Below, piece after piece: positions 1 to 35,803 of a DNA stretch of 35,803 nucleotides. Below the pieces are notes generated by a model. It was not told the origin of the DNA and ran no database searches. It was given only the letters and a program-made list of their open reading frames with translations. This DNA is from Candidatus Nezhaarchaeales archaeon (lineage in GTDB: Archaea > Thermoproteota > Methanomethylicia > Nezhaarchaeales > JAWCJE01): the NCBI GenBank assembly GCA_038853715.1, contig JAWCJE010000009.1, positions 29,413 through 65,215 of the forward strand, read 5' to 3'. The position numbers and the translations under genes were made by a program. The stretch's first letter is position 1, and the number at the start of each line of letters is the position of its first letter.

Positions 1-150
1 TACGACATAGCTATCTTGCTTCAAGCCTTTACATCCTTATACAACTTTCGTATAAATCCGGGTTTAGTTAACTTTAGTTAGGCTTAAGTTGCCACGTCTC
101 TACGCTTCAACCTTAAGTTAAAAAGGGGGGAAGTTCTTAGGTTCCACGCG

Positions 151-861
151 TTACTCAATAGGGTGTACTATCGGCGGCAGGATGGGCCATTCTATCTCTA
201 GTTCCTCGTGGGTTAATGTTAACGTCCCTTCTAGTTTTAGCTTCCATACCTCGATCCGTTTACCCGGCTCCATGGTTATCAGTATCCCACTACATTTAAC
301 CGGTATCTTGCTTTCCACTTCAGATGGTGGCCACTTCTCCACTTTGAACGTTGACATTACGATTAGCTTCTGCAGGCTAGCACGTTTACCCTCCGCCGGA
401 GCCAACCTCTCCGTGGCCGTTAGGAGGAGTCCCCTCTTACTTAGGTATGCTCGACCGCTCTCGAAGATGTAATTGCTCTCATCGATGTTCACGGATGCGT
501 ATTCTAAGGTTACGTGTCTTACGCCCTTGGCGAAGCCCATGTAGGTAATAGTCGCATCGACGCTCGCCTCAACCTCTCCAGCTCCGCCCAGCTTAATCGC
601 CGTGCCGCTAGCGGTTAGCTGTATTAACCCGAAGCCAGCCCACGGAGGCACTACGACGCGTCCCTTCTCGCTAATGTTTGACGGCTTCGGTGTTATCACT
701 GGCGGTCTAACGATAATCGTTTTCGTAGCGTTAGGGAGCCGCTTAGCGATGTTGGAAGGCTTAGGTATTATCTCGTCGGCCCTAACAATGAATGTTGAGT
801 ATACTAGTAGCGTCGCTAGGAGTGTTACCGTTGCCATTATCAGCATGGCTGAACGTTTCAT
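151..861 (-). CDS. Putative secreted protein of unknown function
   Basis: I do not recognise this 236-residue protein. Residues 1-28 form a typical signal peptide or membrane anchor: a basic start (MKR), a hydrophobic run to about residue 26, then RADE. The mature N-terminus is proline-rich and holds two near-identical octads, IIPKPSNI at 31-38 and ITPKPSNI at 56-63, which may be a linker. From about residue 70 onward the alternating hydrophobic pattern suggests beta-sandwich structure, ending in the proline-rich tail ILPPIVHPIE. There is one cysteine near residue 191. The ATG start follows a GGTGGG-type ribosome site at a reasonable distance. It is probably exported or anchored outside the cell. 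No catalytic motif is visible and neighbouring genes do not suggest a role. Confidence 0.65.
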   Translation of the reverse strand: MKRSAMLIMATVTLLATLLVYSTFIVRADEIIPKPSNIAKRLPNATKTIIVRPPVITPKPSNISEKGRVVVPPWAGFGLIQLTASGTAIKLGGAGEVEASVDATITYMGFAKGVRHVTLEYASVNIDESNYIFESGRAYLSKRGLLLTATERLAPAEGKRASLQKLIVMSTFKVEKWPPSEVESKIPVKCSGILITMEPGKRIEVWKLKLEGTLTLTHEELEIEWPILPPIVHPIE

Positions 862-1074
862 ACCGCCACTCCCACCTAGGAGAGAAGCCCTTAAAGGCTA
901 GTTAAGGGATGCTACGGTACGCCGCGTTTCAAGAAGATGGAGCGCCCGCTACGTTTAAACAGTTCTTTAACCCTTATCGCTCCAAAGGCTTTAAACCTTA
1001 TACGTTTCCTGCTGGCAGCGTTGAAGGGGTTAAAAGGCTTCTATAGGAGGCTACTGATATCTACGTGGATGGGC

Positions 1075-1962
1075 TCATGAGGTCGAGGACGCCGTTATAG
1101 TCTTTAAGGCCTCGTTTAAGCTAAGATCGACCTTCAACCGCTTCTTGAAGTATGTGAGTATGTTTTTCACGTCGCGCTTTAAGTAATTCTTAGCTTCAGG
1201 GTGGCCTGCTGGAACCCATTGAGGCCAGTCTATGATTAGGGGGTGTATATCCGGTGTTACCACTATGTTATACTCGCTTAAATCTGCGTGTACGATCCCC
1301 GCATTACTATAGGCTATTCTTATGCCTTCAAGTATTTCCTTAAGCAGTTTAACTGGGTCCGGAAGCACGTCGCATACGTATAGGGGGTCGCCCTCTATGA
1401 GGCTCATGACCACCACGTGCCTATTATGGATTATAGGCCTAGGTACTGGAGCGTTTTTAGATCGGAGTAGGTGGAGGGCTTGAAATTCGCGTTTAGCGGC
1501 GATTGTTGACTCGTATAGCCATGAGGGGCGGCCTCGATCACCGATGTAGCTACGTAGTCGGCGGGTTTGTCTAAAGCTAAGCCTGCCAAGTCTATGAAAC
1601 TTTACAGCCACCCTTTCCTCCGCTGGTGTTAACGCCTCATAGATGTCGGCCTCCTTACCTATACCTAGCTTAGGCCCTAAAGCTTCAATCACGCCCTTAT
1701 TTGTTAAGGTGTAAAGCGCTAAGGCGTCATACCCTACGGTTTTAAGGGTGTACCCAACGTACTCAAGCCTACGTGTCCTTATAAGGCCCAGCTTATTAAG
1801 GAAGCTTAGATGTCTAGCTAAGGCCTCTGGCTGAAGCTTAGTGAGGCTTTGAAGCCTTTCAACTGGAACATACTCGTATGTACGCATACCGCGTTCAATA
1901 GCCCTTAAAACGCGGAAATCAACAGCTTTAAGGTTTCTAAGGACCTTCGCTGCTTCGCTCAT
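1075..1962 (-). CDS. rio2: RIO2-type serine/threonine protein kinase
   Basis: This is an atypical kinase/ATPase of the RIO2 family, which acts in late maturation of the small ribosomal subunit. Residues 1 to about 90 form the winged-helix domain specific to RIO2, including the segment LARHLSFLNKLGLIRTRR. The kinase domain follows, with the nucleotide loop GIGKEADIYEA at 100-110, the ATP-binding lysine K121 (VAVKF), the catalytic loop HADLSEYN with D227 and N232, and the metal-binding D245 in IIDWPQ. The length of 295 residues is normal for archaeal RIO2. All key residues are present, so the gene looks intact. It is transcribed away from the decayed island at 2048 and shares a short AT-rich promoter region with it. 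Confidence 0.95.
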   Translation of the reverse strand: MSEAAKVLRNLKAVDFRVLRAIERGMRTYEYVPVERLQSLTKLQPEALARHLSFLNKLGLIRTRRLEYVGYTLKTVGYDALALYTLTNKGVIEALGPKLGIGKEADIYEALTPAEERVAVKFHRLGRLSFRQTRRLRSYIGDRGRPSWLYESTIAAKREFQALHLLRSKNAPVPRPIIHNRHVVVMSLIEGDPLYVCDVLPDPVKLLKEILEGIRIAYSNAGIVHADLSEYNIVVTPDIHPLIIDWPQWVPAGHPEAKNYLKRDVKNILTYFKKRLKVDLSLNEALKTITASSTS

Positions 1963-2011
1963 TCACTACTGCCTCGAGCGTTCATCCTAGGTCTCGCTTA
2001 GCACGTTAATA

Positions 2012-2030
2012 AGCCCTTTATAAATAACTC
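2012..2030. promoter_or_regulatory. Near-symmetric TATA box in a divergent intergenic region
   Basis: The motif CTTTATAAATAAC lies in the 85-base gap between rio2 (minus) and the LAGLIDADG remnant (plus). The TTTATAAA core reads as a TATA box on both strands. On the plus strand it is centred about 27 bases before the GTG at 2048, which fits a leaderless transcript. On the minus strand it would give a leader of about 30 bases for rio2. Assignment is by spacing and motif only. Confidence 0.55.
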
Positions 2031-2047
2031 CGCTACGGGGAAATACC

Positions 2048-3001
2048 GTGACGCAGGCAGGTTTAACGCTAGTAGCAAACTTCGGCAATCCTAGAGAAAT
2101 AGTGGTTCCTAAAGAGCTGCTAGCTATGCTTCCGGAGGAAGCGAGGAAGGTAGTGATGGATGGGGCTCTCGACTATAATCAGCGCTTCAGAGCGTTGGTT
2201 GAGGACTTACATTGGAGTAAATGCATATTAGTAAACAAACTCTCAAAGCACCTCAACGTACCGTATTCTACGCTACGAGGGTGAATGAAGAAGTTAAACG
2301 TTAAAGTGCGCGATAGGATAACGGCGTTACAGCTAGCGAATACGAAGTATGTTAAGCGCGACTTCGACAGTAGCGACGTGGAAAAGCTTAAACTATGGTT
2401 CTTAGCGTATACCGATGGAAGCGTAAGAAAATATGGACAATAAGTATTAGTAATACTGATAGCGCCTGACCCGTACTTGGCGTTCCTATTCAAGGAGGCC
2501 TTCGCTAAGTACGGGTATGTAGGCATAACGCCATGCTGGAGTAACAAAGGAGGCTATCAGTGGCAACTATGGATTTACTTACCGCTCAAGAGCTACTGGT
2601 GGCTTCTTGAAAAGCTTACTCTAACGCCTGTAGATAGCGATGTAAAGCTTTACAGCGCGCTCAGCGTAGCCATTGATGCCGAGGGGTCTGTATGCGCATG
2701 GAAGAGAAAAGGGAGAACTGCGGAGTTCAGTGTTGTACTGTACAACGAGAAAGCGTACGTCCTTAGGCCGCTATACGATGCGCTTAAGCAACGCGGGTAC
2801 AGGGTGCACCTGTACATGATGCCCAAAGGCAAAACGACAAACTACGGTAACCTCGACGACGTCTGCCACTACATTGAAGTGCGCGCTAAAGATCACGTTA
2901 AGCGCCTCCTAGAGGACGTTGAACTAACGCTTCCACAGAAATGCCTTAAGGGAGCCGAGCAGACCGGTATACTGGAGCATTATCGAGCCGATCTATGGTA
3001 G
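2048..3001 (+). pseudogene. Broken LAGLIDADG endonuclease-like gene with N-terminal helix-turn-helix
   Basis: One reading frame runs from a GTG at 2048 to a TAG at 2999-3001 but is interrupted by TGA at 2282-2284 and TAA at 2441-2443. The first segment (78 residues) ends in a helix-turn-helix-like stretch, NKLSKHLNVPYSTLRG. The second carries a LAGLIDADG-like motif, LKLWFLAYTDGSV. The third carries the second motif, LSVAIDAEGSV, in a typical beta-rich context. Between about 2431 and 2466 the family-like sequence WTISISNTD is in a different frame. One A lost from the AAAA run at 2428-2431 and one extra base near 2461-2467 would explain this. Such proteins are homing endonucleases or related DNA-binding proteins. 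I see no intein or intron host, so this was probably a free-standing gene. Confidence 0.75.
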
Positions 3002-3023
3002 GATCGAAGCAGTTTACGGTGAA

Positions 3024-3296
3024 ATGTTAAAGGAAAGTAAGAGCCTCGTAAAGAGGCTCTACGATGCGCGGCGCATTCTCAAAGAGAGGCCTCATATAGT
3101 GTACGAGGAGGAAAGGGTCAAACTTAGGGCTGAAACATGGAAGGTACTTGAAGGGCTTAAGAGAAAGTACGATGAAAGGTTCGAAGAGTTTGAAAGGAGT
3201 ATTGAGGCTTACTTCCGAGCCCGAAAGCCCCTTAAACCTAGTAGAATAGTTTTTAGCTCTATAACCTTTAAAGCTTTGGTATCGCAGTATTCATAG
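3024..3296 (+). CDS. Helical ORF, possibly the displaced C-terminus of the preceding remnant
   Basis: This 90-residue ORF is rich in Lys, Arg and Glu and should form long alpha-helices, possibly a coiled coil (LKRKYDERFEEFERSIEAYF). I recognise no family. The same frame stays open back to 2928, and the residues before the ATG (SIIEPIYGRIEAVYGE) look protein-like, so the ATG may not be the real start. A frame change near 2950-2960 would join it to the LAGLIDADG remnant as a C-terminal extension. It ends just before the convergent YjbQ fragment. It could be a small independent gene, but I favour a leftover of the broken gene upstream. Confidence 0.4.
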   Translation: MLKESKSLVKRLYDARRILKERPHIVYEEERVKLRAETWKVLEGLKRKYDERFEEFERSIEAYFRARKPLKPSRIVFSSITFKALVSQYS

Positions 3297-3308
3297 GCTA
3301 CCCATCGG

Positions 3309-3569
3309 TTAAGGAGTCATGCTTAAAGCGCTCCTTAATCTTCGAGGGTAATCATGCTCTGCTTTAGCTATGACGTCGCGCATAAGGCCAGCCTCATGCT
3401 CGTTAACCACTATAGCGACTGTTGCGTGCGGCGCGTAGACGAGGCATATTCCATCCTTAATGCCGCTATGTTTAACGGCGTTTTCAACGTTACCGCTTCT
3501 ATCGATCAGTTCAACCCTACTACTAGTCGATACTCTAAATTCGTCGAAGAATACGTTCAACCCAAACAC
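3309..3569 (-). pseudogene. Truncated YjbQ/UPF0047-family gene, N-terminal half
   Basis: The 86-residue product matches the N-terminal half of the YjbQ/UPF0047 family (secondary thiamine-phosphate synthase-like proteins), with the core GICLVYAPHATVAIVVNEHEAGLMRDV. Full-length members are about 130-140 residues and carry a later histidine/glycine-rich active-site segment and a GTWQ motif. Here the frame runs into unrelated sequence (RRLRSALSMTP) and stops. I could not find the missing half in the adjacent minus-strand sequence down to 3240. It is therefore probably a decayed or deletion-truncated copy. It sits beside another broken gene, which supports this stretch being a site of decay. Confidence 0.7.
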
Positions 3570-3603
3570 CGTTTAAAATGACTCCTTCACCGATTTAAGT
3601 AAC

Positions 3604-3614
3604 GCCTATAAATT
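3604..3614 (+). promoter_or_regulatory. TATA box of pyrG, leaderless geometry
   Basis: CCTATAAATT is centred about 26 bases before the pyrG ATG at 3635, so transcription would begin at or next to the start codon. No Shine-Dalgarno-like sequence precedes the ATG, in agreement with a leaderless mRNA. Confidence 0.6.
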
Positions 3615-3634
3615 AGTTTTGCTGTTAAATTAAC

Positions 3635-5281
3635 ATGCCTACACGGCGTAACCATAAAGCGAAGCACGTATTCATATCTGGTGGGGTACTTTCAAGCCTC
3701 GGTAAGGGGATGGTTACCTCCTCGATAGGGAAGATGTTACAGGTTAGAGGTTATTCGGTTACGGCGGTGAAGATAGATCCGTACCTTAACGTGGACGCTG
3801 GGTTAATGAACCCTTATATGCATGGGGAGGTGTTCGTTACAGATGACGGCGGCGAGATAGATTTAGACTTAGGACATTATGAGCGTTTCCTAGATGTTAA
3901 CCTGCCGAAGTCTAATAATATTACTACTGGACAGGTTTATCAAGCGGTTATTGAGCGCGAGCGCCGTGGTGAACTTCTTGGAGCATGCGTACAGATTATC
4001 CCGCATATTACCGATGAGATTAAGCGTCGTATACGTTTAGCAGGTGAACAAAGCCGAGCTGACGTAGTTCTAGTTGAAATCGGTGGGACGGTAGGGGATA
4101 TAGAGGGGTTACCGTTTCTGGAGGCTGTCCGTCAGCTACGATTGGAGGAGGGGCAGGAATCAACTGTTTTCGTCCATGTGGCGTTAACCCCCATACTTGA
4201 CGTAACTGGTGAGTTTAAAACAAAACCGGTTCAACATAGCGTTCAGGAGCTTAGAAGGATCGGCATTCAACCGGATGCTATCGTAGCGCGCTGCCGAGTA
4301 CCGATTGGCGATGAGGCTAGGAGGAAGATCGCGCTTTACAGCAACGTGCCTGAGGAGGCGGTTTTTACGAGTTATAACGTTGAATGTATCTACGAGTTAC
4401 CGCTGGTTCTTGATAAGCAGGGCCTCGGTGATTATATTTGTAGGAAGCTCGGGCTTGAACCCCGTAAGCCGGATTGGAGTCAATGGGAGGCTATCGTTAA
4501 CTCGTTTAAAAACGTTAAGGATGTAGTCGAAATAGCTATGTGCGGTAAATATACGCGTCTTGCGGATTCCTACATTAGCATTAATGAGGCGCTTAAGCAT
4601 GCTGGTGCGGCATTAAGCGTTAGGGTAGAGTTTAAATGGATAGAGACCGAGGAGTTTGAAGCTAATCCAGATAGGGTTAAGATTCTTTCGGAGTACGACG
4701 GGGTAATGGTGCTACCCGGGTTTGGCCCTAGGGGGGTTGAGGGTAAGATTTTAGCGGTTAAATATGCTAGGGAGAATAAATTGCCATTCCTCGGTATATG
4801 CTACGGGCTTCAAATGGCGGTTATAGAGTACGCTAGGAACGTTGTCGGGCTTCAAGGCGCTAATAGTACTGAGGTCGATCCATCTACACCGCATCCAGTT
4901 ATAGATTTATTACCGGAGCAGCGCGCCGTGGATAGGCTTGGAGGTACGATGCGGCTTGGAGCACAAGCAACAATTCTTGAGCCAGATACGTTAGCGTATC
5001 GGCTTTACGGTAGACCCGTGATCTTTGAGCGGCATAGACATCGTTACGAAGTGAACCCAGCCTATTGGAGAGTACTACAGGAGCATGGCTTAGTATTTTC
5101 AGGTTATAGCCCAGATAAGCGGAGGGCGGAGTTCATAGAGCTACCTGGCCACCCCTTCTTCTTAGCAACTCAAGCGCACCCAGAGTTTAGGTCAAGGCCT
5201 GGTAAACCATCGCCACCGTACTATGGGTTCGTTAAAGCTTGTTTAGAAACACGTAGAAAAAGGCTTAATCGGTTAAGTTAA
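3635..5281 (+). CDS. pyrG: CTP synthase
   Basis: Converts UTP to CTP using ATP and glutamine, the last step of de novo pyrimidine nucleotide synthesis in the cytosol. Residues 1 to about 280 form the synthetase domain, beginning with the KHVFISGGVLSSLGKG nucleotide-binding segment at 10-25 and including VEIGGTVGDIEGLPF at 147-161. Residues from about 295 form the class I glutamine amidotransferase domain, with the nucleophile C389 in GICYG and the H515/E517 pair in QAHPEF. The length of 548 residues is normal. Start choice is simple: an ATG about 26 bases after a clear TATA box. The gene is monocistronic here and convergent with the next gene. Pyrimidine genes pyrK and pyrD lie 20 kb away. 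Confidence 0.97.
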   Translation: MPTRRNHKAKHVFISGGVLSSLGKGMVTSSIGKMLQVRGYSVTAVKIDPYLNVDAGLMNPYMHGEVFVTDDGGEIDLDLGHYERFLDVNLPKSNNITTGQVYQAVIERERRGELLGACVQIIPHITDEIKRRIRLAGEQSRADVVLVEIGGTVGDIEGLPFLEAVRQLRLEEGQESTVFVHVALTPILDVTGEFKTKPVQHSVQELRRIGIQPDAIVARCRVPIGDEARRKIALYSNVPEEAVFTSYNVECIYELPLVLDKQGLGDYICRKLGLEPRKPDWSQWEAIVNSFKNVKDVVEIAMCGKYTRLADSYISINEALKHAGAALSVRVEFKWIETEEFEANPDRVKILSEYDGVMVLPGFGPRGVEGKILAVKYARENKLPFLGICYGLQMAVIEYARNVVGLQGANSTEVDPSTPHPVIDLLPEQRAVDRLGGTMRLGAQATILEPDTLAYRLYGRPVIFERHRHRYEVNPAYWRVLQEHGLVFSGYSPDKRRAEFIELPGHPFFLATQAHPEFRSRPGKPSPPYYGFVKACLETRRKRLNRLS

Positions 5282-5348
5282 GAACCAATATTTCGATGGA
5301 GCTTTAAAATAAAACGCCTTAAACCTATGAAAAAAGAGGTGTTGGGTT

Positions 5349-5636
5349 TTACTTCTTCATTATCTTTATGAAGTCATCGACTGGGATCGCTGGTAAAGTC
5401 ATTATCTCCACTGTTCCGCGTGAACCCATTTCAACGGACGCTTTAGCCACAGCGTCGTTATTAGGTGCTTCGAGGATGTTAACGAAGTCGTAAGGCCCAA
5501 GGACCGCGTACTGGTAAAGTACTTTAACCCCCATTTGCTCTAGCTCCTTATTAACCTCCTTAATCCGTTCAGGCCTCTCCTTCACTGTCTTCCTTCCCTC
5601 ATCGGTTAATTTGGTTAACATGACGTAGATGGGCAT
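5349..5636 (-). CDS. GYD-domain protein
   Basis: A 95-residue ferredoxin-like-fold protein of the GYD family (named for a Gly-Tyr-Asp motif), visible here as VLGPYDFVNILEAPN, where GPYD is the signature. Such small alpha/beta proteins are common in archaea and bacteria and their function is not known. The start MPIYVMLTKLTDEG is the usual family N-terminus, and the ATG follows a GAGGT ribosome site. The full domain is present. It is downstream of and on the same strand as the metallophosphoesterase at 5716, about 80 bases away, so the two may be co-transcribed. Confidence 0.85.
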   Translation of the reverse strand: MPIYVMLTKLTDEGRKTVKERPERIKEVNKELEQMGVKVLYQYAVLGPYDFVNILEAPNNDAVAKASVEMGSRGTVEIMTLPAIPVDDFIKIMKK

Positions 5637-5715
5637 GCCACGTAACCTCTAGATCTGATTATAGGGTTAAGGCGACATATATCTCTGCCGCTTAAACGAA
5701 GAACTTAACGTGATG

Positions 5716-6450
5716 CTACTTAAAGTCTAAGAGAGTACTCTGTACGGGAAGTTTTCGAGCCGTTGCTACCTGAACTATGGTTATCCTCTTCGTAGCTGGG
5801 AGGGCTACGTTAAAAACCTTAGTTCTCCTTAGGCTTACCTCGAAAACTTTCCCCTTATGTACATGCCCATGTATCGCTAAGTCAGGTTGGCAAGCCTCAA
5901 TTACCTCCTCAAACTTTTGGCTTCCAAGCTGAGGCCAAAAAGCGCGTAGCTCACCGACCATGGTCTTCCTCGTTAACGCGTAATGTGATACTAGTATGCG
6001 TACATCGCACTTTAAGGACCCTAATAACTGTTTAACCCTTTCAACCCTCGATGCGTATAACTCCCTTATACCGGCTACGTTTTTAAGCTGCCAAGAGGTT
6101 GGCTTATCGAGGCTACCCCGCGTCCCAACAATGCCTAACGATGTGCCTTTTACCTTGGTTTCTAGGGGCTCATCGTCCAACCATTGAATAACGCCTTTAT
6201 ACGCATCCTTTAATATATCTTTCTTCTCGTCGAACTCCTCGTTCCCGAAGCAAGCAATTATCGGGCAACCATACCTTGACTGTATGGCTGATATTACTCT
6301 TCCGGTTTCCTCCACCTTACCCTTAAGAATTATATCCCCGGCGAGTATGAAGAGGTCTACGTCGGGATGGGCGGCCTCTAAAGCGCGTTTAAACAGTTCG
6401 AAGTTCTTAGGGCTATGAATATCGGCTACTGCAGCTATCCGTAGGGTCAA
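5716..6450 (-). CDS. Metallophosphoesterase of the calcineurin-like superfamily
   Basis: This 244-residue protein carries the full set of dimetal phosphoesterase motifs: D10-x-H12 (VADIH), G38-D39 (ILAGD), G69-N70-E71 (CFGNEE, in place of the usual GNHD/GNCD), H156 (VSHYA) and G195-H196-V197-H198 (IHGHVH). The fold is that of small archaeal phosphodiesterases and phosphatases. The substrate cannot be read from the sequence. The start is a TTG preceded by GGGGG at about eight bases. It is separated by about 150 bases from the pterin cluster and has the same orientation. A role in removing a phosphate in that pathway is possible but unsupported. Confidence 0.88.
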   Translation of the reverse strand: MTLRIAAVADIHSPKNFELFKRALEAAHPDVDLFILAGDIILKGKVEETGRVISAIQSRYGCPIIACFGNEEFDEKKDILKDAYKGVIQWLDDEPLETKVKGTSLGIVGTRGSLDKPTSWQLKNVAGIRELYASRVERVKQLLGSLKCDVRILVSHYALTRKTMVGELRAFWPQLGSQKFEEVIEACQPDLAIHGHVHKGKVFEVSLRRTKVFNVALPATKRITIVQVATARKLPVQSTLLDFK

Positions 6451-6602
6451 CTATTAACCCCCGGGCTTAACGTATAGGCCTAGGTTTAGATGTATGAAGG
6501 AATGATGTGTCGGTCCGCCCATCTAACCTCATCGCTTACGCTAAGCGGGTTATCTTTTCGTCATCCACCAGCTTAGTAGCTTAACGTATACCTAAATAAG
6601 CT

Positions 6603-8201
6603 TTACCGATAGGCCGGTGCTACATCGGCTAACGGAGCGTCCTGAACGTAGCTTCTACCAGTTAGGAGGGCTAGCTCGGCTTTAGCTAGTTCAAGGCCTA
6701 AGTAAGCGGCATGTGAAAGCTCAGATACTAATTGAAGCTTCACTAGGGTTTTATATAGGGAGTTTGCTTCACGGCCCTTTACCACTAAATCCGGCTTAGG
6801 GCTCCCTAATGGGTAATGTATAACGGCTATTTCACCGTTAACCCTGTCTATGGCGATCTTAAAGTAACCCTTAGCATCCGCTTTTACCCTCTCCTTGGGG
6901 GTTTTAACGGCTTTAACGACCTTAGCTTCAACCTCCACGGAGGCCTCGTAGGGCACCTCCTTAAACCTCTTCTCCTTAAGGGCTAGGAGGCTTAACTCGA
7001 GGTCTTTGGGGGGAGAGCCGCGTTTAGCGGCTAAAGCCATCATCCTAGTCGCTATGGATGCTTCTCGTACCGCGTTTCGGGTTTTAACGCTTCCCTCCGT
7101 AGTTAATACTAGCGCTACTCCTAATTCTTGAGCTATTCCGATCATTAATGCGTTTACGCCGATGCTATCAGCATCTATAAGCTCCGTTACGTTACCGATG
7201 CCCATTAGGAGCGGGATTTGGGGATTACGCTTGGAGAACTCGTAGTAGGCTATTAGTGACTCAGTAAGGCTTGGTGAGTTTATAGGGTCAAGGATTAAAT
7301 CTCCCAGCAACCTGGTTATCCCCATACGTTTGGCTAGGGCTATGTTATCCTCAAGCATTTTAACCCGCGTATCAACGTCCTTAGGATAAAAGCCCTCCGT
7401 ATTGTCGGCCGGTATTACAACGAAGGCTACCTCCTCGTTTAAGCCTTTAAGCTTCTGAATATTGCTTCGCTCGAGGCTTATAACCATGTCCACGCCGTGC
7501 TTTAATGCTTCATCTATTTCATCGGGGTTTAAGGTATCTATACTAACCGGAAGCTTAACGGCGTGTTTAACGGTGCTTATTAAGCGCTTAACCTCCATGG
7601 GCTTAGGGTTCTCAGCTAGCATACCTAGGTCTATTATATCGGCTCCTTCCGATGCGTATTGAACCGCTTTACGCTTTAACTCGGCGTTGGAGAGGACGGG
7701 CGCGTTTAGTATTTCAGCTACCACTTTAACCCTTAAACCTCTACCAACAACTACTCTTGCTTCGCCATTACCTATCATTAGGCAGCCTTCTTCAGGCTTT
7801 AAAGACTTCTCGTACAGGTCTAAAGCTTTAAGCTCTTTAAGCATTAAGCTACGCGCTTCGGTTTCTATCACCTTGCAGGCTGGTACTTCCTTAGAAAGTT
7901 TTACTCTATCTAAAGCCTTCAATACTAATGGTAGGTCTGCCGCATACCTAGGGCCTTTAAAGGTAGGTATGCCAATGGCTTTCTCAACGATTGAAACGTC
8001 CCCTTCAATGAGGCCCGGTGTTAACACTAGGTCGAAGCCTAAAGGCTTCTCCTTTTCAAGTTCACGGGCTATGTAGGCCGGGCTCATTAGGGCGGCTACT
8101 GGTATTGGTAGAGCCTTAACACTAAATTCAACACCGCTCTCCATAGCGTACGTACGAACTATATTCTCCGCCAGCATCCCGGTTATAAGTAGAACCCTCA
8201 C
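6603..8201 (-). CDS. Dihydropteroate synthase-like protein of the H4MPT pathway
   Basis: This 532-residue protein has three parts. Residues 1 to about 140 form an N-terminal alpha/beta domain (MRVLLITGMLAENIVR) typical of archaeal DHPS-like proteins. Residues from about 150 to 390 form a TIM-barrel pterin-binding domain, with ASEGADIIDLGMLAENPKP and LPVSIDTLNP resembling the dihydropteroate synthase barrel. The C-terminal domain (GYFKIAIDRVNGEIAVIHY, then HAAYLGLELAKAELALL and YVQD) resembles the DUF4346 module. Family members occur in H4MPT-making archaea and probably bind a methanopterin precursor, but I do not claim an exact reaction. The start is GTG, four bases after the stop of the preceding flavin/Fe-S reductase gene and nine after a GGAGGG ribosome site inside it. 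Translation is probably coupled. Confidence 0.85.
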   Translation of the reverse strand: MRVLLITGMLAENIVRTYAMESGVEFSVKALPIPVAALMSPAYIARELEKEKPLGFDLVLTPGLIEGDVSIVEKAIGIPTFKGPRYAADLPLVLKALDRVKLSKEVPACKVIETEARSLMLKELKALDLYEKSLKPEEGCLMIGNGEARVVVGRGLRVKVVAEILNAPVLSNAELKRKAVQYASEGADIIDLGMLAENPKPMEVKRLISTVKHAVKLPVSIDTLNPDEIDEALKHGVDMVISLERSNIQKLKGLNEEVAFVVIPADNTEGFYPKDVDTRVKMLEDNIALAKRMGITRLLGDLILDPINSPSLTESLIAYYEFSKRNPQIPLLMGIGNVTELIDADSIGVNALMIGIAQELGVALVLTTEGSVKTRNAVREASIATRMMALAAKRGSPPKDLELSLLALKEKRFKEVPYEASVEVEAKVVKAVKTPKERVKADAKGYFKIAIDRVNGEIAVIHYPLGSPKPDLVVKGREANSLYKTLVKLQLVSELSHAAYLGLELAKAELALLTGRSYVQDAPLADVAPAYR

Positions 8202-8205
8202 GGCA

Positions 8206-8943
8206 TTAAGCCCTCCGTTTAACTATGGAGTTTAAAGCTTCCTCAATCTCCATAGGGTTCCTCAACACTATGGTCCCCTCCATCCTCTTCAACCTCTCCA
8301 CATTTTCGAGGTCAATCTTCCTTGGCTTCACCTTTATCACCCTGCCAACGGTAATTGCGCCGTAGGGACAGCAAGGCAAACATAGGCTACAACCCGTACA
8401 CTTAAGCAGGTCTATGGACGCTTTACCCTCCACCATCGATATGGCGGAATACTTACAACCCTCAATAGCGCTACAGACCTTACAACCTTTACAGGTATCT
8501 CTATCGACCATGTGGGGTAGACTGGTTTCGATGTAGCCAAGATCTTGATCCGTAGGCACTACGATAACGGGGGTGCCGCTCTTTTGGGCGTGGGCAACCG
8601 CGTTAGTAACGAGGTTATCGGTTATCCCGTTTACTATTTTAGCTACCGTGTTAGCGGTAGCCGGAGAAACTACGAGCGCTTTATATACACCTCTAGCAAG
8701 CCTCGCCGATTTAGGGTAACTGGATCCTTGAGTATCATCAGTGAATATTTCGCTTAAATAGCCTCCTCGAGCAACCTCCTTAAGCTTATCGAGTAGACCG
8801 TACATCCTGACAACTTCTAAACCGGCTGCCGAAAGGAATACTGTAATCTTAAAGTTATGCTTCTTAACGAGGTTAAGCATCACGTTAAAGGTTTCAGCTA
8901 AATAATGACCAGCCCCCGTAATCGCCCAAGCTATATTATTAAT
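8206..8943 (-). CDS. Flavoprotein/ferredoxin, dihydromethanopterin reductase (DmrX)-like
   Basis: An FMN flavoprotein domain followed by two [4Fe-4S] clusters, as in dihydromethanopterin reductase (acceptor), which reduces dihydromethanopterin to H4MPT. The flavoprotein part shows VVSPATANTVAKIVNGITDNLVTN. The iron-sulphur part shows CKGCKVC followed by a fourth Cys, and CTGCSLCLPCCP. The first ATG/GTG pair at 8878-8883 would begin at VMLNLVKKH. However, the same frame continues upstream with AWAITGAGHYLAETFN, the expected first strand and FMN loop of this family. No ATG, GTG or TTG lies between there and the mptD stop at 8956. An ATT at 8941-8943 follows a GGGGG ribosome site by eight bases, so I placed the start there, giving 245 residues. 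The next gene downstream is the DHPS-like protein. Confidence 0.82.
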   Translation of the reverse strand: MNNIAWAITGAGHYLAETFNVMLNLVKKHNFKITVFLSAAGLEVVRMYGLLDKLKEVARGGYLSEIFTDDTQGSSYPKSARLARGVYKALVVSPATANTVAKIVNGITDNLVTNAVAHAQKSGTPVIVVPTDQDLGYIETSLPHMVDRDTCKGCKVCSAIEGCKYSAISMVEGKASIDLLKCTGCSLCLPCCPYGAITVGRVIKVKPRKIDLENVERLKRMEGTIVLRNPMEIEEALNSIVKRRA

Positions 8944-8955
8944 GGTGATAACCCC

Positions 8956-9369
8956 CTAAGGTTTATTGATGCTTTCCACCTTCTCTACGTAGGCTAACGT
9001 ATACTTCATCCTTGGAATGTAGCGCATCCTTCCTATCGCCCTAAAACCGCCGTATTTGGATACGACATGTATATCAAGCATATGCCCCTTAATAGTATCG
9101 TAATCGTAGGGATGCTTCTTTGAGCCTTTAATAAGCCGCGTTCTTATCTTAACGCTCACCTTCTCCTTAAAAGGTTGGAGGGAGAAGGCCTTCTCGATCG
9201 TTGATTCCACAGCCCTCAACAACCTCTTATCCTTGGAGATCGGTAACCCTACGACTTGGTGATAGATAGCGCCGAGACATACCCCGGCCTCAAAAATCGC
9301 CCTCTCCCGATCAGTTATGGTTTTATCGAAAAACCTCTTAGCTTCATCAGGCTCAGCCGATGAATCCAT
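8956..9369 (-). CDS. mptD: 7,8-dihydroneopterin aldolase, archaeal type
   Basis: The 137-residue product matches the archaeal MptD (DHNA) family, which splits 7,8-dihydroneopterin to 6-hydroxymethyl-7,8-dihydropterin and glycolaldehyde in methanopterin synthesis. The signature is DRERAIFEAGVCLGAIYHQVVG at residues 20-41, containing the likely catalytic E27 and H37. Later conserved segments include YDYDTIKGHMLDIHV and GRMRYIPRMKYTL. It is unrelated in fold-sequence to bacterial FolB. It lies between mptE and the DmrX-like gene in the same orientation. The latter begins about a dozen bases after the mptD stop and in the same frame. Confidence 0.9.
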   Translation of the reverse strand: MDSSAEPDEAKRFFDKTITDRERAIFEAGVCLGAIYHQVVGLPISKDKRLLRAVESTIEKAFSLQPFKEKVSVKIRTRLIKGSKKHPYDYDTIKGHMLDIHVVSKYGGFRAIGRMRYIPRMKYTLAYVEKVESINKP

Positions 9370-9654
9370 ACTACTAACCTCGCGTCCACTCCCTTATAGG
9401 GCTGGGTGCGTTTAAATGATCTTGATTTAACCGCTTAGGTTTAAGCCTAAAGTGTTTACGCTGGCTTAAGCTACGTCGTGCTTGGGATTTAGGGCATGCA
9501 TTAACTGATGTGTAGGTTGTTGAGGTTTGACGGTATTCATCCCCGTTGGAGGCGTTTACACGATTAATGCTTGAGGGGCTAATGAAGCTGTTAAATATCT
9601 TAAACCTAGAGTTATGATCCTTACACATTACAAGGTGAAGTGGCTTAAACGCGT
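9370..9654. other. Intergenic gap of 285 bases within the pterin operon
   Basis: No credible gene is visible. A short hairpin, TTAGG-TTTAAG-CCTAA, is at about 9437-9452. A minus-strand open frame across most of the gap has a low-complexity Ser/Asn/Arg composition and no family features. I see no tRNA or C/D-box pattern. The gap is unusual because neighbouring genes in this cluster are spaced by only a few bases, so mptD may have its own promoter here. Confidence 0.4.
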
Positions 9655-10425
9655 TTAGAAGTTATTTAAGAGTTCTGAGGCCTTAATGTTTTTAAAGCCC
9701 AGTATATGGCTTGTACCGGTGATGTTGAAGAGCTTCGCCTTAGACCTTGATGAAAGCCATTCTAAAAGCTCTTTAGCTACTTCCAGCTTTTTGGCTTTAA
9801 CCTGGCTAGCTTCAACATGGTCCTTTAACCACGGTTTAGAGTACCTCCCTACTACGCGTCCTAGGTCCATTCCCGCAAGGATGATTATGGAGGCTCCCAT
9901 TGTTTCAGCTATGAAAACGGCTCTATCCCCGTCGGTGAAGCCTCCAAAATTATACACGTTGGGTGGCGGTTTAACCTGAACGGATCCAATCACGTGGCCC
10001 TTTAAAATAGGTACGTACCGCTTAACCAGGTCGATGTTATCCCCGTGGGCGTGTACTACAGCTATGGAGCCTAGCCTACAGGCTTTAACCACGTAATTGA
10101 CCCCGCCGTCTAAGTCTGTTACTATGACCCTTGGAATCAGGTTTCGATCTAATGTAGCCCTAGTAGCTCCATCCGCGGCTACCAATACCACCCTATCGGT
10201 AATCCCGGATAACATTAGGTCGTGAAGGTTTGATTCAAGTGAGGGGCCAGCTCCTAAAACAACTACTGCCTTACCCTGTAATCTCTCTTTAAGCGTGGAT
10301 ATGCCTAGCCTCTCGCCCCTTAGAAGGCTGCTTAAGATGTGTGCTGCTTCCTCGTCCTTTTTAACGTCGTAGCCGAAGGTCTTAACTATCTTCTCGTAGA
10401 AGGGTAACCACTCGTTAAAATCCAA
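9655..10425 (-). CDS. mptE: 6-hydroxymethyl-7,8-dihydropterin pyrophosphokinase, archaeal type
   Basis: MptE transfers pyrophosphate from ATP to 6-hydroxymethyl-7,8-dihydropterin, activating it for coupling in methanopterin synthesis. It belongs to the DUF115 family, not to bacterial FolK. Visible conserved blocks are VVVLGAGPSLE at 54-64, ADGATRATL at 84-92, VTDLDGG at 102-108, HAHGDN at 125-130, and NFGGFTDGDRA at 159-169, followed by the C-terminal GMDLG region. At 256 residues it is a normal archaeal length. The start is a TTG ten bases after the mptA stop, with AAGG a few bases before it, so mptA-mptE is a two-gene unit. Confidence 0.92.
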   Translation of the reverse strand: MDFNEWLPFYEKIVKTFGYDVKKDEEAAHILSSLLRGERLGISTLKERLQGKAVVVLGAGPSLESNLHDLMLSGITDRVVLVAADGATRATLDRNLIPRVIVTDLDGGVNYVVKACRLGSIAVVHAHGDNIDLVKRYVPILKGHVIGSVQVKPPPNVYNFGGFTDGDRAVFIAETMGASIIILAGMDLGRVVGRYSKPWLKDHVEASQVKAKKLEVAKELLEWLSSRSKAKLFNITGTSHILGFKNIKASELLNNF

Positions 10426-10435
10426 GGCGATAACC

Positions 10436-11365
10436 TTAACCTAGAACCTCCCTTCTAAGCTGGCCTAAGGACGTATTTCTTACGGCTACTAAATCGTGTT
10501 TATGTACGCTTTCCCTACTTCTTATCGATAGGCGTACCTTTACATCGTCGGGGAAGTGCTTAAAGTGGTCTACGACCCCCTTAGCCATAAGCCTAATGGA
10601 GTCCTCTACGAAGCGCGGGTTACTCATGGCCGTAAGGACTAATGCTACCTCGTCCTTCCTTTTTAGGAGTTCGAAGGTTGAAGCGCTTAAAGCCTTCTCC
10701 ACTATTCTTATTAGGTCGGTAACATCGACGTTGAAGCCTTCAGGCACCTCAATCATAGCCTCCCCTTCACTACGTTGCATATGGGTTGCGATGGGTAGCC
10801 TATTAATTAAGGTTCGCGCCTGATCCTCGACGTAATTAAGGCTTTCAGAGGCTTCCTTTACTGAGGCCTCTTGGAGGGCCTCTCTAACACATGGGCATGC
10901 GGTTATTCCTATAACCTTAACCCCCACCATTTTCCTCGTTTCAATCTTTGAGTTTAAGAGCTTTGAGGTTGCTCCAGCCATTACCTCATAGGGTTCATAG
11001 GTTAGCATTCCGGTTTGCGGCGTCCTACGCTCGAAGATAGCTTCAGCTCTCGCTTTAACCTCGGCTCTACTAGCGTACTCATGCCTCTTTAATAGTTCCT
11101 CCGCTATTGCCGCGCATATATCTTCGATCTTTAAAACCTTCTTCGCGAACGCGTTAAAGACCTCCGCTATTACCTCGTAGCTTCTCGAAGCATCTATGCC
11201 GCGCCTTTCAGCTGGTAGGTCTATGTATACGTCGAAGGAGGGGACTATTACTACGTCTTTACCTTCGAACTTAGTGAAGCTTAAAGGCATCTTAATCCCG
11301 GTTAGCCCAACTTTCTCCAACGGGATCTGTACGGTCGGCCTCTCTCCATGTACGTCTCGAGACAC
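10436..11365 (-). CDS. mptA: GTP cyclohydrolase MptA
   Basis: MptA is an Fe(II)-dependent GTP cyclohydrolase of the FolE2 superfamily that makes 7,8-dihydroneopterin 2',3'-cyclic phosphate, the first step of methanopterin synthesis. Recognisable blocks are DLPAERRGIDASR at 49-61, VKVIGITACPC with C157 and C159, and ATHMQRSEG around H195. The C-terminal half has the second cyclohydrolase lobe with NPRFVEDSIRLMAKG. The length of 309 residues is typical. The GTG start opens the minus-strand pterin operon and faces the plus-strand DUF447 gene across a 126-base gap. The cyclic phosphodiesterase (MptB) that follows in the pathway is not in this window. Confidence 0.93.
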   Translation of the reverse strand: MSRDVHGERPTVQIPLEKVGLTGIKMPLSFTKFEGKDVVIVPSFDVYIDLPAERRGIDASRSYEVIAEVFNAFAKKVLKIEDICAAIAEELLKRHEYASRAEVKARAEAIFERRTPQTGMLTYEPYEVMAGATSKLLNSKIETRKMVGVKVIGITACPCVREALQEASVKEASESLNYVEDQARTLINRLPIATHMQRSEGEAMIEVPEGFNVDVTDLIRIVEKALSASTFELLKRKDEVALVLTAMSNPRFVEDSIRLMAKGVVDHFKHFPDDVKVRLSIRSRESVHKHDLVAVRNTSLGQLRREVLG

Positions 11366-11491
11366 TACGATCTACCTAGCCCTAGCCTAAGGCTTTCAAG
11401 CCTAAAGTTTAAAGCTTTACGGAACTTTAGAAGGGTAATCCGTGAAGGGTAAGGCCTTCATGTTTTCACGAGTGGTAGGCGTGACGTAGCT

Positions 11492-12136
11492 ATGAGGAGA
11501 AGAGGTTTAGCTAAATACGGCTTTATACCCGGGGCCGTAATGGAGGCCGTGGTTTCAACTTGTGATGAGGACGGTAGGCCTAACGCCGCCCCTATGGGTG
11601 TTACGAGCGGGGATTTACGTACACTTATTATTAGGCCCTACCTTAATACGACCACCTATAGGAACTTGAAGGTTAGTAGGTGTGCTGTGGTAAATATAAC
11701 GTTAGATCCGTGGCTCTTCTACATAACGGCTTTAAAGGAGGTAAACCCTGAGGGGGTTTTACCTTTAAAGCTCTTCGATAAAGCCGAGAAGGTTAAGGCG
11801 CCTAGGCTTAAGGATGCCCAAGGCTTCATAGAGGTAAACGTAATCGACATTAAGGAGGTAGGTAAACGCGGGATCGTAAAATGCGAAGTAGTATACGCTA
11901 AAGCTAAGAGGATGCCGGCTAGGTTGTACTGTCGTGGAGCCTATGCGGCTATAGAGGCCGTCATTCACGCTACGAGAGTTAAGGAGGCGTTAGCCGCGGG
12001 TAACGTGGAGGAGGCTATGAGGCTTGAGGGGCTCATTAAGTACTATCGAGACCTCGTTAGAAGGGTTTCGAGGGGGACTACCTATGAGGCCGTGATTGAA
12101 GGCCTACTTAACCTCATTAAACGCTGGAGGGGTTAA
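11492..12136 (+). CDS. DUF447-family protein, probable flavin-binding split barrel
   Basis: A 214-residue member of the DUF447 family, whose N-terminal half resembles FMN-binding split-barrel proteins. Visible pieces are VMEAVVSTCDEDGRPNAAPMGV near residues 17-38, TTYRNLKVSRCAVVNIT near 53-69, and a mostly helical C-terminal half rich in Arg and Glu. The family co-occurs with H4MPT genes in archaea and in bacteria that use H4MPT, but its reaction is not known to me. Here it opens the plus-strand operon and diverges from mptA, which supports a role in pterin or deazaflavin cofactor metabolism. The next gene starts nine bases after its stop. Confidence 0.85.
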   Translation: MRRRGLAKYGFIPGAVMEAVVSTCDEDGRPNAAPMGVTSGDLRTLIIRPYLNTTTYRNLKVSRCAVVNITLDPWLFYITALKEVNPEGVLPLKLFDKAEKVKAPRLKDAQGFIEVNVIDIKEVGKRGIVKCEVVYAKAKRMPARLYCRGAYAAIEAVIHATRVKEALAAGNVEEAMRLEGLIKYYRDLVRRVSRGTTYEAVIEGLLNLIKRWRG

Positions 12137-12145
12137 GGCGGTTTG

Positions 12146-13375
12146 ATGGGTGATAGGCTAGCCCTTAAGGGGTGGAGGGTTGTCGTCGGAGACGGCATGG
12201 AGGTTCTAAGCGAGTATTACGTAGTTCTGAAAGGCACTAGTATAACGCGTATATGTAGTAGTAGACCGGTAAACGTGGGGAGGGTTGTAAAGCTCGACGG
12301 GTGCGCTATTATACCTGGGCTTATAAACGCGCACGTCCACCTTGGGGATGCGGGGTTTAAGGACGTAGGTATTGGGCTTGGTTTAAATGAACTCTTTAAA
12401 CCATACAGCGGTTTAAAGCATAAACTGCTTTCATCTTGCTCCGATGGGTACCTCGTTGAGGCGATGAAGAAAGCGCTACTAGACATGATGAAGGGAGGGA
12501 TCACCCTCTTCGCTGACTTTAGGGAGGGAGGGGTTGGGGGGGTGAACCTTCTGCTTCGGGCCTTGAAGGATGTAAGGATTAAAGGCTTAATCCTTGGAAG
12601 GGTCGATTACGCCTTTAGTTTAAGGAGGTTGAGGGTTAATAAGGGGGGCTACCCAAGCCGAGCTTTAAGGGTTTTGAAGAAGTTGGTTAAGGTAGCGCAT
12701 GGAGTAGCTCCGAGCGGGGCTAACGAGTTAACTGATGACGCGCTTAAGCAGTACGCTGAAGCGGCTAAGGGCTTGTTAAAGGCGATTCATGTATCTGAAA
12801 ACCCGATGGGGCGTGCGTTATCGGTTAGAAGGACTGGGTTAACTGAGGTGGAGCGGGTATTAAGGTACTTTAAGCCTAGCTTTTTAGTACATTTAACCTA
12901 TGCCTCCGACGAGGAGCTAAGGATGGTTTATGACCACGGCGTACCCGTGGTTTGCTGTCCGAGGGCTAATGCTTTATTAGGGTTGAAGCTACCGCCGATA
13001 CCGATGCTGCTTAAGCTAGGTGTATGCGTTGCGCTTGGAACCGATAACGTCATGATAAACCCCCCGAATATGTTTAGGGAGATGGAGTTCGTTCTTAAAG
13101 CTTATTCCTCCTTGGGCTTCAAGCTGCAGCCTCGCGAAGTTTTAAAGCTGGCAACGATAAATGGCGCTAAAGCCTTAGGCTTAGGAGGGGAAACTGGATC
13201 TATAGATGCTGGGAAGAGGGCTGATTTAACGGTGATAGATTTTAGCGATGAAAACTTAAGCTATTCCCATGACGTAGTCGCGTCAATAGTTAATAGGGCT
13301 GAGGCTAAAAACGTTAAAGCCGTACTGGTTGATGGGGGGGTTGCGTATGATCGAGATTCAGAGCTTGAACTCTGA
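12146..13375 (+). CDS. Metal-dependent amidohydrolase (deaminase-type), substrate unknown
   Basis: A cytosine deaminase/TRZ-type amidohydrolase of 409 residues with a small beta-sandwich at both ends and a TIM barrel in the middle. Metal and catalytic positions are all present (numbering counts a TTG codon immediately before this ATG): H64 and H66 in NAHVHLGD, H216 in AIHVSEN, H250 in LVHLTY, and D301 in ALGTDN. The C-terminal GSIDAGKRADLTVIDF is the usual closing strand pair. I chose the ATG at 12146 over the adjacent TTG at 12143. Its end overlaps the arfC start by 29 bases, and cofG and cofH follow. Because ArfC's product must be deaminated before the CofH substrate is formed, deamination of that pyrimidine is a plausible but untested function. 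Confidence 0.88.
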   Translation: MGDRLALKGWRVVVGDGMEVLSEYYVVLKGTSITRICSSRPVNVGRVVKLDGCAIIPGLINAHVHLGDAGFKDVGIGLGLNELFKPYSGLKHKLLSSCSDGYLVEAMKKALLDMMKGGITLFADFREGGVGGVNLLLRALKDVRIKGLILGRVDYAFSLRRLRVNKGGYPSRALRVLKKLVKVAHGVAPSGANELTDDALKQYAEAAKGLLKAIHVSENPMGRALSVRRTGLTEVERVLRYFKPSFLVHLTYASDEELRMVYDHGVPVVCCPRANALLGLKLPPIPMLLKLGVCVALGTDNVMINPPNMFREMEFVLKAYSSLGFKLQPREVLKLATINGAKALGLGGETGSIDAGKRADLTVIDFSDENLSYSHDVVASIVNRAEAKNVKAVLVDGGVAYDRDSELEL

Positions 13376-14045
13376 GGAGTATGAGGATAGACCCTACGTT
13401 ATTTTAAGCGCTGCTATGACCCTAGACGGGAAGATAGCTACTAAAACGCGTGACTCGAAAATCTCATGCATCGAGGATTTAAAACGCGTCCATAAGTTAA
13501 GGGCTAGCGTGGACGCGATAATGGTGGGGATAGGTACCGTTCTCATCGATGACCCTAAGCTACTGGTTAAGTACTATGAAGGTAGAAACCCGATTAGGGT
13601 GGTCGTTGATAGTAAAGCTAGAATTCCGTTAAACGCTAAGGTGATAACGGAGGGAGGGGCGCGTACCGTGGTAGCCGTTACGGACTTAGCTCCGATAAGT
13701 AAGGTTGAAGAATTGAAGAGGGTGGGCGTGGAGGTGGTCGTAGCTGGATCCGGGGAGGAGGTTGACTTAAAGCTTTTAATGAGGAAACTGAGGGCTATGG
13801 GTGTTCGAACTTTAATGCTCGAAGGGGGGGCTACGCTTAACTGGAGCATGGTTAAGGAGGGGTTAATTGATGAAGTAAGGGTTGCTATCGCTCCTGTAAT
13901 CGTTGGCGGGAGGGACGCGCTTTCCCTCGTTGAAGGTGAAGGGTTTAATTACGTGGATGAAGGTCTTAAGCTTAAACTTGAACGAGTTGAAACCTGCGGA
14001 GAGGATTTAGTATTATATTACAAGGTTCAACGTCGTCAGAATTAG
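13347..14045 (+). CDS. arfC: 2,5-diamino-6-(ribosylamino)-pyrimidinone 5'-phosphate reductase
   Basis: A stand-alone RibD C-terminal (dihydrofolate-reductase-like) domain that reduces the ribosyl side chain to ribityl with NAD(P)H in archaeal riboflavin and F420 precursor synthesis. Visible signatures are ILSAAMTLDGKIAT near the start, VDAIMVGIGTVLIDDPKL, RNPIRVVVDS, and LMLEGGATLNWSMVKEGLIDEV followed by the IAPVIVGG motif. I place the start at the ATG 13347, which has a GGGGGG ribosome site seven bases before it. An in-frame TTG at 13329 would add six residues. It overlaps the amidohydrolase by 29 bases. The length of 232 residues is close to archaeal relatives. There is no fused deaminase domain, so a separate deaminase is required. 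Confidence 0.92.
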   Translation: MIEIQSLNSEEYEDRPYVILSAAMTLDGKIATKTRDSKISCIEDLKRVHKLRASVDAIMVGIGTVLIDDPKLLVKYYEGRNPIRVVVDSKARIPLNAKVITEGGARTVVAVTDLAPISKVEELKRVGVEVVVAGSGEEVDLKLLMRKLRAMGVRTLMLEGGATLNWSMVKEGLIDEVRVAIAPVIVGGRDALSLVEGEGFNYVDEGLKLKLERVETCGEDLVLYYKVQRRQN

Positions 14046-14092
14046 GCTGTAGCGGGATCAGTAAGAAGTTTGAGAATGCATTATTTGAAGCG

Positions 14093-15211
14093 GTGGAGGG
14101 TAAGGTTGATCGTTACACGGCTCAAGTATTAATAAACGCCCAAGCGAAGGAGGTTTTAGTTTTAATCCTCCTAGCTAACCTTATAAGGGATAGGTGTAAA
14201 GGGCCTATTGTAAGCTTCTCTAAGAAGGTATTTATACCGTTAACTAACGCGTGCCGTAATAGATGTGCTTACTGCGGGTTTAGAAGGGATTTCCCTGAAG
14301 CTAAGATACTTAGGCCTAAAGAGGTTTTAACGATAGCTAAGGATGGGAAGAAGCAGGGCTGTAGAGAGGCACTCTTCACCATGGGGGAGAAGCCTGAGGA
14401 AGCATACTGGGAGGCTAGGAAAGCCCTACGTGAAATAGGTTATTCCAGCATCGTTGAATACCTACGTGACGCCTGCGAGCTCGTTATCAGGGAAACTGGC
14501 TTACTTCCACATAGTAACCCGGGCGTTCTAAGTAGGGATGAAGTACGCCTATTAAAGGAGGTAAATGCGAGCTTGGGCCTCATGCTTGAAAACTCGAGCG
14601 TAAGGTTATGCGGTAAAGGGATGCCCCATGAGCTTAGCCCAGGTAAACATCCTGAGGCTAGGGTTAGAACCATTGAGGCGGCGGGCATGGAACGCGTAGC
14701 CTTCACCACGGGGATACTGATAGGGATAGGGGAAACCTTAGAGGAGCGCGTAGACTCCCTCCTAACAATACGTAGCCTCCACGAGAAGTACGGCCATATA
14801 CAGGAGGTTATCGTGCAACCGTTTAAAGCTAAACCCGGAACCCCTATGTCAAACCGCCCGGAGCCGAGCATAATGGATTTAGCGAAAACCATCGCGGTGG
14901 CGCGTATACTACTACCTATCGACGTAAACGTTCAAACCCCTCCAAATTTAAGCTTAGGCTACTGCAAACTACTGCTTAAAGCCGGGATCAACGATTGGGG
15001 CGGTATATCACCGGTAACCAAAGACTTCATAAACCCCGAGTATCCATGGCCTAGCGTAAGCGGGCTTAAAAGGATTACGGAGGAGGCGGGGTTAACCCTT
15101 AAGGAGAGGCTACCCATATACCCGGACTTTATTAGGAAGGGTTACCTCCCTGACTCTTTAAGGGGGATAGTAGCTGAGCTTGTTGATAAGGATGGCTACG
15201 TTAAGGAGTGA
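14093..15211 (+). CDS. cofG: 7,8-didemethyl-8-hydroxy-5-deazariboflavin synthase subunit CofG
   Basis: A radical-SAM enzyme that completes formation of Fo, the deazaflavin chromophore of F420, from the CofH product. The [4Fe-4S]/SAM motif is C54-RNR-C58-AY-C61, in the block PLTNACRNRCAYCGFRRD. Later family blocks are GEKPEEAYWEAR, NPGVLSRDEV and the C-terminal NDWGGISPVTKDF. The only standard start is the GTG at 14093 (372 residues). The frame upstream continues with family-like sequence (KKFENALFEAVEGK) back beyond 14060, with no ATG, GTG or TTG. The real start may be an ATT at 14012, which follows GGAGAGG by about seven bases. The gene sits between arfC and cofH in one operon. Confidence 0.93.
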   Translation: MEGKVDRYTAQVLINAQAKEVLVLILLANLIRDRCKGPIVSFSKKVFIPLTNACRNRCAYCGFRRDFPEAKILRPKEVLTIAKDGKKQGCREALFTMGEKPEEAYWEARKALREIGYSSIVEYLRDACELVIRETGLLPHSNPGVLSRDEVRLLKEVNASLGLMLENSSVRLCGKGMPHELSPGKHPEARVRTIEAAGMERVAFTTGILIGIGETLEERVDSLLTIRSLHEKYGHIQEVIVQPFKAKPGTPMSNRPEPSIMDLAKTIAVARILLPIDVNVQTPPNLSLGYCKLLLKAGINDWGGISPVTKDFINPEYPWPSVSGLKRITEEAGLTLKERLPIYPDFIRKGYLPDSLRGIVAELVDKDGYVKE

Positions 15212-15234
15212 TGGATGTGGAGGGTGATTAAGGA

Positions 15235-16359
15235 TTGCTTGAAGGAGTATTAAAGGATTTAGATCCTATAGTTACTGAGGCGTTATGGAAGGCTATCGAG
15301 GGTAAGGAGTTAAGCGTAGAGGATGGGTATGAGCTCTTTAAGGTTAAAGGGGCGGAACTATTAGCCCTAATCGTCGTAGCCGACGAGGTAAGGCGTCGAA
15401 CCGTTGGCGACGTAGTAACCTACGTAGTGAATAGGAACATAAACTTCACTAACATATGTACTATCCGTTGTAGTTTCTGCGCGTTTAGTAGGCCTATGGG
15501 CGATCCTGAAGCTTATTTATTAAGCGTTGATGAGGTAGCTAAAAGAGCTGAAGAGGCCTTAAGGATGGGTGCTACCGAGGTATGTATACAGGGCGGGATC
15601 CATCCGCGTATCGATGCCAATTTCTACGCGGCGATATGCCGTGAGGTGAAGAAGAGGGCGCCGGGCATTCATATACATGCCTTTTCACCTATGGAGGTAG
15701 TTTACGGGGCTGAGAAAAGCGGTTTAAGCATTGAGGAGCATTTAAAAATGCTTAAAGAAGCTGGGCTGGATAGCCTACCTGGAACTGCCGCTGAGATACT
15801 TGACGACGATGTTAGAAGGGATCTATGCCCCCTGAAGATAGACGTCGATACTTGGGTTAGGGTGATTAAAGTCGCTCATAGGCTTGGTATACCGACCACC
15901 TCCACGATGATGTATGGACATATTGAGGGGATTAAACATCGGGTAAACCACCTAAAGCTGCTTAGGGACATCCAGAAAGAGACCATGGGTTTCACGGAGT
16001 TCGTCCCCCTTACCTTCATACACTTTAACACGCCGATCTACCTAAAGGGTAAGGCGCGCGCCGGAGCTACCGGTATTGAGGACGTTAAGATGTACGCGGT
16101 TTCAAGGTTGATGCTGAACGGCTACATTAACAACGTACAGGTTTCATGGGTAAAGCTAGGCGTGAAGTTCGCTCAGTTCTGTTTAAACGCTGGAGCGAAC
16201 GACTTCGGAGGGACGCTTATGGAGGAAAACATTAGTAGAGCCGCTGGAGCTACAACAGGGCAGTACTTACCGCCTGAGGAAATTAGGAGGATTATTAGGG
16301 ATGCCGGCAGGATCCCTGCGCAGCGTGACACCCTTTACAATATTATAAGGACGTGGTAA
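15235..16359 (+). CDS. cofH: 5-amino-6-ribitylaminouracil-tyrosine transferase CofH
   Basis: A radical-SAM enzyme that joins tyrosine-derived hydroxybenzyl to 5-amino-6-ribitylaminouracil, the step before CofG in Fo synthesis. The cluster motif is C75-TIR-C79-SF-C82 in NFTNICTIRCSFCAF. Other family blocks are ATEVCIQGGIHP, HIHAFSPMEV, GLDSLPGTAAEILDD and NAGANDFGGTLMEENISRAAG. The length of 374 residues is typical. The start is TTG, eight bases after a GGAGGGTG ribosome site. An in-frame TAA six bases before it rules out an earlier start. It follows cofG by 23 bases, so the two Fo synthase subunits are made together. Confidence 0.95.
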   Translation: MLEGVLKDLDPIVTEALWKAIEGKELSVEDGYELFKVKGAELLALIVVADEVRRRTVGDVVTYVVNRNINFTNICTIRCSFCAFSRPMGDPEAYLLSVDEVAKRAEEALRMGATEVCIQGGIHPRIDANFYAAICREVKKRAPGIHIHAFSPMEVVYGAEKSGLSIEEHLKMLKEAGLDSLPGTAAEILDDDVRRDLCPLKIDVDTWVRVIKVAHRLGIPTTSTMMYGHIEGIKHRVNHLKLLRDIQKETMGFTEFVPLTFIHFNTPIYLKGKARAGATGIEDVKMYAVSRLMLNGYINNVQVSWVKLGVKFAQFCLNAGANDFGGTLMEENISRAAGATTGQYLPPEEIRRIIRDAGRIPAQRDTLYNIIRTW

Positions 16360-16375
16360 AGCCGTTAAGCTTGAC

Positions 16376-17119
16376 GTGCGTGAAAGATTGGAACAGTTAA
16401 AGTACGCAGCCCTATTTACGGGCGGTAAGGATTCAACGCGGGCTATCCATTGGGCTTTAGACGCGGGCTTAAACGTTAAGTACTTAGTTACCATGATCCC
16501 GGAGAGGATCGATTCCTGGATGTTCCACGCATCGACGTTAAACGTAACCGATTTAGCAGCTGAAGCACTTGGAATACCGCTTGTAAAGGGGAAGACTAAG
16601 GGGGTGAAGGAGGAGGAGGTTGAGGATTTAAAAAACGTATTGGCTAAGCTCGACGTTGACGGCGTAATTAGCGGCTCCGTAGCTAGCGTCTACCAGAAAA
16701 GTAGGCTTGAACGCATATGTAGAGAACTCGGTTTAAGGTTGTTAACGCCCCTCTGGGGGTATGACCAGGAGAAATTAGTTGAAGAGGTATTAAGGCTAGG
16801 GTACGACGTATTGATAGTGGCGGTCTCAGCTTTAGGTTTAGATGGACGATGGCTGGGTAGGAGGCTGGATCAGCAAGCCTTTACTGAGCTGAAAAAGCTT
16901 CATGAGAAATACGGGGTGAGTTTAACGTTTGAAGGAGGGGAAGGAGAAACATTGGTCTTAGACTGCCCAATATATAGGAAACGGTTAGAAATCTTAGAGT
17001 ATGATACGGTTTGGGATGGGAGGGCGGGCTACTTAATAGTAAGAAAAGCTAGATTGGTGGCGAAAGGAAGCCTATATTGGCGTGAAACGGGAGGAAAAGT
17101 TATGGAAGGTCTTAGTTAA
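16376..17119 (+). CDS. Diphthine-ammonia ligase family ATPase (Dph6-like)
   Basis: An ATP_bind_4 family protein of 247 residues. The PP-loop FTGGKDST is at 14-21 and the family hallmark GGEGETLVLDCPIY is at 187-200. The best-known members amidate diphthine on elongation factor 2 using ATP and ammonium, the last step of diphthamide synthesis. The gene starts with GTG sixteen bases after cofH and is probably in the same transcript. This neighbourhood raises the chance of another role, but nothing in the sequence sets it apart from Dph6. The following purA start lies about 50 bases downstream. Confidence 0.87.
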   Translation: MRERLEQLKYAALFTGGKDSTRAIHWALDAGLNVKYLVTMIPERIDSWMFHASTLNVTDLAAEALGIPLVKGKTKGVKEEEVEDLKNVLAKLDVDGVISGSVASVYQKSRLERICRELGLRLLTPLWGYDQEKLVEEVLRLGYDVLIVAVSALGLDGRWLGRRLDQQAFTELKKLHEKYGVSLTFEGGEGETLVLDCPIYRKRLEILEYDTVWDGRAGYLIVRKARLVAKGSLYWRETGGKVMEGLS

Positions 17120-17171
17120 CCGTAAAGCAAACTTATATAGTGTGGCTCCCTCCCACTTAGGGGGCGCGGAT

Positions 17172-18173
17172 TTGCCGCTTACGGTGATTGTTGGAGGCTT
17201 TTTCGGAGATGAAGGGAAGGGGAAGGTTGTCGCTTACCTATCCTTAAAGGATAGGGTTGACATAGCGGTAAGGGTTGGATCCGTAAACGCGGGACATACC
17301 GTGATTATTAACGGTAGGGAGTATAAGTTACGCATGGTTCCAAGCGCCTTCGTATATGGGGGATGCCGCCTATTAATTGGTGCTGGAGCTAACGTAAATC
17401 CTACCATACTCTTAAACGAGGTTAAAATGACGGGCTGTAATGGGAGGCTGGGCGTCGATAGGCAGTGCTCAATTATTGAGGAGGAGCACGTAAAACGTGA
17501 TAGAGGTGATCAACACTTAGCTAGAAGGGTGCAAACAACTGGGCAGGGAGTTGGACCGGCGATAGAGGATCGGGTTAAACGTGTAGCTAAGGTGGCGAAG
17601 GATGTACCTGAGCTTTCCAGCTTCCTCACCGACGTAGCCTTCGAGGTTCATGAGGCCTTAAAGTCGGGTAAAAAAGTGGTACTTGAAGGCACTCAGGGTA
17701 CGTATTTAAGCCTCTATCATGGCACGTACCCCTTCGTAACCGGTAGAGATACAACGGCCTCAGCGGTATGTAGCGAGGTTGGGGTTGGCCCTAAGAATGT
17801 GGACGATGTGATCGTAGTTTTTAAGGCCTACGTAACCAGGGTCGGCGGAGGCCCACTTCCAGGCGAGGTACCCGCTGAGGAGGCCATGGCGAAGGGCTGG
17901 GCCGAGGTTGCAACTGTTACTGGGAGGCTTAGGAGGGCTGCACCCTTCAACTTCGAGCTAGCTAGAAGGGCTGTAGCGCTTAATAGTGCTACCATGCTAG
18001 CCGTAACGAAGCTCGACGTACTCTATCCTAAAGCTCGAGGCGTAAAATCCTATGAGGCGTTACCCTCTGAAGCGAAGGATTTCATTAGCAATATCGAGAA
18101 GGAGGTTGGGGTTAAGGTAGGTATTATCGGGACAGGTCCTCGGGTTGATGAGGTTATCGATAGAAGGGTGTAA
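17172..18173 (+). CDS. purA: Adenylosuccinate synthetase
   Basis: Joins IMP and aspartate with GTP to form adenylosuccinate in AMP synthesis. The N-terminal GFFGDEGKGK phosphate loop, with the catalytic Asp, and the VGSVNAGHTV segment with the catalytic His are intact. Further family blocks are QTTGQGVGPA, VLEGTQGTYLSLYHGTYPFVT and TVTGRLRRAAPFN. An open frame extends upstream to 17082, but the family begins at PLTVIVGG. The TTG at 17172 has a GGGGG ribosome site about eight bases before it and gives 333 residues, the compact archaeal length. The next gene begins four bases after its stop. Confidence 0.94.
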   Translation: MPLTVIVGGFFGDEGKGKVVAYLSLKDRVDIAVRVGSVNAGHTVIINGREYKLRMVPSAFVYGGCRLLIGAGANVNPTILLNEVKMTGCNGRLGVDRQCSIIEEEHVKRDRGDQHLARRVQTTGQGVGPAIEDRVKRVAKVAKDVPELSSFLTDVAFEVHEALKSGKKVVLEGTQGTYLSLYHGTYPFVTGRDTTASAVCSEVGVGPKNVDDVIVVFKAYVTRVGGGPLPGEVPAEEAMAKGWAEVATVTGRLRRAAPFNFELARRAVALNSATMLAVTKLDVLYPKARGVKSYEALPSEAKDFISNIEKEVGVKVGIIGTGPRVDEVIDRRV

Positions 18174-18176
18174 CGG

Positions 18177-19205
18177 GTGCTACCCCCACTATTCATCGCT
18201 GGCTTGGCGTTATCGTTAATATTTGCGTGGGGGCTTGGAGCTAACGACGCCGCGAACTCCATGGGGACCTCTGTTGGTAGCCGGGTTTTAACGTTAAGGA
18301 GGGCCTTAATCCTCTTCACGGTCTTCATGACCGCCGGCGCCATGCTACAAGGTTACATGGTTATAAAGACCATAGGTAGAGGGCTTCTTCCCCCGGAGGC
18401 CATCACCGACCTCGGAGCCGTATCCATAGTGTTAGGAGGGAGCTTATGGATAATCCTATGCACTTGGAGAGGGATACCTATCTCAACCACCCATTCAGTA
18501 ATTGGAGCCGCCCTCGGCTACGGATTACTACGGGTTGGGTTATCTGATATTAACTGGCTAATTGTTGGAAACGTGGTATTAAGCTGGTTGATCTCTCCAG
18601 CCCTATCAATGGTTATAGCCTTCATAACCTATAAGGCGTTAATGGTATTAATAGGCAGGATTACGGCTAATGGAGGAAGCATTGAGCCTCTCCTTAGACT
18701 TATTCAAGTGGGTACGGCGTGCTACGTTGCCTACGCCTTCGGGGCTAACGACGTAGGTAATGCTACAGGTGTTTTTTTAGTACTCACCGAGCGCTATATA
18801 GGGGGTAGCGCTTCGCAACTACTAGCTGCATGGGGTGTTCTCGGGGTAGCTTTGGGAGCGTGGACGTGGGGATACCGGGTAATATATACTATTGGAAGTA
18901 GGATTACGAGGCTTTCGGTAACCACGGGTTTTACGGCTGAATTTAGCGCCGCTACAACCATACTTGCCTTTACCATCATCCCGTACGCGCTTTTCGGTTT
19001 TGGAATGCCTATTTCAACGACACACTGCGCCGTCGGAGCCGTTATAGGTGTCGGGATAGCTAGAGGGGGTACGAGTGGAGTTGATAGGGTTGTAACCATC
19101 TGGATCGTACTTGCATGGCTTGCGACAGTTTTAAGTGCAGCCCTACTAACAATTATAGCTTATAAGCTACTTAGCTTCATAGCTTGGTTATACGCTTTAA
19201 CGTGA
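18177..19205 (+). CDS. pitA: Inorganic phosphate permease, Pit family
   Basis: A membrane phosphate transporter of the Pit family, normally driven by a cation gradient. Both internal-repeat signatures are present: GANDAANSMGTSVGS near residues 21-35 in the N-terminal half and GANDVGNATGV in the C-terminal half. Each half also has the STTH box (ISTTHSVIGAALGYG and ISTTHCAVGAVIGVG). About nine or ten hydrophobic membrane spans can be counted in 342 residues, a short but normal archaeal form without a large central loop. It begins with GTG right after purA and is followed by its usual partner, a DUF47 protein. Confidence 0.93.
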   Translation: MLPPLFIAGLALSLIFAWGLGANDAANSMGTSVGSRVLTLRRALILFTVFMTAGAMLQGYMVIKTIGRGLLPPEAITDLGAVSIVLGGSLWIILCTWRGIPISTTHSVIGAALGYGLLRVGLSDINWLIVGNVVLSWLISPALSMVIAFITYKALMVLIGRITANGGSIEPLLRLIQVGTACYVAYAFGANDVGNATGVFLVLTERYIGGSASQLLAAWGVLGVALGAWTWGYRVIYTIGSRITRLSVTTGFTAEFSAATTILAFTIIPYALFGFGMPISTTHCAVGAVIGVGIARGGTSGVDRVVTIWIVLAWLATVLSAALLTIIAYKLLSFIAWLYALT

Positions 19206-19206
19206 G

Positions 19207-19896
19207 GTGGGGAAGCTGTCCTTAATAAGGACCACTAACATTATGGCCTGGATAAGTAGGAGGAAGGAGCAGAAAGTACTACGGATGCTTGAAGAGCATA
19301 TGGCGTACGTTTTAAAAACAGTTGAAGGTTTAAGGAAGGCTACCTACGCTTTTTGCGACGGTAATGAGGAGGGGTTTAAGGAGGGGTACAAGGAAGTTTT
19401 CGACGGCGAGGGGGAGGCTGATTCCCTTAAAAGGAAGATACTCGATGAGCTTTCTAAGGGAATGTTCCACCCCGTCGATAGGGATGAGATAATAAGGTTC
19501 GTATTAACCGCCGACGATATAGCTTCAAACGCTAAAGGAGCCGCCGTAAGGATGACGTTTATACCGTTGGCCCTTAAAGACGAAGGGTTAAAAGGCGGCC
19601 TAAAGAAGCTCGCGGACGACCTGGTTAGAATAGCTATTAAAACTAAGGAGGCAGTTGAAAAGCTGATCGAAAACCCTAAAGGAGCCGTGGAGAAGGCCCA
19701 TGAAGTGGAAGAAATAGAGGAGCAAATCGACGACTTCCGCCGCGATTTACTAAGGACTATTATGAGGTCGTACGACTCCTTAGGCACCGTTAAGATGCTT
19801 TGCTTAAAGGAAATAGTTGATAGCATGGAGAACGTAGCGGATAAATGTGAAGATGTAGCCGACTTAATTAGGTCGATAGTTATCGTTGCCGTCTAA
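19207..19896 (+). CDS. DUF47 PhoU-like phosphate transport regulator
   Basis: A largely helical protein of the DUF47 family, relatives of PhoU, usually encoded next to Pit phosphate permeases and thought to regulate them. Conserved acidic pieces that may bind metal are visible: DGEGEADSLKRKILDEL, VDRDEIIRFVLTADDIASNAKGA, and DSMENVADKCEDVADLIRSI at the C-terminus. A GTG start at 19207 lies two bases after the pitA stop. The ATG at 19243 (MAWISRRKEQ) fits the family N-terminus better and may be the true start. The stop overlaps the convergent gatE stop by four bases. Confidence 0.9.
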   Translation: MGKLSLIRTTNIMAWISRRKEQKVLRMLEEHMAYVLKTVEGLRKATYAFCDGNEEGFKEGYKEVFDGEGEADSLKRKILDELSKGMFHPVDRDEIIRFVLTADDIASNAKGAAVRMTFIPLALKDEGLKGGLKKLADDLVRIAIKTKEAVEKLIENPKGAVEKAHEVEEIEEQIDDFRRDLLRTIMRSYDSLGTVKMLCLKEIVDSMENVADKCEDVADLIRSIVIVAV

Positions 19897-21842
19897 ACAC
19901 GGCTTAACGCTTCACGTAGCTTCCGTGAAACGAGTTCGCTAACCCTCTTCCCATCAACCTTACCCCTTAAAACCTTCATCACCTCACCCATGATCGCCTT
20001 CTCGGCTCTTACGCCCCGCTCCTTGATTAAGGGCTCCTTGACCTTTAAGACCTCATCTATTATCCGTTCTACCTCGCTTAGAGGTATAGCCTTTATACCT
20101 AGCGCTTCAACAGCTTCCTCCACGCTTTTAGATGGGTTTTTCGCTAGCCAAGCCAATACTTCGGGTACTGCCTCTTTAACTATAACACCTTTTTCCACTA
20201 GCTTAAACATTTCAACTATGGTTTCCTCGCTAATAAGCTCCATCGGAAGCCCATCCCGCTTTAAGCTTCTCCACGTCTGCTCTATAGTGGTCGCTACCAA
20301 TGATGGGGGTACGTTACATTCCTTTAATACTCTTTCAAACAGGTCCAGCCTATACGAGGAAACCATTAATGTAGCTAGCTCCTGGCTTAACCCTAACTCC
20401 TCAATGAAGCGTTTAAGTTTTCGTTCTGGAAGCTCCGGTAGGTTACTTCGTAGTTTTTCAATATACTCCTTAGGTATGGTGAGGGGCCTTACATCGGTCT
20501 CCGGGTACATACGGGCTGAGCCCGGCCTAGGCCTCGTGTAATGCGTCGTCCCATCGGGATTAACGCTACGAGTTTCCTCGGGAACCCCTCTTAAGGCTTC
20601 ACGAGCCCTTCGAGCTACCGCCTTTAACGCTTCGATAGCGTTAACCTGGGGAGCTACTGTGAATACCACTGCGTCGCTAGTTCCGGCTTTAACCTCCTCC
20701 TTTAACCTTTGAACTTCGTCACTACTTATACCGTAGGCGGGAAGTTCATCCGTATGGAAAATTCCTTCAACACTACCCCAGAAGCACGCGTAATCCTTAA
20801 ACTCTGTTCCAAGCCTTCTGTTAGGTTGGAGCTCAACCCCCAATAAGCCGGCGAAGCCTGGAAGCCGTAAAGCCATGACGCGGTAACCCATCTCCAGCTT
20901 ACCCTTAATAAGCTTAGACTTCGTAGCTTGAAATAGCTCGGTAATATCGATAAACTCGTCCTTCACGTCTTCCTCCTTAACCCCCCGCCTCCTTAGCTCC
21001 TCTGTTATCTCCAGTAGCTTTAATTGTCGTTGAACCTCGAGCTCTATAACCCTTGATATTAGCTCTAAATCCTGAACACCCTTTATCTCGATACGTGCAC
21101 CTCGCTCAATTGATACGTTTAAATCCTGCCTTATGGTTCCTAAACCCCGTTTAACCCTACCCGTAGCTCGAAGTATTTGCCCAATTTTAAGCGCTACCCT
21201 TTCAGCCTGATCTGGGTTCCATATATCTGGAGCGGTCGTTACCTCGATTAAGGGTATGCCTAATCTATCTAGACGGTAACGTACCTCGCTAGCCGATTCA
21301 CTAATCTTTCGAGCAGCATCCTCCTCGACGCATACTGTTTGTACGCCGACGTCGCCATCAGGGTCCTCAAGTTTAGATTTAGGCCCTCCAAGTGCTACCA
21401 TAGCCGTCCTTTGGAAGCCCGTAGTATTAGATCCATCTATAACCACCTTCCTCATGACGTGGACTACGTCTACGGGTTCAGCCTTAAGTAGGAGGCTAGC
21501 GATAAGCGCTATCTCAACCGCTTCCCTATTAATATCGTGTGGTGGCTCCTCGTCTTGTTCAACTAGACAGGTGGAATCGTTATAGGCTTCATAAACGTAT
21601 GTTTTCCCCCTCTTAAACTCGAATAGGGCGGCTTCATCAACCTGGCCCAGTTCGCTTTGCGTCGGTCTTAGCCTCCTCACGAACACGACGTCCGGTGGAT
21701 CATCTCTAATCCTTGTAGGGCAGTTGCAAAATAACTTATGCTTAGTATCTAGCTGCTGATGGAGCTCAAGCCCCACCTTTAACCCTAGGTCCTTATAGTC
21801 CACCATTACGACGACCCGCTCTACTGAGCTTACCTTTTTCAA
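19893..21842 (-). CDS. gatE: Glutamyl-tRNA(Gln) amidotransferase subunit E
   Basis: The archaeal GatE subunit, which with GatD converts Glu-tRNA(Gln) to Gln-tRNA(Gln). The N-terminal catalytic core shares motifs with GatB: LKVGLELHQQLDTKHKLFCNCP, EQDEEPPHDIN, KVVIDGSNTTGFQRTAMVALGG and CVEEDAARKI. GatE-specific insert and C-terminal helical/YqeY-like parts follow, ending in GEVMKVLRGKVDGKRVSELV. The length of 649 residues fits GatE, not GatB. I use the TTG at 21842, because a TATA-like CATATTTATTA is centred 26-27 bases upstream, as for a leaderless gene. The ATG at residue 13 (MVDYKDLGLKVG) is an alternative. Confidence 0.93.
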   Translation of the reverse strand: MKKVSSVERVVVMVDYKDLGLKVGLELHQQLDTKHKLFCNCPTRIRDDPPDVVFVRRLRPTQSELGQVDEAALFEFKRGKTYVYEAYNDSTCLVEQDEEPPHDINREAVEIALIASLLLKAEPVDVVHVMRKVVIDGSNTTGFQRTAMVALGGPKSKLEDPDGDVGVQTVCVEEDAARKISESASEVRYRLDRLGIPLIEVTTAPDIWNPDQAERVALKIGQILRATGRVKRGLGTIRQDLNVSIERGARIEIKGVQDLELISRVIELEVQRQLKLLEITEELRRRGVKEEDVKDEFIDITELFQATKSKLIKGKLEMGYRVMALRLPGFAGLLGVELQPNRRLGTEFKDYACFWGSVEGIFHTDELPAYGISSDEVQRLKEEVKAGTSDAVVFTVAPQVNAIEALKAVARRAREALRGVPEETRSVNPDGTTHYTRPRPGSARMYPETDVRPLTIPKEYIEKLRSNLPELPERKLKRFIEELGLSQELATLMVSSYRLDLFERVLKECNVPPSLVATTIEQTWRSLKRDGLPMELISEETIVEMFKLVEKGVIVKEAVPEVLAWLAKNPSKSVEEAVEALGIKAIPLSEVERIIDEVLKVKEPLIKERGVRAEKAIMGEVMKVLRGKVDGKRVSELVSRKLREALSRV

Positions 21843-22126
21843 ACTTCTTTATGCTAGTGAACCTAATAAATATGTGCTTATCTACGATTAAGCTCGTGGG
21901 TTACCTATCGAGTAAGCTCATGATTAAACATTAAAGCCTTCTAAGCTGTTGATTAAGTGTTTAACCTTACAATTTGACGTTTAGCGCATAACGTAGACTT
22001 GTTATAGCACGTTACGTGGTTGTGCTCCAGCACGCTATGTATATGTGTTGTAGTACGTCGTGTAGTTGTGTTTTAACGCGTTAAATAGGTATGTTCTTAA
22101 GTAAGGTAAGTGTCTGGTTCTAGTGT
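21843..22126. other. Gap between gatE and the gatD side
   Basis: This stretch holds the gatE promoter (CATATTTATTA on the minus strand, about 21864-21874), two near-copies of AAGCTCRTG at about 21890 and 21915, and the degenerate 23-base tandem repeat described separately. Apart from a short open stretch that ends in an in-frame TAG at 22121, I see no gene, tRNA or obvious structured RNA. Confidence 0.45.
21983..22097. repeat. Five-unit degenerate 23-bp tandem repeat
   Basis: Five consecutive 23-base units begin at 21983, 22006, 22029, 22052 and 22075. They share a pattern close to AGCACGTTACGTAGTTGTG followed by TTNT. Units 2, 3 and 4 are the most alike, starting AGCACGTTACG, AGCACGCTATG and AGTACGTCGTG. 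Units 1 and 5 are more worn. The period is not a multiple of a helical turn. It lies in the non-coding gap between gatE and gatD, so it may be a minisatellite, a protein-binding array or the remnant of an older repeat. Confidence 0.5.
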
Positions 22127-22240
22127 TTGGAGGAGTTGCGAAATGAAGAGGGTTTAACGCTAAGCTTAAATGCCTTGAAGGCGGATTTGAAGGAAGTTTC
22201 AAGCTTTACTAAAAACGTTTACTTAAGGCTTGAGCGTTAA
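22127..22240 (+). CDS. Possible small protein, 37 residues
   Basis: A short plus-strand frame opens after an in-frame TAG at 22121 and runs from TTG 22127 to TAA 22238-22240. The product is amphipathic and helix-like, with an acidic start (EELRNEEG) and a basic end (YLRLER). A second TTG at 22136 has GGAGGA right next to it. The last codons overlap the convergent gatD stop. Its composition looks more protein-like than random gap sequence, but it is short and I recognise no family. It could also be the tail of a lost gene. Confidence 0.3.
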   Translation: MEELRNEEGLTLSLNALKADLKEVSSFTKNVYLRLER

Positions 22241-23559
22241 AAGTCGTAGAAGCATGATCTAGGGTTTATCTCCCCAGCTATATTTGTTAGCATGATCCTC
22301 CTGACCTCCTGTGGATCCCGCGTTTGACCCAGGGTCCACATAAGCTTTACCAGGGCAACCTCGGGAAGCATATCCTCCCCGGGGATTACGCCCATCCTAT
22401 AGAGGTCTACCCCGGTTCGGTAGACCTGCATATTAATCCTCCCCCATAGGCATTGGGAGGTCATAACGACGGGTATGCCTTCCTCTATAGCCCTCTTAAT
22501 CTGTGGGAATAGGTAGCTAGGAGTATGGCCAAGCCCAGTGCCCTCGATAACTATTCCGTGGAAGCCCTTATCAATGTAGAAATCTAGGGCTTCAGGGGCT
22601 ATGCCTGGATACGTCTTTACTAATGCTACTCTTTCATCGAAGCTAGCTTTAAGGGTTAACGTGTTAAGCTGCTTTCTTCTTGAGTAGTCGTCGGTAAGCA
22701 TGATGACTGAACCTTTCTCAACCTTCCCTAAGGGTGGTGAGTTTATTGATGTAAAGGCGTCGCGCCTACTAGTATGACACTTTCTAACCTTAGTACCCCT
22801 ATGAAGCAGGGTAAAGGTATCTCCTGGTTCTCCATGCATTATTACCACTACCTCGGCGAAGGGGCCCTTAGCGGCGGCTATAACGGCTGATAGTAGGTTT
22901 AAGGCTGCGTCGGAGGAAGGCCTATCGGAGGATCTTTGAGCCCCGGTAAGAACTACTGGGACCGGTAGGTTTTGTAGGGCGAAGCTTAAAGCGGCAGCCG
23001 TATAACTCATCGTATCCGTTCCATGCGTTATCACCACGCCCCTTACGCCTTCATTTATATGTTTAGCCGCTCGTTCAGCAATAGCTGCCCAGTACTTAGG
23101 ATGCATATCCTCGCTTAATAGGCTGAATAAGACTTCAGCCTTAATGTTAGCCATATCGCCTATCTCAGGGACTACGCTATATAGGTCTTGAGCCGATAAA
23201 GCTGGGTATACTGCTCCGGTCTTATAGTCAACCCTGGAGGCTATAGTACCTCCCGTACTAATTATTGAAACCGGGGGTAGGCCTTCAACCTCCCTAAGAG
23301 GTATAGGTGGTAGCTCCGGTATACGTTCAACCCCCTTCTCAATAAGCTCGATACGTGTATCATCGGTTAGCGTCAACCCTACATTATACCCGTTCTCAAG
23401 CTTTAACACTACGTAACGGTCCGAAGCCGTAGTTAACGGCATTAATAGCCCTTCATAGGCTGTTAACCCTTTAACGACTCGAACCTTATCGTAGACTTGA
23501 GCACCTACCTTCTCCAGTACCGATAAAGCGTACCCGTAGTATCCTTCAAGCCTAGCCAA
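22237..23559 (-). CDS. gatD: Glutamyl-tRNA(Gln) amidotransferase subunit D
   Basis: The asparaginase-like subunit that releases ammonia from glutamine for GatE. Residues 1 to about 90 form the extra N-terminal beta-barrel domain that distinguishes archaeal GatD from plain L-asparaginases. The amidohydrolase domain starts at VSIISTGGTIASRVDY, with the catalytic T102, and continues with VVITHGTDTMSYTAAAL, containing T181 and D182. Other blocks are LTGAQRSSDRPSSDAALNL and VIEGTGLGHTP. The length of 440 residues is normal. The start is TTG. It shares strand with gatE but is separated by about 400 bases and has its own TATA box near 23600. Confidence 0.94.
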   Translation of the reverse strand: MARLEGYYGYALSVLEKVGAQVYDKVRVVKGLTAYEGLLMPLTTASDRYVVLKLENGYNVGLTLTDDTRIELIEKGVERIPELPPIPLREVEGLPPVSIISTGGTIASRVDYKTGAVYPALSAQDLYSVVPEIGDMANIKAEVLFSLLSEDMHPKYWAAIAERAAKHINEGVRGVVITHGTDTMSYTAAALSFALQNLPVPVVLTGAQRSSDRPSSDAALNLLSAVIAAAKGPFAEVVVIMHGEPGDTFTLLHRGTKVRKCHTSRRDAFTSINSPPLGKVEKGSVIMLTDDYSRRKQLNTLTLKASFDERVALVKTYPGIAPEALDFYIDKGFHGIVIEGTGLGHTPSYLFPQIKRAIEEGIPVVMTSQCLWGRINMQVYRTGVDLYRMGVIPGEDMLPEVALVKLMWTLGQTRDPQEVRRIMLTNIAGEINPRSCFYDF

Positions 23560-23861
23560 TGGTAAGCACCTTGACAGATCAAAAGTTTCACCGGGTTAAT
23601 ATATCGATATCGATCCTCCGATCGACTTGTCTGGTTTGGGAAGCTTTAAGTATTTGGAACGTTACTTAAACCCTTTATGTATGGGTTAAGCCTTTACAAT
23701 TATTACCTCTTCCTTAACAATAGGGAGCTGTAGCTAAGTAAGCCTTACTGAGGGTTTAAGTTACGCTTAGCTTAAACTACCTTTGAAGTAGTTAAAGGTT
23801 TACGCCGGAGCCTTCAATGGAGCAATATAGCCTAGTAGTCGTTAGGTCTAGTGTTTAAGCC
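23560..23861. other. Gap upstream of gatD
   Basis: About 300 bases without a convincing gene. At 23594-23606 the minus strand reads as an AT-rich TATA box (GATATATTA) 40-45 bases before the gatD start. Just upstream of it are overlapping ATCGAT palindromes and CGATC-CTC-CGATCG (about 23602-23623), a symmetric arrangement that could be an operator. The rest, 23650-23861, contains many stop codons in all frames. A short inverted repeat, AACTACCTTTGAAGTAGTT, is at about 23775-23795. Confidence 0.4.
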
Positions 23862-24105
23862 TTGAAGGTTGAGGGACGCTTAGAGGGGGATCCGTTAAGC
23901 TTCCGACTCGACGTTCTTAGTTGCAGCTAGGGTTGGGTATAGGAACCTACGGAAATACTTTTTCCTAGCGCTAATCCTAGGGATAGAGCCCTTCCTAGGT
24001 TTAGGCGGTATTTTAGGGGTTGCGCTTCTAACCTTACCGGCCTTCGTTAATGAGCCGTGGCTAGGCATAATTATACACCTATTAGGTCTTAGTGGACGGG
24101 ATTAA
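23862..24105 (+). pseudogene. Small membrane-protein ORF with a probable frameshift
   Basis: From TTG 23862 one frame gives LKVEGRLEGDPLSFRLDVL and then stops at a TAG at 23928-23930. The neighbouring frame (open from 23899) gives VAARVGYRNLRKYFFLALIL, then GIEPFLGLGGILGVALLTLP and a short polar tail ending at TAA 24103. The second frame has no ATG, GTG or TTG before it. Joining the two by a one-base change near 23915-23920 gives a coherent product of about 80 residues with one or two membrane spans. I do not recognise the family. It may be a decayed gene, a sequencing error in a real one, or a gene with an unusual start. Confidence 0.4.
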
Positions 24106-24136
24106 ATAAAGTTTACACTAGAGCCTCCGGTAGGAA

Positions 24137-24982
24137 TTATCCTTCACTACTTAGCTTATGCCTTCGAAACGCCTTTGTAATGTCTATGGGTCTTCCTGTA
24201 GCGTCTCTAGCGGTTCTTCCAAAGTCTTTAAGCTTTAGTAGGGTTTGTGAGTTAAACACTGGTCCATCACTGCAAACCCTATACCCATTAATGGCGCACG
24301 CTCCGCATAATCCTACTCCGCATTTTATTAGGCGTTCAAGGCTCATTTGAGCCGTAACTTTATAGTGGGCTGAAGCATTAAGCAGGTCCTTAAGCATTGG
24401 TTCAGGGCCGCAGGCATAGATTTGATTATACCTTCCTTCAGCTAATACTTTAACGGCTAGCGCGCTGGCTAACCCCTTAACTCCGGCTGATCCGTCGTCG
24501 GTGGTAATCATAAGGTTATGATTAGCCCCCTTTAAAACCTTCCTAAGCCTATCGTAGAAAAGTAGTTCTCGACTTGTTCTAGCACCTATTATTACCGTTA
24601 GGGAGGCGTTGAGGGCGACTAAACCCTCGATGAGGGGGGCTAATGCAGCAACCCCTACACCGCCACCTACTACTAACACCTTGCCGCCTGTTAAGGTGAA
24701 ACCCTTACCTAGGGGGCCCCTAATACCGATTAGGGTGCCGGGCCTACATGCATGGAGGGCTTCCGTGGCTTCACCAACCTTCGCTACGCTTATCCCGATT
24801 CTCCCCTTGATCCCTATGAAGGATAGGCTCATTGGTACCTCGTCAACACCTGGTACCCAAACCATTAAGAACTGGCCTGGTACAGCGGATTTAGCTATTT
24901 CCTCATCGGTGAAGAGGAGCGTTTTAATCGAGGGTGTCTCCCTTATAACCTCTTCAACCTTTACGACCTTAAAGCCAACCAA
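24137..24982 (-). CDS. pyrK: Dihydroorotate dehydrogenase electron transfer subunit
   Basis: PyrK carries FAD and a [2Fe-2S] cluster and passes electrons from the PyrD FMN site to NAD. The order is as expected: an FAD-binding barrel (PGQFLMVWVPG, then SLSFIGIKG), a nucleotide-binding domain starting at VLVVGGGVGVAALAPLI, the YACGPEPML motif at 189-196, and the cluster ligands C221, C226, C229 and C237 in the block CGVGLCGACAINGYRVC. The length of 281 residues is typical. The start is a TTG about 20 bases after the pyrD stop, so the two subunits are co-transcribed. Confidence 0.93.
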   Translation of the reverse strand: MVGFKVVKVEEVIRETPSIKTLLFTDEEIAKSAVPGQFLMVWVPGVDEVPMSLSFIGIKGRIGISVAKVGEATEALHACRPGTLIGIRGPLGKGFTLTGGKVLVVGGGVGVAALAPLIEGLVALNASLTVIIGARTSRELLFYDRLRKVLKGANHNLMITTDDGSAGVKGLASALAVKVLAEGRYNQIYACGPEPMLKDLLNASAHYKVTAQMSLERLIKCGVGLCGACAINGYRVCSDGPVFNSQTLLKLKDFGRTARDATGRPIDITKAFRRHKLSSEG

Positions 24983-25003
24983 GTAGGTTCCTCCTTAGCT
25001 ACC

Positions 25004-25936
25004 TTAAACATCAAGTCGGCTTCCTCCGCTGGCTTTATGGGCTAAGCCTATCATTTCATTAACGCTTTTAAAGCCCTCCTCCTCCATGTAGGCTTTAAGC
25101 CCCTTCAATACCTCCTTAAATACGTCTAACCCCTTTAACGCGATAGCCGATCCTATTTGAACAGCGCTACTACCGGCCAGTATAAACTCTATAGCGTCGC
25201 GCGTTGATACTATGCCTCCTACACCTATTAACGGTATGTTAACGGCCTCGTAAAGCTGGTATACGCATTTAACCGCTATGGGTTTAATGGGTGGACCTGA
25301 TAAGCCTCCAATCTTATTGGCTAGTACTGGTCGTTTAAGCTTAGTATCTATTAGCATAGCGCCTATACTATTTATAGCTACGATAGCGTCGGCTCCAGCC
25401 TTTTCAACGCTTCTCCCTACTTCAACTACGCTTGACGCTTCGACTGTAAGTTTAGCGAAGACAGGTATTGAGACTTGGTCTTTCACCTGTTCGATAACCA
25501 TCTTAGAAAGCTCGGGCTTCTGCGAGAAGTGGATAAGGCCGTTGGCGTGAGGACAGGAAAGGTTAAGTTCTACCGCGTTAGCTCCAGCCTCCTCCATCTT
25601 TAAAGCTACCTTTGCATATTCCTGAGGCGTTTTACCGAAGACGCTCGCGATTACGGTAACGCCGCGCTTCTTAACCTTTCTAACCTCCTTAGCCATATAG
25701 GAGGCGCCTGGGTTGGGAAGCCCCATGGCGTTTATGAAGCCCCCGCCTACGGGGATAAGCGTAGGGTTAGGGTAGCCGATTCTAGGTCTTAACCCGACGC
25801 TTTTAGTAACAACCGCTCCAATACCTGTTGATGCTAACCTAAGTAGTAAGGAGCTATTACTACCAAGAATCCCCGAGGCGTTCATTAATGGGTTTTTTAA
25901 GCGTAGCCTACCTAGATTAGATGCTAGCTCCACCAA
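25004..25936 (-). CDS. pyrD: Dihydroorotate dehydrogenase, class 1B catalytic subunit
   Basis: Oxidises dihydroorotate to orotate in UMP synthesis, using FMN in a TIM barrel. Visible family blocks are LRLKNPLMNASGILG at 11-25, GAVVTKSVGLRPR, INAMGLPNPG, and ELNLSCPHANG with the candidate active-site C128. These are followed by VFAKLT, the GGLSGPPIKPIAV loop and the phosphate-binding IPLIGVGGI and SAVQIGSAI segments. The length of 310 residues is standard. Its neighbour pyrK makes this the heterotetrameric B type. The start is TTG or the adjacent GTG, about 40 bases after a TATA-like ACTATAAAAG. Confidence 0.95.
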   Translation of the reverse strand: MVELASNLGRLRLKNPLMNASGILGSNSSLLLRLASTGIGAVVTKSVGLRPRIGYPNPTLIPVGGGFINAMGLPNPGASYMAKEVRKVKKRGVTVIASVFGKTPQEYAKVALKMEEAGANAVELNLSCPHANGLIHFSQKPELSKMVIEQVKDQVSIPVFAKLTVEASSVVEVGRSVEKAGADAIVAINSIGAMLIDTKLKRPVLANKIGGLSGPPIKPIAVKCVYQLYEAVNIPLIGVGGIVSTRDAIEFILAGSSAVQIGSAIALKGLDVFKEVLKGLKAYMEEEGFKSVNEMIGLAHKASGGSRLDV

Positions 25937-25971
25937 GAATTATCAGGCCCTACCTTTCGTTGGTTTAACGA

Positions 25972-26012
25972 GCTTTTATAGTTCTATGCAGTATTTTTTA
26001 CCGTTATAAAGC
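25972..26012. promoter_or_regulatory. Divergent TATA boxes for pyrD and nurA
   Basis: In the 97-base gap, the minus strand has ACTATAAAAG (about 25973-25983), roughly 40 bases before the pyrD start. The plus strand has CGTTATAAAGC (26002-26012), centred about 26 bases before the TTG at 26034, which fits leaderless expression of the nuclease gene. Both have purine-rich BRE-like bases next to them on the expected side. Confidence 0.5.
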
Positions 26013-26033
26013 GGGTATTGGTTGGTGTAGAGG

Positions 26034-27857
26034 TTGTCGGTTGACTCAAGCGCTTCAATGTTTCTATCAAAGCATTTACAGTTTCTGGTTAAGCTTCTTG
26101 AGGAGAGGCTGCTTCGTATTGCTGGCAGCGGCTTCGACCCTAGATTCATGTTCGTCGGGCTTAACGCGGATTCATCGAGGGACTTCGCCCGACGATTCTT
26201 CGGTGATGGAAGGTTTAAGGTCTTCGCCGTTGACGGGAGCATGGCTCAAGAAGAACACTTAGAAATGCTACTATTCCATGTTTGCTCCCTCGGTTGTTAC
26301 GGTTTGCTTAAAGTAGGGGTTGACGGCGTCGAGGTTAACGTACGCGACGTTAAGCGTGATGAGGCTTTAACGTTGACCGCCAGCGTACCCTTATGGTTGG
26401 AGGATCTACCTAACGTAAACCCTCAAGCTACTTATGCCTCTGAGGATTATTATTTAAGCCGCTCTATTGAGAGCATACCTTACGCTTTAATGAGGCTCTC
26501 TGAGCTTACCGTAGCCTATAGGCTTACTCAGCAACCGGACGTTAGGGTCATCTTAATGGACGGATCACTTTCAGGGGTCTATGGACCCCTAATGAGAGAC
26601 TTTAGGCTCCTAATGAGGGGGTCAAGCGTATTTGAAGGGCTTAAAACGCCTTACGGTAGTATAAGTAAGGCTGACGTAGTGTTAGCTGGTAATCTTGGGC
26701 CATACCCCTACTTCATTCCTAATAGAGGTGTTTTCTCGAAGTACCATTGTTTAAAGCACCTACTTGATAAGGATGATGACGGCTGGATCCCAGTAGATGA
26801 GCTTAAGTCGCAGTATAGTAGCTTTAACCGTGTTTACGCGGGGCTTAAGAGGCTTAACGATAGGCTTAGTGGAGGCCTCCTCGAGCTTAAGGATGGAGGT
26901 AAACATGTTAGGGTTAGGCCGGAGCTTAAAGATTATTGGGATAGGGTTTGGTGGGCTACCTCTAGGTTAGCTGATCGGATATTTGAAGGGAAGGATGAAT
27001 ACCCGTTACTGCTTGACGAGGATCGATGGATTACGGTTTTAGATGTAAACGCCATGAACCTTTTCACGCTCTACAACCTATTAAGCGAAGCGGTTAGGAG
27101 GAGGGTACTGGTGGTAGGCGTTGCTAAGGATACGTCGGCTACAGACTTCGTAAGGTCCTTAATGCCGACGCTACTACACATTAAGGGCGTAACTAACGAC
27201 TTTGAAGGGCTACCTGTGCTTCAAAGCGATAAAGCTACGTTAACTATGCTTAGCTCCATAAGTCACGATAAGCTTCCAACGCCATGGAGAACAATTGAAT
27301 ACGACTACTGCTTCGCTACTTTAATCTCTAAGATAGTTAAGGGTGAGCTTAACATTAAAGCTGCTAGAAGGATTATTGGGAGGGAGCAAACCTTCGTTAA
27401 AAGTTATTTCCAGTTGAGATCGTTAAGCCTTGACTCCTCGATGAGGAGTCCTGTGTTCTGCTACGATAGGCCGCTATACCCTGAGTACGACGAATGCCTT
27501 CTAAGTACGTTGGAAGCTCAGGAATACCGGGCCCAAGTCCAAATACACCCATTAATAGAGGTTGAGAAGCTAAGCTCCATTGGAAACTTCGTTTTACACC
27601 TACTAAGCTTATCTGATAACCCCTACGTTATAGAGGAGGATGGTTATAACCACCTGCTCTTTCTAGTTGATAAGTACGTAAAAGCGTTATCTAAGCAAGC
27701 TGGGGAGGCGTTAAGAGGTATTGCTTCCTTAGGATTAGGGCGGATCGTAAATAAGTATAAGGCGTACTTTGTAGCTAAGAGGTTTAGGGATCTTCGAGCC
27801 GAGGTTGAAAGGTTGAGGGAGGTTCGAGGTGTACTCGGCGTTAAACCGACCCTTTGA
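26034..27857 (+). CDS. nurA: Large NurA-like 5'-3' nuclease, HerA partner
   Basis: The gene directly before herA encodes a NurA-fold nuclease expected to work with the HerA hexamer in DNA end resection. Metal-binding motifs are recognisable: FAVDGS with D67, VILMDGS with D176, and VVGVAKDTSATDF with K365. A C-terminal QVQIHPLIEVEKLSSI resembles the closing NurA block. The protein has 607 residues, well above the 330-450 usual for the family. Much of the excess lies between the second and third motifs (about residues 185-355), including an acidic stretch LLDKDDDGW. The TTG start at 26034 fits the TATA spacing; ATG at 26058 is the alternative. Confidence 0.85.
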   Translation: MSVDSSASMFLSKHLQFLVKLLEERLLRIAGSGFDPRFMFVGLNADSSRDFARRFFGDGRFKVFAVDGSMAQEEHLEMLLFHVCSLGCYGLLKVGVDGVEVNVRDVKRDEALTLTASVPLWLEDLPNVNPQATYASEDYYLSRSIESIPYALMRLSELTVAYRLTQQPDVRVILMDGSLSGVYGPLMRDFRLLMRGSSVFEGLKTPYGSISKADVVLAGNLGPYPYFIPNRGVFSKYHCLKHLLDKDDDGWIPVDELKSQYSSFNRVYAGLKRLNDRLSGGLLELKDGGKHVRVRPELKDYWDRVWWATSRLADRIFEGKDEYPLLLDEDRWITVLDVNAMNLFTLYNLLSEAVRRRVLVVGVAKDTSATDFVRSLMPTLLHIKGVTNDFEGLPVLQSDKATLTMLSSISHDKLPTPWRTIEYDYCFATLISKIVKGELNIKAARRIIGREQTFVKSYFQLRSLSLDSSMRSPVFCYDRPLYPEYDECLLSTLEAQEYRAQVQIHPLIEVEKLSSIGNFVLHLLSLSDNPYVIEEDGYNHLLFLVDKYVKALSKQAGEALRGIASLGLGRIVNKYKAYFVAKRFRDLRAEVERLREVRGVLGVKPTL

Positions 27858-29613
27858 AGACTTAGATGGAAGGTTTAAGGCCCGCTTAAAATCTTCACAG
27901 GTTAAAGAGCGTAGCTTCATAGCTAGGGAGGGGACAGTTACATTAACGAGCGTGGTAGGAGTTTTTGAAGCTGCCTTCGACCTCGACGTACTATCGCACC
28001 TTGAAAAGCCGTGCTTTATAGCCGTTAAACGGACAGATAAGGACGGTGAAAAATACTTGATTTACGAGGTTACGGCTGTTAAACCAGTACATTACCAGAT
28101 GCTATCGATAAGTTCGGGGATGCCTAAAATCGTTAGGCATGAATACCTTGAAAAAGTTGATCAAAGCTGGGGAAGGTCTGAAGATACGTGGATCGATATT
28201 TACGCGGTTTACACTGGCTACGTGATGAGAGAAGCTGGTGGAGGATATACCTTTGAGCGGAATGAGGCCATAGTGCCTCTTGAAGGAGCTGAAGCAAAAC
28301 TCTTATCAGTAGAAGCCGTGGAAGACCTAATTAACGTTAAGGGCGGCGTAAGCATAGGCGTCATGGAGGGGGTCGAAAAGGAGCTACTAGTAAACTTGGA
28401 GAGGCTGTTAAAGTACCATGGAGGCGTGTTCGGCTTTACTGGCGTCGGTAAATCGAACCTAACTTCCATGCTGGCTAGGAAAATCCTTGAAAACCTACCC
28501 GACGTTAAGGTAGCGGTAATCGATGTAGCTGGGGAGTATGGTGTTGGGCTGGCTGATCAAATAGCGGAAAAGGGAGCAATATATACGACGGAAAACTACG
28601 AGCTAGCTGAGGATAGGGTTGACGCCTTCCTAGCTTCGCAGGCGGTACCTGAAACCCTCTATGAAGCTTTAAACCAAGCGGGCCTTAAAAACGTCTTTGA
28701 AGCTTACGTGGAAGATCTATTCAATAGGGAGAAGATAAGGCCCTTAAGCTTGGAATTAAGGTCCTTCGAGGCCTTAATACGTCCCTTTGAGGCTATAGAT
28801 AGACCTGAAGCCATAAGCATGTCGATGGACTTAAGGAAAACCCTTGAAAAGAGGAAGCTACCGGTGTCGATAAGTATAGATAGGATACTTAAGGATGAAC
28901 AGCTTTATAGCGAGGTCTTAAGCATCTTAAACAGCTACAAGGATAAAGTGAAAAAAATACGTTACCCACCTGAGAAGCTAGTAGCTCAGATAGAGCTTAC
29001 CATAAAGGTGTTTGAGGCATACGCTAAAGAGGTCGGGGAGAAGGCTAGTACGCCTGAAGATATAGCTTATAAGCTTACGGATCCGCAAGACCCTGAAAGA
29101 CTAATAGTGATATACGTTCCAAACCCCTTAGACGCTAGACGCTTAGCTACAAGGTTGATTGACGGGCTCTTCATAATACGTAAGAGGAGGTCTAGGGGGC
29201 CGAGGCTCCTCCTAATATTGGATGAGGCACAGGAGTTCATACCTGATAGGGTGAGTAGAGAAGACTTCACGGCTGAAGCAAACATAGCCGTCGAAAAACT
29301 ACTTAGACAGGGGAGAAAATACCGGATACATGGTTGGATAAGCACTCAGAGGGTAGCCCATTTAAACGTAAACGCAATACAGCAAATACAAAGCTTCTTC
29401 GTAGGGACGTTGCCGAGGGAGTATGATCGGAGGGTAATAGCGGAGGCAACGGGGATAAGCCCGGATATTTTAGATAAAACGGCTTACCTCGACGTAGGAG
29501 AATGGCTGTTCGTATCGTTTAGGGCTACGAAGCTAAGGAACGTTCCAGTATTTATAAGGGCGGAGAACAATGAAGAGGCGCTACTGAGACACTTCTCAAA
29601 CTTAAGCAGTTGA
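27829..29613 (+). CDS. herA: HerA-type DNA-translocating ATPase
   Basis: HerA is a hexameric FtsK/HerA-family ATPase that moves on DNA and drives NurA during end processing. Residues 20 to about 170 form the small beta-barrel (HAS) domain. The P-loop GFTGVGKSN is at 202-210, followed by KVAVIDVAGEYG. The Walker B block RLLLILDEAQEF is at about 459-470, and the sensor segment GWISTQR near 501-507. A helical insert at 290-420 and the C-terminal region VGEWLFVSFRATKLRNVPVFI complete the family pattern. The length of 594 residues is slightly long. The GTG start overlaps the nurA end by 29 bases, so translation is coupled. No mre11 or rad50 genes occur in this window. Confidence 0.92.
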   Translation: MYSALNRPFEDLDGRFKARLKSSQVKERSFIAREGTVTLTSVVGVFEAAFDLDVLSHLEKPCFIAVKRTDKDGEKYLIYEVTAVKPVHYQMLSISSGMPKIVRHEYLEKVDQSWGRSEDTWIDIYAVYTGYVMREAGGGYTFERNEAIVPLEGAEAKLLSVEAVEDLINVKGGVSIGVMEGVEKELLVNLERLLKYHGGVFGFTGVGKSNLTSMLARKILENLPDVKVAVIDVAGEYGVGLADQIAEKGAIYTTENYELAEDRVDAFLASQAVPETLYEALNQAGLKNVFEAYVEDLFNREKIRPLSLELRSFEALIRPFEAIDRPEAISMSMDLRKTLEKRKLPVSISIDRILKDEQLYSEVLSILNSYKDKVKKIRYPPEKLVAQIELTIKVFEAYAKEVGEKASTPEDIAYKLTDPQDPERLIVIYVPNPLDARRLATRLIDGLFIIRKRRSRGPRLLLILDEAQEFIPDRVSREDFTAEANIAVEKLLRQGRKYRIHGWISTQRVAHLNVNAIQQIQSFFVGTLPREYDRRVIAEATGISPDILDKTAYLDVGEWLFVSFRATKLRNVPVFIRAENNEEALLRHFSNLSS

Positions 29614-29635
29614 AGCACGCTTTAACAGGGGTAGC

Positions 29636-29658
29636 CGACGAGTTACGTGTACTCGTCG
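29636..29658. terminator. Perfect 8-bp inverted repeat after herA
   Basis: CGACGAGT, a seven-base loop TACGTGT, and ACTCGTCG form a perfect hairpin 22 bases after the herA stop. There is no strong T run after it, so it is not a textbook intrinsic terminator. It may be a terminator-like or RNA-stabilising element, or a protein-binding palindrome before nop5. Confidence 0.4.
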
Positions 29659-29769
29659 ATGGCCTCCACCGCTTTAATACGTACTAGTAAGCTTATTGAG
29701 AGGATTTGTAAAGCTAACCGCCATGTTTAAAAGCTAAGTCAGCCGCTAGATAACGGCGAGGAGTAGTTA

Positions 29770-30969
29770 TTGATTAAGGGAGAAGTTAACTACTTGGCTT
29801 TAACCCCGATCGGGGTCTTCCTCCTCGACGGGGATGGCAATGTTATTGATAAGAACCTATTTCCTAAGGAGCCTGCTAAGGTTGCTGAGGGGTTAAGCCT
29901 AATTGAAAGTGGAGTTTTAACCCCTGAGGTTAGGGAGCTCTGTAAAAAGGCGGCTATTGGAGTTAAGAAGCTAGTTGTTGAGGTTGAGGCCTTAGCTAAA
30001 GCCATTTCGTCGGAGTTGAAGCTTAACGTTTCAGTTGAAACCTCGCCCCCCCAGGTTAAAGCTTTAAGGGCGAAGGTAGCTGATTACGCTTTAAAGCTAG
30101 GTTTCCCCTCGAAGATGGAGCTTAACGCCTTTTACCATGCGGTTTCCTTAGAGCTCGCTAAGAGGAAGCTTAAGGAGGCTGTTGAGAAGCGTGATCTACT
30201 GGTGGCGCAAGCCGTAACAGCTATAGATGACGTGGATAAAACCATAAACCTGTTAGTATCGAGGCTTAGGGAGTGGTATGGGGTACACTTCCCCGAGCTT
30301 AATGATCTACTGGAGGATCATGAGGGCTTCTCTAGGTTTGTAGGTGAGGTAGGCTGGCGGGGCGCGGTTTCTAAGGAAAACCTGTTAAAGCTCGGCTTAC
30401 CTAAGGATAAGGTCTCTAAGGTTATTGAGGCGGCTAAAGGAACTATTGGAGCCGAACTTGGGGAGGAGGATTTAAAACCTATCAAGGAGACTAGCTCGGT
30501 AATTCAACATCTCTACGCGGTTAGAAGGCTTTTAGAGGATTACGTGGATAGGGCGATGGATGACGTAGCTCCAAACGTGAAGAGGTTGATCGGACCAACT
30601 ATAGGGGCTAGGCTAATCGCTTTAGCCGGAGGGCTGGAGAAACTAGCTAAAATGCCAGCTAGCACAATACAGCTCCTCGGAGCTGAGAAAGCCTTATTTA
30701 GGTTCTTAAGGACGGGGGCTAAACCACCGAAGCATGGCGTTATATTTCAATGCCCCGAAATCCATAGAGCGCCGAGGTGGCAACGGGGTAAGATAGCGAG
30801 GGCATTAGCAGGTAAGTTATCCATAGCGGCGCGGGTTGACTATTTTAGCGGTGAATACGTAGGCGACGAGTTAAGGAGGGACTTAGACGTAAGGATTGAG
30901 GAGATAAAGAGGACCTACGCGAAGCCGCCAGTTAAAAAGCGATCTAAGCGGCTTAAGAAGGGACGTTGA
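29770..30969 (+). CDS. nop5: Nop5 (Nop56/58-like) C/D-box RNP protein
   Basis: Core scaffold of the archaeal C/D-box ribonucleoprotein that guides 2'-O-methylation of rRNA and tRNA. An N-terminal domain that binds fibrillarin is followed by the NOSIC region (VSRLREWYGVHFPELNDLL) and the Nop signature (GPTIGARLIALAGGLEKLAKMPAS, then QLLGAEKALFRFLRTG and PKHGVIFQCPEI). The basic tail (KKRSKRLKKGR) is typical. The length of 399 residues is normal. The TTG start has GAGGAG about seven bases upstream, and a TTTAAAAG box near 29728 could be its promoter. Fibrillarin follows at once. Confidence 0.95.
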   Translation: MIKGEVNYLALTPIGVFLLDGDGNVIDKNLFPKEPAKVAEGLSLIESGVLTPEVRELCKKAAIGVKKLVVEVEALAKAISSELKLNVSVETSPPQVKALRAKVADYALKLGFPSKMELNAFYHAVSLELAKRKLKEAVEKRDLLVAQAVTAIDDVDKTINLLVSRLREWYGVHFPELNDLLEDHEGFSRFVGEVGWRGAVSKENLLKLGLPKDKVSKVIEAAKGTIGAELGEEDLKPIKETSSVIQHLYAVRRLLEDYVDRAMDDVAPNVKRLIGPTIGARLIALAGGLEKLAKMPASTIQLLGAEKALFRFLRTGAKPPKHGVIFQCPEIHRAPRWQRGKIARALAGKLSIAARVDYFSGEYVGDELRRDLDVRIEEIKRTYAKPPVKKRSKRLKKGR

Positions 30970-30980
30970 GGTGTGACGTA

Positions 30981-31673
30981 TTGGTTAAGGTTAAGCCTTC
31001 CGATAAGTTTCCAGGAGTATACTTCGTAGAGCTCGAAGGCGGCCAGGTAAGGCCGGCTACCGTAAACCTAGCTCCAGGCGTTAAGGTTTACGGTGAAAAC
31101 CTGATCGTTGTAGGCGGTGTTGAATATAGGGTTTGGGACCCGTTTAGATCGAAGCTGGCGGCCTCAATACTTAAAGGTTTGGAGAGCCTACCGATTAAGC
31201 CAGGGTTAAAGGTCTTATACCTAGGTGTTGCATCTGGAACCACCGCTTCCCACGTTTCCGATATAGTTGGTCCGGAGGGGTTCGTATACGGTGTTGAGTT
31301 TGCTCCTAGGGTTATGCGCGAGTTTATTTCGAGGGTATGTGAGCATAGGAGTAACGTAGCCCCAATACTCGCCGATGCCCGTATGCCAGCCCTCTATAGC
31401 GCACTAGTACAGGAAGTTGACGTTATATACCAGGATGTTGCGCAGCCGGATCAAGGTAAAATCCTGGTTGATAACGCGCGGATGTTCCTCGCGAGGGGCG
31501 GATGGACTATGCTAGCTGTAAAGGCTAGAAGCGTTAACGTAGCTAAGGAGCCTTCAGAGGTTTATAGGAGGGAGGTAGCTACGCTTAGAGAGGGAGGGCT
31601 ACGAATAGAGCAAGTAATACACCTTGAACCTTACGACGTGGACCACGCCATGATAATTGCCCGGTACGAGTAA
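30981..31673 (+). CDS. flpA: Fibrillarin, rRNA/tRNA 2'-O-methyltransferase
   Basis: The catalytic subunit of C/D-box RNPs, using S-adenosylmethionine. The N-terminal beta-rich domain is followed by the conserved sequence VWDPFRSKLAASIL and the SAM-binding loop VLYLGVASGTTASHVSDIVG. Later blocks are VYGVEFAPRVMREF, DVIYQDVAQPDQ and MLAVKARSVN. An earlier in-frame TTG at 30966 overlaps the nop5 stop. The TTG at 30981 has GAGGTG about seven bases upstream and gives 230 residues, close to archaeal fibrillarins, so I prefer it. Co-transcription with nop5 is the usual archaeal arrangement. Confidence 0.95.
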   Translation: MVKVKPSDKFPGVYFVELEGGQVRPATVNLAPGVKVYGENLIVVGGVEYRVWDPFRSKLAASILKGLESLPIKPGLKVLYLGVASGTTASHVSDIVGPEGFVYGVEFAPRVMREFISRVCEHRSNVAPILADARMPALYSALVQEVDVIYQDVAQPDQGKILVDNARMFLARGGWTMLAVKARSVNVAKEPSEVYRREVATLREGGLRIEQVIHLEPYDVDHAMIIARYE

Positions 31674-31698
31674 ATCAGTGTTGGAGGGGTAAACGTTG

Positions 31699-32160
31699 AT
31701 GGACGACTTCAAGGCTGCTGATCGATTCCTTAAAGCCCTTTGGAGAAAGGAGGTTGAACGCCTTAACGACCACTTGCCTAGGGAGTTTAAAACTTTGGAG
31801 GAACTCCTCAAGGAGGAGGAGCCGTCAGTTAAAGCTAAGGATGGTAGCGAGCTAGTCTTTAGTAGGGAGGAGTTAGAGTTTATCGCTAAAAGCCTACCTA
31901 AGGATGAGTATCGAACCTTGAGGTTACCTATAATACTTATGAGGCGTATTGATTTAGGGCCCGGAGTATTTTCAGTTAGTGGTGGAAGGGCTGAGGCTTT
32001 ATTAGTTCGTAAGGTGCTTAATGAGGGTGGTCGAGCAGATCCTTCAACCCCGCTTTACCTATATAGACCCCAGGTAGCCCTATTGAGGCGTAAGCTTAAA
32101 ACTACGACTGTAATCGGTTTCTCGACAGAAGGTGTTTTAGGTCTTGAGGAATTATTGTAG
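31699..32160 (+). CDS. UPF0216 (DUF61) family protein
   Basis: A 153-residue archaeal protein of the UPF0216 family, function unknown. The recognisable core is REELEFIAKSLPKDEYRTLRLPIILMRRIDLGPGVFSVSGGRAEALLVRKVL, followed by the YLYRPQVALLRRKLKTTTVIGF block. The family is restricted to archaea. I chose the ATG at 31699 over the adjacent TTG; GGAGGGG lies about ten bases before it. It follows fibrillarin by about 25 bases and may belong to the same transcript. Confidence 0.88.
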   Translation: MDDFKAADRFLKALWRKEVERLNDHLPREFKTLEELLKEEEPSVKAKDGSELVFSREELEFIAKSLPKDEYRTLRLPIILMRRIDLGPGVFSVSGGRAEALLVRKVLNEGGRADPSTPLYLYRPQVALLRRKLKTTTVIGFSTEGVLGLEELL

Positions 32161-32251
32161 CTGTAGGTTTAACCGGGCTTATCATCAGCTTTAAGTAAAC
32201 GCTTAAAGCTTTAAGGCTACTTCCATCCCTTCTAGTTAAAGGTGGGAGCTG

Positions 32252-33262
32252 ATGTCGGTGAGCGGTGAAGCTTTAGCTCCAGCTTTATGGGTTGAACGTT
32301 ACCGTCCTAGGCGTCTTGACGAGGTCGTTAATCAGAAGGAAACGGTTGAAAGGCTTAAGCAGTTTGTAAAGGCGAAAACGATACCGCACCTCCTCTTCGT
32401 GGGTCCGGCTGGAACAGGTAAAACCACGGCTGCCTTATGCTTGGTGATGGAGCTCTACGGTGATGATTGGCGCCGCCATACGTTGGAGCTTAACGCCTCG
32501 GATGAAAGGGGTATTCAAACCATTAGGGAGAGGGTTAAGGAGTACGCGAGGACTATGACTATGGGTGATGTACCGTTTAAAACCATAATCCTTGATGAGT
32601 GCGACGCGATGACGCCCGACGCGCAATGGAGCCTTAGGAGGATCATGGAGATGTATTGGCGTACCACGAGGTTTACGCTAATAGCTAACTACGGATCCAG
32701 GATCATAGAGCCAATACAGTCAAGGTGTGCCCTATTTAGGTTTTCGCCACTCTCAGAGGAGGACGTAGCGGAACGGTTAAAGTACATAGCTAAGGCTGAG
32801 GGTGTAAAGCTCCTCGATAATGGTATTGAAGCGATCTGGGAGTTATGCGGCGGGGACCTTAGGAGGGCTATTAATACGCTTCAAGCAGCCGCAGCCGTAA
32901 AGGAGGTAGTAGACGAAGAAGCGGTATATAAGGTGGCTGGTAGAGCTACACCGCGCGAGGTACGGGAGATGGTTAGCCTCGCCTTAAAGGGGAGGTTTAT
33001 TGAGGCACGTAACTTACTTAATAAGTTAATGCTTAACTATGGGCTAGCTGGCCTAGATCTAATACGTCAAGTACACGGCGAAATCCTAAAGATGAAAATA
33101 CCTGAAGGCGTAAAAGCCGACATTATAAACGTCATAGGCGAAGTAGACCATAGAATGGTTGAAGGAGCTAATGAAGACATACAGTTAAGCGCCCTACTGG
33201 CGCAGCTCGCTAAGTTCGGAGCTATGTTTGGAAAAGAGCTTGAAGGGGGCAACAGTGGCTGA
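32252..33262 (+). CDS. rfcS: Replication factor C small subunit
   Basis: AAA+ clamp-loader subunit that opens and places PCNA on primed DNA, forming a complex with RfcL. Visible motifs are WVERYRPRRLDEVV (RFC box II), Walker A GPAGTGKTT at 51-59, a Walker B of DECD at 114-117 instead of the common DEAD, sensor 1 TLIANYGSRII, and the arginine-finger SRC at 157-159. Sensor 2 lies in GGDLRRAINTLQAAA. The length of 336 residues is normal. The ATG has a clear AGGTGGG ribosome site six bases upstream. Its last eight bases overlap the rfcL start. Confidence 0.96.
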   Translation: MSVSGEALAPALWVERYRPRRLDEVVNQKETVERLKQFVKAKTIPHLLFVGPAGTGKTTAALCLVMELYGDDWRRHTLELNASDERGIQTIRERVKEYARTMTMGDVPFKTIILDECDAMTPDAQWSLRRIMEMYWRTTRFTLIANYGSRIIEPIQSRCALFRFSPLSEEDVAERLKYIAKAEGVKLLDNGIEAIWELCGGDLRRAINTLQAAAAVKEVVDEEAVYKVAGRATPREVREMVSLALKGRFIEARNLLNKLMLNYGLAGLDLIRQVHGEILKMKIPEGVKADIINVIGEVDHRMVEGANEDIQLSALLAQLAKFGAMFGKELEGGNSG

Positions 33263-34502
33263 ACTGTTCACGGTTAAGTATAAACCTAGGAAACTTAACG
33301 AGATAGTGGGTAATGATAAAGCGGTAAAACAGTTTATTGGCTGGCTTAAGGGGTGGAAGTCTGGATCTAAAGCCGCTTTATTATATGGGCCTCCTGGCGT
33401 CGGTAAAACCTTAACTGTTGAAGTTGCAGCTAAGGAGCTTGGCTACGACTTAGTACAGCTTAATGCTAGCGACGTAAGGACCGCGGAAGCCATAATGAGG
33501 GTAGCTGGTACCGCTACGCGCTTCGCCTCCCTCCTCGGCGGTAAGAGGTTAATATTCTTTGACGAGGTTGACGGTATAAGCGGATCTGAAGATAAGGGGG
33601 GGCTTGGAGCGATTATCGAAGTGTTAAAGAAGACACAGGTACCCGTCGTGCTTGCCGCTAATGACCCATGGGATCCAAGACTTAGGCCGCTACGCCAATA
33701 CTGTGAAATGATAAGGTTTAACAGGGTAGGTGTAACGTCGCTAGTAGCCTTCTTAAGGAGGGTGTGCCAAGCTGAGGGTGTTAAGGCCGATAATGATGCG
33801 TTACGCGTAATCGCTAGCATAGCCGAGGGGGATGTAAGGGCTGCTTTAAACGACCTCCAAGTACTAATTCAGGGGAAGCGGACTTTAACGGTGCGTGACG
33901 TCGAGTGGATTAAGGCTAGAGAGAAGGAGCTCGGAGCCTTTGATGTACTTAAAGCGATATTTTCAGCTAGAAACGCTACGGAGGCTAAAAGCGCCTTAGA
34001 CTCGTCTCGGGTGGATTACGAAATGGTGTTGGAGTGGATCCACGAAAACCTCCCATATCAGTATACGGACCCGGAGGAGTTGGCTAAGGCCTACGACGCC
34101 CTTTCCCGAGCCGACGTCTACCTAGGCGTAGTTAAGAGAAGACAGCGGTGGGAGCTATTAAGCTATGCGTTGGAGCTTATGTCGATAGGTGTAGCTATGG
34201 CTAAGAGGGGTCGTTACCGCTTCGTTAAGTATCAATTCCCCCAGAGGATTATACAGATGGGTCAAACTAAGTATGTAAGGGAGCTACGGGATAGAATCTG
34301 CGCAACGATAGCTAGTAAATGCCACGTTTCACGGAAGGTTGCAGCTAGTGAACTATTACCCTACGTAAAGCTAATTTTTGAGAACAGCGAGGCCATGAGG
34401 GAAAACATTTCAAGGTGGCTCCAGTTAACCGATGAGGAACGGGAGTTCCTCATGGGGGGCGTTAAGCTTGAAGGGGGGGAAAACGCTAAGGCCGATGGTT
34501 AA
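33255..34502 (+). CDS. rfcL: Replication factor C large subunit
   Basis: The large clamp-loader subunit partner of RfcS. After the opening FTVKYKPRKLNEIVG come Walker A GPPGVGKTL at about 45-53, Walker B IFFDEVDGI near 100, and sensor 1 VVLAANDPWDPRLRPL. A characteristic Q/E-rich collar region and a C-terminal acidic end follow. The RfcS-type SRC arginine finger is absent, as expected for RfcL. An open frame extends to TTG 33228, but the GTG at 33255 has GGGGG eight bases before it and begins right before the conserved block, so I use it (415 residues). It overlaps rfcS by eight bases and the next gene by eight. Confidence 0.95.
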   Translation: MAELFTVKYKPRKLNEIVGNDKAVKQFIGWLKGWKSGSKAALLYGPPGVGKTLTVEVAAKELGYDLVQLNASDVRTAEAIMRVAGTATRFASLLGGKRLIFFDEVDGISGSEDKGGLGAIIEVLKKTQVPVVLAANDPWDPRLRPLRQYCEMIRFNRVGVTSLVAFLRRVCQAEGVKADNDALRVIASIAEGDVRAALNDLQVLIQGKRTLTVRDVEWIKAREKELGAFDVLKAIFSARNATEAKSALDSSRVDYEMVLEWIHENLPYQYTDPEELAKAYDALSRADVYLGVVKRRQRWELLSYALELMSIGVAMAKRGRYRFVKYQFPQRIIQMGQTKYVRELRDRICATIASKCHVSRKVAASELLPYVKLIFENSEAMRENISRWLQLTDEEREFLMGGVKLEGGENAKADG

Positions 34503-34716
34503 AACGCCTAATTTAATATCGAAGGGTGGGGGGAAGCAGCGTGAAGGACGCGGCTTCTCGATCGGTGAGTTAAAGGAGGCTGGGTTAAGCGTAGCGGAGG
34601 CCGTTAAGCTCGGGGTTTACATTGATAAAAGGCGTAGATCAACACATGAATACAACGTTAAAGCGCTTAAGGAGTACTTAGCAAGGCTTAACAGAACGGT
34701 TAAGTCCTTAGGTTAA
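34495..34716 (+). CDS. rpl13e: Ribosomal protein L13e
   Basis: A 73-residue archaeal L13e-type large-subunit protein. The signature is REGRGFSIGELKEAGLSVAEAVKLGVYIDKRRRSTHEYNVKALKEYL. The ATG at 34495 begins with the basic tail MVKTPNLISKGGGK. A longer frame from 34432 would add unrelated residues and is unlikely. L13e is typical of TACK-type archaea and eukaryotes, which supports the lineage estimate. The start overlaps the rfcL stop by eight bases, so expression is probably coupled to the clamp loader. Confidence 0.9.
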   Translation: MVKTPNLISKGGGKQREGRGFSIGELKEAGLSVAEAVKLGVYIDKRRRSTHEYNVKALKEYLARLNRTVKSLG

Positions 34717-34718
34717 GC

Positions 34719-35642
34719 CTAAGGCTTATAGTAAGGCTCCCTTAAAGCTACGGCTTTAAGGATTTGCTCCTTTAACCCTTCAACACCTGAAGCCGATCTT
34801 AATAGTCCGCTTAGATCCACGTAGTTATCATCCCTCATTAGGCAGGGTTTTAGCCTACCATCAGCCGTCATCCTTAACCTATGGCAATTTAAACAAAAGG
34901 CTGAGTTATGGTGGGGGCGGACAACTTCAACCACTACGCCCTCCTTTAGGAGGAGCTTAAGCCTCCTATGCATGGCTCGAAACGTAAAGTGTGTTGAAAT
35001 GTTTTTAAGCTGCTCCTCCACGGGTGATAGGTCCACGTAGTACTTATGGAAGAAGCTACTAGCTTTACCCATATCCTCCAGCTCGATGAGTTGGAGCGTA
35101 ACGTTATGGTTCTTAGCGAACCTTATCATGTCAGGTATTTCCTCAACGTTTACGCCCTTAAGAACCACCATGTTCACCTTAACCGGGGTAAGGCCCGATT
35201 TAACCGCCGCATCTATACCTCTAACGACGTCGTTTACCATATCCCTCCCGGTAACGAAACGGTAAACTTCGGGCTTAAGGCTACATAGGTTAACGTTAAC
35301 TCTGGTTAATCCTGCCTCCTTAAGCTTTGAAGCATATCTTTCAAGCAGGGTTCCATTAGAGGTTAATGATACCTCAGCGATCCCCGGGACCTTAGCTACT
35401 TCCTCGATGATGCCGACTATGTCGGGTCTAAGTAGGGGTTCACCACCAGTTATTTTGATATCGGTTAAACCTAGTTGCGCTGCTGCTTTAACTACTTTCA
35501 CTATTCCATCTAAGGATAGCTCATCACCTCGACTAGGCTTAGGGTCGCCCTCCATATGGCAATATATACATTTCAGGTTGCACTTCCTAGTAACCGATAT
35601 CCTAAGGCCTTTAACAGGCCTATTGTATCGATCTATGAGCAT
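34719..35642 (-). CDS. moaA: GTP 3',8-cyclase, molybdenum cofactor synthesis
   Basis: A radical-SAM enzyme that converts GTP to 3',8-cyclo-7,8-dihydro-GTP in molybdopterin/tungstopterin synthesis. The N-terminal cluster motif is CNLKCIYC and the C-terminal cluster motif is CLNCHRLRMTADGRLKPC. Intermediate blocks are DIKITGGEPLLRPD, VSLTSNGTLL and NMVVLKGVN. A longer frame reaches 35681, but the ATG at 35642 has AGGGGTGG a few bases upstream and starts at the family N-terminus MLIDRYNRPV, giving 307 residues. The protein ends in REPYYKP and lacks the C-terminal Gly-Gly of bacterial MoaA. It is convergent with rpl13e, two bases apart. Confidence 0.94.
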   Translation of the reverse strand: MLIDRYNRPVKGLRISVTRKCNLKCIYCHMEGDPKPSRGDELSLDGIVKVVKAAAQLGLTDIKITGGEPLLRPDIVGIIEEVAKVPGIAEVSLTSNGTLLERYASKLKEAGLTRVNVNLCSLKPEVYRFVTGRDMVNDVVRGIDAAVKSGLTPVKVNMVVLKGVNVEEIPDMIRFAKNHNVTLQLIELEDMGKASSFFHKYYVDLSPVEEQLKNISTHFTFRAMHRRLKLLLKEGVVVEVVRPHHNSAFCLNCHRLRMTADGRLKPCLMRDDNYVDLSGLLRSASGVEGLKEQILKAVALREPYYKP

Positions 35643-35752
35643 CAGTCCACCCCTGGCATCAAGCGTTACAAACGCCTCCACCTCTTAATTGTAACGGCCG
35701 ATAAGTAATCCCTAACGAGTAAATGGCAACGATCAACCTTTAAGCGGCGTAT

Positions 35753-35803
35753 AACCCCTTCAAGAAGGGTTTCAATACCAACCATAAGTTCCGAAACGGA
35801 ACG
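35753..35803. repeat. Hairpins and possible repeat-array start at the window edge
   Basis: AACCCCTT-CAAG-AAGGGTT (35753-35771) forms a near-perfect hairpin. It is followed by GTTTCAATACC (35769-35779), which resembles the end of many archaeal CRISPR repeats (ATTGAAAC in reverse). Then comes GTTCCG-AAA-CGGAAC (35788-35802), a perfect palindrome that ends one base before the window edge. Only one copy is visible, so a CRISPR call cannot be made here. The mptE-like clusters are far away and no cas gene is present. Confidence 0.25.

What the first reader, a model, noticed from the sequence alone, without database searches (positions are those of the whole stretch)
12146..16359. Amidohydrolase overlapping arfC and followed by cofG/cofH: candidate missing deaminase
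Seen: an intact deaminase-type amidohydrolase (H64, H66, H216, H250, D301) overlaps arfC by 29 bases, and cofG and cofH follow in the same operon. Known: in archaea ArfC reduces the ribosyl side chain first, so a separate deaminase must act next before the diaminouracil substrate of CofH is formed. ArfC here has no fused deaminase domain, and I know of no generally assigned archaeal enzyme for this step. Inferred: the amidohydrolase may carry it out. The position is exactly where such an enzyme would be useful. Alternative substrates such as a nucleoside or a pterin are possible.
Basis: partly seen in the sequence, partly recalled or inferred. Interest (0 to 1): 0.7.

Follow-up and report, generated by a model that had tools for sequence, protein, structure and literature searches.

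The report
Archaeal riboflavin/F420 pathway deaminase candidate
The gene next to arfC, now labelled "chlorohydrolase", is very probably the enzyme that removes an amino group in the archaeal route to vitamin B2 and coenzyme F420, a step that has no experimentally proven enzyme in archaea that I could find, although a 2017 study had already proposed candidates that appear to belong to the same family.

Summary
A 410-aa amidohydrolase with intact metal and catalytic residues overlaps arfC by 29 bases, and cofG and cofH follow. It belongs to NCBIfam NF005552 ("chlorohydrolase"). Among 151 near-complete Thermoproteota genomes, all 42 with a strong family member have arfC, against 30 of 109 others. 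No genome has a RibD deaminase domain. The gene is adjacent to arfC in 30 of the 42. In several others it lies inside riboflavin operons (ribB-ribC-ribH-arfA-amh, or arfC-arfA-ribB-ribC-ribH-amh). Thirteen of the 42 genomes lack CofH, so the gene tracks the shared riboflavin/FO trunk rather than F420 or radical SAM by-product clearance. The same genome has two separate MTA/SAH/5'-deoxyadenosine-deaminase-type paralogs. Residues D69, K92, R274, N302, P308 and R385 mark the pathway-linked clade and are absent from those paralogs. The likely role is deamination of the ArfC product by an enzyme unrelated in fold to RibD and Rib2. Novelty is limited: HVO_2483 and MJ0699 were predicted for this step in 2017 (as cited in PMC8305020), and both organisms carry a strong NF005552 member. 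No activity is shown.

The parts
12143..13375 (+). Amidohydrolase, NF005552/PRK07213 family; proposed 2,5-diamino-6-ribitylamino-4(3H)-pyrimidinone 5'-phosphate deaminase (alternative start 12146)
13347..14045 (+). arfC, archaeal pyrimidine nucleotide reductase; overlaps the amidohydrolase by 29 bases
   Evidence: TIGR01508 256.5 bits over cut-off; overlap
14093..15211 (+). cofG, FO synthase subunit 1
   Evidence: TIGR03550 460.5 bits
15235..16359 (+). cofH, FO synthase subunit 2
   Evidence: TIGR03551 541.9 bits
11492..12136 (+). DUF447 (PF04289) flavin-reductase-like protein, first gene of the apparent operon, a few bases before the amidohydrolase start; role unknown
16376..17119 (+). dph6, diphthine-ammonia ligase, 16 bases after cofH; probably co-transcribed, unrelated function
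   Evidence: TIGR03679 265 bits

Best explanation
The gene encodes a mononuclear metal-dependent TIM-barrel aminohydrolase of the cytosine/guanine-deaminase type. It removes the 2-amino group of the ArfC product, 2,5-diamino-6-ribitylamino-4(3H)-pyrimidinone 5'-phosphate, giving 5-amino-6-ribitylamino-2,4-pyrimidinedione 5'-phosphate. After dephosphorylation this feeds CofH/CofG (to FO and F420) and, in organisms that have it, lumazine synthase (to riboflavin). It thus does in most of the arfC-bearing archaea examined what CDA-fold RibD (bacteria) and Rib2 (fungi) deaminases do elsewhere. Shown here: family, intact catalytic residues, predicted fold, operon membership, co-occurrence with arfC, absence of a RibD deaminase. 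Inferred: the substrate, the reaction, and phosphate binding by family-specific basic residues.
For: Linkage: 73 of 80 named loci hold arfC, and in 71 it is the next gene downstream on the same strand (70 by the automatic count plus L085, where the arfC hit was split); two of the other seven adjoin cofG/cofH. Co-occurrence in 151 Thermoproteota genomes: arfC in 42/42 with a strong family member versus 30/109 without (Fisher 4e-18 by genome, 4e-5 by taxonomic family); all 29 genomes with CofH over cut-off have it. Riboflavin operons: ribB-ribC-ribH-arfA-amh (f27), arfC-arfA-ribB-ribC-ribH-amh (f24), ribB-ribH-arfA-amh-arfC (f12), the rib genes divergent from amh (f11), arfA-amh (f36). Thirteen of the 42 lack CofH over cut-off. 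No RibD deaminase half in any genome. A pathway-linked residue signature absent from MTA/SAH-type paralogs, and those paralogs set apart by a branch with 100/100 support. Model pLDDT 95.6, closest to AtzA/TrzN, adenosine deaminases and the isocytosine-specific deaminase Vcz; isocytosine carries the 2-amino-4-oxo-pyrimidine moiety of the proposed substrate. HVO_2483 and MJ0699 are listed as predictions between arfC and the phosphatase gap, and both organisms plus M. acetivorans have NF005552 members at E<=1e-60.
Against: No enzyme assay. Eleven of 72 arfC genomes show no recognisable member (f9, f10, f31, f40, part of f30), and G116 has the gene without arfC at E<=1e-25. In the window's own genome neither GTP cyclohydrolase III nor a convincing lumazine synthase was found, so its upstream step is unexplained. 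Bacterial relatives (L072, L083, L093) sit in other contexts.
Confidence: 0.85

Rival explanations
1. It is a 5'-deoxyadenosine (or MTA/SAH) deaminase that clears the by-product of the radical SAM enzymes CofG and CofH.
For: Same superfamily; radical SAM genes are downstream; the 5'-deoxyadenosine deaminase model NF005557 gives a weak hit (116 bits against a 522-bit cut-off).
Against: The same genome has two paralogs (L001, L002) scoring 443-492 bits to PRK06038 and 355-366 bits to the 5'-deoxyadenosine deaminase model. The gene persists in riboflavin operons of genomes without CofH. Sequence signature and tree separate the groups.
Confidence: 0.04
2. It replaces ArfB, removing the formyl group from the GTP cyclohydrolase III product, rather than deaminating.
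For: It sits directly after arfA in several operons; the superfamily includes amide hydrolases.
Against: Its residues (HxH, HxxE, H, D) are those of mononuclear aminohydrolases, and the nearest folds are mostly deaminases and s-triazine hydrolases. M. jannaschii, whose formamide hydrolase is described (cited), also has a strong family member. The window's genome shows no GTP cyclohydrolase III at all.
Confidence: 0.05
3. It acts on a pterin, guanine or another nucleoside and is linked to methanopterin synthesis, since MptA/MptE/MptD genes lie just upstream.
For: mptA, mptE, mptD and a dihydromethanopterin-reductase-like gene are at 8206-11365.
Against: Those genes are on the opposite strand here. 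In the pathway-linked loci annotated elsewhere the partners are arfC, arfA, ribB, ribC, ribH or cofG/cofH.
Confidence: 0.04

Closest known systems
NCBIfam NF005552 / PRK07213 'chlorohydrolase'
   Same: Full-length match over the curated cut-off; same conserved residues.
   Different: The name looks like a guess by analogy with AtzA/TrzN; nothing here supports dechlorination.
Predicted archaeal riboflavin deaminase candidates HVO_2483 and MJ0699 (Rodionova et al. 2017, as listed in PMC8305020)
   Same: Same proposed pathway step, judging by table order; both organisms carry a strong NF005552 member.
   Different: I could not read the original paper or these two sequences, so identity with the family is inferred. 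The arfC-cofG-cofH arrangement and the survey here are additional evidence.
RibD N-terminal / fungal Rib2 deaminase (CDA superfamily)
   Same: Same type of reaction; Rib2 acts on the same reduced substrate (PMC8256712).
   Different: Unrelated fold: HxE/PCxxC zinc site versus the amidohydrolase TIM barrel.
5'-deoxyadenosine / MTA / SAH deaminases (PRK07228, PRK06038)
   Same: Superfamily and catalytic residues.
   Different: The ones examined here lack D69, K92, R274, N302, P308 and R385.
Isocytosine-specific deaminase Vcz (7ww2/8is4) and guanine deaminases
   Same: Fold (TMq about 0.8) and a 2-amino-4-oxo-pyrimidine target in the substrate.
   Different: About 20% identity; no known link to this pathway.

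Membership tests
NF005552 / PRK07213 | Whole-protein score over curated cut-off (294 bits) | tested here: met
   343.3 bits
Amidohydrolase-superfamily deaminase | HxH, HxxE, H, D metal and catalytic residues in a TIM barrel | tested here: met
   H64, H66, H216, E219, H250, D301 invariant; predicted fold matches deaminases
Archaeal DARIPP deaminase (riboflavin/FO trunk) | Co-occurrence and operon linkage with arfC and the riboflavin genes | tested here: met
Archaeal DARIPP deaminase (riboflavin/FO trunk) | Deamination of the ArfC product | not testable with these tools
   needs purified enzyme
Archaeal DARIPP deaminase (riboflavin/FO trunk) | Present wherever arfC is used without RibD | tested here: inconclusive
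   61 of 72 arfC genomes have a member by signature, model match or family kinship; 11 have none found
RibD/Rib2 CDA-type deaminase | RibD N-terminal deaminase domain | tested here: not met
   ArfC has RibD_C only; all TIGR00326 matches in 151 genomes begin at position 118 or later
5'-deoxyadenosine / MTA / SAH deaminase | Match over the curated models' cut-offs | tested here: not met
   107-116 bits against cut-offs of 522-609
Published candidates HVO_2483/MJ0699 | Same protein family | tested here: inconclusive
   H. volcanii and M. jannaschii ring for NF005552 at E<=1e-60, but the two locus tags could not be matched to the hits

The most novel reading that the evidence does not exclude
Archaea evolved a TIM-barrel deaminase for the riboflavin/F420 trunk independently of the CDA-fold enzyme of bacteria and fungi, and in the window's lineage the operon serves only FO synthesis, starting from a GTP-opening enzyme other than GTP cyclohydrolase III, with the amidohydrolase possibly also doing the deformylation.
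Probability: 0.08. Interest if true: 0.75.

Novelty: new member of a known kind. Interest (0 to 1): 0.55.

Why it matters
I found no proven enzyme for this deamination in archaea, although the pathway order (reduction before deamination) was published in 2002. The survey gives a strong, directly testable assignment, would correct the misleading "chlorohydrolase" name on a large archaeal family, and would add a clear case of one vitamin-pathway step being solved by two unrelated protein folds.

Tried and rejected
The key 2017 paper is not held, and paper searches for ArfD, MJ0699 and HVO_2483 gave nothing beyond PMC8305020. Reaching M. jannaschii or other Euryarchaeota genomes through L052 failed because only that one genome was returned. 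I looked among the neighbours of arfC in lineages without the amidohydrolase for another deaminase and found none (Glycos_transf_3, QueT, PUA, AdoHcyase, DUF359 and others). The sigma-70/terminator scan found no more than shuffles and is not suited to archaea. Model coordinates are not released, so the pocket could not be inspected. The deoxyadenosine-deaminase, ArfB and pterin rivals were considered and rated low.

Full report
Observation. The amidohydrolase (12143-13375, or from 12146) scores 343 bits to NF005552, over its cut-off. ArfC, CofG and CofH are each over the cut-off of their specific models. The 29-base overlap holds if ArfC starts at the ATG at 13347. ArfC is a single RibD_C domain.

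What the protein is. Metal and catalytic residues are intact (H64, H66, H216, E219, H250, D301). An AlphaFold2 model built with 33 sequences has mean pLDDT 95.6. Its closest solved structures are AtzA, TrzN, adenosine/MTA-type deaminases and the isocytosine-specific deaminase Vcz. It is not one of the MTA/SAH/5'-deoxyadenosine deaminases: this genome has two proteins of that type elsewhere (L001, L002). Across the relatives examined, D69, K92, E128, R274, N302, P308 and R385 mark the pathway-linked clade with few exceptions (for example L157, L158 and L194 each depart at one or more sites; the bacterial relatives have R at 92), and none is found in the MTA/SAH-type group. In a maximum-likelihood tree that group is set apart by a branch with 100/100 support.

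Linkage. In 80 named relatives from one scan, arfC is present in 73 loci and is the next gene downstream in 71 (70 by the automatic count plus L085, where the hit was split). L037 and L089 adjoin cofG/cofH instead. That sample is dominated by Nitrososphaerota, but the same holds for Bathyarchaeota, Hecatellales and Asgard records. Gene order differs between lineages (amh-arfC, arfC-amh, arfA-amh, ribH-amh), so the association is not one inherited arrangement.

Co-occurrence. I cross-tabulated by hand two searches of the same 151 Thermoproteota genomes of at least 90% completeness. Strong matches (220 bits or more) occur in 42 genomes of nine families, and all 42 have arfC. Of the other 109, 30 have arfC and 79 do not. 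Fisher's test gives 4e-18 by genome and 4e-5 by family; the genome-level value ignores relatedness. arfC is directly adjacent in 30 of the 42, and 2.6 kb away in one more (G057). Adding divergent members found with a wider model, and taking two f18 genomes by kinship with their tested relatives, 61 of 72 arfC genomes have the gene. Exceptions: eleven arfC genomes without a recognisable member, and G116 with the gene but no arfC at the threshold used.

Which branch of the pathway. CofH over cut-off occurs in 29 of the 42 genomes, so 13 have the amidohydrolase and arfC without CofH. Weaker CofH-like hits elsewhere look like the menaquinone enzymes MqnC/MqnE; that reading is inference. In CofH-less families the gene sits in riboflavin operons: ribB-ribC-ribH-arfA-amh in four f27 genomes, arfC-arfA-ribB-ribC-ribH-amh in f24, arfA-amh in f36, and divergent from the rib genes in f11. 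This places it in the trunk shared by riboflavin and FO and argues against a radical SAM clean-up role.

Mechanism. Established knowledge: archaea, like fungi, reduce the ribosyl chain before deaminating (PMC13028884, PMC8256712). No RibD deaminase half was found in any of the 151 genomes at E<=1e-15. The proposed substrate carries a 2-amino-4-oxo-pyrimidine, the same moiety attacked by guanine and isocytosine deaminases of this fold. Inference: the metal-bound water attacks C2 with E219 and H250 assisting, and family-specific basic residues hold the ribityl phosphate.

Prior knowledge. PMC8305020 says three gaps remained in the haloarchaeal riboflavin pathway, with candidates for two from Rodionova et al. 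2017. HVO_2483, with MJ0699, is listed between arfC and the phosphatase gap, which fits the deaminase step. H. volcanii, M. jannaschii and M. acetivorans each have an NF005552 member at E<=1e-60, and haloarchaeal plasmid copies carry nearly all of the signature. It is likely, not proven here, that the published candidates are this family. The assignment is therefore best described as strong independent support for an existing prediction that I found no experimental test of, extended to lineages where the gene sits with cofG/cofH.

Open points. The window's genome (95% complete) shows no GTP cyclohydrolase III and no convincing lumazine synthase, so the operon may serve FO synthesis only, or genes may be missing from the assembly. 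Lineages with arfC but no family member need another explanation.

Noticed in passing
window 6603-11365, - strand: A divergent methanopterin-synthesis cluster: dihydropteroate-synthase-like (TIGR00284), dihydromethanopterin-reductase-like (TIGR02700, just under cut-off), DHNA/MptD-type, MptE-like and MptA.
   Followed up: partly
G000 (the window's genome): No GTP cyclohydrolase III (PF05165) and only a weak lumazine synthase hit, although arfC, cofG and cofH are present; the GTP-opening step is unexplained.
   Followed up: partly
L072, L083, L093: Bacterial relatives (Acidimicrobiia and Gemmatimonadetes bins) with K92 changed to R and N276 to H, near a CN_hydrolase and another amidohydrolase in L093, and MmgE/PrpD, aminotransferase and dioxygenase genes in L083; possibly a degradative deaminase.
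   Followed up: partly
L172, L176, L177: arfC homologs in lineages lacking the amidohydrolase lie beside Glycos_transf_3 (nucleoside-phosphorylase-like) genes or a QueT transporter gene; they may serve a different pathway.
   Followed up: partly
G116 / L185:6929-8089: A signature-bearing family member in a single-contig genome without arfC at E<=1e-25, although congeners have arfC.
   Followed up: no
L052:7996-9213: The family gene in this Euryarchaeota bin is split into two ORFs by an internal stop or frameshift.
   Followed up: no
L018-L025, L027, L029: MTA/SAH-type amidohydrolase genes in related lineages are often next to dph6, which in the window follows cofH.
   Followed up: no
L199, L200, L201: Haloarchaeal family members (338-350 aa) are carried on plasmids, including pNRC200 of Halobacterium, close to gas-vesicle genes.
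   Followed up: partly
window 11492-12136: A DUF447 protein precedes the amidohydrolase by a few bases in the same orientation; its role in the pathway is unknown.
   Followed up: no
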